From NCBI RefSeq assembly GCF_016889805.1, contig NZ_CP069535.1, forward strand, positions 3,534,001 through 3,598,000: a DNA stretch of 64,000 bases, written 5' to 3'. This stretch comes from Rhodanobacter sp. FDAARGOS 1247 (GTDB lineage: Bacteria > Pseudomonadota > Gammaproteobacteria > Xanthomonadales > Rhodanobacteraceae). Within the stretch, counting starts at the first letter, position 1. Each line of letters starts with the position of its first letter. This document shows, piece after piece, positions 1 through 64,000 of this stretch. The translations under genes and the position numbers were made by a program. Under the pieces are notes generated by a model. It searched no databases. It was given only the letters and a program-made list of their open reading frames with translations, and was not told the origin of the DNA.

Positions 1-85
1 CATCGCCGCGGCTGAACCGCCGATGCAGGCTTGACGGCGCGATCAGCCTGCTAAGCTTGGTCGATACCGATTCAAAACGGCCTGC

Positions 86-946
86 ATGTATACCCAATGC
101 CCCGAATGCCTGTCCGTGTTCTCGCTGGATGCGCCGACACTCGCCAAGGCGCACGGCCACGTCGTGTGCGGTCATTGCCATGCCGGTTTCGACAGCCTGG
201 CCACGCTCGCCGAACAGCTGCCGCCTGAACCCTTCGTCGAGTTGCCGCTCAACGAACCCGCGTTCGAACCACCGCTGCTCGACCTGGTGGTCTATCGCCC
301 GCGCCCCGAGCCGACGCCCGTCGTCGTGCTCGGCGAAACGCCAGTCACGGTCGCCTCGCAGGCACCAGTGGAAGACTTCTCGCAGCTGGTGTTTGCGCCG
401 CGCTTTGCACGCGAGTCGAAGGCCCAGGCGCCGAAGCGAACGGAACGAAGGGAGCGGCGGCACCTGTCGTCATCGGACGAACGACGCTGGCCATGGGTAC
501 TGGCCTGCAGCCTGCTGACGCTGGCGCTCGGCGTTCAGCTGGCCTGGGCCAAGCGCAACGACCTGATCCGCGATCCGCTTACCGGCGGCTGGCTGCGCAG
601 CGCCTGCGCGACGCTGGGCTGCGAGCTGCCGCTGGTCGCCGCACCGGGACGGCTGCGGCTGCTGGCCAGCAACGTGCAGGCGCACCCGAGTGTCGCCCAC
701 GCGCTGATGATCAGCGCCAGCGTGCGCAACGATGCCGCCTTCGCCCAGCCGTACCCGGTGCTGACGGTCACCCTGTCGAACGCGCAGGGCCAGCGCATCG
801 CGATGCGCCGGCTGCAGCCGGAGGAGTACCTGGACGACACCTCGATCCTGCGCAGCGGGCTGTCACCCGGGGGCACGGCGGTGCTGCTGCTGGAGGTGGA
901 GGACCCGGGCGACAACGCGGTGGCGTTCGAGCTCGGTTTCGAATGA
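86..946 (+). CDS. Zinc-ribbon, DUF3426-type membrane protein
   Basis: The 286-residue product opens with a four-cysteine zinc ribbon (C5, C8, C28, C31: CPEC...CGHC) of the MJ0042/zinc-ribbon type. An acidic, proline-rich linker follows to about residue 130, then one membrane segment at about 136-155, then a C-terminal domain of roughly 130 residues that matches the DUF3426 layout. By this topology the ribbon is cytoplasmic and the DUF3426 domain periplasmic. The biochemical role of the family is unknown. The next two genes are fis and purH on the same strand, an order seen in xanthomonads where prmA usually lies upstream. The start at 86 is chosen because the ribbon begins directly after it. 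Confidence 0.85.
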   Translation: MYTQCPECLSVFSLDAPTLAKAHGHVVCGHCHAGFDSLATLAEQLPPEPFVELPLNEPAFEPPLLDLVVYRPRPEPTPVVVLGETPVTVASQAPVEDFSQLVFAPRFARESKAQAPKRTERRERRHLSSSDERRWPWVLACSLLTLALGVQLAWAKRNDLIRDPLTGGWLRSACATLGCELPLVAAPGRLRLLASNVQAHPSVAHALMISASVRNDAAFAQPYPVLTVTLSNAQGQRIAMRRLQPEEYLDDTSILRSGLSPGGTAVLLLEVEDPGDNAVAFELGFE

Positions 947-1104
947 AGGCATCCGTGGTACTTAAAATTATCCGCCCGCGCGGGTAGACTCGGTTCTTCG
1001 CGTCTGCATGCCTCGACCGCATGCAACAGGCGCCACGAAGCACCAGCATCATCCATAACCATTCGCGACGGCCCATGCAGTCGTCGTTTCGTACGTGAGG
1101 GAAA

Positions 1105-1428
1105 ATGTCCGTGAATGCCGTAAGACTGCCTGCTGCCGAGCCCGCCAGAGCGGCCTCGTCGCAGAACGCAGGTTCGCCTGGCGCCAGCCACCATGGCCAG
1201 AGTGCCCTGAGCGAATGTGTCACCCGCACGGTGCGCCGCTATCTCGCCGATATCGGTGACACCGAGTGTGCCGAAGGCCTCCACGCGCTGGTCCTGCGCG
1301 AGGTGGAGGTGCCGCTGTTGCGCGAGGTGCTGGCCTTCCACGACGGCAACCAGAGCCGCGCCGCCAGCGCGCTCGGCATCAACCGCGCCACCCTGCGCAA
1401 GAAGCTTGCGGCGCACGGCCTGCTGTAA
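1105..1428 (+). CDS. fis: Fis family DNA-binding protein
   Basis: This 107-residue protein ends in the Fis helix-turn-helix (residues 81-103), with the hallmark stretch GNQSRAASALGINRATLRKK that matches the Fis C-terminus. The N-terminal 35 residues are unstructured-looking and longer than in E. coli Fis (98 aa). Fis is a nucleoid-associated protein that bends DNA and tunes rRNA and growth-phase promoters. A GAGGGAAA ribosome binding site precedes the ATG. The gene lies between the zinc-ribbon gene and purH; a GC-rich inverted repeat at 1444-1464 follows its stop. Confidence 0.9.
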   Translation: MSVNAVRLPAAEPARAASSQNAGSPGASHHGQSALSECVTRTVRRYLADIGDTECAEGLHALVLREVEVPLLREVLAFHDGNQSRAASALGINRATLRKKLAAHGLL

Positions 1429-1443
1429 TTCCCACCCGCAAAA

Positions 1444-1470
1444 GCCGGCCTGCGTTTGGCCGGCTATAAT
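1444..1470 (+). promoter_or_regulatory. fis-purH junction: GC hairpin and TATAAT box
   Basis: GCCGGCC (1444-1450) and GGCCGGC (1458-1464) form a perfect 7-bp inverted repeat after the fis stop. It is followed at once by TATAAT (1465-1470), 30 bases before the purH ATG. The TATAAT is a good -10 box for purH, but no convincing -35 lies 16-18 bases upstream because that place is taken by the hairpin. The hairpin could attenuate readthrough from fis. Confidence 0.4.
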
Positions 1471-1500
1471 GACCGGCTTTCCCCCTACGGAAACCCGCTC

Positions 1501-3111
1501 ATGCCCGCTCCCCAGCTCGTCCCGGTTCGTCGCGCCCTGCTCAGCGTCTCCGACAAGACCGGCCTGATCGACCTGGGTCGACGCCTCGCCGCGAAAGGCA
1601 TCGAACTGCTCTCCACCGGCGGCAGCGCGAAGGCGCTGCGCGATGCGGGCATCGCGGTCACCGACGTCAGCGACGTCACCGGCTTCCCCGAAATCATGGA
1701 CGGCCGGGTCAAGACCCTGCATCCGAACGTGCATGGCGGCCTGCTCGGTCGCCGCGGCACCGACGACGCGGTGATGGCCGAACTCGGCATCGCGCCGATC
1801 GATCTGCTGGTGCTGAACCTCTACCCGTTCGAGGCGACGGTGGCCAGGCCGGACTGCACCCTGGAGCAGGCGATCGAGAACATCGACATCGGCGGCCCGG
1901 CGATGCTGCGTTCGGCGGCGAAGAACTGGAACGACGTGGGCGTGCTGACCTCGCCCGGGCAGTACGACGCGGCGCTGGCCGAGATCGAACAGCATGGCGG
2001 CCTGACCCGCGCCACCCGCTTCAGTCTGGCGGTAACGGCATTCAACAACGTGTCGAACTATGACGGCGCGATCAGCGATTACCTGTCGGGCCTGCAACTG
2101 GACGAGACCCAGCAGACGATCGCCGGCCACGCCACGTTCCCCGCGCAGATCAACGGCCGCTTCACCAAGCTGATGGACCTGCGCTACGGCGAAAACCCGC
2201 ACCAGCAGGCAGCGTTCTACAGCGACCTGTATCCCGCCGCCGGCACGCTGGCCACCTTCCGGCAGCTGCAGGGCAAGGAGCTTTCGTTCAACAACATCGC
2301 CGATGCCGATGCCGCGTGGGAATGCGTGCGCAGCTTCGTCAAGCCGGCCTGCGTGATCGTCAAGCACGCCAACCCCTGCGGCGTGGCGGTGAGCCTGGAC
2401 GGCATCGGCAAGGCGTACGACCTGGCCTTCCAGACCGATCCCACGTCCGCCTTCGGCGGCATCATCGCGTTCAACCGCGAAGTGGATGGCGCCACCGCGA
2501 AGGCGATCGTCGAGCGCCAGTTCGTCGAGGTGGTGCTGGCGCCGGCGTATGCGGACGAAGCGCTCAAGGCGTTCCACAAGAAAGGCAACGTGCGCGTGCT
2601 GGTCATTCCGATTCCGGAGGACGGCGACCTGCTCGGCGCGCATCCGGGCGGCCATTCCAAGCGCGTGGGTTCGGGCCTGCTGGTCCAGAGCGCCGACACC
2701 GGCATGATCACCGCCGCCGACCTCAAGGTGGTGACCCGCAAGGCGCCCACCGAAGCGCAGATCCACGACCTGATCTTCGCCTGGAAGGTGGCCAAGTTCG
2801 TCAAGTCCAACGCCATCGTCTACGCCCGCGACCGCCAGACCATCGGCATCGGCGCCGGCCAGATGAGCCGCGTCTACAGCGCGAAGATCGCCGGCATCAA
2901 GGCGGCGGACGAGAAGCTCGAAGTGCGTGGTTCGGTGATGGCATCGGATGCGTTCTTCCCGTTCCGCGACGGCATCGACGCGGCGGCCGCGGCGGGCATC
3001 AGCGCGGTGATCCAGCCGGGCGGCTCGATGCGCGACGCCGAGGTGATCGCCGCCGCCGACGAGCACGACATGGCGATGGTGTTCACCGGGATGCGCCACT
3101 TCCGCCACTGA
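1501..3111 (+). CDS. purH: Bifunctional AICAR transformylase/IMP cyclohydrolase
   Basis: PurH carries out the last two steps of de novo IMP synthesis: formylation of AICAR with 10-formyl-THF, then ring closure. The N-terminal third is the MGS-like IMP cyclohydrolase domain (LSVSDKTGL near residue 12, STGGSAKAL). The rest is the transformylase domain with [13 protein letters not shown] near residue 229 and KHANPCGVA near residue 287, which hold catalytic Lys and His. At 536 residues it has the usual family length. An upstream in-frame ATG at 1456 would add 15 residues without family similarity, so the start at 1501 is preferred. purD, which often follows purH, is absent here. Confidence 0.96.
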
Positions 3112-3191
3112 ACGTGACGGAGGCAGGTCGGCATTGAGTCCGGGCGCGGACAGGCGCACGCTCGGCATCCACCCTCAGGCGGGAGGCTGCC

Positions 3192-3902
3192 ATGCATTAC
3201 CAGCTGTTCTACTGGAGCGGCATCCAGGGTCGCGGCGAATTCGTGCGGCTGGCGCTGGAGGATGCCGGCGCCGCTTATGACGACATCGCCCGCGAGCAGG
3301 GCGACGACGTCATGGTGCAGTACCTCGACGGTGTCCACGAGGGTCCGCTGCCGTTTGCGCCGCCCTTCCTCAAGGCCGGCCGGCTGCTGATCGCGCAGAC
3401 GGCGAACATCCTGCACTACCTCGGGCCGCCGCTCGACCTGGTGCCGGACAGCGAGAGCCGCCGGCTGCTTGCGCAGCAGTTGCAGCTGACCATCGCCGAC
3501 CTGGTCGCCGAAGTGCACGACTCGCATCACCCGGTCGCCGTCGGCCTGTACTACGAAGAGCAGCGCAGCGAAGCCGCCCGCCGCGCGGCGGACCTGCGCG
3601 AGACGCGGCTGCCGAAGTATCTCGACTACTTCGAGCAGGTGCTGGAGCGCAGCGGCGGGCATCACGCCCTGCACGCGCACTCGTACGTCGACCTGTCGCT
3701 GTTCCAGCTGATGAGCGGGCTGGAGTATGCGTTTCCGCGGGCGATGCAGCGCATCGGCCGGCAACTGCCGCTGTTGCGGGCACTGAAGGAGCGGGTGGCG
3801 CAACGACCACGCATCGCCGCCTATCTCGCCTCGCCACGACGCCTGCCGTTCAACGAGAGCGGCATCTTCCGCCACTATCCGGAACTGGACGATCCGGGCT
3901 AG
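3192..3902 (+). CDS. Glutathione S-transferase-like protein
   Basis: The 236-residue product has a GST layout: a thioredoxin-like N-terminal domain (residues 1-85, opening YQLFYWSGIQGRGEFVRLAL, with the glutathione-contacting region near LIAQTANILHYLG), then an all-alpha C-terminal domain. The Gln-Thr-Ala pair in QTANILHYL takes the place of the usual Glu/Gln-Ser glutathione contact. Substrates cannot be read from the sequence; conjugation or stress-related thiol chemistry is expected in the cytoplasm. It stands alone, after purH with a 79-base gap and convergent with the DUF2782 gene. Confidence 0.8.
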   Translation: MHYQLFYWSGIQGRGEFVRLALEDAGAAYDDIAREQGDDVMVQYLDGVHEGPLPFAPPFLKAGRLLIAQTANILHYLGPPLDLVPDSESRRLLAQQLQLTIADLVAEVHDSHHPVAVGLYYEEQRSEAARRAADLRETRLPKYLDYFEQVLERSGGHHALHAHSYVDLSLFQLMSGLEYAFPRAMQRIGRQLPLLRALKERVAQRPRIAAYLASPRRLPFNESGIFRHYPELDDPG

Positions 3903-4012
3903 GCGACCCAGGCGAACAGCGCCGAGCCCCGCGCGGACGGCTACCAGCTTTCACCCAGTTGCCCAGGGCATCCCCACTGCCGGCGTGGCCGGATGCCGGT
4001 GGAGCGCGCTCG

Positions 4013-4543
4013 TCAGTGACCGTTGTCGCTCGGCGTGGTGTCGCCCGACTCTGCCGGCGGCCGCGCCTTGCCCCACTCCAGCACCTTGTACATGACCGGG
4101 CCCACCGGCTTCTGGCCATGCTCGTCGACCAGCCGACCCTGCGGGTCGACCATGTAGGTCTGGGCGATGCCGCTTTTCGGCGTGATCACGACCATGTAGA
4201 CACGGCCGTTGCGGCTGTATTCCTGGATGCTGTTGTCGCCCTCCTGGCGCACCCGCACTTCCGGCGTCACTTCGTCGCGCGGATGCCGCGCGCCATCGTC
4301 GTGCATCGCCGGCAGGGTCTGCGGCTTCAGGTTCAGGGACTTCGCGGGCGCGCTGGTGGCATGCCCGGTCTTCGTCGCGGCCTTCTTCGCCGCCGGCGGA
4401 CTCACGGCCTTCACTCCCGGGTCGTTGAGGCCCGGCGGGGGTGGCACGCTCGTCGATGGAGCGGATTGCGCCAGTGCACTCGAGCCCGGCAGGCTCGCTG
4501 CGAACAGGAAGCTGGCGGCAACCAGCAAGGCAACGGTCTTCAT
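4013..4543 (-). CDS. DUF2782 periplasmic protein
   Basis: This is a 176-residue exported protein with a signal peptide in the first 25 residues (LLVAASFLFAASLPGSSALA, cut before QS). A Pro/Ala/Lys-rich linker follows, then a compact C-terminal domain (about 95-160) with VRVRQEGDNSIQEYSRNG and YMVDPQGRL. That domain matches DUF2782, a small family usually encoded beside polA in gammaproteobacteria, as here (divergent, 159 bases apart). Its function is unknown. The ATG at 4541-4543 is chosen because the signal peptide starts there; a much longer reading frame upstream is only the polA antisense. Confidence 0.8.
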   Translation of the reverse strand: MKTVALLVAASFLFAASLPGSSALAQSAPSTSVPPPPGLNDPGVKAVSPPAAKKAATKTGHATSAPAKSLNLKPQTLPAMHDDGARHPRDEVTPEVRVRQEGDNSIQEYSRNGRVYMVVITPKSGIAQTYMVDPQGRLVDEHGQKPVGPVMYKVLEWGKARPPAESGDTTPSDNGH

Positions 4544-4702
4544 GGCGGCAACCTCGTTCGGGGAGGGCAGCATAACAGCGCGGCACGCCCGCTTTCGTGA
4601 AGCGCGGCGTTTCGTCCTGCATGCGAGAATGACCGACACTCTTCCCCGGACCCGCCGGCCTGCAACATCCGGCGCGACGGCTCCGCCCAGGTCATCATTG
4701 CC

Positions 4703-7483
4703 ATGTCCAAGCTCATCCTCATCGACGGCTCTTCCTATCTGTACCGCGCCTTTCATGCGCTGCCGCCGCTGACCAATGCGCATGGCGAGCCCACCGGCGC
4801 ACTGTTCGGCGTGGTCAACATGCTGCGTGCCACGCTGAAGGCGAAACCGGAGTACCTGGCCTTCGTCAGCGACGCGCCCGGACCGACCTTCCGCGACGCG
4901 CTGTACGACCAGTACAAGGCGAATCGTCCGCCGATGCCGGACGACCTGCGCGCCCAGGTCGAGCCGATGCTGGCGATCGTCGGCGCGCTGGGCTTTCCGA
5001 TCCTGCGCGTGGGCGGGGTCGAGGCCGACGACGTGATCGGCACGCTGGCGATGCAGGCGCACGAACTGGGCATCGAGGTGGAAGTGTCCACCGGCGACAA
5101 GGACATGGCCCAGCTGGTCGGTCCCCACGTCACCCTGGTCAACACCATGAGCAACACGGTGATGGACAGCAACGGCGTGATGGAGAAATTCGGCGTGCGG
5201 CCGGATCAGATCATCGACTTCCTCGCGCTCACCGGCGACGCCATCGACAATGTCCCGGGCGTGCCCAAGTGCGGCCCCAAGACCGCCGCGAAATGGCTGG
5301 CCGAATACGATTCGCTGGACGGCGTGATCGCCAACGCGGACAAGATCGGCGGCAAGATCGGCGAGAGCCTGCGCGAGGCGCTGCCGCGGCTGCCGCTGTC
5401 GCGCCAGCTGGTCACCATCAAGACCGACGTGCCGCTGGAATTCGGTCCTGCCGAACTGGCCCAGCGCGATGCCGACGTGGCGCAGCTGCGCGAGCTGTAC
5501 ACGCGCTACGAGTTCAAGGCCGCGCTGAAGGAGCTGGATGGCCAGGAGCCGGGCATCGGGGATCGCGCAGGGGGAGTTCCTGACGGTCGTCGGGCATCGG
5601 GCATCCATGCCGCGCCCGGCATCGGGCAAGCCACGGCTGCCAGCAGCCCTGCCGCGCCTGATGCCGCGTTGTCCGCGCCGGGTGACTACGAACTGGTCAC
5701 CACCCGGCCGCAGTTCGACGCCTGGCTGGAAAGACTCCGCGGCGCCGAACTGATCGCCTTCGACACTGAGACCACCAGCATCGACGCGATGCGCGCGGAC
5801 ATCGTCGGCATCAGCCTGGCGGTGGAGCCGGGCAAGGCCTGCTACATCCCGCTGGGCCATGACTATCCCGGCGCACCGAAGCAGCTCGATCGCGAAGAGG
5901 TGCTGGCCGCGCTGAAGCCGGTCTTCGAGGATCCGTCGCGGCCCAAGCTCGGCCAGCACGCGAAGTACGACATCAACATCCTGTCGCACTACGGCATCGC
6001 GGTGCAGGGGCTGGCGCACGACTCGATGCTCGAATCCTACGTGTGGAACGCCACCGCCACGCGCCACGACATGGACTCGCTGGCGAGGAAGTATCTGGGC
6101 TACGAGACGATCAAGTACGAGCAGGTCGCCGGCAAGGGCGCGAAGCAGATTTCGTTCTCCCAGGTGGACCTGGACACCGCCTGCCGCTATGCCGCCGAGG
6201 ACGCCGACATCACCCTGCGCCTGCACCATGCGCTGTGGTCCAAGCTGGAGAGCGTGCCGTCCTTGCGCGACGTGTACCGGGACATCGAGATTCCGCTGGT
6301 GCCGGTGCTGGCCGAGATGGAACGCCGCGGCGTGCTGATCGACGGCGACGAACTGCGGCGGCAGAGCCAGCAGCTGGGCAAGCGCATGCTGGAACTGCAG
6401 CAGCAGTCGTACGCGCTGGCCGGTCGCGAGTTCAACCTGGATTCGCCCAAGCAGCTGCAGGCGGTGCTGTTCGACGAGCTCGGCCTCGAAGCGAAACTGA
6501 AGACGCCCACCGGCCAGCCTTCCACCAACGAAGAAGCGCTGGAGGCGATCGCCGAAGCCCATGAGCTGCCGCGGCTGATCCTCGACTATCGCGGCCTGGC
6601 CAAGCTGCGCAGCACGTACACCGACAAACTGTCAGGCATCGTCAACCCGCGCACCGGCCGCGTGCACACCAGCTACCACCAGGGTTCGGTGGCGACCGGG
6701 CGGATCTCTTCCTCCGACCCGAACCTGCAGAACATCCCGGTGCGCACCGAAGAGGGGCGGCGCATCCGCCAGGCCTTCATCGCGCCACCCGGCTGGAAGG
6801 TGATGGCGGCGGACTATTCGCAGATCGAGCTGCGCATCATGGCTCACCTGTCCGGCGACGAAGGCCTGCTGCGCGCATTCCATTCCGGCGGCGACGTGCA
6901 TCGCGCCACCGCGGCCGAAGTGTTCGGCGTGGCGCCGGAGGAGATCACCACCAACCAGCGCCGCGCGGCCAAGGCGATCAACTTCGGCCTGATGTATGGC
7001 ATGAGCGCGTTCGGCCTGGCCCGCCAGCTCGGCGTGGACCGCGGCGAGGCCGGCGACTACATGGGCCGCTATTTCTCGCGCTATCCCGGTGTACGCGCAT
7101 TCATGGATGCCACCCGCGAACAGGCCCACCGCGACGGCTACGTGGAAACCATCTTCGGCCGCCGGCTCTATCTGGAGAACCTCAACGCACGCAACCAGGG
7201 CCTGCGCCAGGGAGCCGAGCGCGCCGCGGTGAACGCACCGATGCAGGGCAGCGCGGCCGACATCATCAAGCGCGCGATGATCGCGGTGGCCACGTGGCTG
7301 AAGGATCGCGACGACGCACACATGCTGATGCAGGTGCACGACGAACTGGTGTTCGAGGTGCGCAGCGAGGCGATCGAGGAAGTGCGGGCGGCCGTGGTCG
7401 AGCGGATGTCCGGCGCCGCGGCGCTGGCGGTGCCGCTGCTGGTCGACGTGGGCGTGGGCGCCAACTGGGACGAGGCGCACTGA
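4703..7483 (+). CDS. polA: DNA polymerase I
   Basis: The 926-residue product is a complete DNA polymerase I for Okazaki-fragment maturation and repair synthesis. It has an N-terminal 5'-3' flap nuclease (residues 1 to about 285), a 3'-5' exonuclease domain with its DxE motif (FDTETTS near 353), and a family A polymerase domain with motif A DYSQIELRIMAHLSGD near 703, motif B RRAAKAINFGLMYG, and motif C VHDELVFE near 878. The linker between the two nuclease domains (about 283-325) is unusually long and Gly/Ala/Pro-rich, and is encoded by GGGCATCGGG repeat units (see repeat at 5549-5627). Other motifs are intact. Confidence 0.97.
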   Translation: MSKLILIDGSSYLYRAFHALPPLTNAHGEPTGALFGVVNMLRATLKAKPEYLAFVSDAPGPTFRDALYDQYKANRPPMPDDLRAQVEPMLAIVGALGFPILRVGGVEADDVIGTLAMQAHELGIEVEVSTGDKDMAQLVGPHVTLVNTMSNTVMDSNGVMEKFGVRPDQIIDFLALTGDAIDNVPGVPKCGPKTAAKWLAEYDSLDGVIANADKIGGKIGESLREALPRLPLSRQLVTIKTDVPLEFGPAELAQRDADVAQLRELYTRYEFKAALKELDGQEPGIGDRAGGVPDGRRASGIHAAPGIGQATAASSPAAPDAALSAPGDYELVTTRPQFDAWLERLRGAELIAFDTETTSIDAMRADIVGISLAVEPGKACYIPLGHDYPGAPKQLDREEVLAALKPVFEDPSRPKLGQHAKYDINILSHYGIAVQGLAHDSMLESYVWNATATRHDMDSLARKYLGYETIKYEQVAGKGAKQISFSQVDLDTACRYAAEDADITLRLHHALWSKLESVPSLRDVYRDIEIPLVPVLAEMERRGVLIDGDELRRQSQQLGKRMLELQQQSYALAGREFNLDSPKQLQAVLFDELGLEAKLKTPTGQPSTNEEALEAIAEAHELPRLILDYRGLAKLRSTYTDKLSGIVNPRTGRVHTSYHQGSVATGRISSSDPNLQNIPVRTEEGRRIRQAFIAPPGWKVMAADYSQIELRIMAHLSGDEGLLRAFHSGGDVHRATAAEVFGVAPEEITTNQRRAAKAINFGLMYGMSAFGLARQLGVDRGEAGDYMGRYFSRYPGVRAFMDATREQAHRDGYVETIFGRRLYLENLNARNQGLRQGAERAAVNAPMQGSAADIIKRAMIAVATWLKDRDDAHMLMQVHDELVFEVRSEAIEEVRAAVVERMSGAAALAVPLLVDVGVGANWDEAH
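5549..5627. repeat. GGGCATCGGG repeat units inside polA
   Basis: Three close variants of GGGCATCGGG occur within 79 bases of the polA coding sequence (near 5551, 5591 and 5617). They encode part of a Gly/Ala-rich spacer between the 5'-nuclease and 3'-5' exonuclease domains. The stretch resembles the dispersed GGGAATCGGGAAT repeats seen between genes in xanthomonads and the copy inside uvrD at 9499-9592. Reading frame is kept. Confidence 0.5.
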
Positions 7484-7541
7484 GCGGCGTTCCCGTTAAT
7501 TTTCCATGAGACTGAATCGCTCGTAAATTTCTCTGCAACCC

Positions 7542-7572
7542 TTGCAACTTTTTCGATCCACCCCACTCTAAT
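7542..7572 (+). promoter_or_regulatory. Candidate sRNA promoter downstream of polA
   Basis: TTGCAA (7542-7547) and TCTAAT (7567-7572) resemble -35 and -10 boxes with a 19-base spacer, in an A/T-richer patch than the surroundings. A start near 7579 would give a transcript of about 120 bases ending at the terminator at 7666-7701. Confidence 0.4.
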
Positions 7573-7578
7573 CCCCCG

Positions 7579-7701
7579 GATGCACGCAACGGCATCCGCG
7601 GCGCGCTCACCTCCCTGAGCCGCCACAGGCACGAACCTCTCCCCTGGGTCTTCGTGTCTGCCCCGCCCCGGAGGCTCCCCCTAGCCTCCGGGGCTTTTTT
7701 T
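7579..7701 (+). ncRNA. Candidate small RNA at the polA-downstream (Spot 42/ErsA) locus
   Basis: The 303 bases between polA and the next gene carry no plausible open frame. They hold a promoter-like pair (7542-7572) and a very strong intrinsic terminator (7666-7701). In enterobacteria the sRNA Spot 42 (spf) and in Pseudomonas the sRNA ErsA sit just downstream of polA, so position, promoter and terminator together suggest an sRNA of about 120 nt. The middle contains unpaired C/U-rich stretches such as ACCTCTCCCCTGGGTC that could serve as seed regions. Sequence similarity to Spot 42 or ErsA is not evident by eye; the 5' end is a guess. Confidence 0.5.
7666..7701 (+). terminator. Strong intrinsic terminator
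   Basis: CCCCGGAGGCT (7666-7676) pairs perfectly with AGCCTCCGGGG (7683-7693) around a 6-base loop. A C and seven T follow (7695-7701). This is the best rho-independent terminator in the window. It lies 180 bases after the polA stop, too far for a simple polA terminator, which supports a separate transcript. Confidence 0.9.
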
Positions 7702-7786
7702 GCCCGCCGGCCTGCCGCCTCGCCTGTACGTTTCATGCACACCGGCGCACGGCATACTCCCGGGCACACTCACCAAGGGGAACACC

Positions 7787-8005
7787 ATGCGCACAGGTCT
7801 GATCATCGTCGGCATCATCCTCATTGCCGCGGGTATCTGGGTGGTGGCCGGCCATGCCTTCTACCAGGACACCGACACCCTGGTGCAGATAGGTTCGGCC
7901 AAGCTCACCGCCACCCACGACAAGGGCGTGCCGCAATGGATCGGCATTGCCGGCATCGTGGTCGGCGCGTTGCTGGCGCTTGGCGGCTTCATGCAGAAGC
8001 GCTGA
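7787..8005 (+). CDS. Small two-TM membrane protein, DUF3185-like
   Basis: The 72-residue product has two hydrophobic segments (about 3-24 and 50-68) joined by a polar loop (YQDTDTLVQIGSAKLTATHD), the layout of DUF3185 and similar small inner-membrane proteins. No function is known. The start at 7787 is preferred over upstream in-frame codons because AAGGGG (7775-7780) is a well-placed ribosome binding site and the first hydrophobic segment begins right after it. An intrinsic terminator follows at 8026-8051. Confidence 0.65.
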   Translation: MRTGLIIVGIILIAAGIWVVAGHAFYQDTDTLVQIGSAKLTATHDKGVPQWIGIAGIVVGALLALGGFMQKR

Positions 8006-8025
8006 CGGCGACCATGCGCCAGCCG

Positions 8026-8051
8026 AAAACCGCCGCCTTCGCGGCGGTTTT
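8026..8051 (+). terminator. Intrinsic terminator
   Basis: AAAACCGCCGC (8026-8036) and GCGGCGGTTTT (8041-8051) form an 11-bp perfect stem with a CTTC loop. The U-run is part of the 3' arm, so with the A-run in the 5' arm it may work in both directions. It separates the small membrane protein gene from uvrD. Confidence 0.8.
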
Positions 8052-8068
8052 CCTTTGCGCCCACTACA

Positions 8069-10348
8069 ATGGGCACGATGGATGTCTCGTACCTGATCGA
8101 CCCGCTCAACGACGCGCAGCGCGAAGCCGTCTGCGCCCCGCCCGGCCATTACCTGGTGCTCGCCGGCGCCGGCTCGGGCAAGACCCGCGTGCTGACCCAC
8201 CGCATCGGCTGGCTGACCCAGGCCGAACGCGTACCGCCGTGGGCGATCCTCGCCGTCACCTTCACCAACAAGGCGGCGGGCGAGATGCGCGCGCGGCTGG
8301 AGGCGCTGATCCCCGGCGGCACCCAGGGCCTCACCGTGGGCACCTTCCACGGCATCGCGCACCGGTTGCTGCGCCGGCACTGGCGCGAAGCCGGACTGCC
8401 GGAGACGTTCCAGATCCTCGATTCGGACGACCAGCTGCGGCTGGTGAAACGGGTGGTCGCCGGGCTGGGCCTGGATGACGCGAAGTACCCGCCGCGGCAG
8501 GCCATGTGGCAGATCAACCACTGGAAGGACGAAGGCAAGCGCCCGGACGGCATCGAGCATCGCGATCACCCGGTCACGCAGACCTTCGTCAACATCTACA
8601 AGGCCTACGAGGACGCCTGCCGCCGTGCCGGCCTGGTCGATTTCGGCGAGCTGTTGCTGCGCGCGCACGAATTGTGGCTGAAGCATCCCGCCGTGCTGGA
8701 GCACTACCAGCAACGCTGGCGCCACCTGCTGGTCGACGAGTTCCAGGACACCAACACGCTGCAATACGCCTGGATACGCGTGCTGGCCGGCGCCACCGGC
8801 CAGGTCTTCGCGGTCGGCGACGACGACCAGTCGATCTACGGCTGGCGCGGCGCCAGGGTGGAGAACATGACGCAGTTCCTGCGCGACTTCCCCGGCGCGC
8901 GCACGATCAAGCTGGAACAGAACTACCGCTCCACCTCGACCATCCTGAAAGCCGCCAACAGCGTGATCCAGCGCAACGGCAGCCGCCTGGGCAAGGAGTT
9001 GTGGACGGCCGGCGACGACGGCGAACGCATCGCGCTGTACGCGGCCTACAACGAGCAGGACGAGGCGCGCTTCGTGATCGAGCGCATCCGCGAGTACATC
9101 GACGAGCACGGCTCGGCGAAGGACTGCGCGATCCTGTATCGCTCCAACGCGCAATCACGCAACTTCGAGGAGCAGCTGGTCCAGCGCAACATCGGCTACC
9201 GCGTCTACGGCGGCCAGCGCTTCTTCGAGCGCGCCGAGGTGAAGGACGCGCTGGCCTATCTGCGCCTCACCGCGAACCGGCACGACGACGCCGCGTTCGA
9301 GCGCGCGGTGAACACCCCGCCCCGCGGCATCGGCGATCGCACGCTGGATGTACTGCGCCGCCGCGCCCGCCACGACGATACGTCAATGTGGGAAGCAGCG
9401 CTGCTTGAGCTGGCCGGCGGCAGCGAACTGGCTGGGCGGGCGAAGAACGCGGTGAAGGCGTTCCTGGCGCTGATCGACGGGATGGCGCGCAGCTTCGCGG
9501 GCATCGGGAATGGGGAAGCGGGAATCGGAGAAGCCGATGCCGCGCTTCCCGCTGTTGATCCTCCCATGCCCGACTCCCCATTCCCGACTCCCGGCCTCAC
9601 CCTGGCCGAACAGATCGACCACGCGATCACCCACACCGGCTTGCGCGATTTCTACGAGAAGGACTCGCGCGGCAATGCCGAGTCGCGGGTGGAAAACCTG
9701 GACGAACTGGTCAACGTGGCCAGCCGCTTCGAGCGCACCGCCGAGGACATCGACGCGGGCCTGAGCGAACTCTCCGCGTTCCTGTCCCACGCCACCCTGG
9801 AAGCGGGCGAGAACCAGGGCGAAGCCTGGGACGATTGCGTGCAGCTGATGACGCTGCATTCGGCCAAGGGGCTGGAGTTTCCGGTGGTGTTCCTGGTCGG
9901 CATGGAGGAAGGCCTGTTCCCCAGCCAGCGTTCGGTCGACGACGAAGGCCGGCTGGAGGAGGAACGCCGGCTCGCCTACGTGGGCATCACCCGCGCCCGC
10001 GAAAGGCTGGTGGTCACCCACGCCGAATCGCGTCGCATGCACGGCACCGAGATGCTGGCACGACCGTCGCGTTTCCTCGGCGAAATGCCGGCCGAACTGA
10101 TCGACGAAGTGCGCCCGCGCGTACACGTGACCCGACCGATGTACAGCGGCCGTCCGCGCGAAACATCGTCGTCGCTGGAAGAAACGCTGCCGGTGAAACT
10201 CGGCCAGCGCGTCAGCCACCCCAGCTTCGGCGAAGGCGTGGTGGTCAGCGCCGAGGGCAGCGGGGCGCACACCCGGCTGCAGATCAATTTCGAAGGCGTG
10301 GGCAGCAAGTGGCTGGTGGCCGCCTACGCGAATCTGACGACGCTGTAG
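8069..10348 (+). CDS. uvrD: ATP-dependent DNA helicase UvrD
   Basis: This superfamily 1A 3'-5' helicase acts in nucleotide excision and mismatch repair. Walker A AGAGSGKTR is at residues 32-40, the Walker B box DEFQDTN near 223, GDDDQSIYGWRGA near 250, and motif V/VI TLHSAKGLEFPVVFL and YVGITRARERL near 594-645. At 759 residues it is about 30-40 longer than E. coli UvrD. The excess lies near 477-509 in the 2B region, where a palindromic GGGAATCGGG-type repeat is read in frame. Translation may begin at 8069 or at the ATG at 8078 (MDVSYL). It converges with hemY with only 5 bases between stops. Confidence 0.93.
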   Translation: MGTMDVSYLIDPLNDAQREAVCAPPGHYLVLAGAGSGKTRVLTHRIGWLTQAERVPPWAILAVTFTNKAAGEMRARLEALIPGGTQGLTVGTFHGIAHRLLRRHWREAGLPETFQILDSDDQLRLVKRVVAGLGLDDAKYPPRQAMWQINHWKDEGKRPDGIEHRDHPVTQTFVNIYKAYEDACRRAGLVDFGELLLRAHELWLKHPAVLEHYQQRWRHLLVDEFQDTNTLQYAWIRVLAGATGQVFAVGDDDQSIYGWRGARVENMTQFLRDFPGARTIKLEQNYRSTSTILKAANSVIQRNGSRLGKELWTAGDDGERIALYAAYNEQDEARFVIERIREYIDEHGSAKDCAILYRSNAQSRNFEEQLVQRNIGYRVYGGQRFFERAEVKDALAYLRLTANRHDDAAFERAVNTPPRGIGDRTLDVLRRRARHDDTSMWEAALLELAGGSELAGRAKNAVKAFLALIDGMARSFAGIGNGEAGIGEADAALPAVDPPMPDSPFPTPGLTLAEQIDHAITHTGLRDFYEKDSRGNAESRVENLDELVNVASRFERTAEDIDAGLSELSAFLSHATLEAGENQGEAWDDCVQLMTLHSAKGLEFPVVFLVGMEEGLFPSQRSVDDEGRLEEERRLAYVGITRARERLVVTHAESRRMHGTEMLARPSRFLGEMPAELIDEVRPRVHVTRPMYSGRPRETSSSLEETLPVKLGQRVSHPSFGEGVVVSAEGSGAHTRLQINFEGVGSKWLVAAYANLTTL
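9499..9592. repeat. Palindromic GGGAATCGGG-type repeat inside uvrD
   Basis: The 30 bases at 9499-9528 and the reverse complement of 9563-9592 match at 24 of 30 positions, making a long imperfect hairpin built of GGGAATSGGG units. The insert stays in frame and gives a Gly/Ala/Pro-rich loop in UvrD. Such units are common between genes in xanthomonads, so this looks like a dispersed repeat captured by a coding sequence. Confidence 0.7.
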
Positions 10349-10353
10349 CGGCG

Positions 10354-11610
10354 TTACCCGGGCAAGCGCGGCAGCCCGTGCGCGTCACGCTCCTCGATCG
10401 CGATCGGATGCGTGTCCGGCTGCATCGGACTGGCGGTCTGCGCCAGCGGCGTGACGACGTCACCACGGGTGAACGCCAGCGCGTTGCGATAGCAGCGTTG
10501 CGCCTGGGCGGCGTCACCCTGGCCGGCGAAAGTGTCGCCCAGTGCTTCCCACGCGGCGGCGCCCGGCGCCAGCGCCAGGGAGCGCTGCAGGTACTGGTGG
10601 GCCTTGCCCCAGACCTTCAGCCGCACGCACATGCGGCCCAGCGTGAGCAGCAGGTTGGCGTCGTTCGGATGCGCGTCCAGCCAGCCTTCGGCGCGACGCA
10701 GGCGCGCCTCCACGTCATCGCCGGACAGGCTGCCGTAGGTTTCGATCAGCAACGGCGACCACTCGCGGCGCAGCGCGGATTCCACTTCATCCATGGCCGG
10801 CAGGGTCAGGCCGAAACCGGCGGCGCGACGCGCGTAGGCATCGATCACGGCCGGCACCCGCCGCTGCGGCTTGGGCCATTGCGACCACATCGCGTTCAGC
10901 GTGGCCCCGTCGGGCGTGGCGTTCAGCGTGGCAACCAGCACCTGCGCCTCCAGCGCGGCATAGGCACGATGACCCAGCGCGCCGCTCTTCTGCAGCGGCG
11001 CCAGCGCCTCGCGGGCGCGACGGGCGTCGCCGGTGGCCAGCGCAGCCTGCACCAGTTCGCGCCAGCCGCCGGGAGTCAGCGTGCCCTTGTCCGATTCGGG
11101 CAGCAGCAGGGCCAGCGCTTCGGCCGGCTTGCCTTCGCGACGCAGCACGCGGGCGCGCAACACCCGTGCGGCCTGCGGCACCGATTGCGCCGCCTGGTCC
11201 AGCGCCTCCAGCGCGCGGCCGGGTTCGCCACGGCGCAAAGCGGCTTCGGCCGAGGCGAGCAGGGCCGGACCACGCAGGCTGTCCAGCCGCGAGGCACGAT
11301 TGAGATCGCGTTCGGCATCGCCGTGGCGACCTTCGATCAGCGCGATCAGACCAGCGCCGAGGCGCTGCTGGCTGAGTCGCCGATGCCGCCGCGAGAGCGC
11401 GCCGAACGGCCAGCGCAACAGGCGCCACAAGGTGGTCAGCACGGCCCACGCCAGCAGCAGGATCACCAGCGCGGCGACCACCGTGGTTTCGATCTTCCAG
11501 CCACGCAGGCGCAGCAGCACGTAGCCGGGGTCCTGCGCCACCCAGTGCCAGCCAAACGCGGCCAGCGCGGCGGCGAGCACCGCCAGCAACACTCCGTACC
11601 AGAGCCTCAT
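10354..11610 (-). CDS. hemY: HemY-type heme biosynthesis-associated membrane protein
   Basis: The 418-residue protein has two N-terminal membrane segments (about 5-25 and 40-65) followed by a TPR-rich helical domain with repeated Ala/Leu/Arg motifs. This is the gammaproteobacterial HemY_N plus TPR layout. Despite the name it is not protoporphyrinogen oxidase; it is thought to scaffold or regulate late tetrapyrrole synthesis at the inner membrane. It is the last gene of hemD-hemX-hemY, and its ATG overlaps the hemX stop (ATGA), implying translational coupling. Confidence 0.88.
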   Translation of the reverse strand: MRLWYGVLLAVLAAALAAFGWHWVAQDPGYVLLRLRGWKIETTVVAALVILLLAWAVLTTLWRLLRWPFGALSRRHRRLSQQRLGAGLIALIEGRHGDAERDLNRASRLDSLRGPALLASAEAALRRGEPGRALEALDQAAQSVPQAARVLRARVLRREGKPAEALALLLPESDKGTLTPGGWRELVQAALATGDARRAREALAPLQKSGALGHRAYAALEAQVLVATLNATPDGATLNAMWSQWPKPQRRVPAVIDAYARRAAGFGLTLPAMDEVESALRREWSPLLIETYGSLSGDDVEARLRRAEGWLDAHPNDANLLLTLGRMCVRLKVWGKAHQYLQRSLALAPGAAAWEALGDTFAGQGDAAQAQRCYRNALAFTRGDVVTPLAQTASPMQPDTHPIAIEERDAHGLPRLPG

Positions 11611-12761
11611 GGCTGCGCCTCGGCCGGCGCTGCGCTGCTGCTGGACGATGCCGGGCCCAGTGCATGCACCGCGCGCAGGTTGCGCAGTTCGGTCAGCGCG
11701 GCGCCGAGCTGTACCGACGGCTTCGCCGGCAATTGCGCCGCCAGTTGCCGCAGCGTGGTGCGTGCCTGCTGCACGGCGGGCGCAGCGGCGTCGAACTGGC
11801 TGGCCAGGGCGGCGTCCGCGCGCTGCAGGGCTGCGGCGTAATCCTTGCTGTCGTAGGCCAGCAACGCTGCCTGCGCCTGCGCCAGGTCGAGCGTCGCCAG
11901 CTCGCGGGCGAGACGCGCGTCGGCGACGGCCAGCGGCGCGCCGTTGTCACGCTGCACGCTGACCACGCTGGCCAGCGCGCGACGAATCCGCGACCACGTG
12001 TCGGTGCCGACGGCGGTGCCGCTGTCCAGCGGCTTCAGCGGCAGCGTGGCCAGCTCGCCACGCAAGGCCAGCAACTGTTGCAGCGCGGCGGCCTGGCTGG
12101 CCGGCTGGCTCCTGGCCAGGGCCTCGCGCTCGGCTTCGATGCTCTGGCGCAGCCCGCCGAACGCGCCGTCGTTGACCGCGGCCAGGGTCTGGTCGGCCAG
12201 CGCATAGGCGGCCGCCGCGCCCTGCGCGTCGTGGAACAGCGTGTAGCGTTCGCTGGCCATGCGCAGCAGCGATTCGGTTTCGTCCAGCAACATGCCGTCA
12301 TGGCCACTGAGACTCTTCTCGGCAAGCCTGGCCACCGCGTCCTCGACATGGCGGGTCCGTTCGGCCTGGCCCAGCAATTCCTCGCGCAGCGAACGGTTGA
12401 CCTGGGCCGCATCGTCCAGCCGCTGGTTGAGGCTGCCGCGCTGCTCGCCCATGGCGGTCAGGGTGGTCTCCAGGGTCTCCACGCGCTGCTGCAGGCTGGC
12501 CACGTTCCGCGTGTCGACCGCCGCGCCCTGCTCCTGCTGCCACTGGCGCCAGCCGACGTAGCCGGACGCGCCCACCGCGATCAGCGCCAGCAGGATCGCC
12601 AGCGCCAGCGTGCCGCCACCACGGGGGCGTGGTGCGGGGCGATGGGAAGCCGGCCGTGTCGGGCGCAGCGGCGGTTCGACCAGCACCGCATCGGGCGCGA
12701 CGGGTGCGGAACGGGCGCCCTCGGGCGCGGCGGGCTCGTTGGGCATGTCGTGGTTGCTCAT
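11607..12761 (-). CDS. hemX: HemX-like uroporphyrinogen III methylase-related protein
   Basis: The 384-residue protein begins with a Pro/Ala-rich cytoplasmic tail and a single membrane anchor (about 48-70, LALAILLALIAVGASGYVGW). A coiled coil (about 80-135) and an alpha-helical periplasmic domain rich in Ala, Gln and Leu follow. This is the HemX family, named as a uroporphyrinogen-III C-methyltransferase by position but lacking SAM-binding motifs. It is likely a membrane scaffold working with HemY. It overlaps hemY by 4 bases and follows hemD after 58 bases. Confidence 0.85.
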   Translation of the reverse strand: MSNHDMPNEPAAPEGARSAPVAPDAVLVEPPLRPTRPASHRPAPRPRGGGTLALAILLALIAVGASGYVGWRQWQQEQGAAVDTRNVASLQQRVETLETTLTAMGEQRGSLNQRLDDAAQVNRSLREELLGQAERTRHVEDAVARLAEKSLSGHDGMLLDETESLLRMASERYTLFHDAQGAAAAYALADQTLAAVNDGAFGGLRQSIEAEREALARSQPASQAAALQQLLALRGELATLPLKPLDSGTAVGTDTWSRIRRALASVVSVQRDNGAPLAVADARLARELATLDLAQAQAALLAYDSKDYAAALQRADAALASQFDAAAPAVQQARTTLRQLAAQLPAKPSVQLGAALTELRNLRAVHALGPASSSSSAAPAEAQP

Positions 12762-12819
12762 GAGCGCATGCTAGCAGCCCATACGCGCGCGTTCGTAGCA
12801 CGCGGATGTGAAGATTCCC

Positions 12820-13617
12820 TCAACCGGCCGTACCGGCCTCGGCCAGCAGGTCGGCCGATACCGCCGAAGCCGCCACGCGGATGCGCCGGAACCCGGCCGC
12901 GCGCGCCGCCTCGGCCAGGCGCTCGCTGCTGACCACCGCGGTGGCCGCGCACAATCGCGCCCATGCCGGCGCCGGCAGCAACTGCTGCAGGTTGTGCAGG
13001 GCCTCGGCACTGGACAGCAGCACCCGCGCCGAGGCGGGCAGCTGAAGCAGCGCTTCCACGTGACGACGATCGGGTCGCGGCGGCACGCGATGGTAGACAT
13101 GCAGCTCGCGCAGACGCGCGCCCCGCGCCGCGAGCTGCTCGCGCAACACGCCGCGACCACCCGGCGCGCCGATCAGGGCCACCCGGCGTCCGCGCAACGA
13201 CTGCAGTTGGGGAAGTTCCAGCAGCCCCTCGCTGTCCTGCCGACGCGGGGCCAGCGGCGCGGCGACACCGTGTCGACGCAGGGCTTGCGCGGTGCCCTGG
13301 CCCACCGCCAGGACGCACGCGGCGGTGCGCAGCGGCAGCAGCGCCGCGGCATGACGGACCGCGGCGGGGCTGGTGAACACGATCAACTCGTCGGCCAGCG
13401 CGGCGCGCATGCTCGCACGCACCGCCTCCGCATCGGGTGCGGCACGCAAGCCCATTCCGGGCAGGCGCAACGGCACGCCGCCCAGCGCGCGCACCTTCCG
13501 CGCCAGCGCGGAGGCGGTACCCGCCGGACGGGTGATCACCACGATCCGGCCATGCAGGTCTGGGGTTTTCCGGCTGGATGGTTGCTGCATCCGTATACCG
13601 CGCACGCTCACTGTCAT
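12820..13617 (-). CDS. hemD: Uroporphyrinogen-III synthase
   Basis: HemD closes and inverts ring D of hydroxymethylbilane to give uroporphyrinogen III, the branch point to heme, siroheme and cobalamin. The 265-residue sequence shows the family signs: VVITRPAGTASALARKVRALG near the N-terminus, IVFTSPAAVRHA, an internal VGQGTAQALRRHGV, and ARVLLSSAEALHNL. The family is poorly conserved, but the position ahead of hemX-hemY makes the call firm. hemC is not in the window. An ATG at 13590 is an alternative start. A palindromic element (13640-13926) sits just upstream, where the promoter should be. Confidence 0.88.
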   Translation of the reverse strand: MTVSVRGIRMQQPSSRKTPDLHGRIVVITRPAGTASALARKVRALGGVPLRLPGMGLRAAPDAEAVRASMRAALADELIVFTSPAAVRHAAALLPLRTAACVLAVGQGTAQALRRHGVAAPLAPRRQDSEGLLELPQLQSLRGRRVALIGAPGGRGVLREQLAARGARLRELHVYHRVPPRPDRRHVEALLQLPASARVLLSSAEALHNLQQLLPAPAWARLCAATAVVSSERLAEAARAAGFRRIRVAASAVSADLLAEAGTAG

Positions 13618-13639
13618 GGCTCCAGTGTAGCGGTGGCTC

Positions 13640-13926
13640 AGGATGTTCTGATCTATTCAGCGCAGGCGGCATGACGTCCAGAAGGCCCGCAGGTGGCAGC
13701 GCGCGGTGCCGGCAAGGCTGGCCGCCTTGGCAAGCCGTGCGCTGCCGCCTGGGGGCCTTCTGGACGTCACCCCATCTTTGTATTCAATCGGTTGGGGCCG
13801 GCTCTGTCTGCCCGCATCTCCGCGGCGCGCCTCCTCGACAGGCCGACGCCTGTCTTCGTCCGCGCACCACCAATCTGCGGGCAGACAGAGCCGGTGACGC
13901 CAGTGCTGAATAGATCAGAGCATCCT
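13640..13926. mobile_element. 287-bp element with terminal inverted repeats and two internal hairpins
   Basis: A 22-bp sequence at 13640-13661 recurs inverted at 13905-13926 with one mismatch. Between them are two further perfect palindromes: 17 bp at 13672-13688 paired with 13753-13769, extended inward by a partly matching arm, and 19 bp at 13798-13816 paired with 13876-13894. No plausible gene lies inside. The bases just outside are also alike (CAGTGTA at 13623-13629 and TACACTG in inverted form at 13928-13934). The design suggests a MITE-like nonautonomous element or a structured RNA; it fills the space between hemD and the divergent thioesterase gene. Confidence 0.6.
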
Positions 13927-13965
13927 TTACACTGCCGGGCTTTCCCCACGCGAATCCCCGATCAC

Positions 13966-14436
13966 GTGAGCAAGACCGAAGCAACCCTGCAGGCACGGCA
14001 ACTGATCCAGTTCATCCGCGACGAGATCCCGCTGGCCCATGCGATGGACCTGGAACTGGCGGACTGCGACGAGCACAGCCTGACCCTGCGCGCGCCGCTG
14101 GCGCCCAACGTCAACGACAAGGGTTGCGCCTTCGGCGGCAGCCTGGTCAGCGTGATGACCTTGAGCGGCTGGGCGCTGGTCGAACTGGCGTTGCGTCGGC
14201 GCGGCACGGACTGCGACGTATTCGTCGCCGAGTCCAGCGTGCGCTACCTGGCGCCGCTGTGGGACGATTTCCACAGCCAGGCGCGACTGGCCGAGGACGC
14301 GGACTGGGCGACGTTCTTCTCCACCCTGGACAACCGCGGCCGTGCGCGCATCGCGATCGACTGCGTGGTGCCCGGCGAGAATGGCGAACCGGCGTGCACC
14401 TTGAACGCGCGCTTCGTGGCCAAACGCCGCGCCTGA
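13966..14436 (+). CDS. YiiD C-terminal-type hotdog thioesterase
   Basis: The product (156 residues from a GTG start) is a hotdog-fold protein of the YiiD_C/thioesterase_put type: APLAPNVNDKGCAFGGSL in the first half, then VFVAESSVRYLAPLWDDF and a C-terminal strand TLNARFVAKRR. It probably hydrolyses an acyl-CoA or acyl-ACP in the cytoplasm; the substrate cannot be read. The frame is open far upstream, but those codons run through the palindromic element, so GTG at 13966 is chosen (VSKTEATLQARQL). The promoter may be provided by or interrupted by the element. Confidence 0.75.
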   Translation: MSKTEATLQARQLIQFIRDEIPLAHAMDLELADCDEHSLTLRAPLAPNVNDKGCAFGGSLVSVMTLSGWALVELALRRRGTDCDVFVAESSVRYLAPLWDDFHSQARLAEDADWATFFSTLDNRGRARIAIDCVVPGENGEPACTLNARFVAKRRA

Positions 14437-14492
14437 GTGGACTGCCTGCGCATCAGGCAGAATGGGCGGGATTTCATCGGGGAGGAAACCAC

Positions 14493-14909
14493 ATGCGCCG
14501 GATGTCCAGTCTTCTGATCGTGCTGTTGTCGGGCCTGCTGCTGGCCGGCTGCGCCACCAAGACCCGCAGCGATGCCCTCACCACCACGCTCAAGGCGTAC
14601 GGCAGCACGCTGCGCTGGGGTGATTTCCAGAGCGCCGCCCAGTTCGTCGAGCCCAAGGTTCGCGCTGCGCATCCGCTGACCTCGCTGCAGCTGGCGCGCT
14701 TCCAGCAGGTGCGGGTCACCGAATACAACGACGATGCAGGCCCGGTGCCGACCGGCGACTTCGACGTGCAGCAGACGGTGGTGATCAACCTGGTCAACAT
14801 CCACAACCAGTCCGAGCGCAGCGTCGTCGACCACCAGACCTGGCATTACGACGAGGCGACCAGGCACTGGTGGCTGACCAGCGGCCTGCCGGACATCACC
14901 CAGGATTGA
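14493..14909 (+). CDS. Small outer-membrane-type lipoprotein of unknown function
   Basis: The 138-residue product has a lipoprotein signal peptide with lipobox LLAGC (Cys at about 20), followed by a soluble domain of about 115 residues with two Trp-rich ends (STLRWGDFQSAAQFV, WHYDEATRHWWLTSGLP). The pattern of a short helical start and beta strands recalls NTF2-like or DUF4440-like folds, but I do not recognise a named family. GGGGAGGA is a good ribosome binding site ahead of the ATG at 14493. Neighbours are a thioesterase gene and a rhodanese-like gene on the same strand. Confidence 0.75.
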   Translation: MRRMSSLLIVLLSGLLLAGCATKTRSDALTTTLKAYGSTLRWGDFQSAAQFVEPKVRAAHPLTSLQLARFQQVRVTEYNDDAGPVPTGDFDVQQTVVINLVNIHNQSERSVVDHQTWHYDEATRHWWLTSGLPDITQD

Positions 14910-14942
14910 GTCGGCGCGGCCGCGCAAGCGGCGGCAACCCCG

Positions 14943-14948
14943 TATAAT
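14943..14948 (+). promoter_or_regulatory. TATAAT box ahead of the rhodanese-like gene
   Basis: A perfect TATAAT lies 47 bases before the ATG at 14996. The GC-rich upstream stretch has no convincing -35 box, so only the -10 element is supported. Confidence 0.4.
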
Positions 14949-14995
14949 TGACGGTTTACCCGAATTGGTGCGATCAAGGCACCTGTGGACTGACG

Positions 14996-15442
14996 ATGAA
15001 CGATTTCCTGCACAAGCTGCCCGAATTTGTCGGCAACCATGTGGCCCTGGTGGCCCTGTTCGCGATCCTGCTGCTGGCATTGATCGTGATGCAGGTCAGC
15101 GCCCTGTTCAGCAAGGTCGGGGAACTGAGCCCCGCCGGCCTGACCCACCTGATCAATCGCGAGAACCCGCTGCTGATCGACCTGTCGGCGATCGCCGAGT
15201 TCGAGAAGATGCACGTGCCCGGCGCGAAACACGTGGCGATGAGCCAGTTCGATCCGGAAAACAAGGATCTGGCCAAGGCGAAGGAGCTGCCGGTGGTGGT
15301 GATGGACAAGGACGGTCGCGGCAATTCGATCAAGGCCGCGCAGCGGCTGGTCAAGGCCGGCTTCGCCAAGGTCCACCGCCTCGACGGCGGCGTGCTGGCC
15401 TGGCACGCGGCGCAATTGCCGGTGGCCAAGGGCAACCGGTAG
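14996..15442 (+). CDS. YibN-like membrane-anchored rhodanese-fold protein
   Basis: The 148-residue protein has an N-terminal membrane anchor (about 13-35, HVALVALFAILLLALIVMQV), then a rhodanese domain: LINRENPLLIDLSAIAEFEKM, MHVPGAKHVAMSQF, and a C-terminal VHRLDGGVLAWHAAQLP. The loop that normally carries the catalytic cysteine reads VVVMDKDGRGNS and has no Cys, so sulfur transfer is unlikely. E. coli YibN has the same topology and a similarly degenerate loop. The start at 14996 is chosen because the anchor begins there. In other genomes this gene leads to grxC-secB; here it does not. Confidence 0.8.
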   Translation: MNDFLHKLPEFVGNHVALVALFAILLLALIVMQVSALFSKVGELSPAGLTHLINRENPLLIDLSAIAEFEKMHVPGAKHVAMSQFDPENKDLAKAKELPVVVMDKDGRGNSIKAAQRLVKAGFAKVHRLDGGVLAWHAAQLPVAKGNR

Positions 15443-15445
15443 AGC

Positions 15446-15526
15446 GAGGAGTGAGTGGAGAAGAGTTAGAAGTGAGAGAGAGCAAGGCTGTTCTCTCTAT
15501 CTTCACTCCTCTTCACTCACTTCTAG
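15446..15526. repeat. GAGTGAG-type imperfect inverted repeat, copy 1
   Basis: The left arm (15446-15484) is purine-only GAGTGAG/AGAAGTGAGAG text and the right arm (15489-15526) is its imperfect complement. Together they form a stem of about 38 bp with a tiny loop. A related copy lies at 52602-52763. It separates two convergent genes, and its right end contains the stop codon of the flavin reductase (15523-15525). Confidence 0.7.
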
Positions 15527-16575
15527 CCGTCGTGGATGCCGGCGCGCCCGGCGATGATCTGCGCCAGCACGTCGGGCGCGTATTCGAACGAGTCGTAGTA
15601 GAGCCGATCCTCCGGCAGGCCGGCGGCGAGGAAGCGCGGATGCGCGGCATCGATCATCGCCGGCGGCCCGCTCATGTACAGGTCGTGGCCTGACAGGTCC
15701 GGCTGGTCGGCCAGCACCGCCTCGTGCACCAGGCCGGTGCGCAAACCCGCCGCGCCGTCCGCGTCGGACACCACCGCGTGGAACGCGAGGTTCGGCAGCT
15801 CGCCCGCCCAGCGTTCGGCCAGCGCGCGCAGGTACAGGTCATCCGCCACGCGCGCGCCCCAGTACACCTGGATGGTGCGACGCGTGCCCAGCGCGATGAA
15901 GTGCTCGACGATCGCCTTCACCGGCGCAAAACCGGTGCCGCCGGCCATGAAGATCATCGGGCGTTCCGAATCCTCGCGCGGCACGAAGGTGCCCAGCGGA
16001 CCTTCCACGCGCAGGTGATCGCCCGGCTTCAGCGTGCTGCTGACCCACGACGTGAAACCGCCGCCGGCCACGTGGCGTACGTGCATCTCGATCATGCCGT
16101 CGGCCTGCGGACCGTTGGCGATCGAGAACGGACGACGCTTGCCGTCTTCCAGCAGCACGTCGACATACTGGCCGGGCAGGCGCTTCAGGCGACGCTCGCC
16201 GCGTGCCGGCAGCAGGCGCAGGCCGGTGACATCCGGCGCCAGCGACCATTTCTCGGTCACCACCATGCCCAGCTGGCGCCGCGCGATGTCCTCCACCGAG
16301 GTGACTTCGCGCGCCTCCAGCAGCAGGTCGGTCGCCGGCACCGCCTGGCACAGCAACACCGCATGGTGGGCCTGCTCGTCCGCATTCAGCGCCAGCGGCG
16401 GATTGCGCGGGTACTCGCAACGCCCGTCCAGCAAGGTGGCCTTGCAGCTGCCGCAGACGCCCGCCCGGCACGAGTAGGGCAAGGCCACGCCCGCCCGTTG
16501 CGCCGCTTCCAGCACGGTTTCGCCCGCGACCACCGAAAACTGGCGGCCGGATGTCTTGAGGGTGATCTTGAACAC
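15523..16575 (-). CDS. 2Fe-2S ferredoxin/FAD-NAD(P)H reductase (CDP-6-deoxyhexulose reductase-like)
   Basis: This 350-residue single-chain electron-transfer protein has an N-terminal plant-type ferredoxin domain (CRAGVCGSC then a distal Cys in LLCQAVP), an FAD-binding barrel (RPFSIANGP), and an NAD-binding domain (IFMAGGTGFAPVKAIVEHF). Such modules pass electrons from NAD(P)H to an oxygenase or reductase; in xanthomonads the gene is often annotated as AscD/CDP-6-deoxy-delta-3,4-glucoseen reductase. No partner oxygenase is next to it. The GTG at 16575 (VFKITLKTSG) is preferred because it fits the ferredoxin fold start. The ATG at 16635 would leave only 2 bases before the divergent gene. Confidence 0.82.
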   Translation of the reverse strand: MFKITLKTSGRQFSVVAGETVLEAAQRAGVALPYSCRAGVCGSCKATLLDGRCEYPRNPPLALNADEQAHHAVLLCQAVPATDLLLEAREVTSVEDIARRQLGMVVTEKWSLAPDVTGLRLLPARGERRLKRLPGQYVDVLLEDGKRRPFSIANGPQADGMIEMHVRHVAGGGFTSWVSSTLKPGDHLRVEGPLGTFVPREDSERPMIFMAGGTGFAPVKAIVEHFIALGTRRTIQVYWGARVADDLYLRALAERWAGELPNLAFHAVVSDADGAAGLRTGLVHEAVLADQPDLSGHDLYMSGPPAMIDAAHPRFLAAGLPEDRLYYDSFEYAPDVLAQIIAGRAGIHDG

Positions 16576-16637
16576 GTGTGCATTGTCGCGGCGATGACCC
16601 CGGACGACAATGCAGGCTCGATCCACGGGAATCAACG

Positions 16638-17078
16638 ATGAGCATCTGGAAACAATCCACCGACCTGGACCGCGTCAACGCATGGAGCGCCAACACCATG
16701 ATGGAGACGCTGGGCATCCGCATCACCGCGGTCGGCGACGACTGGCTGGCCGGCACCATGCCGGTCGACCATCGCACCCACCAGCCCTACGGCCTGCTGC
16801 ACGGCGGCGCCTCGGTGGTGCTCGCCGAAACGCTGGGCAGCACCGCCGCGATGCTGACCCTCGACCCGGCGAAGGAGCTGGCGGTGGGACTGGACATCAA
16901 CGCCAACCACATCCGCGGCGTGCGCGGCGGCAGCGTCACCGGCACCGCCAGGATGCTGCACATCGGCCGCACCACCCAGGTATGGGAGATCCGCATCGAA
17001 AGCGAGGAAGGCGCGCTGGTGTGCATTTCGCGCATCACCATGGCGGTGATCGCGGCGCGCGGCATGGGCACGCGTTGA
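16638..17078 (+). CDS. PaaI/YdiI-type hotdog acyl-CoA thioesterase
   Basis: The 146-residue product has the hotdog thioesterase signature PYGLLHGGASVVLAETLGS with the catalytic Glu in AETLGS, and the NANHIRGVRGG strand. This places it near YdiI/EntH-type acyl-CoA thioesterases such as MenI (DHNA-CoA hydrolysis). Without menaquinone or siderophore genes nearby the substrate stays open. It diverges from the reductase gene and is followed by srkA on the same strand after 88 bases. Confidence 0.82.
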   Translation: MSIWKQSTDLDRVNAWSANTMMETLGIRITAVGDDWLAGTMPVDHRTHQPYGLLHGGASVVLAETLGSTAAMLTLDPAKELAVGLDINANHIRGVRGGSVTGTARMLHIGRTTQVWEIRIESEEGALVCISRITMAVIAARGMGTR

Positions 17079-17115
17079 ACATGTCGCATCTCGATAGAGC
17101 GTCCCCTCACCTCAA

Positions 17116-17140
17116 TCCTCTCCCCGACACGGGGAGAGGA
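17116..17140. repeat. TCCTCTCCCC palindrome
   Basis: TCCTCTCCCC (17116-17125) and GGGGAGAGGA (17131-17140) form a perfect 10-bp hairpin with loop GACAC. No T-run follows. This is a typical short dispersed palindrome; it may protect or end the upstream transcript. Confidence 0.6.
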
Positions 17141-17166
17141 GGCGAAAGCAGGAGGCGCGTTTCCTG

Positions 17167-18111
17167 ATGGCGGCTGCGCCGTATGGCAACCTCACGCCCG
17201 ATCTCGTGCTCGACGCCGTGAGCGCCTGCGGGCTGTGGCCGGACGGCCGCCTGCTGGCGCTGAACAGCTACGAGAACCGGGTGTGGCAGGTCGGCATCGA
17301 GGACGCCGCTCCGGTGATCGCGAAGTTCTACCGGCCGGACCGCTGGAGCGACGCGGCGATCATCGAGGAACACGCCTTCGCGCAGGAACTGGCCGATGCC
17401 GAACTGCCCGCGGTGGCGCCGCTGTTGTTCGACGGTCGCAGCCTGCTGCATCACGGCGGCTTCCGCTACGCGCTGACCCCGCGCCGGGGCGGTCGCGCGC
17501 CGGAACTGGAAGCGGCCGACCAGTTGCAGTGGCTGGGCCGGCTGATCGCGCGCATGCATCTGATCGGCGCCCGCGCGCCGTTCGAACATCGCGGCAGACT
17601 CGACCAGGACACGATGGTGCAGCAGCCGATGCATGCGGTACTCGGCTCGTCGCTGCTGCCGGCCGGCCTGCAGACCAACTACCGCGCCGCCGCGACCCGG
17701 CTGGACGCGGCCATCGGCGCACGCATGGAGGCGATCGGCCCGCTGCGCCAGTTGCGCCTGCATGGCGACTGCCATCCGGGCAACGTGCTGTGGACCGAGG
17801 CCGGCCCGCACTTCGTCGACTTCGACGACGCCCGCAGCGGCCCCGCCGTGCAGGACCTGTGGATGCTGGCCAGCGACGAACGCACGATGGAGGCGCTGCT
17901 CGAGGGCTACCAGCAGTTCCGCGATTTCGACCACGGCGAACTGGCGCTGATTCCCGCCCTGCGCGCGATGCGCCAAGTGCATTACGCCGGCTGGATCGCC
18001 GCGCGCTGGCACGACCCGGCCTTCCCCATCGCGTTCCCGTTCGCCGCCGAATCGCGCTGGTGGGAGCAGCACATCGCCGACCTGCACGAGCTGGCGGACG
18101 AACTCGAATAG
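17167..18111 (+). CDS. srkA: Stress response kinase SrkA/YihE-like
   Basis: This 314-residue protein is an aminoglycoside-phosphotransferase-fold Ser/Thr kinase. The catalytic loop HGDCHPGNVLW is near residue 198 and the metal-binding DFDDARSGPA near 218. An N-terminal nucleotide-binding half carries YENRVWQVG and VIAKFYRPDRW with the Lys expected to bind ATP. E. coli SrkA (YihE) dampens stress-induced death, acting opposite MazF. Family length is about 325-330, so it is full length. It stands alone between the thioesterase and the ygiB-like gene. Confidence 0.88.
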   Translation: MAAAPYGNLTPDLVLDAVSACGLWPDGRLLALNSYENRVWQVGIEDAAPVIAKFYRPDRWSDAAIIEEHAFAQELADAELPAVAPLLFDGRSLLHHGGFRYALTPRRGGRAPELEAADQLQWLGRLIARMHLIGARAPFEHRGRLDQDTMVQQPMHAVLGSSLLPAGLQTNYRAAATRLDAAIGARMEAIGPLRQLRLHGDCHPGNVLWTEAGPHFVDFDDARSGPAVQDLWMLASDERTMEALLEGYQQFRDFDHGELALIPALRAMRQVHYAGWIAARWHDPAFPIAFPFAAESRWWEQHIADLHELADELE

Positions 18112-18213
18112 CCGGATGGCCGCCAGCAGAGCCCACCCCCGCTCATTCGCAAGAACTTTCATCCGGGCGCCCGAACAGGCATGCTTGAGCGGATACCCTG
18201 GCCGAGCATTCCC

Positions 18214-18753
18214 ATGAAACGATCCCGTACCGCCGCCCTGCTGCTGATGGGCACGGCCCCGCTGCTGCTGACCGCCTGCGACCGCAACGAGGCGCGCGAA
18301 GGCCTGTACACCTCGGTCGAGGCCTGCGTGGCGCAGACCAATGACAGCAGCACCTGCAACCAGGCCTTCGCCAAGGCCGAGCAGGAAGCGGTGGCCACCG
18401 CGCCGCGCTTCGCCAACCGCGAGGAATGCGAGGCCAGCTACGGCAAGGAAAAGTGCGCCGAACGCAGCGACGGCAACAACCATTCGTTCTTCGGCCCGCT
18501 GATGACCGGCTTCTTCCTGTCGCAGATGATGCGCAACGGCGTGGCCGCCAACGGCTTCAACAGCGCCCCCGCGTTCCGCGACAGCAACGGCGGCTGGCAA
18601 CGGCCGGCGGCGGGCGGCGCCAGCGGCGGCGTCTATCGTGGCGGCACCGCGGGCACCGGCATGGTGCCGATCAACGCCACGCCGAATCGCGCGGTCACCA
18701 CCAGCCGCTCCGGCTTCGGCCGCTCCAGCGGCAGTCGCGGTTTCGGCAGCTGA
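18214..18753 (+). CDS. DUF1190/YgiB-like lipoprotein
   Basis: The 179-residue product begins with a lipoprotein-type signal peptide (LLMGTAPLLLTAC, lipid Cys near 22). A DUF1190 domain with several Cys residues follows (VEACVAQ, SSTCNQAF, REECEASYG, EKCAER), then a Gly/Ser/Arg-rich low-complexity tail ending SGFGRSSGSRGFGS. It matches E. coli YgiB. The neighbouring ygiC-like gene starts within its stop (TGATG, 1-base overlap), the same pair and order as ygiBC in E. coli, which supports a joint envelope role that remains unknown. Confidence 0.85.
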   Translation: MKRSRTAALLLMGTAPLLLTACDRNEAREGLYTSVEACVAQTNDSSTCNQAFAKAEQEAVATAPRFANREECEASYGKEKCAERSDGNNHSFFGPLMTGFFLSQMMRNGVAANGFNSAPAFRDSNGGWQRPAAGGASGGVYRGGTAGTGMVPINATPNRAVTTSRSGFGRSSGSRGFGS

Positions 18754-19931
18754 TGCGCCGCATCGCGCTGGCCGAGCGCCCCGACTGGCGCGCCAGGGCC
18801 GCGGACTGCGGTTTCGGTTTCCACACCATCGACGACGCGCCGTACTGGGACGAGTCCGCGTACTACGCCTTCAGCCTGCGCGAGATCGAGCACGACATCG
18901 AGTCGCCCACCGAAGAGCTGCACGCGATGGCGCTGGACATGGTCGAGCGCATCGTGGGCAGCGAGCAGCTCATGCAGCAGCTGGCGATCCCCGAGCCGTA
19001 CCGGGACTGGATCGCCGAAAGCTGGCGCCGGCGCGAACCGCACCTGTACGGCCGGCTGGATTTCGCCTACGACGGCCGCGGTCCGGCCAGGCTGTACGAG
19101 CTCAACTACGACACGCCGACCTCGCTGTTCGAGGCCGCGTTCTTCCAGTGGCAATGGCTGGAGGACCAGCTCGGGCGCGGCCAGCTGCCGGCCGGCAGCG
19201 ACCAGTTCAACTCGATCCAGGAATCGCTGGTGGAGGCGTTCGGCACGATCGCCCGCGGCATCGCGCGACCGTTCCATTTCGCCGCCGTGCGCGACTCGAA
19301 CGAGGACCAGGGCACCATCGCCTACCTGCGCGACTGCGCGCTGCAGGCCGGCATCGAGTGCGGCACGCTGGCGATCGAGGACATCGGCATCTCCGAGGAC
19401 GGCCGCTTCACCGACCTCGACGACCAGGTGATCGGCTGCCTGTTCAAGCTGTACCCGCTGGAAGACCTGTTCCGCGAAACGTTCGGCCCGTACCTGCCGC
19501 GCTCCGGGCTGCAGCTGATCGAACCGCCGTGGAAGGCGCTGCTCAGCAACAAGGGCATCCTGCCGCTGCTGTGGGATGCGCACCGCGGCCACCCGAACCT
19601 GCTGCCGGCCGAGTTCGACGAGGGCGGCGCGCTGCCGCGCGGCTGGGTGCGCAAGCCGCTGCATTCGCGCGAGGGCGCCAACATCGCGATGCACCTGGAC
19701 GACGGCCGCGAACTGCGCACCGACGGCCCGTATGACGGCCCGTGCATCCGCCAGGCCTGCCATCCGCTGACCGCGTTCGACGGCCACTATCCGCTGATCG
19801 GCAGCTGGGTGGTCGGCGACCGCGCCTGCGGCATCGGCATCCGCGAGGACAGCTCGCTGGTGACCCAGGACAGCGCCCGCTTCGTGCCGCATGCCATCGT
19901 CGAGGAAGCGCGCGGCGTGCTGATCGCCTAA
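18753..19931 (+). CDS. Glutathionylspermidine synthase-family ATP-grasp enzyme (YgiC/YjfC-like)
   Basis: The 392-residue protein corresponds to the synthetase domain of glutathionylspermidine synthase without the amidase domain. Recognisable pieces are YELNYDTPTSLFEAAFFQWQ, SNKGILPLLW, WVRKPLHSREGANI and a final IGSWVVGDRACGIGIRED. The ATP-grasp fold should couple a carboxylate to an amine, but YgiC itself has not been shown to make glutathionylspermidine, so the ligands are uncertain. It is translationally coupled to the YgiB-like gene. Confidence 0.85.
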   Translation: MRRIALAERPDWRARAADCGFGFHTIDDAPYWDESAYYAFSLREIEHDIESPTEELHAMALDMVERIVGSEQLMQQLAIPEPYRDWIAESWRRREPHLYGRLDFAYDGRGPARLYELNYDTPTSLFEAAFFQWQWLEDQLGRGQLPAGSDQFNSIQESLVEAFGTIARGIARPFHFAAVRDSNEDQGTIAYLRDCALQAGIECGTLAIEDIGISEDGRFTDLDDQVIGCLFKLYPLEDLFRETFGPYLPRSGLQLIEPPWKALLSNKGILPLLWDAHRGHPNLLPAEFDEGGALPRGWVRKPLHSREGANIAMHLDDGRELRTDGPYDGPCIRQACHPLTAFDGHYPLIGSWVVGDRACGIGIREDSSLVTQDSARFVPHAIVEEARGVLIA

Positions 19932-19959
19932 GCTTGCGTCTTTTCCGCCAGGGCTTCGC

Positions 19960-20394
19960 ATGCGCACTGTTCTGTTCCGCCTGATCGGCGTCCTCGAAAT
20001 CGCCGGCGGCTTCTACGGGGTGGCGGCGATGCTGCACCGGCTGCTGCCATTCGGCGCCCACGACAGCCTGATCGCCCTGCTCGGCCTGGCGCTGTACGGT
20101 TTCGTGCTGGCCGCCGGCATCCAGCTGGTCACCGGCAGCGAGCAGGGCGTGCGGATGTCGCGCTGGGCGCAGCTGCTGCAGCTGCCGCTGATCGCCCTGC
20201 CCGTGTTCAGTTACGGCCTGCACTGCGGCGCCTTCGTCAACGTGTTCGCCACGCTGCAGTCGACGCCGCGGCTGGGCATCGACTGGCACCTCGGCTCGCA
20301 GGGTTTCCTGCTGGCGATTGCCGGGCCGTCGGTGTCGCGGATCGGCATCAACCTGCTGGCGCTGCTGTCGTGGCTGGTGCTGCGACTGCGCTGA
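19960..20394 (+). CDS. Four-TM membrane protein of unknown function
   Basis: The 144-residue product is strongly hydrophobic, with about four membrane segments (near 5-28, 35-58, 70-90 and 115-140). Charged residues are few and no catalytic motif is visible. I do not recognise a named family. It starts 28 bases after the ygiC-like gene and may be cotranscribed with it. A row of hairpins (20419-20532) follows its stop. Confidence 0.65.
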   Translation: MRTVLFRLIGVLEIAGGFYGVAAMLHRLLPFGAHDSLIALLGLALYGFVLAAGIQLVTGSEQGVRMSRWAQLLQLPLIALPVFSYGLHCGAFVNVFATLQSTPRLGIDWHLGSQGFLLAIAGPSVSRIGINLLALLSWLVLRLR

Positions 20395-20418
20395 GGGGTT
20401 ATGTTTCAACCTCTCAGC

Positions 20419-20532
20419 CCGGCCATGGACGGCCGGTCGCGGGGCAGTCACGCAGGTGACTGATTCGCGTGAGCACGTCCGGGCACGTACCGGACGTGCG
20501 ATAGAAGAAAACCACAGGAAGTGGTTTTCTTC
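20419..20532. repeat. Array of four perfect hairpins
   Basis: Four separate perfect palindromes stand in a row: CCGGCC/GGCCGG (20419-20436), CAGTCAC/GTGACTG (20445-20462), GCACGTCCGG/CCGGACGTGC (20473-20499) and GAAGAAAACCAC/GTGGTTTTCTTC (20504-20532). The last has a T-rich 3' arm and could end transcription of the upstream gene. The ordered series looks like a dispersed structured element rather than a simple terminator. Confidence 0.75.
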
Positions 20533-20568
20533 ACAGGTGCTGACCTGTTCAACCCCGGAGAATCCGTG

Positions 20569-20904
20569 ATGGCGCGTCCCAACTACATCGAACTGCCGGC
20601 CAGCGACATCGCGGCGTCCAAGGCGTTCTACCGCCAGGCCTTCGGCTGGGAACTGACGGACTTCGGTCCCAGCTACGCGGCGACCATGACCGGCGACGTG
20701 GATGTCGGCCTGCAGGGCGACTCCACCGAAGCCACCCGCGCACCGCTGCCGGTGATCGCGGTGGACGACCTCGAGGCCGCCCTGCTCGCGGTGACGGCCG
20801 CCGGCGCCAGCATCGTGCGCCCGATCTTCGCCTTCCCCGGCGGGCGGCGCTTCCAGTTCCTCGACCCGCACGGCAACGAACTGGCGGTGGTCCAGGCCGA
20901 CTGA
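20569..20904 (+). CDS. VOC (glyoxalase/bleomycin-resistance fold) protein
   Basis: The 111-residue product is one VOC domain: IELPASDIAASKAFYRQAFG at the start and FQFLDPHGNELAVVQ at the end, with the typical Glu near the C-terminus. Family members bind a metal and act in isomerisation, dioxygenation or antibiotic binding; which applies cannot be told. The ATG at 20569 follows a GGAG site. It lies alone between the hairpin array and rlmI. Confidence 0.8.
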   Translation: MARPNYIELPASDIAASKAFYRQAFGWELTDFGPSYAATMTGDVDVGLQGDSTEATRAPLPVIAVDDLEAALLAVTAAGASIVRPIFAFPGGRRFQFLDPHGNELAVVQAD

Positions 20905-20956
20905 GCACTCGCCGTCGCAGCGCGGCCAACGCCCGGCCACCAGCTATCATGCGCGG

Positions 20957-22129
20957 ATGAATACTCCCGCCGCGCTACCCGTCATCCGCCTGAAATCCGA
21001 CCGCAGCCCCGGCCATCCGTGGGTGTGGTCGGCACAGATCTACAAGCCCGAGGCGAAACTGCCGCCGGGCAGCGTGGTCGAGGTGCAGGACGCGAAGGGC
21101 CGCTTCGTGGGCCGCGCGTTCTGGAACGGCCACGCGCGCATCGCGCTGCGCCTGCTCGACACCGATCCGCAGGCCACGATCGACGCCGACTGGATCGCCG
21201 CGCGCATCGCCCGCGCCGTGCAGCTGCGCCGCGACTGGCTGCAGCTCGATGCGGTCAGCGACGCGTGGCGCGTGGTGCACAGCGAAGGCGACGACCTTTC
21301 GGGCCTGATCGTCGACCGCTACGCCAACGTCATCGTGGTCGAATACTTCGCCGCCGGCATGTGGAAGTTCCGCGAGGCGATCCACGCGGCCCTGCTCGCG
21401 CATTTCCCCGACGCGCAGTTGTACTGGTTCGCCGAATCGCACGTGCAGAAGCAGGAATCGTTCGACTGCCGCAGCCCCGACGTGCCCGCCGCGTTCGAGG
21501 TGCACGAACACGGCCTGCGCTTTCACGCCGCGCCGGGTTCCGGCCACAAGACCGGCTTCTTCGCCGACCAGCGCGACAACCGCAAGCGCTTCGCCGAACT
21601 GGCGAAAGGCCGCCGCGTGCTCGACCTGTGCTGCAACGCCGGCGGCTTCGCGGTGCACGCGATGGCGGCCGGTGCGCGCGAGGCGGTCGGCGTGGACCTG
21701 GACGCCGGCATCCTCGAAGTCGCCCGCGCCAATGCCGAGGCGAACAACGTCGCGGTGAGCTTCGAGCAGTCCGACATCTTCGACTGGGTGCGTGCGGCGG
21801 TGGCCCGCGGCGAGCGCTATGACGCGGTGATCCTCGACCCGGCCAAGCTCACCCGCGACCGCAGCAAGGTGATGGACGCGCTGAAGAAATACTTCGCGAT
21901 GAACCGCATGGCGCTGGACATCATCCCGCCCGGCGGCCTGCTGCTGACCTGCTCGTGCACCGGCCTGGTCGGCGAAGGCGAGTTCCTGGAAATGCTGCGC
22001 CGGGTCGCGCTCAACGCCGGCCGCGCGATCCAGGTGCTGGAAGTGCGCGGCGCCGGCGCCGATCATCCGTTCCGCACCGACGTGCCGGAAGGCCGTTACC
22101 TGAAGGCGGTGTTCTGCCGGGTGGATTGA
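20957..22129 (+). CDS. rlmI: 23S rRNA m5C1962 methyltransferase RlmI-like
   Basis: This 390-residue class I SAM methyltransferase has an N-terminal PUA domain (about 1-80), an RFM-like EEHD region (HSEGDDLSGLIVDRYANVIVV), and a C-terminal Rossmann domain with VLDLCCNAGGFAVHAMAAGA (SAM binding) and VILDPAKLTRDR. The tail LLLTCSCTGLV supplies the catalytic Cys region. E. coli RlmI (396 aa) makes m5C1962 in 23S rRNA; length and motifs agree. It converges with the FAD-dependent oxidoreductase gene. Confidence 0.88.
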   Translation: MNTPAALPVIRLKSDRSPGHPWVWSAQIYKPEAKLPPGSVVEVQDAKGRFVGRAFWNGHARIALRLLDTDPQATIDADWIAARIARAVQLRRDWLQLDAVSDAWRVVHSEGDDLSGLIVDRYANVIVVEYFAAGMWKFREAIHAALLAHFPDAQLYWFAESHVQKQESFDCRSPDVPAAFEVHEHGLRFHAAPGSGHKTGFFADQRDNRKRFAELAKGRRVLDLCCNAGGFAVHAMAAGAREAVGVDLDAGILEVARANAEANNVAVSFEQSDIFDWVRAAVARGERYDAVILDPAKLTRDRSKVMDALKKYFAMNRMALDIIPPGGLLLTCSCTGLVGEGEFLEMLRRVALNAGRAIQVLEVRGAGADHPFRTDVPEGRYLKAVFCRVD

Positions 22130-22148
22130 AGCTGCTTCCGCAGGAGGG

Positions 22149-23342
22149 TCACGCGCCGCGGGGCAGTCGCCCGCGCAGCGAGGCGGCATCGAACGGGCCA
22201 GGCTCGGCGAGCAGCTCGCGCGCGGCGCCGACCTGGTCCCAGGTGTTCCACAACAGCACGCCGCGCACGCGACCGCCGTCGAGGTAGTACACCACGCCTT
22301 CGCGATACGGCTCACGCCAGTCCTCGACCACCTGAAGCCGCGTATCGAGCAGGCCGACGGCTTCGTAACCCAGGTCGAACAGATCCGAGTAGAAGAACGG
22401 CTGGACCACGTAATCTTCCGCCACGCCGGCCATCGCGCGTCCCGCATGCCGGCCCATGCTGATCGCGGCATCCTCGTGCTCCACGCGCATCCGGCGATCC
22501 AGCGCGACACTGTGGAAATTGGCCACGTCGCCGGCGGCCCAGATGTCCGCGTCATTGGTGCGCAGTTGCGCATCGACCACGATGCCGTTGTCGACGGTGA
22601 GCCCGGCCTGCTCGGCCAGCGCGGTGTTCGGCGTCACGCCGAGGCCGGCCACCGCCGCCTCCACCCGCAACACCTCGCCGTCGAACAGGCTCAGCTCCAC
22701 GCCGCCGTCGGTCCTGCTGCCACCGATGACCCGAACGCCGCTGCGCACATCCACACCACGGCTGCGGTAGTAGTCGTCGAGATAGTGCGCCAACCCATCG
22801 GGATAGCGGCCCGCGCCGATCGTCTCGCCGGGAAACAGCAGACTCACCTTGCAGCCGATGCTGCACAGCGAGGCCGCCAGCTCGCAGCCGATGAAGCCGC
22901 CGCCGATCACGGCGATGTAGGCGCCGGGTCGGGCGTAGCGGCGCAGCGCTTCGTAGTCGGCCAGCGTGCGGTAGTGGATCAGCCTTTCGCCGCCATCGAT
23001 CGGCAGCAGGCGCGGCGTGGCGCCGGTGGCCAGCAGCAGCCGGCGATAGCGATAGCTGTCGCCCCGGTCGTCGCGGGCCACATGGGCGACGCGATCCAGT
23101 GAGGCAATGCGCCGCCCCGGATGCAGTGTCGTTCCGCTCCCTGCGGTGGCCAGGTCGATGTCCGCGAGCGACTTGTCGCCCTTCCACATCGCCTTGCTCA
23201 GCGGCGGCCGCTGATAGGGTGGCGCGGGATCGTCGCCCACGATGCCGACGTTCGCTGCGCCGTCGACCTCGCGGATGGCCTTGGCAGCGGCGTCGGCGGC
23301 CATGCCGCCGCCGATGATCAGGTAATCGTGGACATGTTCCAT
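22149..23342 (-). CDS. FAD-dependent NAD(P)H oxidoreductase (ferredoxin reductase type)
   Basis: The 397-residue flavoprotein has two Rossmann motifs, FAD-binding GGGMAADAAAKAIRE near residue 11 and NAD-binding VIGGGFIGCELAASL near 150, plus the second FAD-contact motif DIWAAGDVANF near 270. This is the pyridine nucleotide-disulfide/rubredoxin-ferredoxin reductase layout, without redox-active CxxxxC. The partner could be a ferredoxin or rubredoxin not encoded nearby. The ATG at 23342 (MEHVHDYLIIGGG) is chosen because the FAD motif follows at the proper distance. Confidence 0.85.
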   Translation of the reverse strand: MEHVHDYLIIGGGMAADAAAKAIREVDGAANVGIVGDDPAPPYQRPPLSKAMWKGDKSLADIDLATAGSGTTLHPGRRIASLDRVAHVARDDRGDSYRYRRLLLATGATPRLLPIDGGERLIHYRTLADYEALRRYARPGAYIAVIGGGFIGCELAASLCSIGCKVSLLFPGETIGAGRYPDGLAHYLDDYYRSRGVDVRSGVRVIGGSRTDGGVELSLFDGEVLRVEAAVAGLGVTPNTALAEQAGLTVDNGIVVDAQLRTNDADIWAAGDVANFHSVALDRRMRVEHEDAAISMGRHAGRAMAGVAEDYVVQPFFYSDLFDLGYEAVGLLDTRLQVVEDWREPYREGVVYYLDGGRVRGVLLWNTWDQVGAARELLAEPGPFDAASLRGRLPRGA

Positions 23343-23465
23343 GACGTTCTCCCGGGCTGAACCTCCGCCCATGATGCACCGCCCCGGCGACGGCGACATG
23401 AATCCGGGCGCAGCCAATGAGACCGCTCGACGTACACTGGATGCCTTGCCTCGGGAAAACGTTCC

Positions 23466-24908
23466 ATGCCGCTCAATGAAACCCTGCTGATTGTCCTCGT
23501 CATCCTCGCCGCGCTGGTGTTGCTGCTGCAGGTGGCGTTGCTGCTGCGCGGCCGCGGCGATCCCGGCCTCGAAGCCAAGCTGGACGCGCTGAAGGACGAC
23601 AGCGCCCGCGTCGAGCGCACCCTGCGCGAGGAACAGCGCGCCGGCCGCGAGGAATTGCAGCAGGGCTTCGACCGCTTTCGCGGCCACCTGGGGGAACAGC
23701 TCAACGGCATGTCGCAGCAGCAGTCCGAGCGCATCGACGGTTTCGGCCAGCGGCTGACCCTGCTCACCGAACGCACCGACAACGGCTTGCAGTCATTGAC
23801 CCAACGACTGGTCGAGGACGCGCGCAAGGGCCGCGAGGAGATCGCCACCACCCTCAACCGGCTGGGCGAACAGCAGCAGCAACGCCTGGCCGCGCTCACC
23901 GCCGACAATGAAAAGCGCATGGGCGAGATGCGCGCCACGCTGGAAGCCAAGCTCGGCGCGATCCAGCAGGACAACGCGGCGAAACTCGAACAGATGCGCG
24001 CCACCGTGGACGAAAAGCTGCACGCCACGCTGGAAACCCGCCTGGGCGAATCGTTCAAGCTGGTGTCCGAGCGGCTCGAAGCGGTGCAGCGCGGGCTGGG
24101 CGAAATGCAGAACCTGGCCACCGGCGTGGGCGACCTGAAGCGCGTGCTGACCAACGTGAAGAAGCGGGGCATCTTTGGCGAAGTGCAACTGGGCGCCCTG
24201 CTGGAAGACATGCTCACCGCCGAGCAGTACGCGTCCAACGTGATCACCGTGCCGGGCAGCAACGACCGTGTCGAGTTCGCGATCCGCATGCCGGGCCAGG
24301 ACGAGGGCGAACACGTCTACCTGCCGATCGACGCGAAGTTTCCGGTGGAGGACTACCAGCGCCTGCTCGACGCCCAGGAAGCCTCCGATGCCGATGCCGC
24401 GCAGGCCGCCGGCCGCGCGCTGGAGCTGCGCGTGCGCGAGGAGGCCAAGCGCATCCACGGCAAGTACGTGGCGCCACCGCATACCACCGATTTTGCCGTG
24501 CTGTACCTGCCCACCGAGGGCCTCTACGCCGAGGTGATCCGTCGCCCCGGCCTGTTCGAGAACCTGCAGCGTGACCATCGGATCACCGTGGCCGGTCCGA
24601 CCACGCTCAGCGCCCTGCTCAACAGCCTGCAGATGGGTTTCCGCACGCTGGCGATCGCCAAGCGCAGCAGCGAGGTGTGGAAGATCCTCGGCGCGGTGAA
24701 GAACGAGTTCGGCAAGTTCGGCGTGGTGCTGGAAAAGACCCGCAAGCAGCTCGACGCGGCCCGCAACAGCATCGACAGCGCCGGCCAGCGCACCCGCGCG
24801 ATCGAGCGCAAGCTGCGCGACGTGGAATCGCTGTCCGGCGACAGCCCGTTGCTGCTGGACGATGTGTCGGCGCTGGATGACGGTGGTGACGACGCCACCG
24901 CGCCGTAG
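23466..24908 (+). CDS. rmuC: DNA recombination protein RmuC
   Basis: The 480-residue protein has an N-terminal membrane anchor (about 5-28), a long Gln/Glu/Arg-rich coiled coil (about 35-215), then the RmuC nuclease-like domain with NVKKRGIFGEVQLGALLEDM and YLPTEGLYAEVIRRPGLFE. RmuC limits inversion at short inverted repeats, a point of interest in a region with many such repeats. Length and layout match the family. It is followed by a convergent XRE gene. Confidence 0.92.
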   Translation: MPLNETLLIVLVILAALVLLLQVALLLRGRGDPGLEAKLDALKDDSARVERTLREEQRAGREELQQGFDRFRGHLGEQLNGMSQQQSERIDGFGQRLTLLTERTDNGLQSLTQRLVEDARKGREEIATTLNRLGEQQQQRLAALTADNEKRMGEMRATLEAKLGAIQQDNAAKLEQMRATVDEKLHATLETRLGESFKLVSERLEAVQRGLGEMQNLATGVGDLKRVLTNVKKRGIFGEVQLGALLEDMLTAEQYASNVITVPGSNDRVEFAIRMPGQDEGEHVYLPIDAKFPVEDYQRLLDAQEASDADAAQAAGRALELRVREEAKRIHGKYVAPPHTTDFAVLYLPTEGLYAEVIRRPGLFENLQRDHRITVAGPTTLSALLNSLQMGFRTLAIAKRSSEVWKILGAVKNEFGKFGVVLEKTRKQLDAARNSIDSAGQRTRAIERKLRDVESLSGDSPLLLDDVSALDDGGDDATAP

Positions 24909-24936
24909 GACGAAAGCGCCTGCGGACAGACGGCGC

Positions 24937-25149
24937 TCACCGTTTCCACTGGAACACGTCTTCCACGCCCGCGCCGAACACGCGGGCGATGCGGAACGCC
25001 AGCTCCAGCGAGGGCGCGTACTTGCCCGCCTCCAGCGCGATCACCGTCTGCCGGGTGATGCCGCAGGCATCGGCGAGGGCCTGCTGGGTCATCTCGCCAT
25101 GCTCGAAGCGCAGCTTGCGAATCAGGTTGTCGATCGGCGTGCCGGTCAT
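24937..25149 (-). CDS. Small XRE-family HTH regulator
   Basis: The 70-residue protein is a single helix-turn-helix domain: MTQQALADACGITRQTVIAL (HTH), then EAGKYAPSLELAFRIARVFG and VEDVF, the YozG-type XRE pattern. Its ATG overlaps the stop of the upstream membrane-protein gene (ATGA), so the two are coupled. Such pairs are usually autoregulated, with the regulator controlling its own operon. It is a close relative in design of the XRE protein at 30444-30638. Confidence 0.85.
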   Translation of the reverse strand: MTGTPIDNLIRKLRFEHGEMTQQALADACGITRQTVIALEAGKYAPSLELAFRIARVFGAGVEDVFQWKR

Positions 25150-25790
25150 GCGCCGCGCCGGTCGTGCCAGTAGGTGATGCCCGTCACCGCGTACTCGAGC
25201 AGGCAGGAGGCGATCAGGCCGGCCATCAGCAGGTTGGACATCGCCATCGGCCTTGCCCAGGCCAGATGATCCAGCGGCGAGAACGCGAACATCACTGCCA
25301 GCGCCAGCACGAAGACCGACAGCCCCCCGCGTGCCCAGCCGCCGGCGCGCGCCTCGATCTGGCGATCGCGCTCGTCGGCCTCCACGGTGTCGCGCCAGCG
25401 CTTGCGCAACACCCGCATCACCACCAGCCACGCGACCACCAGCCAGCCGACGTGCCGGCCGATCGCCGAGGCCTCCGGCGCCATCGAGCCGTCCGCGGCG
25501 ACCATCTGCGAGCCGCGCAGGGCGTAGTAGGCGAGGATGGCCGCGGTGAAGATCAGCCCGATCCAGGCGCGCTGTTCGCCGGGGGACACCGTCGCCATCG
25601 ACTCATCCGTCTTCGCCGCGGCCGCCGATTCGCGCATGGTTGACCACAGCAGGTACCAGACCAGCCATGCCGCCCCCAGCATGGCCAGGCCACCGGGCCA
25701 GCCCAGGTCGATGTCCGGCAGCACGAACAGCACATAGAACGCGAGAACCGACAGCGGGATCAGCACGGCATAACGCAGGGATCGAGGCAT
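25146..25790 (-). CDS. Multi-TM protein of an XRE-coupled pair (DUF2178-like design)
   Basis: The 214-residue product has about five to six membrane segments and a charged cytoplasmic motif VEADERDRQIEARAGGWA between them. The motif resembles the DERD-x-x-I-x-x-x-A box of small DUF2178-type proteins found next to YozG-like XRE regulators. Function is unknown; membrane stress sensing or regulator sequestration has been suggested for similar pairs only by context. It is the first gene of a two-gene operon behind a TTGACA-containing promoter. Confidence 0.7.
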   Translation of the reverse strand: MPRSLRYAVLIPLSVLAFYVLFVLPDIDLGWPGGLAMLGAAWLVWYLLWSTMRESAAAAKTDESMATVSPGEQRAWIGLIFTAAILAYYALRGSQMVAADGSMAPEASAIGRHVGWLVVAWLVVMRVLRKRWRDTVEADERDRQIEARAGGWARGGLSVFVLALAVMFAFSPLDHLAWARPMAMSNLLMAGLIASCLLEYAVTGITYWHDRRGA

Positions 25791-25807
25791 GATGTCTACT
25801 CCATTGG

Positions 25808-25852
25808 ACGTTATGTACGTTATACATTACATATTGTCCTGTCAACATGACC
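25808..25852 (-). promoter_or_regulatory. Promoter and possible operator of the XRE operon
   Basis: On the minus strand a perfect TTGACA (25840-25845 on plus as TGTCAA) is followed 15-17 bases later by TATAAC/TAACGT. The same AT-rich patch holds the direct repeat ACGTTA at 25808-25813 and 25817-25822, and TACAT twice at 25823-25832. TGTCC-N8-TGACC (25835-25852) overlaps the -35. These are natural sites for the coupled XRE repressor. Confidence 0.55.
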
Positions 25853-25955
25853 TTCAGCGGAGCAGCCTGCACCGGCCCGGCACCGGAACGAGCGCTGCAC
25901 AGACGCCACTGGACACGGACGCTAAACTGGTACGTCCGCATACCGAGGCCTTCGC

Positions 25956-26558
25956 ATGAGCGACCAGCGCAACCCGAACGATGTCAGCCAGGAACAAGCC
26001 GAGGAGGCGGTGCGCACCCTGCTGCGCTGGGCCGGCGAAGACCCCACGCGCGAAGGCCTGCTCGACACGCCCAAGCGGGTGGTGAAGGCCTACGGCGACT
26101 GGTTTTCCGGCTACGCCGAGGACCCGGCCGATTTCCTCAAGCGCACCTTCAAGGAAGTCGAGGGCTACGACGAGATGGTGGTGTTGCGCGACATCGAGTT
26201 TGAGAGCCACTGCGAGCACCACATGGCGCCGATCGTCGGCCGCGCCCATGTCGGCTACCTGCCGACCAACCGTGTGGTGGGCATCAGCAAGCTGGCCCGG
26301 GTAGTGGACGGTTACGCGCGGCGCTTCCAGGTGCAGGAAAAACTCACCGCGGAAATCGCCCACTGCATCCAGGAAACCCTGCAGCCGGCCGGCGTGGCGG
26401 TGGTGATCGACGCCAGCCATGAGTGCATGACCACCCGCGGCGTGCACAAGCGCGGCGTGTCGATGGTGACCAGCCAGATGCTGGGCACCTTCCGCGAGGA
26501 CGCCAGGACGCGCGCCGAGTTCCTGCAGTTCATCGGCATCCACGGCGGCCACCGCTGA
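25956..26558 (+). CDS. folE: GTP cyclohydrolase I
   Basis: FolE converts GTP to dihydroneopterin triphosphate, the first step of folate (and queuosine/tetrahydropterin) synthesis. The 200-residue sequence shows the zinc ligands in [20 protein letters not shown] (near 84-103) and a second Cys in [14 protein letters not shown] (near 157), so it is the zinc-dependent FolE1 type. Length is normal. The following EF-hand gene begins within about 10 bases of its stop. Confidence 0.95.
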
Positions 26559-26566
26559 ACACGCGG

Positions 26567-26890
26567 GTGATCGCTGCCGCCACGGCCCTGCTGCTGGCAT
26601 CGACGGCGACCCATGCCCAGTCCAGCCGCGAGGAGTACCTGCGGCGCTTCGACGGCAACGGCGACGGCCGGGTCAGCGCGACGGAATACGTGGCCTACAT
26701 GAGCCAGGGTTTTCGCAACATGGACAGCAACGGCGACGGCATCATCGAAACCGATGAACTGCCCGGTGGCCGCGGCCAGCCGATCACGCTGCAGGAAAAC
26801 CGCGACAACCTGCGCCGCCAGTTCCACAAGCTGGACCGCAACCGCGACGGCTACCTCAACGCCCGCGAACTGACCGCGCCACCCGGATAG
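26567..26890 (+). CDS. Secreted EF-hand protein
   Basis: The product (107 residues from a GTG start) has a signal peptide (VIAAATALLLASTATHA, cut before QS) and three EF-hand-like loops: DGNGDGRVSATE, DSNGDGIIETDE and DRNRDGYLNARE. All have Asp/Asn at positions 1, 3 and 5 and Glu at 12, so calcium binding is likely in the periplasm. No ATG is available; GTG at 26567 or CTG upstream are the options, and both depend on coupling to folE, which stops at 26558. A palindrome (26894-26919) follows. Confidence 0.75.
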   Translation: MIAAATALLLASTATHAQSSREEYLRRFDGNGDGRVSATEYVAYMSQGFRNMDSNGDGIIETDELPGGRGQPITLQENRDNLRRQFHKLDRNRDGYLNARELTAPPG

Positions 26891-26893
26891 TGC

Positions 26894-26919
26894 CCCCTCC
26901 CCTGCGTGCAGGGGAGGGG
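26894..26919. repeat. CCCCTCCCCTGC palindrome
   Basis: Two 12-base arms (26894-26905 and 26908-26919) pair perfectly around a GT dinucleotide, between convergent genes. The GC-only stem lacks a T-run; it may act as a transcription barrier or be a dispersed palindrome. Confidence 0.6.
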
Positions 26920-26941
26920 CCGGGGTGGGGTCGCTCCTGGC

Positions 26942-28147
26942 TCAGGCCGAGATCGCCAGCTTCTCCGAGCGATACAGCTGGGCGGTCACCAGCACCGCGA
27001 GCAGGGCCGCCGCCAGGCTGCCGGCCAGGCACAGGCCGAGCTGTTCGCCGGTGACACCATCGCCGCGCAGCAACTGCATGATGCCCAGGTTCTGCCCCAG
27101 CAGCGGGATCGCGTACATCCACGCCTGCGCCTTGATCGGCATGAACGACAGCAGCGCACTGGGGATGATCGGCACCAGCATCAGCAGCGAGATGTAGGTC
27201 TGCGCCTCGCGATAGCTCTTGGCAAACGCGGCCACCAGTGACTGCAGCGCGGACAGCAGCAGCACCAGCGGCAGCATCAGCAGCAGCACGTAGGTGGCGA
27301 AGTGCAGGCCAAGGTCCAGCTCCATGCCGATCTTCTCGGCGGGGATGAAGCGGCCGACCACGGCGAAGCCCAGCAAGGTGATCAGCAGGCTCGCGGTGGA
27401 GAACGCGCAGATCGCCGCCAGCTTGCCGCAGAGGATTTTCCAGCGCGCCACCGGGTTGGCAAACAGCGGCTCCAGCGATTGCCGCTCGCGCTCGCCGGCG
27501 GTGAGGTCGATCGCCAGGTACATGCCGCCCATGAAGATGGTGATCACGAAGAAGTACGGCAGCATCGCGAACATCAGCACCGCGCGCGACTGCGGCGTGG
27601 CTTGGTCGCGCTTGGCCACCTGCAGCGGCCACGCGGTGCCTGGCGACATCCCCCGCGCGACCAGTCGCATCGCACCCTGTTGCCGCGCATAGTTCTCGAC
27701 CAGGTCGCTGACCCGCTCCACCGAAGTGTTCGCATCACGCCGCGAGGAGTCGTAGAACAGCTCCACCTGCACCGGCTCGCCCTTGCGCCAGGCCTTGCCG
27801 TAGTCGGGGGCGATGCGCAGCACCACGTCGGCATCCTGCTTGCGCACGGCCTGCGCGGGATCGGCCACCGCCGCGCCCGGCACCACGCCGCCGGCCTTCA
27901 GCGCATCGATCAGGTTGGGCGCATACCCGGCGCCCAGCACCGGCACCGGCAGCGGCTTCTCGGCCTTTTCCAGTTCGCGGTTGAGGGTGAGGTTGATCAG
28001 CATCACGAACAGCAGCGGCCCCAGCAGGGGGCCGGTGAGGAAGGCGCTCATCAGGGTGCGGCGGTCGCGCAGGTTTTCCTTCACCTCCTTCAGGAACACG
28101 GTGAGGAAGGCGCTGCTGCGCCGGATTTTCGCGGACATGTCGTTCAT
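26942..28147 (-). CDS. ABC-2 type transporter permease (NatB-like)
   Basis: The 401-residue permease has one N-terminal membrane segment (about 33-50), a large extracytoplasmic domain with VVLRIAPDYGKAWRKG, and five or six C-terminal membrane segments starting near residue 190. This is the ABC-2/NatB layout; E. coli lacks it but Bacillus NatAB exports Na+. Substrate here is unknown. Its ATG overlaps the stop of the ATPase gene (ATGA). It is the last gene of the minus-strand operon that starts at 32641. Confidence 0.85.
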   Translation of the reverse strand: MNDMSAKIRRSSAFLTVFLKEVKENLRDRRTLMSAFLTGPLLGPLLFVMLINLTLNRELEKAEKPLPVPVLGAGYAPNLIDALKAGGVVPGAAVADPAQAVRKQDADVVLRIAPDYGKAWRKGEPVQVELFYDSSRRDANTSVERVSDLVENYARQQGAMRLVARGMSPGTAWPLQVAKRDQATPQSRAVLMFAMLPYFFVITIFMGGMYLAIDLTAGERERQSLEPLFANPVARWKILCGKLAAICAFSTASLLITLLGFAVVGRFIPAEKIGMELDLGLHFATYVLLLMLPLVLLLSALQSLVAAFAKSYREAQTYISLLMLVPIIPSALLSFMPIKAQAWMYAIPLLGQNLGIMQLLRGDGVTGEQLGLCLAGSLAAALLAVLVTAQLYRSEKLAISA

Positions 28148-28878
28148 GCGGCGAGGCCCTCTTCGCTGCCGATGATCTTCACGAAGGCATCCTCCAGGTT
28201 GTCCTCGCCGGTCTGGGCGCGCAGCGCGTCCGGCGTTTCGTCGGCCACCACGCGGCCGTGTGCGATCACCACGATGCGGTCACACAAGGCGCCCACCTCC
28301 TGCATGATGTGGCTGGAAAACAGCACACAACGCCCCTCATCCTTCAGCCGCGTCATGAACTGGCGCAGCGCTCGGGTGGCCATCACGTCGAGGCCGTTGG
28401 TCGGTTCGTCGAGGATGACGTTGCGCGGGTCGTGCACCAGCGCGCGGGCGATCGCGGTCTTCACTCGCTGGCCCTGGGAGAAACCCTCGGTGCGGCGATC
28501 GGCGATGTCGCCCATCTCCAGCGCCTTGACCAGGGCTTCGCGCCGGCTCGCCAGCAGTTCTTCGGGCAGACCGTGCAGGCGGCCGAAGTAGTCGATGTTC
28601 TCGCGCGCACTGAGCCGCTTGTACAGCCCGCGCGCATCCGGCAGCACGCCGAGCTGGCGACGCACGGCCAGCGGGTCGGCCGCTGCATCGATGCCATCCA
28701 CCAGCACCTGGCCACGATCCGGCGCCATCAACGTGTACAGCATGCGCAGCGTGGTGGTCTTGCCGGCACCGTTGGGGCCGAGCAGGCCGGTGATCTCGCC
28801 GTCGCGGGCAGTGAAACTGACGCCGTCGACGGCCTTCACCGCGCCGAACGCCTTGTGCAAATCCCTTACCTCGATCAT
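28144..28878 (-). CDS. ABC transporter ATP-binding protein (NatA-like)
   Basis: The 244-residue ATPase has Walker A LLGPNGAGKTTT, signature FSQGQRVKTAIARALVHDP (SQGQ instead of SGGQ, as in NatA), Walker B VILDEPTNGLD and the H-loop FSSHIMQEV. It pairs with the permease downstream. It is coupled by 4-base overlaps to both neighbours (hydrolase upstream, permease downstream). Confidence 0.9.
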   Translation of the reverse strand: MIEVRDLHKAFGAVKAVDGVSFTARDGEITGLLGPNGAGKTTTLRMLYTLMAPDRGQVLVDGIDAAADPLAVRRQLGVLPDARGLYKRLSARENIDYFGRLHGLPEELLASRREALVKALEMGDIADRRTEGFSQGQRVKTAIARALVHDPRNVILDEPTNGLDVMATRALRQFMTRLKDEGRCVLFSSHIMQEVGALCDRIVVIAHGRVVADETPDALRAQTGEDNLEDAFVKIIGSEEGLAA

Positions 28879-30434
28879 GGGGTCGCTCCGTTGAAGTCGA
28901 TGAAGATCGGCGTCGGCTGCAACCGGTCCAGGCAACTCGCGTCCAGCGTCTTCGGGTCGAGCTTCTCGATGAAATGCTGGATCAGCTGCGGCGTGCAGCC
29001 GGTCGCCATGACACTGTGCGCCTGGCCCTTGAGGGTCAGCACCCGCGCGTTCGGCAGGCCCTTGGCCACTTCCTCGGCGTAGCGGGGCGGAGTCACCGGG
29101 TCGTACTGGCCGGCCAGCAGCAGGACCGGCTTGTCGGTCTTCAGCGGCGCGTGAAAATCGGCCGGGCGCGTGCCTTTCGGCCACACCGAACACACCGCCT
29201 TCAGCGCGTCGACCATGCGCGTGCCGAGGATGGTCTGCGCATCCTGCGGGCGCACGGCCAGCAGGTCGGCGTCCTCGCTGCAGATCACCGAATACTGCAT
29301 GCCGCTGCCCATCAGCTCCGACAGTTCGCCGGACAACAGCTTGGCCTGGCCCAGCAGCGGACCCACGTCGCCATGCGCCGCCGCGTCGATCGACAGCGGC
29401 AACAGCGCGGCGGTGGCCGGCGTGTACGCGAACATGCGCACCACGCTGGCCAGCGAGTCCTCGTCCAGCATCTGCTTTACCGTCTGGTAGTTCTGCGGAT
29501 CGCGAAAACTGACCTGGTGCGGATTGGCCCGCAACGCGTCGCGCAGCTGGTACAGGGTCTGGTCCGGATCGCCGAACTGCTTCTTGCAGGCCGGCTCGGC
29601 GGTGCAGCGGGCGAACTGCGCCTTCAGTGCGTCGTCCAGGTTGCGGGCGAAGTCCTCGCCCAGGGCCAGCGAGTTCGGCACGGCGCTGTCCAGCACCACG
29701 CTGCGCACCGACTGCGGGAAACGCATCAGGTACTGCTGCGCCATCCGCGTGCCGTACGACACCCCAAGCAGGTCGAACTGCGGCGAACCGATGGCCTTGC
29801 GCACGTCCTCCAAGTCCTGCGCCGCGATCGTGGTGGTGTAGTAGCGCGGATCGGCGCGACCGGCCAGCAGCTTCAGGCACTGCGCCGCCGCTGCGCGCAG
29901 CTTGTCGGCGTCGAAAGTGCTGTCGTCCGGCGCGGTCGTGGCGGCGGACTCCTTGCAGCTGAGTGCGTTGGAGCCGCCGGTGCCACGCTGGTCGAGCAGC
30001 AGCACGTGGCGATGGGCCAGCAGCGGCTTCAGCACCGTCGCCACCTGGGCCGCCGAATCGGTGGCCGCCTGTCCCGGGCCACCGGCAAGAAAGGCCAGCA
30101 TGTCGGGACTGGCCACCTGCGCCCGCGAACGCAGCACGGCCAGCTTCAGCTTGATCGTGCGGCTGTGCGGATCGGTCCGGTTTTCCGGCACGGGTAAGTC
30201 CGCGCACCAGGCCGCCGTGCTCAGGCCGCTGTTCGGCGCGGCAAGCTCGCATGCGGTCAGGGTCAGGCTGCCGAGTTTCCAGGTGGCGGCCGGCGCGGGT
30301 GCGACAGCCGCAGTCGAGGCCGAAGCCGGCGCAGGTGGCGCCGGGTCCTTCTCACGATGATGGGCGACGCGGTTGGCCGAGATGATCGCCACCGCGACAG
30401 CGACCATCACGCCCATGCGTTTTCCGGGTTTCAT
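28875..30434 (-). CDS. Secreted alpha/beta hydrolase, TAP-like peptidase family
   Basis: The 519-residue protein has an N-terminal membrane anchor or signal segment (GVMVAVAVAIISANRVA), a Pro/Ala spacer, and an alpha/beta-hydrolase domain with LLLDQRGTGGSNALSC and nucleophile motif LLGVSYGTRMAQ near residue 224. The C-terminal TAP-like part carries the presumed acid and His (GQAHSVMATGCTPQL). Family members cleave N-terminal peptides or esters. It sits between an XRE gene and the ABC ATPase in one operon, so a link between the hydrolysed compound and export is plausible. ATG at 30434 is preferred over GTG at 30440. Confidence 0.8.
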   Translation of the reverse strand: MKPGKRMGVMVAVAVAIISANRVAHHREKDPAPPAPASASTAAVAPAPAATWKLGSLTLTACELAAPNSGLSTAAWCADLPVPENRTDPHSRTIKLKLAVLRSRAQVASPDMLAFLAGGPGQAATDSAAQVATVLKPLLAHRHVLLLDQRGTGGSNALSCKESAATTAPDDSTFDADKLRAAAAQCLKLLAGRADPRYYTTTIAAQDLEDVRKAIGSPQFDLLGVSYGTRMAQQYLMRFPQSVRSVVLDSAVPNSLALGEDFARNLDDALKAQFARCTAEPACKKQFGDPDQTLYQLRDALRANPHQVSFRDPQNYQTVKQMLDEDSLASVVRMFAYTPATAALLPLSIDAAAHGDVGPLLGQAKLLSGELSELMGSGMQYSVICSEDADLLAVRPQDAQTILGTRMVDALKAVCSVWPKGTRPADFHAPLKTDKPVLLLAGQYDPVTPPRYAEEVAKGLPNARVLTLKGQAHSVMATGCTPQLIQHFIEKLDPKTLDASCLDRLQPTPIFIDFNGATP

Positions 30435-30443
30435 GCTCACGTA

Positions 30444-30638
30444 TCACTCCCCAGGTTCAAAAATGGATTCGATCGTTTGTCCGAACAGCCGGGCAATCTT
30501 GAAGGCCAGCGGCAAACTCGGATCGTACTTGCCGGTCTCGATGGCGTTGACGGTTTGGCGCGAAACATCCAGCCGCTCGGCCAGGTCGGCCTGCGACCAG
30601 GCCTGCGCGCCGCGCAGTTCACGCACATGGTTATTCAT
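30444..30638 (-). CDS. Small XRE-family HTH regulator
   Basis: The 64-residue protein is one HTH domain: WSQADLAERLDVSRQTVNAI followed by ETGKYDPSLPLAFKIARLFG and ESIFEPGE, the YozG-type XRE pattern. It overlaps the upstream membrane-protein gene by 8 bases and ends 10 bases before the hydrolase ATG, so it lies in the middle of the operon. Autoregulation from the 32.6-kb promoter is expected by family habit. Confidence 0.88.
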   Translation of the reverse strand: MNNHVRELRGAQAWSQADLAERLDVSRQTVNAIETGKYDPSLPLAFKIARLFGQTIESIFEPGE

Positions 30639-31041
30639 GACTGCGATAGCGCCACAGCACCAGCAGCTTGGCGATGCCGAAGCTGGCGAACAGGCACGGC
30701 ATCACCCAGATGGCGACCACCTGCCCCGACACCGACCAGCCCACGTTGGCGCCCATCAGCAGGCCGAAGCTGAAGAAGCCGAAGCCGGTGACCATGGCGG
30801 AGATCGCGAACGCCTCCAGGTCGATGCGCCGCTCGAGTTCATCCTGGTCGCGAACCACGCGAACCATCGCGCGGATGGCCAGCAGGATGGGCAACAGGGG
30901 CAGCAGGGCCAGCACGACGCGCCAGGTGACACTGTCGACCCGGGCCGATGCCAGCGCCGAAAGGAAGATCAGCACGACATACGCGGCCATGGCCGGCAGG
31001 AATTCGCGCAGGTAGCGCTTGTGCACTTCGCGCATGGCCAT
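30631..31041 (-). CDS. Four-TM protein with RDQDELERRI motif
   Basis: The 136-residue product has four membrane segments in two hairpins (about 15-33, 42-60, 78-98 and 108-128). A cytoplasmic loop between the second and third carries VVRDQDELERRIDLEA. The same motif pattern occurs in the next upstream gene (RESDELEQRMHLVA) and in the 25.1-kb protein, so these are related members of XRE-associated membrane proteins. No function is known. Confidence 0.7.
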   Translation of the reverse strand: MAMREVHKRYLREFLPAMAAYVVLIFLSALASARVDSVTWRVVLALLPLLPILLAIRAMVRVVRDQDELERRIDLEAFAISAMVTGFGFFSFGLLMGANVGWSVSGQVVAIWVMPCLFASFGIAKLLVLWRYRSHE

Positions 31042-31084
31042 CAGTCATGTCCCCCGGTTGATGGTGTGGTCGACGACACGGGCC

Positions 31085-31705
31085 TCATCCCTGCCTCCGG
31101 TCATCTGCCAGCGCCGCCTTCTGCCGACGGTGACGGATCAGCTGCAGCATGGCAAAAGCGATGAATGCCGCCGCCATCCCCGCAAACACGCCCCACAACT
31201 GATCGTCGTTCTTCACGTAGGCAAAGGCGGCCACCACCGCCATCAGCACGGCGACCAGCAAGGCGCGCACGTAACCGGGAATGCCCGAATCGCCAGCACA
31301 GGCAAACATGTCGCCGCCGTAACGCCGAACCATCACCGATCGGACGATCCCGTAGCTGGCCATCATCAGCGGGAACACCCAGATCAGGATCGATCCGTCG
31401 ATGGCGAGCACGTGCGCCGCCGCCAGAAAGCCGCCGACCAGGCTGAGCGCCGCCGTAAGCATCGTGGCCACGCCCAGCGCCACCAGATGCATGCGCTGCT
31501 CCAGTTCGTCGCTCTCGCGGATACGGCGGGCCATCAGGGCGAACAGGTAGAGCATCGGCAGCACCGGCGCCAACGCCAGCAGGCCCTTGGCCGCCCAGCC
31601 CTCCACCGTGCGCGCCAGCGGCCACACCAGCAACAGCAACACGACGTAGACACTCATGCTGAGCAGGGTCTGCCACTGGTAGCTCTTGTTCGAAAGACGG
31701 GTCAT
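31085..31705 (-). CDS. Six-TM protein related to its neighbour
   Basis: The 206-residue product has an N-terminal part that parallels the whole neighbouring protein (four membrane segments around the motif RIRESDELEQRMHLVALGVA) plus a C-terminal extension with two further membrane segments (about 140-160 and 166-185) and a charged tail. This suggests gene duplication with an added hairpin. ATG at 31705 is preferred over GTG at 31708. It follows the hydrolase gene by 9 bases. Confidence 0.68.
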   Translation of the reverse strand: MTRLSNKSYQWQTLLSMSVYVVLLLLVWPLARTVEGWAAKGLLALAPVLPMLYLFALMARRIRESDELEQRMHLVALGVATMLTAALSLVGGFLAAAHVLAIDGSILIWVFPLMMASYGIVRSVMVRRYGGDMFACAGDSGIPGYVRALLVAVLMAVVAAFAYVKNDDQLWGVFAGMAAAFIAFAMLQLIRHRRQKAALADDRRQG

Positions 31706-31714
31706 CACGTGGCC

Positions 31715-32641
31715 TCAAAGCGACTTCAGGAAAGCGTCCAGCGCCTGCTGAAACTTCACCGGCTGGTCGAGCATCACGAAATGCCGCGACGGCGAGATCG
31801 AGACCACCTTCGCCTTCGGCGCATCTTGCAGCAGCGACTGGTAGTACGCCGTCTTCTGCGCCTCGCTCATCGCCATCGGCGGCTGGCTGAAATCCGGTGC
31901 GTTGTATGGTGAAATTTCCAGGATCGGCACGTTCGCGTTCTTCAGCGCCGTACGTCCGTCGAACGCGAGATCCTCGGCCATGTACTGCGCGCTGGCCTTG
32001 ATGTCGCTGCGCGCATTCATCGGCGCGTAGCGCGCGGCCAGCTGCGGATCGATCACGCCGATCTTCTGCATGTAGCCCAGCGACTGCGCCTGGAACTGCT
32101 CCGGCGTCACCGCCGACATCTGCTGCTGCATCTGCGCCGCCATCGCCTTGCGCTGCTCCGCGCTCACCCGCTCCATGCCGGGGAAAATCGGCAGTCCATC
32201 CACCGCCACCACGCCCGAGATCAGTGCCGGATGCTCGCCGGCAAACCGCAGCGCCAGCGTGCCGCCCAGGCTGTGGCCGACCAGCACCGGCTTGTCGATC
32301 TTCCGCTGTTCGATCAACTGCTCCAGCGACGCATCCGCCCGATCGAACAGGTTGCCGCCGTCAGTCGGCGCCGGCACGCCATCAAAACCCGCCAGCGTCA
32401 CCGCGTACACCACGTGATCCTTCTGCAACTGCTCGATCGTCCGCTGCCACACCCACGGCCCACCCTGCAGCCCGGGAATCAGGATCACCGCACGACCGTG
32501 GTCGCCATGACGCTCGACTTTCAACGTACCTACCGTGCTAGCCGTCGGGCCCGAATCGTGGGCAACGACGGAGCTGGCACCACCCCAAATCAGGCCTGTC
32601 CCCAAAAGCAGCAACAGCGCGCGGCGCGACCACTTGTTCAT
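31715..32641 (-). CDS. Secreted alpha/beta hydrolase
   Basis: The 308-residue protein has a signal peptide (RALLLLLGTGLIWGGASSVVA) and an alpha/beta-hydrolase fold: AVILIPGLQGGPWVWQRTIE (oxyanion region), nucleophile elbow VLVGHSLGGTLALRFAGE with Ser near residue 118, and a C-terminal His in SPSRHFVMLDQP. Substrate is unknown; it is exported, so a periplasmic ester or amide is likely. As the first gene of the operon it sits behind the TGTCA-N8-TGACA sites. Confidence 0.8.
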   Translation of the reverse strand: MNKWSRRALLLLLGTGLIWGGASSVVAHDSGPTASTVGTLKVERHGDHGRAVILIPGLQGGPWVWQRTIEQLQKDHVVYAVTLAGFDGVPAPTDGGNLFDRADASLEQLIEQRKIDKPVLVGHSLGGTLALRFAGEHPALISGVVAVDGLPIFPGMERVSAEQRKAMAAQMQQQMSAVTPEQFQAQSLGYMQKIGVIDPQLAARYAPMNARSDIKASAQYMAEDLAFDGRTALKNANVPILEISPYNAPDFSQPPMAMSEAQKTAYYQSLLQDAPKAKVVSISPSRHFVMLDQPVKFQQALDAFLKSL

Positions 32642-32663
32642 GACGATTCTCCTTGTCCGGTGA

Positions 32664-32681
32664 TGTCAAGGATGCTTGACA
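32664..32681. promoter_or_regulatory. Palindromic site 1, TGTCA-N8-TGACA
   Basis: TGTCA (32664-32668) and TGACA (32677-32681) frame 8 bases; the longer form TGTCAAG/CTTGACA is also symmetric. It lies 23 bases upstream of the hydrolase ATG (minus strand), where a bound repressor would block transcription. Confidence 0.55.
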
Positions 32682-32710
32682 AACATAGGCTATCGGCCAG
32701 AGCGCCGGCT

Positions 32711-32728
32711 TGTCAAGCAAACTTTACA
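32711..32728. promoter_or_regulatory. Palindromic site 2, TGTCA-N8-TTACA
   Basis: TGTCA (32711-32715) and TTACA (32724-32728) have the same 8-base spacing as the other two sites, with one mismatch. On the minus strand the TTGACA within it may also be a -35 box of the hydrolase operon. Confidence 0.45.
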
Positions 32729-32812
32729 TCGGCCACCACAAGCCATTGCAGGGCGCTTCCGCGAGCACCGGCCGACGGAACTTAAGTGACGGACTTCGCA
32801 TTTTTGGTGTCG

Positions 32813-32840
32813 CAATTTGTCAGGGAAGGCTGACAAATTG
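32813..32840. promoter_or_regulatory. Palindromic site 3, candidate enhancer for the sigma-54 promoter
   Basis: CAATTTGTCA (32813-32822) and TGACAAATTG (32831-32840) are a perfect 10-bp inverted repeat around 8 bases. The core TGTCA-N8-TGACA repeats the other two sites. It lies about 107-134 bases upstream of the predicted sigma-54 start, the usual distance for a bacterial enhancer-binding protein. Confidence 0.6.
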
Positions 32841-32919
32841 TGGGAAATCCTCTTGAGAATGGGGCTTCAATGGGGTTTCAAGGCGGCGTGACCGTGCATG
32901 TAACCGTTTACTCGGATAG

Positions 32920-32936
32920 TTGGCACGTCGATTGCT
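32920..32936 (+). promoter_or_regulatory. Sigma-54 (RpoN) promoter of the pilus operon
   Basis: TTGGCACG (32920-32927), TCGA, TTGCT (32932-32936) matches the consensus YTGGCACG-N4-TTGCW with GG and GC exactly 10 bases apart. Transcription would start near 32947, 35 bases before the pilin ATG, which has a GGAGA ribosome binding site. Confidence 0.85.
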
Positions 32937-32981
32937 TTAACCGCCTTCGAAAGGCTTTCCAACTCACCCGGAGAAATTCCC

Positions 32982-33524
32982 ATGATGCTCAAGAAGTCCC
33001 TGCTCGCCGCTGCCCTCTTCACCATCAGCGGTTTCGCCCTGACCGCCAACGCCGCCACCAGCCCCATAACGGCCACCAACAAATTTACCGTGCAGATGAT
33101 CGTCAACAAGACCTGCAAGGTTGTGGTGTCCGCCACCACCATCAACATCGGCGCCGCCGCTGGCGTGGATGCGGACGCAGCAGCCTCCACCCTCACCGGC
33201 AACGGCCAGGTCATCAACGTCAATTGCTCCAAGGGCACCGGCTTCAACGTAGGCCTGACTCCGCAGAATGTAAGCAGCACCACGGGCCTGGGAACCATGA
33301 AAGGCGCCATCGTCGGCAATACAGATCAGCCGACCTATCAACTCAACCAGAGTTCCTCCGGAACAGCTTGGGGCAACATCGTCAACACCAACACCGAGAG
33401 CGGAACCGGACTCGGGATGGGAGCTGCGAAGACAATCCCCCTTACCGTCTATGCCACTGCCGCAAGTGCTGATTTCACACCGGACACCTATACCGATACA
33501 GTCTCGGTGAACGTCACGTTCTGA
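32982..33524 (+). CDS. Spore coat U domain pilin (archaic chaperone-usher, CsuA/B-like)
   Basis: The 180-residue exported protein has a signal peptide (cut near residue 25, LTANA-A) and one SCPU domain. Two Cys residues (NKTCKVVV near 46, INVNCSKG near 76) are placed for the conserved disulfide, and the C-terminus ends YTDTVSVNVTF, typical of archaic pilins. It is the first gene after the sigma-54 promoter, so it is the likely major shaft subunit. The next three genes encode chaperone, usher and tip, completing a minimal operon with a single shaft pilin where the Csu system has three. Confidence 0.88.
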   Translation: MMLKKSLLAAALFTISGFALTANAATSPITATNKFTVQMIVNKTCKVVVSATTINIGAAAGVDADAAASTLTGNGQVINVNCSKGTGFNVGLTPQNVSSTTGLGTMKGAIVGNTDQPTYQLNQSSSGTAWGNIVNTNTESGTGLGMGAAKTIPLTVYATAASADFTPDTYTDTVSVNVTF

Positions 33525-33542
33525 GTCGAGGAACATCCGCCC

Positions 33543-34280
33543 GTGCCTGCATTTTTGCGCAATGGCCTGTTCGCCGCCCTTTGCCTCATCTGTGGCGCCG
33601 CGATTGCGAGCGGCCTGCAGGTCTCGCCGGTCTCGCTCAGCCTGCAACCAGTGCAGAACGCCGAGGGCCTGTGGCTGAGCAATACTGGCGACAACATCGT
33701 GAATGCGCAGGTACGGGTCTATCACTGGACCCAGCAAGGCGGCGAAGAACAACTCACGCCTTCGCCGGGCCTGGTGATCAGTCCACCGATGTTGCGGATC
33801 AAGCCGGGCGACAAGCAGCTGATCCGGGTCATCCGGGTCGGCGCCCCGCCCAACGGGCCAGCTGCCGTCGAGGACGCGTATCGCCTGGCCATCGACGAAT
33901 TGCCCATCGACATGCATGGCAAGAAGGGCTTGCAGTTCGTATTGCACTACTCGGTACCGGTGTTTGTAGAACCCGTAGGCAACACCGCCACAGCGCCGCG
34001 GCTGAGCTGGAGTTTGCAGCGCGACGGCATTCACATGTTGCTGCAGGTTTCCAACTCCGGCACCGGTCATGCCCAGCTTGCCGAGGTGAGCTATGTGGAT
34101 GGCTCCGGCCATCGCACCGAGATCTCCGCCGGGTTGCTGGGCTATGTGCTGCCAGGTGCCACGATGCACTGGACATTGAAGCAGCCGGCAGCAGCGTTTG
34201 CCGGCAGCGGCACCTTCGAGGCAGTGATCAATGGCGTCAAGACCACCCAAAAGCTATCGCTGGCCAATCGCGCTCACTGA
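33543..34280 (+). CDS. Fimbrial periplasmic chaperone (CsuC/PapD-like)
   Basis: The 245-residue protein has a signal peptide (LFAALCLICGAAIASG) and a two-domain immunoglobulin-like chaperone fold. The N-terminal domain carries LQVSPVSLSLQPVQNAEGL and the edge motif PPMLRIKPGDKQLIRVIR, where Lys/Arg anchor the pilin C-terminus. It holds pilin subunits by donor-strand complementation in the periplasm. It starts with GTG 19 bases after the pilin stop and overlaps the usher gene by 50 bases. Confidence 0.88.
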   Translation: MPAFLRNGLFAALCLICGAAIASGLQVSPVSLSLQPVQNAEGLWLSNTGDNIVNAQVRVYHWTQQGGEEQLTPSPGLVISPPMLRIKPGDKQLIRVIRVGAPPNGPAAVEDAYRLAIDELPIDMHGKKGLQFVLHYSVPVFVEPVGNTATAPRLSWSLQRDGIHMLLQVSNSGTGHAQLAEVSYVDGSGHRTEISAGLLGYVLPGATMHWTLKQPAAAFAGSGTFEAVINGVKTTQKLSLANRAH

Positions 34281-36642
34281 AGTTTTGGTGTTTTGGCTGT
34301 TGTTTGCATCAACTGCTTGCGCAGACGCGGATTCTGCCGCGGCGCCTCACAGCAGTGCGATCGCCAGTCCCGCGTTTATCAGTGAATCACCGAATGCGAT
34401 GTCGGCCATCGGCGGCACCGATCTGTATCTCGACGTCACCCTTAATGGCAGCAACAACGGTCTGGCGCACTTTGGCTATCGCGATGGTGAGCTGTGGGCG
34501 AGTATGGCCACGTTGCGCCAGTTGGGCTTTGCACTACCGGCCAGTACGCTCGATCCCGTACGCCTGAACAGCCTGCAAGGCGTGCAGGTCAGTTACAACC
34601 AGGAACAGCAAAGCGTCGCCATAGTGGCACCGCTGAAGCTGCTGAACTTATCCACCCATGTACTGAACACATCACAGCAGACGGCTCAGAAAGCCAGCGC
34701 ATCACCCGGCCTGTTGCTCAATTACGATTTGTACGGGGCGTACGGTGAACGCGGCGCCAGCAGTTTGAGTGCGTTTACCGAACTTCGCGCTTTCGGCGAA
34801 AGTGGCGTACTGAGCAATACGTCGCTGTCCCGAATGGCACATGCCGACGGCGCGTGGCACAACCAGTCCGTTCGCATGGATACCAACTGGAGCAGGTCAT
34901 TCCCCGACAAGATGCTGACCCTGCGCGTGGGCGATACGCTTACGGCAGCCAGCTCATGGTCGCGCCCCACCCGTATCGGCGGCGTGCAGTTCGGTACCAA
35001 CTTTTCCCTGCAGCCATATCGCATCACCACCCCGTTGCCGCAATTTCTCGGCTCGGCCACCCTCCCTTCGCAAGTGGAGCTGTACGTCAACGGAATGAAG
35101 CAGTACAGCGGCAACGTTCCGGCCGGGCCGTTCCAGCTCGACACCATTCCCAGCATCAGCGGCGCCGGCCAGGCGCAAGTGATGCTGACCGATGCGCTGG
35201 GACGCGTGACCACGCTCGATTTTTCCCTGTACAACAGTCAGCAACTACTCCAGAAAGGATTGACCGACTGGTCGGCCGAACTGGGCGTCGTGCGTGAAAG
35301 CTACGGGTTGCACTCGTTTGACTACGGTCACGATCCCATTGGCAGTGGCACCTGGCGCCATGGCGTCAGCAACGATTTCACGGCCGAAGTTCATGGCGAG
35401 GCCACGGCCGGCTTGATCAACGCTGGCGCGGGAGGCAGCTGGTTGCTTGGCCGCGCAGGCGTGGTCTCCGGCTCTGTGGCGAGCAGCCAGCGTGCGGGTA
35501 TCAAAGGCTCCCAGCTCAGCCTCGGCTATAGCTGGTTGAACAGCCGCTTCAATTTCGCCGTTCAAGGCATGCGCGCCAGCAACGGCTATCGCGACGTCGC
35601 CGCACTGTACAGCGCTTCTCCAGCGAACCTCAGTGCCAGCGCACAGGGCGGCTTCAGCACGGAGCAACTCGGCAGCTTCGGCATGAGTTATGTGCAATTG
35701 CGCTACCAGGGACAAGTGGACACGCGCTATGCCAGCGCTTACTGGTACAAGTCGATCGGCCGCCAGATGTCATTGAACTTCAACGTGAACCAGAATCTTG
35801 GGCAATCACGCGACCGCAGCTTCTTTCTGAATGTCAGCCTGTCACTGGACAACAGCACCTATCTAAGCGCCGGCGTGCAGCACGACCACAGCGGCAACCG
35901 TTACAGCGTGAATGCCAGCCACTCCGTTCCCGGTGCCGGCGGCTTCGGCTGGCTCGCACAGGCGCAGCAGGGGGAAGGCAGCCATGGTGGTCGTGCCGAG
36001 CTGGATTATCTGGGCCGTTACGGCCAGGTCCAGGCCGGCGCCTCCAGCCTTGACGGCAATTTCTCTGGCTATGCCGGCGCCAATGGCTCGCTGGTATATA
36101 TGGGCGGCCACCTCTTCGCTTCACGGCGCATTTTTGATGGCTTCGCCGTTGTATCAACTGACGGCATCGCGAACGTACCAGTGCGGCTGGAAAACAATCC
36201 CATCGGAACTACCGACAAACACGGCATGATGCTGGTGTCTCCGTTGAATGCGTACCAAGACAATAGGCTCAGCATTGATCCAATGGATCTTCCCGCCGAC
36301 GTGCGCATTGCCCGCGTCGATGCCATCGCGACGCCCACCGACCGATCCGGCACCATGGTGCACTTTGGCATCACACCACTGCGTGCCGCAGCGATCACGT
36401 TGATCGATGCCACCGGCAAACCACTGGCGCTGGGCAGCATGGTGCAGGTGAACGGCCATACTGGTGAACCTGCGCTGGTCGGTTTCGACGGCGCGGCGTA
36501 TCTGGATACGCTGGACGTTCATAACGTGCTGGATGTCAACACGCCGAAGGGCATCTGCCACGCGCAATTCGATTATCAAAAGCGAGGTGACGGTGTTCCA
36601 CAGATTGGCCCGCTGACCTGTACCTACGGAGCTTCGCCATGA
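34231..36642 (+). CDS. Outer-membrane fimbrial usher (CsuD-like)
   Basis: The 803-residue usher has a signal peptide (VLVFWLLFASTACADA) and an N-terminal periplasmic domain with TDLYLDVTLNGSNNGLAHF. A long beta-barrel follows (about 150-650, with VELYVNGMKQYSGNVPAGPF in the plug region), then C-terminal domains ending in CHAQFDYQKRGDG. It forms the pore through which the pilus is assembled. The ATG at 34231 lies inside the chaperone gene; TTG at 34285 is an alternative. Its stop overlaps the start of the tip gene (ATGA). Confidence 0.88.
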   Translation: MASRPPKSYRWPIALTEVLVFWLLFASTACADADSAAAPHSSAIASPAFISESPNAMSAIGGTDLYLDVTLNGSNNGLAHFGYRDGELWASMATLRQLGFALPASTLDPVRLNSLQGVQVSYNQEQQSVAIVAPLKLLNLSTHVLNTSQQTAQKASASPGLLLNYDLYGAYGERGASSLSAFTELRAFGESGVLSNTSLSRMAHADGAWHNQSVRMDTNWSRSFPDKMLTLRVGDTLTAASSWSRPTRIGGVQFGTNFSLQPYRITTPLPQFLGSATLPSQVELYVNGMKQYSGNVPAGPFQLDTIPSISGAGQAQVMLTDALGRVTTLDFSLYNSQQLLQKGLTDWSAELGVVRESYGLHSFDYGHDPIGSGTWRHGVSNDFTAEVHGEATAGLINAGAGGSWLLGRAGVVSGSVASSQRAGIKGSQLSLGYSWLNSRFNFAVQGMRASNGYRDVAALYSASPANLSASAQGGFSTEQLGSFGMSYVQLRYQGQVDTRYASAYWYKSIGRQMSLNFNVNQNLGQSRDRSFFLNVSLSLDNSTYLSAGVQHDHSGNRYSVNASHSVPGAGGFGWLAQAQQGEGSHGGRAELDYLGRYGQVQAGASSLDGNFSGYAGANGSLVYMGGHLFASRRIFDGFAVVSTDGIANVPVRLENNPIGTTDKHGMMLVSPLNAYQDNRLSIDPMDLPADVRIARVDAIATPTDRSGTMVHFGITPLRAAAITLIDATGKPLALGSMVQVNGHTGEPALVGFDGAAYLDTLDVHNVLDVNTPKGICHAQFDYQKRGDGVPQIGPLTCTYGASP

Positions 36643-37676
36643 TCAGCTCGCCTCGACACCAGAATTTCCTTCCGCTATTGCTGCTACTTTCAATCTTGTG
36701 GTGGCTACCCGCTGGCCATGCTCAAGCCAGCGTTTACTGCTCGGCCACCATGACAAACATCAATTTCGGGACGGTGGATCCGACGCAAGGCGTTGTTACA
36801 CCGGCCAGAGGCACCCTGAGTTTCACTTGCCAGAACGACGCGTACTATCAAACGGCATACGTCACAGCTTGCTTGAATATCGGAGTCGGCAGTGGCACCA
36901 GTACAACGCCAAGAAGCATGAGCAATGGCAGCTCTCAGCTCAATTTTCAGCTATACAAGGACGCCGCACTTTCGCAAATCTGGGGTTCGATCGCTACTCC
37001 GGCCACGCCCCCACCAGCACCAATGACATTCACCATTCCCGGAGCCACCTTCTTCGGAGGTGTCGGCCAGTACCAAAGCCCGGACATCACTGTATTCGGC
37101 GCCTTGGCCGGGCCGCAGGTCAGCGCCGGCGCAGGCCCATACAACAACGCTTTTTCCGGTGCGGATGCTTTCCTTACAGGCACTGTCTCCAACGGTGGCC
37201 CCTATCCGCCAAGCTGTGGCGGGGGCACCTCGGGTATCCCCTTTCCATTCACCGTCAGTGCGCTGGTCTCGAAGTCGTGTACGGTTGCCGCAGGCCCCAC
37301 TCTCAACCTCGGTAATCCCGCTGGCGTGGACGCCGCGCTCACCAACATCACCGGCAGCAACAGCATCAACGTGACCTGCACGAACGGCACGCCGTACTTC
37401 GTGGGCCTCGCACCATCCAACAACAGCACGACCGGTGCTGGATTGATGGCAGGCTCCGGCAGCAACAGCGACAAGATTCCCTACCAATTGCGCTCGACAG
37501 CGGGCATGGCAGGAACCATCTGGGGCAATACCGCCACCTCGACCAGTGTCGGCAATGGCGTAGCCGGCACCGGAAATGGCAACAGCCAGTTGCTCACCGT
37601 GTACGCAACCACTCCTAGCGCTGACTTCACGCCGGACACCTATACCGACGTCGTCACGATCAACGTCAACTATTGA
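36639..37676 (+). CDS. Two-domain SCPU tip protein (CsuE-like)
   Basis: The 345-residue exported protein has a signal peptide (LLLLLSILWWLPAGHA) and two spore coat U domains, about 30-200 and 205-345. The second is a pilin-like domain ending PDTYTDVVTINVNY, much like the shaft pilin. Two-domain SCPU proteins such as CsuE cap the archaic pilus and bind abiotic surfaces through hydrophobic fingers of the first domain. That domain here is rich in Gly, Thr and Pro (TPATPPPAPMTF), consistent with adhesin loops. It is the last gene of the operon. Confidence 0.82.
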   Translation: MISSPRHQNFLPLLLLLSILWWLPAGHAQASVYCSATMTNINFGTVDPTQGVVTPARGTLSFTCQNDAYYQTAYVTACLNIGVGSGTSTTPRSMSNGSSQLNFQLYKDAALSQIWGSIATPATPPPAPMTFTIPGATFFGGVGQYQSPDITVFGALAGPQVSAGAGPYNNAFSGADAFLTGTVSNGGPYPPSCGGGTSGIPFPFTVSALVSKSCTVAAGPTLNLGNPAGVDAALTNITGSNSINVTCTNGTPYFVGLAPSNNSTTGAGLMAGSGSNSDKIPYQLRSTAGMAGTIWGNTATSTSVGNGVAGTGNGNSQLLTVYATTPSADFTPDTYTDVVTINVNY

Positions 37677-38162
37677 GTGACGCTCTTCTGGCGATGCCTG
37701 CAGCCAGCCGTATCCCCGGCCACTGCAGCACACGCGGGCAGGCCCTCATGCCGCGGCATCCGGAAGTGGCTCCACGCGACAGCGCCGAGACTGATCAAGA
37801 CTGCACTTCGACCCCACGGCCGGAGCCAGTCCCACGAGGATCACTTGTCGGACCTGAATCTTTTTGAGTTCAGAAGATCCTGACAAGCCACGCCCACCCA
37901 ACCTCGACAAGGCCAGCTGACCCAAATCTCACCTTTGTGACGCAAACCTCATTCCAATCGTTGAGCATTGCGTTCATGAAACGTGAAAAAAATGTAATAA
38001 GATACCTGTCGGTGAGCAAAACAAAGGGGTTGTTCGCCGCGGGTTGCACCGGCGAGGAAGCGCAGCCGAGGCATGCGAAGGGAGCATGGCCTATGATGGC
38101 ATAAATTTTGCTTTGAACCATGCATCACCTCTCAAGAACAGGCTTGTCGGGGAGTTCTCATC
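37677..38162. other. Intergenic region between pilus operon and DUF11 operon
   Basis: These 486 bases hold no gene. A weak hairpin with T-rich loop lies at about 37843-37890. An A/T-rich patch around 37973-38003 carries TGTAATAAGAT, a possible extended -10 element. From 38005 to 38160 the sequence could be a structured 5' leader of about 155 bases ahead of the first DUF11 gene. I could not match it to a known riboswitch class. Confidence 0.4.
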
Positions 38163-39227
38163 GTGAAGCAAGCGGGATATCACATGGTCGATCGCCGGGG
38201 CGTAGCACCCCTGGCGAACCTGTGTGTCCGCTTTGCCGGCCATGCCAAGGCATGGTTGCTCACTGCCCTGCTCCTGCTCGGATCGACAATCGCTGCCACG
38301 GCATCGGCGGCGAGGGTGGCGGCCGGCACGCAGGTGAACAACACGGTGACGGTGAGCTATGTGCAGGGTGGTGCCACGCTCACCGGCACGGCCAGCACGA
38401 GTTTCGTGGTCGATCAGCTGATCGACGTGACGACGACCTGGCAGGATGCCAAGCCGGTGCAGGCGGCGGCCGGATCGGTCAACCAGACCTTGCTGTTCCG
38501 GCTGACCAATACCGGCAACGGGAATGACAACTACAAGCTGGCGCCGACCGCCCTGCCCGCCAGCGGCACCGGTTTCGCGGTCGACCAGTGCAGGCTGTTC
38601 ATCGACCAGGATCGCAACGGCAGCTATTCCGGCAGCGACCCGGAATACGTGCCGGGCAACAACGACCCGGTTCTCGCCGCCGGCAGCTACATCGATGTAT
38701 TCGCCCTCTGCGCGCTGCCCGCCACGGCGAATGACGCCAGCCTCGCCACGGTCAGGTTGACCGCCACCTCGAACATCCTCAGCGGAACGCCAGGCAACTC
38801 CAGGGCAGCAACGGGCATACCCGGCATGAACGTGGTGGTCGGCATGAGCCATGGCCGCTCGTCATCCGACGGCACCTACCAGGCCAGCAGCGTCGGCTAC
38901 CAGTTCACCTCGACCCAGCGGGTGACGGACAGGTCCGGCGGCAGCGTAGCGACCTCCGGCTCACGCATCGTCTACACGATGACGGTCACCGGCAACGGCG
39001 GCAGCGCAGCCGGCCGCAACCTGATCGTCACCAATCCGATCCCCGAACACACCACCTACGACCCGGGCAGCCTGACCCTGGATGGCGTCGCCCTCGGTGA
39101 CGGCAACACCGACGGCGACGCCGGCGACTACAACGTCACGACGGCCAACGCCATCGCGGTCCGGCTGGGCAACATGCCCGGGACGGCCAATCCGCACACC
39201 ATCACTTTCGAAGTCACGATCAATTGA
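38163..39227 (+). CDS. Exported DUF11-type surface protein A
   Basis: The product (354 residues from GTG) has a long signal region ending near 49 (LLGSTIAATASAA), then a short module AAGTQVNNTVTVSYVQGG shared with two other proteins of the locus. A possible calcium loop DQDRNGSYSGSD follows near residue 158. The C-terminal DUF11 domain (about 260-354) contains MTVTGNGGSAAGRNLIVTNP and ends VTIN. DUF11 domains are Ig-like modules of bacterial surface proteins. ATG at 38184 is an alternative start. The next gene follows after 10 bases. Confidence 0.72.
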   Translation: MKQAGYHMVDRRGVAPLANLCVRFAGHAKAWLLTALLLLGSTIAATASAARVAAGTQVNNTVTVSYVQGGATLTGTASTSFVVDQLIDVTTTWQDAKPVQAAAGSVNQTLLFRLTNTGNGNDNYKLAPTALPASGTGFAVDQCRLFIDQDRNGSYSGSDPEYVPGNNDPVLAAGSYIDVFALCALPATANDASLATVRLTATSNILSGTPGNSRAATGIPGMNVVVGMSHGRSSSDGTYQASSVGYQFTSTQRVTDRSGGSVATSGSRIVYTMTVTGNGGSAAGRNLIVTNPIPEHTTYDPGSLTLDGVALGDGNTDGDAGDYNVTTANAIAVRLGNMPGTANPHTITFEVTIN

Positions 39228-39237
39228 GGTCACGAAC

Positions 39238-39732
39238 ATGAAATCGATCCGCATCCCCCTTCTTGCACTTGGCCTGCTTGCCGCGTTTGCGCTGCAGGCA
39301 GCACCGGCTAAGGGCAGCATCGAGCTGCAGTCGGTGGCCACGCAGCAGAAAGTCACCGTGGAAAAGGACGGCAGCAAGCACACCGAAATGGTGCCGGCTG
39401 CACGCGTGGTTCCCGGCACCGAAGTCACCTACACCATCAACTACCACAACGTCGACGCGAAGCCGGCGGACGACGTGGTGATCAACAACCCGGTGCCTGC
39501 GCACATGGATTACGTCGCGGACTCGGCGACGGGCGCGAACACCACCATCAGCTACTCGGCCGATGGCGGCAAGACGTGGGCCGGCACGCTGGCGCAGCTG
39601 TCGGTGAAGAACGCCGACGGCAGCCTGCGCCCGGCCACCGAGAAGGATTGCACCCACATCCGCTGGGTGGTGAACGGCAAGGTCGCGCCCGGCGCGAAGG
39701 GTTCGGTGAGTTTTCGTGCGGTGCTGCAGTAA
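39238..39732 (+). CDS. Exported single-domain DUF11 protein B
   Basis: The 164-residue product has a signal peptide (IPLLALGLLAAFALQAAPA) and one DUF11-type domain with VPGTEVTYTINYHNVDAKPA and VVINNPVPAHMDYVADSATG, ending GKVAPGAKGSVSFRAVLQ. It is the smallest of the set and could be a repeating or capping subunit. Function is inferred only from context. It is followed by a 343-base noncoding stretch. Confidence 0.72.
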   Translation: MKSIRIPLLALGLLAAFALQAAPAKGSIELQSVATQQKVTVEKDGSKHTEMVPAARVVPGTEVTYTINYHNVDAKPADDVVINNPVPAHMDYVADSATGANTTISYSADGGKTWAGTLAQLSVKNADGSLRPATEKDCTHIRWVVNGKVAPGAKGSVSFRAVLQ

Positions 39733-40075
39733 CTCGGGGTTCTGCAGCACGGCAATGACATGACAAAGGGGTCAGTTCACAGGTTTTGCTGACCGGGCCG
39801 AGCAGGCCCGGTTACTCGGGGAGCATGGCGTTGTGACGTAACCGCCGACGGGGCAAGCCCGCACGGCTCGGGGTGTTCACGCACTGCTAGGTAGATGCCG
39901 GCCAGGCACGACGTGTCTGGCCGCAGAGGGAAGTGCGTGCCGAAAACACGCAAGCGACACGGGCCAACGGCGCAAGAACCGACGTCCCGGCAACACGGCC
40001 AGCCAGGCATGGCGACACCGATCCGCATGGCCAGCGGATCAACAGTCCTGAAAAACCTTTACAGAGGAAACACTC
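39733..40075. other. Hairpin-rich leader ahead of DUF11 protein C
   Basis: No gene is seen in these 343 bases. They contain several inverted repeats: GGTCAG/CTGACC (about 39775-39794), CCGGGCC/GGCCCGG (39793-39811), GGCCAGGCAC/GTGTCTGGCC (39900-39922), and TGCGTG/CACGCA around 39934-39952. A GAGGAAAC ribosome binding site precedes the ATG at 40076. A structured 5' leader or an attenuator is likely; its class is unknown. Confidence 0.45.
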
Positions 40076-41212
40076 ATGAAGCATCTCAATCGAGCCAGGC
40101 TCGCCTCGACCTTGATGGTCGGCGCGTTGCTTGGGCTGGGGTCGATGGCGGCGAATGCCGCCACCACCGCCGGCACGGATGTCAGCAATACCGCCACGGT
40201 GGCTTACAAGGTCGGCACGGTCGACCAGACCCCCATTACCAGCAACACCGTCACCTTCAAGGTTGATGCGAAACTCATCCTCAGCGTCACCAAGTTGGAC
40301 GGCACGATCATTGAGACACAGCCGGGCAGCACGACCGCTGTGACCAAGTTCAAGGTTCAAAACGACGGCAACCAAACACAGGACGCCGTCCTGTCCGCCG
40401 TCAACATGGCATCTGGCTCGGCCAATCCGTTTGGCACACCGGCCAACTCCAACCTCGCCATCGTGACTTCCAAGGTGTACGCCGATACCAACGGCAACAA
40501 CACCTACGATGCCGGCACCGATCTGCAGATCTCTGTATTGAGCAACCTCGCTGTCGGCAGTGCTGGCGCCAAGACCGTGTTCGTCGTCGCCACGATCCCC
40601 GCGACCGCAACCGATTCCCAGGTAGCGGTGGTGGGTCTGCTTGCCAAGGTCGGTACCGCCGGCAGCGGCGCCGCGCTCGCCACTGACGACTCCGGCAGTG
40701 CCTGGACCGCAGGTACCGTGCAGAACATCTTTGCGGAAGCGGCATCGGCCCATCCGGCAACGGGTGACAGCGGACAGTACGACGGTGCTGCTTCGGATCT
40801 CGACGCCTATCTCGTGAAATCGGCCTCGTTGACCATCAACAAGTCCTCCAAGGTGCTCAGCGATCCGACCGGCGCGGCGATTCCCCATGCCATCCCGGGT
40901 GCTGTCATGCAGTACACCATCACGGTTGCCAATGCGTCCGGCGCCAGCACCAACGCTTCGGCCATCGCGATCAACGACAGTCTGGCGTCGATGCTGACCA
41001 ACGTGACCTGGAATACGGGAACGCTGAAGGTCACCACCACCGGTACCGGCAATGCAACGGGCTCCTGCGCGGACGCAGGTTCCACGCTGACGGCCACCAG
41101 CCCGTACACGGCGGTGACCTGCGGATACAGCAGCCAGACCGTGTCGGTATCCGGCATCACGCTGAAGCCGAGCGACACCGCGACAATCACGTTCAACGTC
41201 ACCATCAACTGA
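40076..41212 (+). CDS. Exported DUF11-type surface protein C
   Basis: The 378-residue product has a signal peptide (LMVGALLGLGSMAANA-A) and the shared opening module TAGTDVSNTATVAYKVG followed by SNTVTFKVDAKLILSVTK. A possible calcium loop DTNGNNTYDAGTD is near 142. The C-terminal DUF11 domain (about 250-378) contains AIPGAVMQYTITVANASGAS and ends ATITFNVTIN. Its layout parallels protein A: module, middle domain with the Asp/Asn loop, DUF11, and the same C-terminal VTIN. Confidence 0.72.
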   Translation: MKHLNRARLASTLMVGALLGLGSMAANAATTAGTDVSNTATVAYKVGTVDQTPITSNTVTFKVDAKLILSVTKLDGTIIETQPGSTTAVTKFKVQNDGNQTQDAVLSAVNMASGSANPFGTPANSNLAIVTSKVYADTNGNNTYDAGTDLQISVLSNLAVGSAGAKTVFVVATIPATATDSQVAVVGLLAKVGTAGSGAALATDDSGSAWTAGTVQNIFAEAASAHPATGDSGQYDGAASDLDAYLVKSASLTINKSSKVLSDPTGAAIPHAIPGAVMQYTITVANASGASTNASAIAINDSLASMLTNVTWNTGTLKVTTTGTGNATGSCADAGSTLTATSPYTAVTCGYSSQTVSVSGITLKPSDTATITFNVTIN

Positions 41213-41341
41213 CGGCGGACTGATCGCACCGTGTTCCACACTCTGCTCAGGATTTCAGGACTGCGCTCGCGCACGGGTCGGCAACGACCCGCGCGCGACG
41301 CGCTTCTGTGCCTGCAGCACGCAGGTACGCACGATGAATGC

Positions 41342-44300
41342 ATGGACAAGTCGCGGTTGATGCACGAAGTTTCCGCATCGACCCGCCTTGCCAAAGCCTC
41401 TTCCCCCCGCAAGGGCCGGGCAGGACGTTTTGGCAAGGTGTGGCTGCTGGCCAGCCTCACCCTGTCGGCACTGCCGGTCGCATGGGCGGCCACGCCCACG
41501 CCGCCGGGCACCATCATCAACAACCAGGCGACGCTCACCTGGCAGGGTCCGGTCGGCTCCGCCGGACTGAACGAAGCACCCACGTTTTCGCTGACCACCG
41601 CCCAGGCCACGCCGGTGACCGGCGCGCGCACGCCGTCGAGCGCGGTGTTCCTGACCTACGCACAGGGTTCCACCAGCGCACTGATCGGCCCGACCCAGTG
41701 CAGCCGCGATGGCGGCGCCACGTTCAACGCCCTGCCGGCACCGTTGTCGGCGCAGGGCACCAAGCTGGACCCGAACAGCGCGCAGCCGCTGGGCCCGGCG
41801 CAGATGTATTACCCGGGCGACCCGGTGTTCGTGCAGATCACCGACCACGACCAGAACCTCAACCCGCTGGCGCGCGAAACGATTCTGGCCACCGTGGCGG
41901 TCGCCGGCAGCAGCCAGTCGGTGACCGTGCGCCTGACCGAGAATGGCCCGGACAGCGGCATCTTCACCGGTTACGTGCCCAGCAGCAGCGACGCCGGTAC
42001 CGCCTGCGCACTGAGCCTGCAGCCGAACCAGCATCTGGAGCTGCACTACACCGACATCGCCGACGCCAGCGACACGGCTGCCACGCAGGCGCTGGTGAGC
42101 CCGTACAACGTGGTGTTCGACGCCACCACCGGCGCGCGCATCAATGGCGCGAAGATCACCCTGGTCGACGCGGACACCGGCATCGCCGTGGCCCATGTCA
42201 CCGGTCGCGACGGCGTCAGCAACTTCCCGTCGAGCGTGACCTCGGGACAGAGTGTCACCGACAGCTCCGGTGCCACTTACAGCGCCTCCGCTGGCGCGTT
42301 CCTGCTGCCGCAGGTGCCCGCGGGTCGCTACCGCTTGCAGGTGGTGCCGCCGGCCGGCTATCGCTATGCGTCGACGGCCACCCAGGCCGCCCTGCAGCAG
42401 CTGGCCGGCGCGCCGTACGCGCTGGGGCCGGCTTCGTTCGAACAGACCTTCACCCTGGCCAGCACGCAGCCGATCGGCTTCGACATTCCGCTGGACCCGG
42501 TTTCCAGCAGCCTGTTCGTGCAGAAGACCGCCTCGGTGAACGTCGCCGCGGTGGGCGACATGATCCAGTTCACCGTGGCGGTGGAGAACAGCGACAAGGT
42601 GGGCGTGGCCCAGGATGTGCGCCTGGTCGACACCTTGCCGCAGGGCTTCCGCTACGTGAAGGGGTCGGCACGCATCGGCACGAGCAAGGCCGCCGATCCG
42701 CAGATCGCCGCGAACGGCCAGCAATTGCAGTTCGACCTGGGCAACATCGACAAGTCCAGCCAGCTGCAGCTGACCTATGTCACCGAAGTCACCGCAGCCA
42801 CCCCGCTGGGTGCATCGATCAATCGTGCGCAAGGCCTTGCCGATGGCGGCACCGCTTCGAACATCGCCACCGCGCAGGTGGAGATCCAGAACGAGCTGAT
42901 GCAGGACGTGAACACCGTGATCGGTCGCGTGCTGGTCGGCTGCGATTCGCACGAGGGTCTGGCCGGCGTGCGCGTGCTGATGGAGGACGGCAGCTACGTG
43001 GTCTCCGACAAGGATGGCCGCTTCCACTTCCAGGCCGTGAAGAACGGCACCCACGTGGTGCAGCTGGATACCGACAGCCTGCCGCAGGGTTACGCGGTCG
43101 ATGACTGCGAGCGCAACACGCGTTTCGCCGGGCGCAGCTACTCACAGTTCGTCGAACTGCATGGTGGTGCGTTGTGGCGCGCCGATTTCCACGTGCGCCG
43201 GCTGCCGCCGCCGACCGGCCATGTTGCCGTGCAGCTGGCACAGCAGGCTGATGGCGCATTGATCCACAACACGCTGACGCTGGCGGTCGAGCAGGTGCCG
43301 GTGAGCAAGCTGAGCGCCACCGTGCTGGTGCCGGCCGGCGCGCATTACGTCGATGGCTCGGCACGGCTCGACGGTCACGCGTTCGCCGCGCCCGACGCGA
43401 TGGATGGCGCCCTGGTATTCCGCCTCGGCGACCGCGCCGCCGGATGGCAGGGCAAGTTGAGCTTCGATCTGCAGTCGAAGGCGGATGTCACCGCCGCGCT
43501 GTCCACGCAGGCACTGATCAATTTCGACACGCCCGGGGCCGCCCACCAGCACACGCCGCCGGCGTCCGTGTTGCTGTCCGCGCACGGCGCCGCCCGCTCC
43601 GACCTGCAGCAGGTCGCCACGCTGGGCCTGGCCCCGTCCGCCGCGAAAACCGCGACGGCGGAACCTGTGCAGACTGACAAGAACGCGGATGACGAAGCGC
43701 TGGCCGACCACTTCCAGCTGAACATGCAGCAAGTGGAAAGCGCCGGATCGCAGGCCGGATTCATCTGGCCCGACGCCAGCTATTCGCCGTCCGTGCCCAG
43801 CATCAAGGTGGCGGTCAGGCACGGCCCGAAACAGCAGGTGCGGTTGTCGGTGAACGGCACGCCGGTGTCGTCGCGCAACTTCTCCGGCGCCAAGCTCAAC
43901 GCCGCCCATACCGTCGCTGCCAGCGAATGGCTGGGCGTGCCGCTGGTGGAAGGCGACAACACCTTGCTTGCGGAAATCACCGAAGGCGGCAAGGTGGTGC
44001 AGCGCGTCGAGCACCAGGTGCACTACTCCGGCGTGCCGGTGCGCGCGGAACTGGTGCTGGACCAATCCAGCCTGGTCGCCGACGGCAAGAGCCGCCCGCG
44101 TCTGGCCATCCGCCTGTACGATCGCTGGGGCTATCCGGTGCGTCGCGGCATGACCGGCCGTTACACGCTGCAATCCCCCTACCAGCCGTACCAGAGCCAG
44201 CAGGAATTGCAGGACAACCAGCTGTTGGCGATCGCCCCGCGCGAACCGAAGTACACGGTAGGCGAGGATGGCATCGCCCAGCTGGAACTGGCCCCGACCA

Positions 44301-47104
44301 CCGTGTCGGGCCAGGTCATGGTGAGCATCCCGCTGCAGAACGACACCCGTCAGGATCTGCGCGCGTGGATGCAGCCGGGCAAGCGCGACTGGATCCTGGT
44401 CGGCGTGGCCAACGGCACCGCCGCGTTCAACGGCATCCGCGGGCATATCGAGAACGTGTCAGGCAACGATCCGAACCGCGACCTGTTCCAGGACGGCCGC
44501 ATCGCGCTGTACGCCAAGGGCATGATCAAGGGCCAGTACCTGCTGACCGCCGCCTACGATTCGGCCAAGGCCAGCGGCGCCGATCGCGCCACGCTCAACG
44601 GCCTGCAGCAGAGCGTCGATCCGAACCAGTACTTCATGCTGTACGGCGACGCCGCCGAGCAGGGCTACGACGCGTCCAGCGCCAGCAAGCTGTACCTGAA
44701 GATCGAACGCGGCCAGTTCTACGCGATGTTCGGCGACTTCGACACCAACCTCAACGTCACCGAGCTGTCGCGTTACGACCGCCGCTTCAACGGCGTGCAG
44801 AGCGCCTACGAAAGCAGGCACCTGGGCTACACCGCGTTCGCCGCGCGCAACGCGCAGTCCTATGTGCACGACGAGATCCAGGGCAACGGCACCTCGGGCA
44901 TGTACCACCTGGCGCGCCAGCAGATCCTGCTGAACTCCGAGCGCATCCGCCTGGAAACGCGCGACCGTTACCACAACGAGCGCGTGATCAGCACGCAGCA
45001 GCTGAGCAGCTACCTCGATTACACGCTGGACTATTACAGCGGCGCGCTGTTCTTCAAGCAGCCGGTGCCCAGCTTCGACGAGAACATGAACCCGGTCTAC
45101 ATCGTGGCCGAGTACGAAGTGATGCGCGCCGGCGACCAGTCGATCACCGCCGGCGGCCGCGTGGCGGTGAAGGCGGCCGGCGACCGGCTGGAACTGGGCG
45201 TGACCATGGTCAACGAAGGCGCCGACACCGGCAGCAATCGCCTGGGCGGCGCCGACCTGCGGGTGAAGCTGACCAGCACCAGCGAACTGAAGGCCGAGGT
45301 GTCGCACACTTCGTCAGCGGCCGGCACCGCCAACCTGCTGACCGGTTTCAACAACGTGCCCGGCGCCAGCACCTCCACCACCGCGCAAGGTTCCGGCACG
45401 GCCTATCTGATGACCTTGCAGAACCACGGCAAGCGGCTGGAGAGCGAGCTCTACCTGCGCCAGCTCGGCGTGGGTTTCGGGCTGGGCCAGCAGTCGCTGG
45501 GCCAGGGCGGCACGCGCAAGTTCGGCGGCAACGCGCGCTACCTGCTGGACAAGCACTGGTCGCTGCAGATGGAAGCCTATCGCGAGCAGTCGCTGCAGCT
45601 GGCCAGCGCGCGCACCGTGGCCGATGCGGGCGTGCGCTACCAGGCCAGCAATCACTCGCTGACCATGGGCCTGCGCCACGTCAGCGATGACTACCCGCAG
45701 GCCGGCGCGACGGTTGCCGACCCGAACAACGGCGGCGTCACCAGCGGCATCCTCGGCAATGGCCTGGGCACCCTGGCCAGCGGCAGTGCCGACCAGGTCT
45801 ACCTGGGCGGCAGCACCGGCATCTTCGACAACAAGGTGACCCTGCACGGCATCACCAGCCAGAACATCGCCGGCAACGACCCGGCCTACCCGGCCAGCAC
45901 CTTGCTGGGCGTCGACTACAAGATGACCGACGCGGCCACCCTGTTCGTCAATCAGCAGTTCAACGACGGCGCCCAGCAGCAGTACAGCCGGATGACCGAA
46001 CTGGGCGTGCGGGCCACGCCGTGGCAGCGCGCGCAACTGACCAACTCGATCGGCCAGCAGATGACCGAATACGGTCCGCGCACGTTCTCCACCTCCGGGC
46101 TCACCCAGGGCTGGCAGGTCAGCAAGTCGCTGACCCTCAGCGCCGGCCTGAACCAGGTGAAGTCGCTGCATCGCCCGGAAGCACCGACCACCGGCACCAC
46201 CGCCGACGGCCAGGCCGTCCCGGTGGCGGGCGCGCTCAATGCGGCCACGCCCTCGATCGCCGGCTCGGCCACCGAAGACTTCACCTCGATGTTCCTCGGC
46301 AGCACCTGGCGCCAGAAGGACTGGTCATGGACCAGCCGCGTCGAGTCGCTGCGTTCCACCAGCGAAAAGCGGATCGGCCTGTTCGGCGGTTTCTACCGCG
46401 ACCTGTCCGCCGGCAACGCGTTCTCCAGCACCTTGCAGGCGTTCGACAGCCGCTTCAGTCCCGGCGGCAAGTCCAGCAATGCGACCTTGCGTTTCAGCTT
46501 CGCGCACCGCCCGGACGACGCTCGCTGGTCGCTGCTGGAGCAACTCGACCTGAGCTGGAACAACCAGCAGGGCCTGTCCGTGTCACCGTTCCTGCAGCAG
46601 GGCAGCACCGGCATCGCCGCCAGCCAGCAGAGCCCGCAACAACTGGCCGGCGCGCTGGGCAGCTCCGGCACGTTCGGCATCAACCAGCAGACCGCCAAGC
46701 TGGTCAACAACCTGCAGGCCAACTACCGCGGCGACCACTCGCAGTGGTCGATCTACTACGGCTCGAAGTACGCACGCTACAAGTTCGACAGCGGCAACTA
46801 CGCCGGCTACACCGACCTGATCGGCAGCGAATTCCGCTACGACGTATCCGAGCACTGGGACGTCGGCGTGATCGCCAGCCGCATGCACTCGTACCGCTCC
46901 GGCGTATCCAGCAGCAGCCTCGGCCTGGAAACCGGCTGGGACGTCGGCACCAACATGTGGCTCAGCGTGGGCTACAACTTCAAGGGCTACTACGACCAGG
47001 ACTTCACCGCCGCGCACTACACCGCGAAAGGCATGTTCCTGCGCTTCCGCTTCAAGTTCGATCAGGATACGGTGAGGGCGATGGCAGAAGGAATGAGCCG
47101 ATGA
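41342..47104 (+). CDS. Giant DUF11/Cna-B protein with C-terminal outer-membrane beta-barrel
   Basis: The 1920-residue product has a signal peptide ending near 50 (WLLASLTLSALPVAWA-A) and the shared module PPGTIINNQATLTWQGP. A region near 160-215 reads DQNLNPLARETILATV. Two Cna-B/SdrD-like domains follow (about 256-370 and 513-585, DKDGRFHFQAVKNGTH), with a DUF11 domain between (about 385-510, TPLGASINRAQG), then Ig-like parts to about 1010. From about 1016 to the end, alternating aromatic/polar strands rich in Gly, Tyr and Gln finish with KGMFLRFRFKF, as in an outer-membrane barrel. GTG at 41231 is an alternative start. The stop overlaps the next ATG. Confidence 0.78.
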   Translation: MDKSRLMHEVSASTRLAKASSPRKGRAGRFGKVWLLASLTLSALPVAWAATPTPPGTIINNQATLTWQGPVGSAGLNEAPTFSLTTAQATPVTGARTPSSAVFLTYAQGSTSALIGPTQCSRDGGATFNALPAPLSAQGTKLDPNSAQPLGPAQMYYPGDPVFVQITDHDQNLNPLARETILATVAVAGSSQSVTVRLTENGPDSGIFTGYVPSSSDAGTACALSLQPNQHLELHYTDIADASDTAATQALVSPYNVVFDATTGARINGAKITLVDADTGIAVAHVTGRDGVSNFPSSVTSGQSVTDSSGATYSASAGAFLLPQVPAGRYRLQVVPPAGYRYASTATQAALQQLAGAPYALGPASFEQTFTLASTQPIGFDIPLDPVSSSLFVQKTASVNVAAVGDMIQFTVAVENSDKVGVAQDVRLVDTLPQGFRYVKGSARIGTSKAADPQIAANGQQLQFDLGNIDKSSQLQLTYVTEVTAATPLGASINRAQGLADGGTASNIATAQVEIQNELMQDVNTVIGRVLVGCDSHEGLAGVRVLMEDGSYVVSDKDGRFHFQAVKNGTHVVQLDTDSLPQGYAVDDCERNTRFAGRSYSQFVELHGGALWRADFHVRRLPPPTGHVAVQLAQQADGALIHNTLTLAVEQVPVSKLSATVLVPAGAHYVDGSARLDGHAFAAPDAMDGALVFRLGDRAAGWQGKLSFDLQSKADVTAALSTQALINFDTPGAAHQHTPPASVLLSAHGAARSDLQQVATLGLAPSAAKTATAEPVQTDKNADDEALADHFQLNMQQVESAGSQAGFIWPDASYSPSVPSIKVAVRHGPKQQVRLSVNGTPVSSRNFSGAKLNAAHTVAASEWLGVPLVEGDNTLLAEITEGGKVVQRVEHQVHYSGVPVRAELVLDQSSLVADGKSRPRLAIRLYDRWGYPVRRGMTGRYTLQSPYQPYQSQQELQDNQLLAIAPREPKYTVGEDGIAQLELAPTTVSGQVMVSIPLQNDTRQDLRAWMQPGKRDWILVGVANGTAAFNGIRGHIENVSGNDPNRDLFQDGRIALYAKGMIKGQYLLTAAYDSAKASGADRATLNGLQQSVDPNQYFMLYGDAAEQGYDASSASKLYLKIERGQFYAMFGDFDTNLNVTELSRYDRRFNGVQSAYESRHLGYTAFAARNAQSYVHDEIQGNGTSGMYHLARQQILLNSERIRLETRDRYHNERVISTQQLSSYLDYTLDYYSGALFFKQPVPSFDENMNPVYIVAEYEVMRAGDQSITAGGRVAVKAAGDRLELGVTMVNEGADTGSNRLGGADLRVKLTSTSELKAEVSHTSSAAGTANLLTGFNNVPGASTSTTAQGSGTAYLMTLQNHGKRLESELYLRQLGVGFGLGQQSLGQGGTRKFGGNARYLLDKHWSLQMEAYREQSLQLASARTVADAGVRYQASNHSLTMGLRHVSDDYPQAGATVADPNNGGVTSGILGNGLGTLASGSADQVYLGGSTGIFDNKVTLHGITSQNIAGNDPAYPASTLLGVDYKMTDAATLFVNQQFNDGAQQQYSRMTELGVRATPWQRAQLTNSIGQQMTEYGPRTFSTSGLTQGWQVSKSLTLSAGLNQVKSLHRPEAPTTGTTADGQAVPVAGALNAATPSIAGSATEDFTSMFLGSTWRQKDWSWTSRVESLRSTSEKRIGLFGGFYRDLSAGNAFSSTLQAFDSRFSPGGKSSNATLRFSFAHRPDDARWSLLEQLDLSWNNQQGLSVSPFLQQGSTGIAASQQSPQQLAGALGSSGTFGINQQTAKLVNNLQANYRGDHSQWSIYYGSKYARYKFDSGNYAGYTDLIGSEFRYDVSEHWDVGVIASRMHSYRSGVSSSSLGLETGWDVGTNMWLSVGYNFKGYYDQDFTAAHYTAKGMFLRFRFKFDQDTVRAMAEGMSR

Positions 47105-49983
47105 CACTGCGTCCCGCTTCGATGACAGATCGCCCCTTGCCGAAAAAGCCGTCCGTTATGCGCTCGCAGGCTGCGCTGATGCGCGGCCTGCAGAAGCTGG
47201 GGTTGGCGCTGTTGCTGCTTTGTGGCTGGCTGTTTGCGGCACCTGCCATGGCGGCCAGCTGTGGTCCGGCCACGGGACAAGGCAGCGCGCCGGCCGATTA
47301 CTCCACCTACTGCTGGCTGGATTTCTCCACCTACAACGACGCCACGGCGCGCAGCAGCGCGGGGCAGAACTTTGTCTTCAACCTGCCTGGCGGTGCGACG
47401 CTCAGTTTCACCGTCAAGGCTTCCGGAACCAACATGGCCGCCGTGGCATCGCCTTCGTGGAGCGGCGCCGCTTTTGGCTATGCAGCCTTCAACGGCATTC
47501 CCGGGCGACCCGTGCTGTATGGCACAGGCACCGGCACCAGCAACTTCAGTTTCACCAACATCGTCCTGTCAGTTAACGGCGCCACCAATGTCCCTTACGC
47601 CCTGGTGGCGGCCGACGGCGAATCGAGCAACAGCGGCGAGAGCTTGAAGTTCACCACCAATGGCAATCCGTGGACGCAACTGGCGCAGATGTCGAATGGC
47701 GGCGCGATCTATCCCACGCTGACTGGTGTGGGCACCGGCACCGTGACCGAGACCGGTGTGGACGGCACCGTTGGCAGTTACGCGTTCGCCACCACCGGCA
47801 GTCCAACCACCATAACAACGACGATGGTCAACGGTGGCCTGCAGGGCGCACTGTTCGGGGTGAAGTTCTACGCTGCCGACCTGATCATCACCAAGTCCCA
47901 TACCGGCGACTTCATCGCCGGCGGCACCGGCAGCTACAACCTGCTGGTGCACAACAACGGACCCGATGCGGCGCAAGGCGTCACCACCGTCACCGACACG
48001 CTGCCTGCCGGACTCACCTATGCCTCGGCCAGCGGCAGCGGCTGGACCTGCGCCGCCGCGGGTCAGCTGGTCACCTGCACCAGTACGAACACGGTCGCCA
48101 GCGGCGCCAACCTGCCGGCGATCACGCTGAACGTGAACGTCGCCGCGAGCGCGGCGGCGTCGATCAGCAACACCGCAACGGTCAGCAACGCGAACTACAA
48201 CTACAACACCAGCAATGACAGCAGCACCGACCCGACCACCATCATCCACTCGGACCTGTCCAACTCGACCAAGACCGTGCTGGACACCAACGGCGGCGAC
48301 GCCAACCCCGGCGACACGCTGCGTTACACGATCACCCTGATCAACAACACCGCCGCCGTAGCCAGCGGGGTCAGCGTCAGCGATGACATGCCAGCCGGCG
48401 TGGGCGGCCTCAACGTGATCAGCACGCCCACCGGCAGCAGCAACGGCAGCACCAGCAGCGGCGGTGTCAACGGCACCGGCAAGGTCAGCGTGAGCGGTAT
48501 CAGCGTGCCGGCCAACGGCAGCGTCACCATCGTCTACGACGTCACCGTGTCCGGCAGCGATGCGCCGGGGTTCACTATCGACAACAGCGCGACGGTAAAC
48601 AATCCCAACGGCACCGGCTCAACGCCCGCTGCGCCTACCGTGATCGTCTCCCAAACATTGGTGGCGCCGCCAGTCACCGGCAACAAGATTCTCTACGTGC
48701 AAGACGCGGGTACCTTGACCCGTACTCCACAAACATCGAACAGCACAAATGGCTCGCGCACGGGGATCAATGGTGGCGGTGACTCAGCCACATGGAACCT
48801 GGCCCCGGTCATTGCCACCGGCAAGACGCTGGCCATTCCTGCACAAACGATCACGGTGCAACTGGTTATAGCCGCGACCGGTGACTACACCGGATCTAAC
48901 CGGAGCGTCGTCGTCACGTTGTTCAACGGAGGCACCTCCATCGGGAGCGACACCGAAAACGTTTCTGGTGGAAATACTCTCTACACGTTCCAGATACCGG
49001 TTACGGCGCAAACCATTGGCCAGGGAAGCGGCCTGAATCTGCTGGTTACCAATAACGGCTCCAACAACTGGTGGAACGGCAACCGATCCATTGCCGTTTC
49101 CCAGAAAACCAACGGACAAGGTGCCAGCACCGTCACGGTCTACACCACCACCGTCATCAATGTGGACAGCGTCTCCGTTTACTCGGCGGCATATGGGTCT
49201 GTCACAACCAAGGCGACATATGCTCCGGGCGACCATGTATACGTGCGAGCCGTCATCAGCGATCCCTTTGGCCAGTACGACATCACCAACGCAACACTGA
49301 CTCTCACCGATCCCAACAATGCGACTCCTGTAAACGGCGTGAACATGAGCCGGGTCGATTCGGCCACGAGCGGCGCGACAAGGATCTTTGAGTACGACTA
49401 CACGGTACCAAGTGGCGCCAAGACCGGCACGTGGCGCGCAGCCGTTACAGGCATCGAGGGCTCCGAAGGTACCGTCACGCATACGCGCACCGGCTTGTTC
49501 GAAGTGGCGCTCCCGCAACCCAATCTGCTGGTGATGAAATCAGTCACCGTGGCGACTGATCCCACCTACTGCACCACAGCCGGCAATCCCGCCAGTTGTT
49601 CAGTACCCGCGGGCAAGGCGATGCACTCCCTTCCTGGCGCGGCAGTGCAATACACCATCAACGTCAGCAACAACGGCGTGGGTCCTGCGGACAACAACAG
49701 CCTGGTGATCACCGACCCGATCCCGGCCAACTCAAAGTTCGTGCTGGGCAGCGTTGCTTTCACCGACGGCACGCCCAGCAGCGGGCTGACGTTTGCGCCG
49801 GCCAACGTGACCTACTCCGGCGTGGGCAGCGCCGGGCCATGGACTTACACCCCGGCCAATGACGGCAGCGGCGCGGATGCCGGCGTGAAGGCGCTGAGGA
49901 TCGCCCCGCAGGGCATCATGGCCGGCAAGAGCGGCGCCACCGCACCGAACTTCTCGGTGACGTTCCGCGTGATCATCCTGTAG
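47101..49983 (+). CDS. Exported multi-DUF11 protein D
   Basis: The 960-residue product has a signal peptide ending near 52 (LALLLLCGWLFAAPAMA-A) and an N-terminal beta-rich domain (53-255). DUF11 domains lie at about 259-375 (ADLIITKSHTGDFIAGGTGS) and 385-515. An unlike domain at about 520-805 is encoded by more A/T-rich DNA, and a final DUF11-type domain (806-960) follows. No anchor or sorting signal is visible. It starts at the ATG overlapping the barrel-gene stop (ATGA), so it is made together with the barrel protein and is its likeliest cargo or partner. Confidence 0.78.
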   Translation: MTLRPASMTDRPLPKKPSVMRSQAALMRGLQKLGLALLLLCGWLFAAPAMAASCGPATGQGSAPADYSTYCWLDFSTYNDATARSSAGQNFVFNLPGGATLSFTVKASGTNMAAVASPSWSGAAFGYAAFNGIPGRPVLYGTGTGTSNFSFTNIVLSVNGATNVPYALVAADGESSNSGESLKFTTNGNPWTQLAQMSNGGAIYPTLTGVGTGTVTETGVDGTVGSYAFATTGSPTTITTTMVNGGLQGALFGVKFYAADLIITKSHTGDFIAGGTGSYNLLVHNNGPDAAQGVTTVTDTLPAGLTYASASGSGWTCAAAGQLVTCTSTNTVASGANLPAITLNVNVAASAAASISNTATVSNANYNYNTSNDSSTDPTTIIHSDLSNSTKTVLDTNGGDANPGDTLRYTITLINNTAAVASGVSVSDDMPAGVGGLNVISTPTGSSNGSTSSGGVNGTGKVSVSGISVPANGSVTIVYDVTVSGSDAPGFTIDNSATVNNPNGTGSTPAAPTVIVSQTLVAPPVTGNKILYVQDAGTLTRTPQTSNSTNGSRTGINGGGDSATWNLAPVIATGKTLAIPAQTITVQLVIAATGDYTGSNRSVVVTLFNGGTSIGSDTENVSGGNTLYTFQIPVTAQTIGQGSGLNLLVTNNGSNNWWNGNRSIAVSQKTNGQGASTVTVYTTTVINVDSVSVYSAAYGSVTTKATYAPGDHVYVRAVISDPFGQYDITNATLTLTDPNNATPVNGVNMSRVDSATSGATRIFEYDYTVPSGAKTGTWRAAVTGIEGSEGTVTHTRTGLFEVALPQPNLLVMKSVTVATDPTYCTTAGNPASCSVPAGKAMHSLPGAAVQYTINVSNNGVGPADNNSLVITDPIPANSKFVLGSVAFTDGTPSSGLTFAPANVTYSGVGSAGPWTYTPANDGSGADAGVKALRIAPQGIMAGKSGATAPNFSVTFRVIIL

Positions 49984-50012
49984 CCGGACGTGCCGAACCC
50001 CTGACGACCGTT

Positions 50013-50774
50013 TCAACGCGACGAAATGTACTTCTCCCGCCTGATCTGCTTCACCGGCAGGCCAAACTCCTGCAGCGCGGCGAATGCGGCGTCGACCATG
50101 TTCGGGTTGCCGCACAGGTAGGCGATGTCGCGGTCGGCGTGGGGGCCGAGTTCGGCCAGCACATGTTGCACGTGGCCGCTGCGATCGCTGCTGCGGGGCA
50201 CGGCGCGGGCTTCGCGGCTGAGGCAGCCATGGAAGTGGAAGCCGGGGTGGGCTTGCGCGAAGGCTTCGAACTCTTCGCCGTAGAGCAGCTCGGTTTCGTT
50301 GCGGGCGCCGTACAGCAGCACCACTTCGCGGTCGCCGGCGGCCAGCAGTCTTTCGATCTGCGGCAGCATGGCGCGGTACGGGGTGACGCCGGTGCCGGTG
50401 GCCAGCAACAGGTAGCGCGGATGGGTGTCCGCTTCCTGCAGGCAGAAGCGGCCGTACGGGCCGCTGGCGTCGATCACGCCACCGTGCGGCAGCTCGCCCA
50501 GCAGTTTCGTCGCCGCGCCGCCTTCCACGTAGCTCACCGCGATCTCGATGCGCCCGACTTCCGTCAGTGCGCTCGGCGAGCTGCCGTCGCCGACGCTGCC
50601 CACCGAATAACTGCGCTTGGTTGCGATGCCGTCGTCGTAGTGGAAATGCACCTGCAGGAACTGGCCGGGCTGGAAGGCCAGCGGCTGGCCGTCGACGCGC
50701 TCGAACACCAGGTGGCGCACGGTGGGCGCCAGCATGACGCTGTCGACAAGACGGAGCTGGAAATGATCGGCCAT
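50013..50774 (-). CDS. fpr: Ferredoxin/flavodoxin-NADP+ reductase
   Basis: The 253-residue FAD protein has the FNR motifs: KRSYSVGSVG (FAD pyrophosphate region), LLLATGTGVTPYRAMLPQ (NADP binding), YLCGNPNMVDAAF, and ends in IRREKYISSR. Bacterial Fpr moves electrons between NADPH and ferredoxin or flavodoxin and helps in oxidative stress. Length matches subclass I bacterial FNR. The start at 50774 (MADHFQLRLV) is chosen because upstream codons run into the promoter of the divergent ABC genes. Confidence 0.85.
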   Translation of the reverse strand: MADHFQLRLVDSVMLAPTVRHLVFERVDGQPLAFQPGQFLQVHFHYDDGIATKRSYSVGSVGDGSSPSALTEVGRIEIAVSYVEGGAATKLLGELPHGGVIDASGPYGRFCLQEADTHPRYLLLATGTGVTPYRAMLPQIERLLAAGDREVVLLYGARNETELLYGEEFEAFAQAHPGFHFHGCLSREARAVPRSSDRSGHVQHVLAELGPHADRDIAYLCGNPNMVDAAFAALQEFGLPVKQIRREKYISSR

Positions 50775-50833
50775 GGGGTTTCCGGAAACAGTGTGTGCCG
50801 CCAGACAGGCTCGGGCGGTGCGGCTTGGCCCGC

Positions 50834-50839
50834 TATAAT
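50834..50839 (+). promoter_or_regulatory. TATAAT box of the yadGH-like operon
   Basis: A perfect TATAAT lies 27 bases before the ATG at 50866. No good -35 box stands at 16-18 bases upstream, so only the -10 is supported. Confidence 0.4.
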
Positions 50840-50865
50840 AAGGGCTAACCCCCTCGGTGCAGCCC

Positions 50866-51828
50866 ATGTCCCCGGAAATCCGCCCCACGGCACCCGCACT
50901 TGTCGTCGACAATCTGCGCAAAACCTATCGCAATGGCGTCGAAGCGCTGAAAGGCATCAGCCTGACCGTGCAGCCTGGCGATTTCTTCGCCCTGCTCGGC
51001 CCCAATGGCGCCGGCAAGTCGACCCTGATCGGCATCCTGTCGTCGCTGGTGAACGCCACCGACGGTGACGCCCAGGTGTTCGGCGTGTCGGTGAACAATC
51101 AGCGCAGCGAGGCGATGAAGCTGATCGGGCTGGTGCCGCAGGAGATCAACTTCAACCAGTTCGAGAAGCCGTTCGACATCTGCGTCAACGAGGCGGGTTT
51201 CTACGGCATCCCGCGCAAGCTCGCTGCGGAGCGCGCGGAAAAGTACCTGAAGGAACTGCGCCTGTGGGACAAGGCCTTCCACCAGGCGCGCGAGATGTCC
51301 GGCGGCATGAAGCGGCGGCTGATGATTGCCCGCGCGATGATGAACGAGCCGAAGCTGCTGATCCTGGACGAGCCCACCGCCGGCGTCGATATCGAGATCC
51401 GCCGCTCGATGTGGCAGTTCGTCAGCGCGATCAACGCGGCCGGCACCACGGTGATCCTGACCACGCATTACCTGGAGGAAGCCGAGTCGCTGTGCCGCAA
51501 CATCGCGATCATCGACCACGGCACCATCATCGAGAACACCAGCATGAAACGCCTGCTGGCCACGCTGGACGTGGAGACCTTCGTGCTCGACGTCAGCGAG
51601 GTGCCACCCGAGCTGCCGCGACTGGACGGCATCGGCTTCCGCCGCATCGACGAGCGCACGCTGGAGGCGGAAATGGCGCGCACGCAGAACCTCAACGCAC
51701 TGTTCGGCGCGCTGACCGCCGGCGGCATCACGGTGAACTCGATGCGCACCAAGACCAACCGGCTGGAGGAGCTGTTCGTGCGGCTGGTCGAGCAAGGCCG
51801 TCCGCCGGCCCGGGAGAAAACGGCATGA
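50866..51828 (+). CDS. ABC transporter ATP-binding protein (YadG-like)
   Basis: The 320-residue ATPase has Walker A LLGPNGAGKSTLIG near 48, signature MSGGMKRRLMIARAMM, Walker B LLILDEPTAGVD and the H-loop LTTHYLEEAE, plus a C-terminal extension of about 80 residues. Sequence style and pairing match E. coli YadG. Its cargo is unknown. GTG at 50857 is an alternative start. It overlaps the permease gene by 4 bases. Confidence 0.88.
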   Translation: MSPEIRPTAPALVVDNLRKTYRNGVEALKGISLTVQPGDFFALLGPNGAGKSTLIGILSSLVNATDGDAQVFGVSVNNQRSEAMKLIGLVPQEINFNQFEKPFDICVNEAGFYGIPRKLAAERAEKYLKELRLWDKAFHQAREMSGGMKRRLMIARAMMNEPKLLILDEPTAGVDIEIRRSMWQFVSAINAAGTTVILTTHYLEEAESLCRNIAIIDHGTIIENTSMKRLLATLDVETFVLDVSEVPPELPRLDGIGFRRIDERTLEAEMARTQNLNALFGALTAGGITVNSMRTKTNRLEELFVRLVEQGRPPAREKTA

Positions 51829-52601
51829 ACGCCTCGACCAACCTTGTCGCGCTGTACACCGTGGCGCGCCGCGAAATCGTGCGGATCGTGCGCATCTGGA
51901 CGCAGACGCTGATCCCGCCCATCATCACGATGACGCTGTACTTCATCATCTTCGGCAAGCTGATCGGCAGCCGCATCGGCATCGTCGAGGGCGGCTTCAG
52001 CTACATGCAGTACATCGTGCCGGGGCTGGTGATGATGAGCGTCATCAACAACAGCTACATGAACATTTCCAGCTCGTTCTACGGCGCCAAGTTCCAGCGC
52101 TCGGTGGAGGAAATGCTGGTGTCGCCGATGGCCAACTGGGCGATCCTCTACGGCTACGTGATCGGCGCGGTGGCACGCGCCCTGGTGGTCGGCGCGCTGG
52201 TGCTGCTGGTGGCGCTGTTCTTCACCTCGCTGCACGTGGCGCATCCGCTGGTGGCGCTGGCTGCGGTCACCCTGGGCGCGGTCATCTTCGCGCTGGCCGG
52301 CTTCATCAATGCGGTATTCGCGAGCAAGTTCGATGACATCGCGCTGGTGCCGACCTTCGTGATCACCCCGCTGACCTACCTCGGCGGCGTGTTCTATTCG
52401 ATCAACATGCTGGGCGAACCGTGGCGCGCCATCTCCCACGCCAACCCGATCCTGTACATGGTCAACGCATTCCGCTACGGCGTGCTCGGCATCAGCGACG
52501 TGTCGGTGGGCGGTGCGTTCGCGGTGATGCTGGTGTTCATCGCCGGACTGACCATCGCCGCGCTGCAGTTGCTCAAGCGCGGCGTGGGGCTGAGGTCGTA
52601 A
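51825..52601 (+). CDS. ABC-2 type permease (YadH-like)
   Basis: The 258-residue permease has six membrane segments and the ABC-2 features of YadH: RIVRIWTQTLIPPIITMTLY at the start, YMQYIVPGLVMMSVINNSY, and FVITPLTYLGGVFYSINML. It is coupled to the ATPase by ATGA. A GAGTGAG-type repeat (52602-52763) begins right at its stop. Confidence 0.9.
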   Translation: MNASTNLVALYTVARREIVRIVRIWTQTLIPPIITMTLYFIIFGKLIGSRIGIVEGGFSYMQYIVPGLVMMSVINNSYMNISSSFYGAKFQRSVEEMLVSPMANWAILYGYVIGAVARALVVGALVLLVALFFTSLHVAHPLVALAAVTLGAVIFALAGFINAVFASKFDDIALVPTFVITPLTYLGGVFYSINMLGEPWRAISHANPILYMVNAFRYGVLGISDVSVGGAFAVMLVFIAGLTIAALQLLKRGVGLRS

Positions 52602-52763
52602 GGCGAGAAGTGAGTGGGGAGGAGTGAGAAACGAGAGAACGGCACCTCCGCTCACTTCCACCTCTCGCTCCGCTTTCCCGAGTCTCCGTCCTGTACATTT
52701 GCGTGAGTCGCAGGATCGCCCTGGCTCTCTCTCATTTCTCACTCCTCCACCCTCACTCCTGCC
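52602..52763. repeat. GAGTGAG-type inverted repeat, copy 2
   Basis: The left arm (52602-52643, GAGAAGTGAGTGGGGAGGAG) is the imperfect reverse complement of the right arm (52720-52763). About 76 bases lie between them, with more short pyrimidine arms. It is the same repeat family as 15446-15526 and again lies between genes. The right arm ends 2 bases before the rluF ATG, so it also forms the rluF leader. Confidence 0.7.
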
Positions 52764-52765
52764 CT

Positions 52766-53485
52766 ATGCGCGTCAACAAGTACATCAGCGAAGCCGGCCT
52801 GTGTTCGCGCCGCGAGGCGGACGAGTTGCTGCTGGCCGGCCGGGTCAGCATCAACGGCGAAGTCGTCTCCACCGGCGCCAAGGCGCTGGAGGGCGACGAG
52901 GTACGCGTCGATGGCGAGATCGTCAAGGCGCGCGTGCTGGCCGCCACGCCGGGCGCGAAGAAGGCGATCTACATCGCGCTGAACAAGCCGGTGGGGGTCA
53001 CCTGCACCACCGACCAGAGCGTGGACGGCAACATCGTGGACTTCATCGACCACCCGCAGCGGATCTTTCCGATCGGCCGGCTGGACAAGGATTCCGAGGG
53101 GCTGATCCTGCTGACCAGCAACGGCGACATCGTCAACGAAATCCTCCGTGCGGAGAACCACCACGAGAAGGAGTATCTGGTCGGCGTGAACAAGACGGTG
53201 ACCGACGAATTCCTGGCCGGCATGAGCAAGGGCGTGCGCATCCACGGTCAGATGACCCAGCGTTGCCGCGTGCGCCGGATCGCCAAGTTCGGCTTCTCGA
53301 TCGTGCTGACCCAGGGCCTCAACCGACAGATCCGGCTGATGGCCGCCGCCTTCGGCTACCGGGTGACCCAGCTGCGCCGCGTGCGCATCGACAACGTCAA
53401 GCTGGCCCACCTGAAACCCGGCCAGTGGCGCAACCTCACCGAAGCGGAGCTGAAGGGGCTGTTGCCGGGGCGCACGCAGTGGTGA
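52766..53485 (+). CDS. rluF: 23S rRNA pseudouridine synthase RluF
   Basis: The 239-residue enzyme has an N-terminal S4 RNA-binding domain (VNKYISEAGLCSRREADELL) and a pseudouridine synthase domain with the catalytic Asp in RIFPIGRLDKDSEGLILLTS. The RluF-specific sequence HHEKEYLVGVNKTVTDEFL and TQGLNRQIRLMAAAFGY separate it from RluB/RluE. RluF modifies U2604 of 23S rRNA. The ATG at 52766 fits the S4 domain start; no Shine-Dalgarno is visible because the leader is repeat DNA. Confidence 0.9.
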   Translation: MRVNKYISEAGLCSRREADELLLAGRVSINGEVVSTGAKALEGDEVRVDGEIVKARVLAATPGAKKAIYIALNKPVGVTCTTDQSVDGNIVDFIDHPQRIFPIGRLDKDSEGLILLTSNGDIVNEILRAENHHEKEYLVGVNKTVTDEFLAGMSKGVRIHGQMTQRCRVRRIAKFGFSIVLTQGLNRQIRLMAAAFGYRVTQLRRVRIDNVKLAHLKPGQWRNLTEAELKGLLPGRTQW

Positions 53486-53517
53486 ATCGCCGCCGGATGC
53501 CACGCTTCAACAGCCGC

Positions 53518-53622
53518 CGTTCCCGCGAAAGCGGGATGCGCTTTGTCAACAGCGAAGCTGGTCATCCATCTTCCACCGTGCCGAAACGTCAAGATGGATT
53601 CCCGCCTTCGCGGGAATGACGG
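53518..53622. repeat. TCCCGCGAAAGCGGGA-type dispersed intergenic repeat
   Basis: Two short hairpins, TCCCGC-GAAA-GCGGGA (53521-53536) and ATTCCCGC-CTTC-GCGGGAAT (53598-53617), flank a third pair ATCCATCTT/AAGATGGAT (53564-53572, 53591-53599). Repeats of this kind are scattered between genes in many proteobacteria. It fills the gap between convergent rluF and tsaD. Confidence 0.7.
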
Positions 53623-53656
53623 CAAAAAGGCGGTAGCCGCCCGTCGCCATGCCGCG

Positions 53657-54688
53657 CTATGCCGCCGGCAGCGTCTGCAGATCCCAGCGCGGGCGCACCT
53701 GGATGGTTTCGTCCTGGTGCTGGCCGCTGGCCAGGCGGATCGCGCCGGCCAGCGCGATCATCGCGCCGTTGTCGGTGCAGAAATCCAGCCGCGGGAAATA
53801 CACCCGGAAACCGTCTTTCTCGCCGGCCCTGGCCAGCTCGCTGCGCAGATGCCGGTTCGCGCCCACGCCGCCAGCGATCACCAGCTGGCGCGCGCCGCTG
53901 GCTTCCAGCGCGCGGCGGCACTTGATGATCAGCGTGTCGACGATCGCTTCCTGGAAGGCGCGGGCGATGTCGGCGCGGGTCTGCTCGCTCTGGTCGGATT
54001 TCTGCCAGGCCAGCAGCACCTGGGTCTTCAGGCCGGAAAAGCTGAAATCCAGCCCGGGCCGGTCGGTCATCGGGCGGGAGAAGCGGTACGCGCCGGCGCT
54101 GCCCTGCTCGGCCAGTTTCGCCAGCGCCGGGCCGCCCGGATATGGCAGGCCCATCAGCTTGGCGGTCTTGTCGAATGCCTCGCCGGCCGCGTCATCCAGG
54201 GTGTCGCCCAGGATCGTGTACTGGCCGATTGCCTTCACCTCGACCAGCAGCGAATGGCCGCCGGACACCAGCAAGGCCACGAACGGCGGCTCCGGCGGGT
54301 TTTCCTCCAGCAGCGGCGCCAGCAGGTGGCCTTCCATGTGATGCACCCCGATCGCGGGCACGCCCAGCGCCCAGGCAAGCGCGCGGCCCAGCGACGCGCC
54401 GACCAGCAGGGCGCCGACCAGACCCGGCCCGGCGGTGTAGGCCACCCCGCCCAGGTCCTGCACGGTCAACCCGGCCTCGGCCAGCGCCTCGCGGATCAGC
54501 GGCACCAGCTTGCGCACGTGGTCGCGGCTGGCCAGCTCCGGCACCACGCCGCCGTAATCGGCGTGCAGCTTGATCTGGCTGTACAGCGTATGGGCCAGCA
54601 GCCCCTTCCCGGGCGCGTCCGGCTGCCAGCGCAACAGCGCCACGCCGGTCTCGTCGCAGGAGCTCTCGATGCCCAGAATCGGCTTCAT
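53657..54688 (-). CDS. tsaD: tRNA N6-adenosine threonylcarbamoyltransferase
   Basis: TsaD transfers threonylcarbamoyl to A37 of ANN-decoding tRNAs with TsaB and TsaE. The 343-residue protein begins [18 protein letters not shown] and has the metal ligands in [12 protein letters not shown] (near 111-115) and the ASKH-fold motif [13 protein letters not shown]. It is full length. It is divergent from rpsU, the classical tsaD-rpsU-(yqeY)-dnaG neighbourhood of gammaproteobacteria. The ATG at 54688 is the family start. Confidence 0.96.
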
Positions 54689-54699
54689 CGGCCCGGCCT

Positions 54700-54729
54700 T
54701 TGAAAATTCTTCGTCATGCACGGTATAAT
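54700..54729 (+). promoter_or_regulatory. rpsU promoter
   Basis: TTGAAA (54700-54705) and TATAAT (54724-54729) are separated by 18 bases, giving a strong sigma-70 promoter 60 bases ahead of the rpsU ATG. It overlaps the upstream side of tsaD. Confidence 0.75.
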
Positions 54730-54789
54730 TCCCGGCTCACCACATTCAGCTGTCCTGCAAGAGCAGGCAGATTACCACCCGGAGTTTCC

Positions 54790-55005
54790 ATGCCCAACGT
54801 AAAAGTTCGCGAGAACGAGCCGTTCGAGATCGCACTGCGTCGTTTCAAGCGTACCTGCGAAAAGGCCGGCGTCCTGGCCGAAACGCGCAAGCGCGAGTTC
54901 TACGAGAAGCCGACCCAGGAACGCAAGCGCAAGCGCGCTGCCGCCGTGAAGCGTCACCTGCGCCGTCTGTCGCGCGACGTTTCGCGCAAGGTTCGCCTGT
55001 ACTGA
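54790..55005 (+). CDS. rpsU: 30S ribosomal protein S21
   Basis: The 71-residue basic protein matches S21 throughout: [39 protein letters not shown] and an Arg/Lys-rich C-terminus ending SRKVRLY. S21 sits near the anti-Shine-Dalgarno region and helps initiation. It is preceded by a strong promoter and a good GGAG site. A perfect 8-bp GC hairpin (55013-55032) without T-run follows the stop and may attenuate readthrough into yqeY. Confidence 0.98.
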
Positions 55006-55207
55006 GTTTCCCGACCTGCCGCCCGGCAGGTCATGCGGCGCCCCGGCGCTGCGCATCCGGAAACACGGTCGGCGCCAGCTCTTCGACGAGAGCCGCTCGC
55101 AGCCGCCGCAGGCACAGCCGATACGACATGGCCGGTGTTGTCCCCAGGGGCAACGCCGGCTTTGTCGTTTCCGTAGAATGGTCCATTCATCCCATAAGGC
55201 CCCGCCC

Positions 55208-55654
55208 ATGACGCTCAAGCAGCAGCTCACCGAAGACATGAAGAACGCCATGCGCGCCGGCGAAAAACACCAGCTGGGCGTGATCCGGCTGATGCTGGCC
55301 GCGATCAAGCAGCGTGAGGTCGATGAGCGGATCGAGCTGGACGACGTCCAGGTGCTGGCCACGCTCGAGAAGATGATGAAGCAGCGCAAGGACTCGGTCA
55401 GCCAGTTCGATGCGGCCGGTCGCGACGACCTGTCGGCGATCGAGCGCGCCGAGATGGTGGTGATCGAGACCTATCTGCCGGCCAAGCTGGACGAGGCCGA
55501 GATCGACGCGCTGATCACCGCCGCGATCGCCGAGACCGGCGCCAGCTCGCCGCGCGACATGGGCAAGGTGGTGGCCGCGGTGAAGGAGAAAGCCGCCGGC
55601 CGCGCCGACATGGGCGTGGTGTCGGGCCGCATCAAGACCCGTCTGGCGGGCTGA
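55208..55654 (+). CDS. GatB/YqeY domain protein
   Basis: The 148-residue protein is the YqeY type: LKQQLTEDMKNAMRAGEKHQ at the start, KQRKDSVSQFDAAGRDDL in the middle, and the GatB-like C-terminal helix bundle MGKVVAAVKEKAAGRADMG. YqeY resembles the tRNA-binding tail of GatB, but its role is not established. Position between rpsU and dnaG is conserved in related genomes. Confidence 0.9.
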   Translation: MTLKQQLTEDMKNAMRAGEKHQLGVIRLMLAAIKQREVDERIELDDVQVLATLEKMMKQRKDSVSQFDAAGRDDLSAIERAEMVVIETYLPAKLDEAEIDALITAAIAETGASSPRDMGKVVAAVKEKAAGRADMGVVSGRIKTRLAG

Positions 55655-55678
55655 TCTCCGTTCGCGGCGTACGCTGCC

Positions 55679-55957
55679 TCAACCCTGTCGCAGCAGCACC
55701 ATCAGCGCCAGCAGGCCGAGCAGGATCGCCATGACGACCAGCGCCACGCGCTGTCGCCGTCGGCGCAGCCGCTGCCAGTTCGCCATGTCCAGGAAGTAAC
55801 GCCCCTCGCCGGGGCAGCGCAGCACCGCGTGCTGCACCAGCGGATACCAGGCCATGCCCTGCTTCAGGCCCAGCTGTTCCGGGCGGCACGCGGTGGCGGG
55901 CGTGGTTGCCGCCGCCCGCTCGAACGCGCGGACGATCTTCCGCTGCATCACCATCAT
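55679..55957 (-). CDS. Small single-TM protein of unknown function
   Basis: The product (about 92 residues from an ATG at 55957; GTG codons up to 55975 are alternatives) has a basic, helical N-terminus with two Cys (ATACRPEQ, VLRCPGEG). A Trp/Tyr-containing middle (GMAWYPLVQHAVL, RYFLDMANW) leads to a C-terminal membrane segment (VALVVMAILLGLLALMVLL). The tail-anchored layout is clear but no family is recognised. It is convergent with yqeY, 24 bases apart. Confidence 0.5.
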   Translation of the reverse strand: MMVMQRKIVRAFERAAATTPATACRPEQLGLKQGMAWYPLVQHAVLRCPGEGRYFLDMANWQRLRRRRQRVALVVMAILLGLLALMVLLRQG

Positions 55958-56120
55958 CACCGCGTTGATCACCACGATTCGTCACTCCCGGCTGGCCCGG
56001 CAGCTTGCCGCGGCCAGACGACGCGGGCAAGCGGCGTGATGCATCGGCTTCACGCCACTCACGTTACAAAGCCTGCCGAAGCGGTGGAATCCCACCGCAC
56101 AACCGTTGCAGGAGATCGTC

Positions 56121-56291
56121 ATGCTGAAGTGGGCCATCATTTTCGCCATCATCTCGCTGGTCACCGGCTGGCTCGGCTTCGGTGGCGTGTCGGGCGCCAG
56201 CGCGACCATCGCTAAGGTGCTGTTCGCCTGCTTCGTGATCCTGTTCCTGCTGGCCTTGCTGGCGGTGATCGGCGTCTTCCACATCCTCTAG
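56121..56291 (+). CDS. DUF1328/YtjA-type small membrane protein
   Basis: The 56-residue product has two membrane segments: [20 protein letters not shown] and [20 protein letters not shown]. It is a clear member of the DUF1328 (UPF0391, YtjA) family of small stress-linked inner-membrane proteins. GCAGGAGA is a good ribosome binding site. Its stop overlaps the stop of the convergent acetyltransferase gene. Confidence 0.88.
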
Positions 56292-56935
56292 GCGTGCTCC
56301 GCCGGCGCCTGCCATTGCATGCGTCGGTGGCCCGGCACGCGGCCCTGCGGATTGGCCAGCTTCGACGGGCGCTCGGCGGTCACCACGAACCCCAGCCGCT
56401 GATAGAGGCGCTGGGCATCGGGATTGGTCACCGCCACGTCCAGCACGACGGGGCCGAGCGCAGCCGCCGGCCGCTGCGCCAGCAGGTGGGCGACCAGGGC
56501 GGTGCCCGCACCCTTGCCGCGCAGGGCCGGGCTCACACCCAGATGTCCCAGGTAATACAGGTCGCCGGCCGGCGGCGGGATCACCGACTCGGTGCGCAGG
56601 CCACGCCCGATCACCCCGGGCGCATGGCGCCAGCCGTAATGGCGCACGATCTGCCGCGCCGCCGCCAGGGTGAACGGCCACTTGGTCTCGCCGCCGTAGC
56701 CCGCCCCGACCGCCACCACCACGCCGTCGCGCTCGCCCACCACGTGGTTGCGCCAGCCGAACTCGCCCGCGCCGTCGACGAAGGCCCGCCGCAGGAAGGC
56801 CTGCGCATCACCCACGTCCGGCACCGCGAAAACATAGTCGAAGGCCGCCGGCCCCGAGCTGTGGATCAGCGGCACGGCCGCCTCCACGTCGGAGGCGGCC
56901 GCCGGGCGGAACAGCCATCCAGCCATCGTCGTCAC
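56288..56935 (-). CDS. GNAT family N-acetyltransferase
   Basis: The 215-residue protein has GNAT features: [17 protein letters not shown], the acetyl-CoA-binding stretch [20 protein letters not shown] (motif A, RGKGAG), and [20 protein letters not shown] (motif B). Substrate cannot be deduced. It lies just upstream of dnaG in the opposite direction. ATG at 56926 (MAGWLF) is an alternative start. Confidence 0.85.
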
Positions 56936-57014
56936 ATTCCCGTTGAGACCCCGGCCGAGATTAGCGCAGTCCGCGGACGCGGCGGGGGCGCCGACCGACT
57001 AAACTAGGCCGCTT

Positions 57015-58751
57015 ATGCGTGGCCTGATCCCCGACAGCTTCATCGATGAACTGCTTGCCCGCGTCGACATCGTCGACGTGATCGAGCGGCGGGTGCCGTT
57101 GAAGAAGGCCGGACGCGAGTGGACGGCATGCTGTCCGTTCCACAACGAGCGCTCGCCGTCGTTCTACGTCAGCCCGGCCAAGCAGTTCTTCCACTGCTTC
57201 GGTTGCGGCGTGCACGGCAGCGCGATCAAGTTCCTGATGGACTACGACCGGCTGGAGTTTCCCGACGCCGTCGAGGAACTGGCGCAGACGGTGGGCCTGA
57301 CCGTACCCCGCGAAGGCGGCCGCGAAGCGGCGCCGCGCGAGGACAAGACCGATCTCTACGCGCTGCTGGATGCCGCCGCCGGCTGGTACGAAGGCGAGCT
57401 GCCGCGCAGTAGCGATGCCCAGGCCTATTGCAAAAAGCGTGGACTGGACGCCGAGACGATCGGGCGTTTCCGTCTCGGCTGGGCACCGGCCGGCTACGAC
57501 GGCGTGATCAAGGCGCTGGGCAACACGCCGCGCCGGATGGAGCTGCTGAACGAGGCCGGCATGGTCGCCTCCAGCGAGCGCGGCAGCAAGTACGATCGCT
57601 TCCGCGAGCGGCTGATGTTCCCGATCCTCGACCGCCGCGGACGCGTGATCGCGTTCGGCGGCCGCGTCCTGAGCTCCGAACAATCCCCGAAGTACCTCAA
57701 CTCTCCCGAGACCCCGCTGTTCCACAAGGGCCGCGAGCTGTTCGCGCTGTGGCAGGTGAAGCAGGCGAACGCGAACCTGCTGCGGATCGTGGTGGTCGAG
57801 GGTTACATGGACGTGATCGCGCTGCACCAGGCCGGCTTGCCGATCGCGGTGGCCACGCTGGGCACGGCGACCACGCCGGAACACACCGAGGTGCTGTTCC
57901 GTGCCGCGCCGGACGTGGTGTTCTGCTTCGATGGCGACCGCGCCGGCCGCGCCGCCGCGTGGAAGGCGCTGGAATCGGCGCTGCCGCGCCTGCGCGACGG
58001 TCGCCAGGCGTACTTCCTGTTCCTGCCCGACGGCGAGGACCCGGACTCGCTGGTGCGCAAGGAGGGCAAGGACGGCTTCGAGAAGCGCATCCGGGAAGCG
58101 ATGCCGCTGTCGGACTATTTCTTCAACGAACTGTCGCACGACGTCGACATGGCCAGCCTCGACGGCCGCGCCCGGCTGGCCGAGCGCGCTCGTCCGCTGA
58201 TCGGCAAACTGCCCGATGGCGCGTTCCGCGACCTGATGGCGCAGGAGCTGGAAAAACGCAGCGGCGCGCGGGCGATGCTGCAGGCCGACCCAGCCGCGCA
58301 CCGCGCGGTGCAACGCCCCACCGCGGTGCAGCGCAGCCTGGTGCGCAGCGCGATCTCGCTGTTGCTGGCCCAGCCTGGCCTGGCCGACCAAGTGGAAAAG
58401 CCCTATCGCTTCCTGCGCCTGGACAAGCCCGGCGTGGAGCTGCTGGCCGAGTTGCTCGACCTGGCGCGCGCACGGCCCGGCATCAATCCGGCGATGCTGG
58501 TGGAACATTTCGCCGAGCGCCCCGAATACCCGTCGCTGCAAAAACTGATGGCGACCACGGTCGTCGGCGAACCCGAGGCGCAGGCGGCGGAATTCTTCGA
58601 TGCGCTGCAGCGCATGGAAGACCAGGCGGTCACCCAGCGCCGCGATGCGCTGACCGCGAAGAGCCGCGAAGGCACCCTGGACAGCGCCGAGAAGGCCGAA
58701 CTGCGCGAACTGCTGGCCGCCCGCGTGCGCCCGCCGGTGGCCTCGGCGTGA
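57015..58751 (+). CDS. dnaG: DNA primase
   Basis: DnaG makes RNA primers for replication. The 578-residue protein has the CHC2 zinc domain with C40, H43, C61 and C64, the same positions as in E. coli. The Toprim core has VVEGYMDVIALHQAG near 260 and FCFDGDRAGRAA near 305. A C-terminal helicase-binding domain follows. Length matches the family (581 in E. coli). rpoD, which often follows dnaG, is not next here; a DedA gene follows instead. Confidence 0.96.
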   Translation: MRGLIPDSFIDELLARVDIVDVIERRVPLKKAGREWTACCPFHNERSPSFYVSPAKQFFHCFGCGVHGSAIKFLMDYDRLEFPDAVEELAQTVGLTVPREGGREAAPREDKTDLYALLDAAAGWYEGELPRSSDAQAYCKKRGLDAETIGRFRLGWAPAGYDGVIKALGNTPRRMELLNEAGMVASSERGSKYDRFRERLMFPILDRRGRVIAFGGRVLSSEQSPKYLNSPETPLFHKGRELFALWQVKQANANLLRIVVVEGYMDVIALHQAGLPIAVATLGTATTPEHTEVLFRAAPDVVFCFDGDRAGRAAAWKALESALPRLRDGRQAYFLFLPDGEDPDSLVRKEGKDGFEKRIREAMPLSDYFFNELSHDVDMASLDGRARLAERARPLIGKLPDGAFRDLMAQELEKRSGARAMLQADPAAHRAVQRPTAVQRSLVRSAISLLLAQPGLADQVEKPYRFLRLDKPGVELLAELLDLARARPGINPAMLVEHFAERPEYPSLQKLMATTVVGEPEAQAAEFFDALQRMEDQAVTQRRDALTAKSREGTLDSAEKAELRELLAARVRPPVASA

Positions 58752-58881
58752 CTGCGGTGAACTGCCGCAGGTCCGGGCCCTGCGCCCGCGCCATCCTGGC
58801 TGTCGCTGCGGGCGACAATGCGAGTGTGGGATCATCTCGGGCTTCGTCCCGGCGTGTTCCGCGGAACGCACGGGATTACTG

Positions 58882-59502
58882 ATGGATCTGTTGCAACAGC
58901 TCGTCACGATTTTTGCCGAGAACGGCTACCTCGCCGTCTTCCTCGCGCTGATGATCTGTGGCGCCGGCCTGCCCCTGCCCGAAGACATCACCCTGGTCGC
59001 CGGCGGCGTGATCGCCGGGCTGGGCTATGCGAACGTCCACGTAATGGTCGCCCTGGCGATGTTCGGCGTGCTGCTGGGCGACTGCGCGATCTTCCTGCTG
59101 GGCCACCATTACGGCGCGCGCATCCTGAAGTGGCGTTTCGTGGCGCGCATCCTCACGCCCTCGCGCTACTGCAAGGTGCAGGACAAGTTCCAGCGCTACG
59201 GCAACCGCGTGCTGTTCTTCGCCCGCTTCCTGCCCGGCATGCGCACCACCATCTACCTCACCGCCGGCATGACCCACCGCGTGTCGTTCCTGCGCTTCCT
59301 GCTGATCGACACCGTGGCCGCGCTGATCAGCGTGCCGTTCTGGGTTTACCTGGGCTTCCTGGGCGCCGACAACCATGCATGGCTGGTGAAGTGGATCCAT
59401 CGCGGCCAGAGCAGCCTGTGGGCCCTGGTCGGCATTCTCGCGGTGATCGGACTGGTGCTGTGGTGGCGCAGGAAGCACCGCGACCAGTGCGGGCTGGACT
59501 GA
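58882..59502 (+). CDS. DedA family (VTT domain) membrane protein
   Basis: The 206-residue protein has the DedA hallmarks GAGLPLPEDITLVAGGVIAG and the conserved FARFLPGMRTTIYLTAGM, with re-entrant and membrane segments across its length. DedA proteins flip or transport polyprenyl phosphate or phospholipids and support membrane potential and antimicrobial resistance. It is followed by an SBF-like transporter gene 9 bases later, likely cotranscribed. Confidence 0.9.
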   Translation: MDLLQQLVTIFAENGYLAVFLALMICGAGLPLPEDITLVAGGVIAGLGYANVHVMVALAMFGVLLGDCAIFLLGHHYGARILKWRFVARILTPSRYCKVQDKFQRYGNRVLFFARFLPGMRTTIYLTAGMTHRVSFLRFLLIDTVAALISVPFWVYLGFLGADNHAWLVKWIHRGQSSLWALVGILAVIGLVLWWRRKHRDQCGLD

Positions 59503-59511
59503 ATTCCCGAC

Positions 59512-60513
59512 ATGTCGTCGCGTCGCCTGCTGCCGGACCCTTTCACCCTCGCCCTGCTCGCCACCGTCGTACTGGCCTCGCTGCTGCCTTGCCGGGGCGA
59601 GCTGGCGCAAACCTTCGACGTGATCACCGACGCAGCCATCGCGCTGCTGTTCTTCCTGCACGGCGCCAAGCTGCCGCGCTCGGCCATCATGCAGGGGCTG
59701 GCCCACTGGCGCCTGCACCTTACCGTTTTCGCCGGCACCTTCGTGCTGTTCCCGCTGCTGGGCCTGGCCCTGCGGCCGCTGGGCCATGCACTGCTCACGC
59801 CGGACCTCTACCTCGGCCTCCTGTTCGTCTGCGCGCTGCCCTCGACCGTGCAGTCGTCGATCGCGTTCACCTCGATCGCCGGCGGCAATGTCCCGGCCGC
59901 CGTGGTCAGCGCCTCGATGTCGAACCTGATCGGCATCGCGCTGACCCCGCTGCTGGTCGGCCTGCTGCTGGCCACCCGTGGCGGCGGCGCCTCGTGGCAC
60001 GGCGTGCTGGACATCGTGTTGCAGTTGCTGCTGCCGTTCGCGCTTGGCCATGGCGCGCGGCGCTGGATCGGTGGCTGGATCGATCGACACAAGCCCGTGC
60101 TTGGCTACACCGACCGCGGCACGATCCTGCTGGTGGTCTACACCGCCTTCAGCGCCGCGGTGGTCGCAGGCCTGTGGCGCGACACGCCGCTCTCGGCGCT
60201 GCTGTCCACCCTGGCGATGTGCGGCCTGTTGCTGGCGCTGATGATGCCCGTCCTGACCTGGGCCGCACGACGGCTGGGCTTTTCCCGTGAGGACGAGATC
60301 ACGATCGTCTTCTGTGGTTCCAAGAAGAGCATGGCCAGCGGCATCCCGATGGCCAAGATCCTGTTCGCCGGCCAGCTCGGCGGCCTCGGCGCGCTGGTAC
60401 TGCCGCTGATGATCTTCCATCAGTTGCAGCTGATGGTATGCGCGGTGGTGGCGCGTCGCTATGCGGCGCGCGGGGTGCGCCGCGTTGGCGAGGATGATCG
60501 CGAGGCGGATTGA
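59512..60513 (+). CDS. SBF-like (YfeH-type) bile acid:sodium symporter family protein
   Basis: The 333-residue protein has about ten membrane segments and SBF_like motifs: ALLFFLHGAKLPRSAIMQGL, SIAFTSIAGGNVPAAVVSAS and FCGSKKSMASGIPMAKILF. The crossover motifs indicate a sodium-coupled organic-anion carrier of the YfeH subgroup; the substrate is unknown. It ends the two-gene unit with dedA and is followed by repeat DNA. Confidence 0.88.
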   Translation: MSSRRLLPDPFTLALLATVVLASLLPCRGELAQTFDVITDAAIALLFFLHGAKLPRSAIMQGLAHWRLHLTVFAGTFVLFPLLGLALRPLGHALLTPDLYLGLLFVCALPSTVQSSIAFTSIAGGNVPAAVVSASMSNLIGIALTPLLVGLLLATRGGGASWHGVLDIVLQLLLPFALGHGARRWIGGWIDRHKPVLGYTDRGTILLVVYTAFSAAVVAGLWRDTPLSALLSTLAMCGLLLALMMPVLTWAARRLGFSREDEITIVFCGSKKSMASGIPMAKILFAGQLGGLGALVLPLMIFHQLQLMVCAVVARRYAARGVRRVGEDDREAD

Positions 60514-60654
60514 TTCGGGGATGTCGCCGAGCGGTCGTTCGCAAGCGATGCTTTTGCCGGATTCGGACGTCATCCTGCCGAGGACGCGTCACTTTTCTCC
60601 TTACCGATGCGACTCAAAAGCTCAGTGTAGAGCGGTCGATCGCCTTCGGCGACC
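60514..60654. other. Noncoding stretch downstream of the SBF-like gene
   Basis: No gene is seen. A hairpin with arms CGGTC and GACCG around CGCC-TTC-GGCG (about 60633-60654) lies just before the composite repeat and may end the upstream transcript. Confidence 0.4.
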
Positions 60655-61095
60655 GAGTCACTTTTCTCTTGCGTGGCCAAGAGAAAAGTAACCAAAAGAG
60701 AAGGCCACCCCGCTTGGCGCCGCACAAGGAACCCCGGGTAGAGCAGCGGGCCATCGTGGCCCGCACTCGGTGATGAAGCTGAAGTGCAAAGGCAAAAACC
60801 AGAGCAAAAGCTCCGGGTTGCCGCCGCTCTGCTCTTGCTCCGGCTCTTCTGAAGAGTGCGGGCCACGATGGCCCGCTGCTCTACCGGGGCCCCTCTGCAG
60901 CGGCGGGCGGGTGGAGGATCAGCCCGCAGGGTGACCGGCAGGGATGCCGGTCAGTTTGGCGTCAGGGCAGGATGCCCTGTCGACAAACCCCGTAACCCGC
61001 ACGCGAACCTCGCAGGCAGGATGCCTGCGAGGCGCGGAAGCGGGGTGGCCTCTCTTTGGGCCACGTTTCTCTGGCCACACAGAGAAAGGTGGCTC
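60655..61095. repeat. Composite palindromic repeat (REP pair inside long inverted ends)
   Basis: The ends (60655-60720 and 61030-61095) are similar inverted repeats of about 65 bp reading GAGYCACYTTTCTCT from outside. Inside is a 32-bp perfect inverted repeat (60737-60768 and 60854-60885), each arm being GTAG plus the hairpin GCGGGCCA-TCG-TGGCCCGC, the layout of GTAG-type REP sequences in a BIME-like pair. Three more hairpins with GCAGGATGC-type tips follow (60933-61032). No transposase gene is present. The last 10 bases of the window repeat part of the end sequence. Confidence 0.75.
60933..61032. repeat. Three hairpins with shared GCA-GGA-TGC tips
   Basis: GACCGGCA-GGGA-TGCCGGTC (60933-60952), CAGGGCA-GGA-TGCCCTG (60963-60979) and CCTCGCAGGCA-GGA-TGCCTGCGAGG (61008-61032) are perfect. 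Their stems differ but the tips are nearly the same, suggesting selection for a common loop. Confidence 0.65.
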
Positions 61096-61200
61096 GGCTG
61101 CCATAGGCAGACGAAAGCTTTTCGCTTTGAATGCTACGGGCAAAGCAAGAGCATCGCGCACAGGATGAACTCCGACAAAAAGGTCAGAGCGCCGAGCGGG

Positions 61201-63834
61201 TCATAGCCAGCGGCCATACCGTCGGATGTAGATCAGTTTCATCAGCTGGGTCAGCACGCAGTAGCTGATCAGGGTCAGCGCCAGCCAGGCGAAATACATC
61301 GGTGGCAGCGGCACCATGCCGATCTTCGCGCCCAGCGCGCTGAACGGGATCAGCATGCCGATCACGATGACCGCGATGGTCAGGCCCAGCACCGGCGCGG
61401 CGGCGATGCTTTGCACGAACGGGATGCGCCGGGTGCGGATCATGTGCACGATCAGGGTTTGCGACAGCAGGCCCTCGATGAACCAGCCGGACTGGAACAG
61501 CGACTGGTGGGCCGTCGTGCTGGCGCCGAAGTAGTGCCACATCAGCCAGAACGTGGTGATGTCGAAAATCGAGCTGACCGGGCCGATCCACACCATGAAA
61601 CGGCCGATGTCGCCGGCATCCCACTTGCGCGGCCGGCTCAGGTATTCCTCGTCCATGCGGTCGAACGGGATCGACAGCTGCGAAATGTCGTACAGCAGGT
61701 TCTGCACCAGGATCTGCAGCGGCAGCATCGGCAGGAACGGCAGGAAGGCGCTGGCCACCAGCACGCTGAACACGTTGCCGAAGTTCGAGCTGGCGGTCAT
61801 CTTGATGTACTTCATGATGTTGCCGAAGGTGACGCGGCCTTCCAGCACGCCCTCCTCCAGCACCATCAGGTTCTTTTCCAGCAGGATGATGTCGGCGGAC
61901 TCTTTGGCGATGTCGGTGGCGGTATCCACCGAGATGCCGACGTCGGCGTCGTGCAGCGCCGGTGCGTCGTTGATGCCGTCGCCAAGGAAGCCCACGGTGT
62001 GGCCGAGCCGCTGCAGCGAGCGCACCACGCGGGCCTTCTGCAACGGCGACATCTTGGCGAACACGGTGACGCGCGCCACCAGGGTGTCCAGCGCGGCGTC
62101 ATCCAGCACCTCGATCTCGCGGCCCTCGACCGAATGGGTGACGTCGAGCCCGACCTCGCGGCAGATCTTGCGTGTCACCGCCTCGTTGTCGCCGGTGATC
62201 ACCTTGACCTCGACACCGTGCTGGTGGAGTGCGCGGATCGCGGTGGCGGCCGAATCCTTCGGCGGGTCGAGGAAGGCCAGGCAGCCGACCGCGACCAGGC
62301 CGCTTTCGTCGGCCACGCCGTAGGGTCGCGCGTGCGCGGATTCGCGCCGCACCGCGACCACCAGCACGCGCAGGCCATCCTCGTTGAGGCGGTGGGTCAT
62401 CGCCTTGATTTCGCGGCGGCGCTCGTCGGTCAGCGGCTCGGTGACATCGCCGGTTTTCGCGAACGCGCAGATCGACAGCATTTCCTCGACCGCGCCCTTG
62501 CAGATCAGCACGTGCTCGCCGTCGCCGTCGGCGACCACCACCGACATGCGTCGGCGCTGGAAATCGAACGGGATTTCGTCGATCACCCGATAGCGCCGGG
62601 CCGCCGACTCCAGGTCGCGATGTTCCAGCACCGCCTTGTCCATCAGGTTCTTCAGGCCGGTCTGGAAGCGGCTGTTGAGGTAGCCGTATTCCAGCGCCTC
62701 GTCCGACTCCTCGCCGTCGAGGTCGAGATGGCGTTCCAGCACGATCCGGTCCAGCGTCAGTGTGCCGGTCTTGTCGGTGCACAGCACGTCCATCGCGCCG
62801 AAGTTCTGGATCGCGTTGAGCCGCTTCACCACCACCTTGCGCCGCGACATCGCCAGCGCACCCTTGGACAGGTTCGCCGTGACGATCAGCGGCAGCATCT
62901 CCGGAGTCAGGCCCACCGCGACGGAGAGGCCGAACAGGAAGGCCTGCAGGAAGCTGCCCTTGTCGATCCAGTTGATCGCGATCACCACCGGCACCATCAC
63001 CAGCATGAAGCGGATCAGCAGCCAGCTGACCGAGTTCACCCCGCGATCGAAGCTGGTCTGCACGCGCTGGCCCGACATGCTGTGCGCCAGCGAACCCAGG
63101 TAGGTCTGCATGCCGGTGGCCACCACCACGGCGGTGGCGGTGCCGCTGACCACGTTGGTTCCCATGTAGCAGACGCTGGCCAGGTCCAGCGGATTGCCGC
63201 CTTCGTCGGAATCGACGCGGGCAGGCGTGGGAGCGGACTTCTCCACCGGCAGCGATTCGCCGGTGAGGATCGCCTGGCTGATGAACAGGTCTTTCGCACC
63301 GAGCAGGCGCAGGTCCGCGGGCACCATGTCGCCCGCACCCAGGTGGACGATGTCGCCGGCCACCAGCTCGACCACCGGCACCTCGATCTGCTCGCTGTGG
63401 CCGTCGGAAGCGCGCCGCGTCACCGTGGCGGTGTTGCGCACCATCGCCTTCAGGCTTTCGGCGGCGCGGGTCGAACGGTATTCCTGGGTGAAGCTCAGCA
63501 GCACGCTGATGCCGACCATCACCGCAATGATCAGCGGCCCGGTGAGGTCGCCGCCGTCGGTGAACAGCTGCACGCCGGCCAGCACCAGCAGCACCACGAT
63601 GAACGGGTTCCTGAAAGCGCGCAGCAGCTGCAGCGTCCAGTGCGGCGGCTTTTCGTGCGAGACCTCGTTCGCTCCGTCGCGGTGCAGGCGCGCCTCGATC
63701 CGGCTCGCGTCGAGCCCGCCGGTCGAGGTTTCCAGCTCGGCCAGCAAGGCGCCGCTTTCGCGAAACGCGTGCGCGGCCACGACGGCGGCCTTGCCGCCCG
63801 GGCGATGGGCAGGCGTGGGAAGGATCTTGCTCAT
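61201..63834 (-). CDS. mgtA: Magnesium-translocating P-type ATPase
   Basis: The 877-residue P3B-type ATPase imports Mg2+. It has the actuator motif ILTGESLPVEKSA, the phosphorylation site CTDKTGTLTLD near residue 353, KGAVEEMLSICA in the nucleotide domain, the hinge GDGINDAPALHDADVGISVD, and C-terminal membrane segments through YIRRYGRWL. The N-terminus and ten-helix plan fit MgtA/MgtB. No mgtC or PhoPQ genes are nearby and no Mg2+ leader can be judged because only 166 bases upstream are in the window. Confidence 0.95.
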   Translation of the reverse strand: MSKILPTPAHRPGGKAAVVAAHAFRESGALLAELETSTGGLDASRIEARLHRDGANEVSHEKPPHWTLQLLRAFRNPFIVVLLVLAGVQLFTDGGDLTGPLIIAVMVGISVLLSFTQEYRSTRAAESLKAMVRNTATVTRRASDGHSEQIEVPVVELVAGDIVHLGAGDMVPADLRLLGAKDLFISQAILTGESLPVEKSAPTPARVDSDEGGNPLDLASVCYMGTNVVSGTATAVVVATGMQTYLGSLAHSMSGQRVQTSFDRGVNSVSWLLIRFMLVMVPVVIAINWIDKGSFLQAFLFGLSVAVGLTPEMLPLIVTANLSKGALAMSRRKVVVKRLNAIQNFGAMDVLCTDKTGTLTLDRIVLERHLDLDGEESDEALEYGYLNSRFQTGLKNLMDKAVLEHRDLESAARRYRVIDEIPFDFQRRRMSVVVADGDGEHVLICKGAVEEMLSICAFAKTGDVTEPLTDERRREIKAMTHRLNEDGLRVLVVAVRRESAHARPYGVADESGLVAVGCLAFLDPPKDSAATAIRALHQHGVEVKVITGDNEAVTRKICREVGLDVTHSVEGREIEVLDDAALDTLVARVTVFAKMSPLQKARVVRSLQRLGHTVGFLGDGINDAPALHDADVGISVDTATDIAKESADIILLEKNLMVLEEGVLEGRVTFGNIMKYIKMTASSNFGNVFSVLVASAFLPFLPMLPLQILVQNLLYDISQLSIPFDRMDEEYLSRPRKWDAGDIGRFMVWIGPVSSIFDITTFWLMWHYFGASTTAHQSLFQSGWFIEGLLSQTLIVHMIRTRRIPFVQSIAAAPVLGLTIAVIVIGMLIPFSALGAKIGMVPLPPMYFAWLALTLISYCVLTQLMKLIYIRRYGRWL

Positions 63835-63990
63835 GCTTCGTTTCCGTGGTGCGGAATGCCGATGCGGCGAAGCGCCAGCCGCGTCGGGCCAGCGTCACGT
63901 CAACCGGAGTTGCAGGGACTCGGGAGCTCTTGCGGCGGGCGGCGCACGGCGCCCGTTGGCGCCGGCTACGCCGGCCCTGGCGATGGCGGA

Positions 63991-64000
63991 GGCCACCCCG
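63991..64000. repeat. Start of another copy of the composite repeat end
   Basis: The window ends in GGCCACCCCG, the same string found at both ends of the 60655-61095 element (60703-60712 and, inverted, 61041-61050). The preceding bases (63979-63990) are not the same, so only a partial match is supported. Confidence 0.35.

Follow-up and report, generated by a model that had tools for sequence, protein, structure and literature searches.

How five adjacent genes of the soil bacterium Rhodanobacter sp. FDAARGOS 1247, four for DUF11 proteins and one for a giant protein with a barrel-like end, might act together is the question raised by this locus. It lies in a window of 64,000 nt (contig NZ_CP069535.1, positions 3,534,001 to 3,598,000), the whole stretch analysed, whose numbering is used throughout. 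We consider it probable that the genes, A to E, encode a surface fibre or adhesive arm with subunits joined through a split DUF11 (CLIPPER) domain. The split domain and its divided isopeptide triad are new here; the initial annotation of the locus offered no joining mechanism.

The locus and its recurrence

All five genes annotated initially were recovered as open reading frames with the same places and lengths (putative donor and acceptor ends are labelled as such):

38163..39227, plus strand: gene A, 354 aa; donor hairpin at mature N-terminus, acceptor DUF11 at C-terminus (ORF, TIGR01451, hhalign)
39238..39732, plus strand: gene B, 164 aa; single truncated DUF11, acceptor only (PF01345)
40076..41212, plus strand: gene C, 378 aa; donor hairpin, middle domain, acceptor DUF11 (ORF, profile comparison)
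41342..47104, plus strand: gene D, 1920 aa; opens with a donor hairpin and ends in a barrel-like C-terminus, with SpaA-like, DUF11, carboxypeptidase-regulatory-like and a second DUF11-like domain between them
47101..49983, plus strand: gene E, 960 aa; CshA_NR2 adhesin-type domain, three DUF11, MG2; acceptor C-terminus

Signal-peptide-like N-termini are present in all five proteins (judged by eye), and a GTG-started reading frame for D extends back to 41231. The coupling of D and E by ATGA can be read in the overlap at their junction, GCCGATGACAC. DUF11 content is borne out for B and E by Pfam (PF01345), for A by NCBIfam TIGR01451, the only family model it passes, and for C by profile–profile comparison, C having no match above cut-off in the family-model search (Pfam, NCBIfam). 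No LPxTG-type sorting motif occurs in A–E; one sortase-family gene lies elsewhere in the genome, unlinked (C1:628457).

The gene arrangement exceeds chance. Relatives of D numbered 383 at E ≤0.001 among 7988 scored candidates, with 458 encoding stretches in genomes. Where at least 3.2 kb precedes D (n=49), C adjoins it upstream at 49/49 loci, B precedes it at 48/49 and A at 37/49 (no A in 12), and the concern that the barrel gene might never be found near DUF11 genes elsewhere is thereby answered. This count leaves out loci where D is preceded by less than 3.2 kb, three with no D reading frame at 1e-10 (L015, L019, L030) and one with D in two reading frames, with a run of N or stops (L052); A and B of L057 went uncounted owing to overlapping ORF calls. 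Among 369 genomes sampled regardless of locus, this one included, 27 have a strong D match, at a limit (E ≤2.1e-108) chosen after the list had been viewed, and 24 of the 27 also have B. At the preset 1e-20 there are D matches in 63/369, many to the OmpA part only, and these include 26 of the 27 genomes with B. The five-gene unit first proposed is rather a widespread A-B-C-D unit that recurs with a variable E-type adhesin up- or downstream; the E of R. spathiphylli, missed in earlier surveys of E, was found later.

A Csu-like cluster just upstream raised the question of a chaperone-usher origin. When the PapD-like chaperone, usher and SCPU proteins of the window were compared with 891 ORFs from 89 loci, matches beside D (E ≤1e-3) came only from L010, a search that a distant chaperone could escape, and this origin was rejected. 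A partner gene outside the unit was also sought by neighbour clustering: seven of ten proteins sampled by Pfam were housekeeping or regulatory (helicase, TsaD-fold, PhoR-like kinase, sigma-54 activator, PEPCK, MutL, GGDEF/EAL), two were E-like DUF11/DUF7933 proteins and one had no match.

Truncated DUF11 domains and a divided triad

The ends of the chains are arranged as follows:

38310..38420, plus strand: A donor hairpin, residues 50-86, isopeptide-type Asn60; profile columns 94-110
38889..39224, plus strand: A acceptor DUF11, residues 243-354, columns 5-93; Ser250 and Asn291 replace the triad Lys and Asp
40160..40267, plus strand: C donor hairpin, residues 29-64, Asn38; columns 94-109 and 95-109 in two comparisons
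40814..41209, plus strand: C acceptor DUF11, residues 247-378, Lys256 and Asp301; columns 1-93
41492..41626, plus strand: D donor hairpin, residues 51-95, Asn61; columns 94-112
49522..49980, plus strand: E acceptor DUF11, residues 808-960, Lys813 and Asp872

In A, B and C the DUF11 domain at the C-terminus breaks off at column 92-93 of the 141-column profile (profile–profile comparison with DUF11: A 4.1e-12, C 9.5e-14; the last windows of B stop at column 92, and none maps further), and E likewise finishes in a strand of this kind. Columns 94-112 are matched by the N-termini of mature A, C and D. Because scoring against a single profile HMM is uninformative on hairpins this short, profile–profile comparison was used; the hairpins score modestly (P 3.5e-4 to 6.4e-3), and since A and C are paralogues the hairpin families are not independent. 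B and the E-type proteins have acceptor ends and lack a donor, no donor motif being seen at E. As the truncated C-termini are complementary in columns to the N-terminal hairpins, the hairpins should complete the C-terminal domains of neighbours, and such donor-acceptor joining of subunits is quite probable. At the sequence level each side of an exchange is present, an N-terminal donor and a truncated Ig-like acceptor, and one junction is supported by a model.

The isopeptide triad is partitioned in these terminal domains, with Asn in the donor and Lys and Asp in the acceptor, on another gene or at the other chain end. The donor Asn is kept in 35/38 A, 50/51 C and 56/59 D proteins. Lys and Asp are both present in 36/38 A proteins, and both are gone in the A of this genome and of L010; they occur together in 25/28 E-type proteins, a set with one truncated row (33 DUF11 proteins of at least 450 aa, minus two open at contig ends, two C proteins and one D piece). 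Lys256 and Asp301 of C are invariant in a 40-row alignment (A5), whose eight invariant columns include Lys, Asp and Asn; five C rows and one E row that read as Lys-less in the Lys/Asp check did so from a gap at the 150-residue cut. Partial, overlong or misplaced C rows were left out: one from that check, six from the Asn count and three from the window comparison. An earlier C and D alignment (A4), which put most D rows on C, was discarded. The sole match of A5 in a PDB search, cobra venom factor (E 0.17), was taken as chance.

With Asn in the donor and Lys and Asp in the acceptor, intermolecular covalent links are predicted, and a Lys-Asn bond between chains is reasonably likely. Since A of this genome has lost Lys and Asp, one or more of the junctions here must be non-covalent. 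It is possible, though unlikely, that strands complement between subunits without a covalent bond, with packing or hydrogen bonding as the reason why Lys, Asp and Asn persist: the split and the model would serve this equally, and both this A and the B family, which is without Lys and Asp (B has Asn83 at the triad Asp place), retain the truncated domain. Against it, the three residues are among the few invariant columns of A5, and in two A proteins the losses of Lys and Asp go together, albeit within a single lineage.

In a tethered AlphaFold model the D hairpin is aligned together with the C acceptor (by VIA, which reports only first and last aligned residues) and appears, with moderate confidence, to dock there; its block pLDDT is only 49-71, and the tether itself favours contact. 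Foldseek on this model placed integrins and complement at the top, at TM-scores of 0.1-0.2. The hairpin of C itself reaches pLDDT 92-95 and may pack elsewhere, which would suit an arrangement in cis, wherein each hairpin stays within its chain, lying against the middle domain or closing the C-terminal one, and the terminal DUF11 is short but complete, with no head-to-tail chain. A and C also have a DUF11-like middle domain, with no match past column 93. We regard this arrangement as improbable, given that B and the E-type proteins carry acceptor ends without donors, that the model brings the D hairpin to C, and that D has a donor with no significant DUF11 match as cis acceptor in windows 73-238 (first 420 residues scanned; P 0.055 or worse).

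The barrel protein, the adhesin and a proposed assembly

D and E have these further features:

42512..42880, plus strand: D internal complete DUF11, residues 391-513, Lys395, Asp430, Asn494 (PF01345)
43232..43558, plus strand: D second DUF11-like domain, about residues 631-739 (own profile, 2e-21)
44792..47053, plus strand: D barrel-like region, residues 1151-1904 (AlphaFold2, fold searches)
47305..47862, plus strand: E CshA_NR2 domain, residues 69-254 (PF18651, 5.1e-19)

Ig-like, DUF11 and Cna-B domains were initially ascribed to D; the PF01345 match and the SpaA-like and carboxypeptidase-regulatory-like domains are confirmed, and the internal DUF11 holds a full triad, invariant in 25 rows. 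Barrel character of its C-terminal half was also claimed: AlphaFold2 of residues 861-1920 (mean pLDDT 69.2, pTM 0.42) has 32 strands from model residue 391 onward, and the Foldseek and VIA matches shown are nearly all membrane beta-barrels, LptD, SlpA, SprA, AlgE and others. The predicted structure is barrel-like, and at this low pTM it neither proves nor contradicts a closed barrel. Pfam detects neither the usher domain PF00577 nor the OmpA-like peptidoglycan-binding domain PF00691 in D; PF00691 is carried by 98 of the 120 D relatives listed (hand count), many of them named OmpA family protein. A role of D chiefly in export, as a channel, or as a porin-like member of the OmpA family, with A, B, C and E as unjoined substrates or independent adhesins, would accord with these resemblances and names but leaves the meeting of donor and acceptor ends at one point of the DUF11 profile unexplained, and is very improbable.

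Under the split-DUF11 explanation, A, B, C and E, which end in a DUF11 missing its last two strands, would be acceptors, and the N-termini of mature A, C and D, which resemble those strands, would be donor hairpins. Each donor would enter the acceptor of the next distal subunit and complete its fold, and insertion would be followed by a spontaneous intermolecular Lys-Asn bond because the isopeptide Asn lies in the donor and Lys and Asp in the acceptor. E, acceptor only and with an adhesin domain (CshA_NR2) that is likely the binding part, would form the tip; C and A, with both ends, would be shaft or adaptor subunits; D, donor only and with the putative outer-membrane barrel, would form the base; and B, acceptor only and lacking Lys and Asp, may cap a donor non-covalently. 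We infer this subunit order, as we do bond formation, copy number and export route. The barrel-anchored surface complex of DUF11 subunits proposed initially fits the evidence; export of the subunits by D, also proposed, may be an additional role compatible with the split domain.

Relation to known systems

Chaperone-usher pili, described in part in PMC9715654, are alike in that each subunit has its Ig-like fold completed by the N-terminal donor of the subunit behind it, with an acceptor-only tip adhesin and an outer-membrane barrel. The Rhodanobacter unit differs in being without a PapD-like chaperone or PF00577 usher, and in its two-strand donor, DUF11 fold, predicted covalent bond and barrel protein bearing a donor itself. 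Two further systems were compared through published descriptions only (the relevant portions of PMC9715654). The archaeal thread Saci_0406 shares strand donation and a proposed intermolecular isopeptide bond, but its bond joins Asn57 to the N-terminal amino group of Asp24 two subunits off rather than Lys to Asn, and it uses a single N-terminal strand and is heavily glycosylated. Type V (Bacteroidales) pili also donate strands outside the chaperone-usher pathway, but are built from protease-cut lipoprotein precursors.

In SpyTag/SpyCatcher and related pairs, an isopeptide domain in two parts, engineered from a whole domain, rejoins covalently; the split here appears natural. If the proposal is true, the unit would parallel engineered tag/catcher chemistry in nature, could be a source of new protein-ligation pairs, and would add another route to covalent surface fibres beside sortase linkage and plain strand exchange. 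DUF11 domains would then serve assembly besides stiffening, and many proteins named OmpA family or TIGR01451 repeat would gain a testable function. On balance we lean towards a new Gram-negative fibre class, present across many Proteobacteria as well as in records titled Nitrospirota, that would assemble covalently without chaperone or sortase as a natural tag/catcher, with DUF11 split between chains and a giant barrel protein carrying the last donor.

Also close are the CLIPPER (DUF11) domain (9IFR) and the Acinetobacter adhesin B9T28_05395, where the passages of PMC12617251 consulted give a whole domain with an intramolecular bond and an OmpA-like anchor in the same chain. The DUF11 fold with its Lys-Asp-Asn triad is common to both, and E likewise combines a CshA_NR2-like tip with a DUF11 stalk; unlike CLIPPER, the domain here appears divided between chains, and in those passages no DUF11 that is split or bonded between molecules is described. 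The paper numbers the Asp of 9IFR as 748; counting along the aligned chain, with an offset matching Lys715 and Asn806, gives 749.

A probable divided DUF11 domain

All five open reading frames that the initial annotation placed at 38163–49983 are present on one strand, and the ATGA overlap it described between D and E can be read from the sequence.

Open reading frames within 38163–49983 (one strand, from ORF reading)
A, 354 aa
B, 164 aa
C, 378 aa
D, 1920 aa, with a barrel-like C-terminus
E, 960 aa, adhesin-type

Pfam searches matched DUF11 in B, D and E, together with CshA_NR2 and MG2 in E and SpaA and CarboxypepD_reg in D; A was matched to TIGR01451 (NCBIfam search), and D carries a second DUF11-like domain at about residues 631–730. 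The genome (3.92 Mb, two contigs) holds one match to D and five to PF01345, every one of the latter inside the A–E locus.

A DUF11 profile of 141 columns was built from 71 domains of large non-D proteins in D loci. In profile–profile comparison, the C-terminal domains of A (columns 5–93, 4.1e-12) and C (columns 1–93, 9.5e-14) both stop at column 93. The part that follows is matched by the N-terminal modules: columns 94–110 by that of A (P 3.5e-4), 95–109 by that of C (P 2.1e-3) and 94–112 by that of D (P 6.4e-3). B aligned over columns 7–52. A control scan used sliding 55-residue windows: 27 on A, 29 on C, 14 on B and 32 on D residues 1–420, a span that leaves the internal DUF11 domain of D mostly outside. 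In A, C and D the windows at the N-terminus begin to align at column 94 or 95. None of the B windows (the last stops at column 92), nor any window further along A or C, extends beyond column 93; one other D window reaches columns 103–109 (P 0.14).

A terminal strand pattern like that of the A and C acceptors, judged by pattern rather than by profile comparison, was found in 27 of 28 E-type proteins, including this E. No donor was seen by eye in their variable N-termini, and a loose motif search gave matches in a few. These proteins (e.g. L013 8194–10977, L046 4434–6878 and L070 2106–6911, in loci of D relatives) differ at the N-terminus and end alike, in P-x-G followed by a strand resembling F-x-V-x-F-R-V-R-V, a similarity that could serve to find tip proteins elsewhere.

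Residues of the isopeptide triad

The solved DUF11 domain 9IFR contains a Lys715–Asn806 bond in which Asp748 presumably takes part (PMC12617251, section 2.4). When 9IFR is aligned to a DUF11 profile, N806 coincides with the Asn in the I-x-N-x-A strand, which is the donor strand in A, C and D, and this Asn is conserved in 35/38 A, 50/51 C and 56/59 D sequences. In a 40-row alignment, Asn38, Lys256 and Asp301 of C are among eight invariant columns. Lys and Asp occur together in 36 of 38 A acceptors and in 25 of 28 E-type proteins (two have no Asp and one row is incomplete); in B the Asp position is occupied by Asn in 40/50, and its Lys is not fixed. The internal DUF11 domain of D keeps Lys395, Asp430 and Asn494 in 25 rows. 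Our reading of these sequence patterns is that donor insertion would put the Asn of one chain beside the Lys and Asp of another.

Both exceptional A acceptors, in this window and in R. spathiphylli, belong to one lineage and have lost both residues, with Ser and Asn at the triad Lys and Asp places (38910–38912 and 39033–39035). A covalent bond should not be expected at the A acceptor in this genome, and could form at those of C and E.

A possible assembly and its precedents

In the proposed mechanism, the subunits would cross the inner membrane by their signal peptides (judged by eye), and E, which has an adhesin-type domain and no donor, would form the tip. C and A would give their donors to the distal neighbour, D, seated in the outer membrane, would provide the last one, and B may cap free donors. 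The barrel-like part of D is the obvious candidate for the outer-membrane route of the subunits. In those relatives that have an OmpA domain it should face the peptidoglycan, so the donor would either act in the periplasm or thread through the barrel. Most relatives have this OmpA-like domain; it is missing in D (about residues 740–880; 43559–43981) and likewise in its seven nearest relatives among the matches listed, where the closest named ones are Rhodanobacter. C and D share one reading frame, with a single TGA and 43 open codons between them (41210–41341). The common frame, found in 16 related loci too, means that C would be tethered to D whenever the stop is occasionally read through.

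In the literature searched, the archaeal thread comes closest as a precedent for strand donation with an intermolecular isopeptide bond; its bond chemistry is other than that proposed for A–E. A search for DUF11 with donor strand returned a preprint on F-ENA fibres, where DUF11 forms part of an anchor. The literature searched, with subscription papers and bioRxiv largely outside it, gave no description of an A–E unit or split DUF11; nor did it link DUF11 with Rhodanobacter, or TIGR01451 with outer membrane and operon.

Conservation, variants and neighbours

Scanning public genomes with D gave 458 encoding stretches, the best 80 of which were kept as loci, with the D ORF present in 77; among the taxa in their record titles are Rhodanobacter, Luteimonas, Ramlibacter, Polaromonas, Steroidobacter, Woeseiaceae, Geobacter, Desulfuromonadales, Nitrospirota and Zetaproteobacteria. 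Among 49 loci with 3.2 kb or more of sequence ahead of D (L052 excluded), C lies upstream in 49, B in 48 and A in 37. The 12 without a counted A comprise two where a larger DUF11 protein takes the position of A (L034, L089), five with an E-like gene on the opposite strand (L041, L058, L060, L062, L065), four in which A was not seen (L022, L024, L027, L033) and L057, where overlapping ORF calls kept A from being counted.

Separate searches with D and with B were run on 369 genomes of the class, a sample not picked by D. Strong D matches (E up to 2.1e-108, a limit chosen afterwards) and B each occurred in 27 genomes, 24 of them shared (Fisher 2.7e-31, this genome counted); G065, G197 and G234 have strong D without B, and G137, G258 and G319 the reverse. 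Twenty of the 24 pairs lie 1.3–4.4 kb apart on a common contig and four on separate contigs. At the preset limit of 1e-20, D matched in 63/369 genomes, taking in 26 of the 27 with B. Within the genus any D-like match was found in 5/45 genomes, and the locus is thus patchy.

Two searched genomes (G029, G041) have the order B'-C'-D'. Their C', 883–886 aa long, bears a donor end as well as an acceptor end, and their D' bears a donor. In G004, of the genus Rhodanobacter, a 2669-aa DUF11 protein overlaps a 1411-aa barrel-like protein (L097 2184–14425), a different layout that is possibly a different use of the same barrel. In R. spathiphylli (G042, the same place as L010), E lies directly 3' of D with 76% identity. 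A Csu-like cluster (PapD-type chaperone, usher, spore-coat-U protein) at 33543–37676 ends ~0.5 kb upstream of A; it also occurs in R. spathiphylli and is absent from the other loci searched. This Gram-negative genome also has a sortase-family match outside the window and far from the locus (G000:C1:628457–628822).
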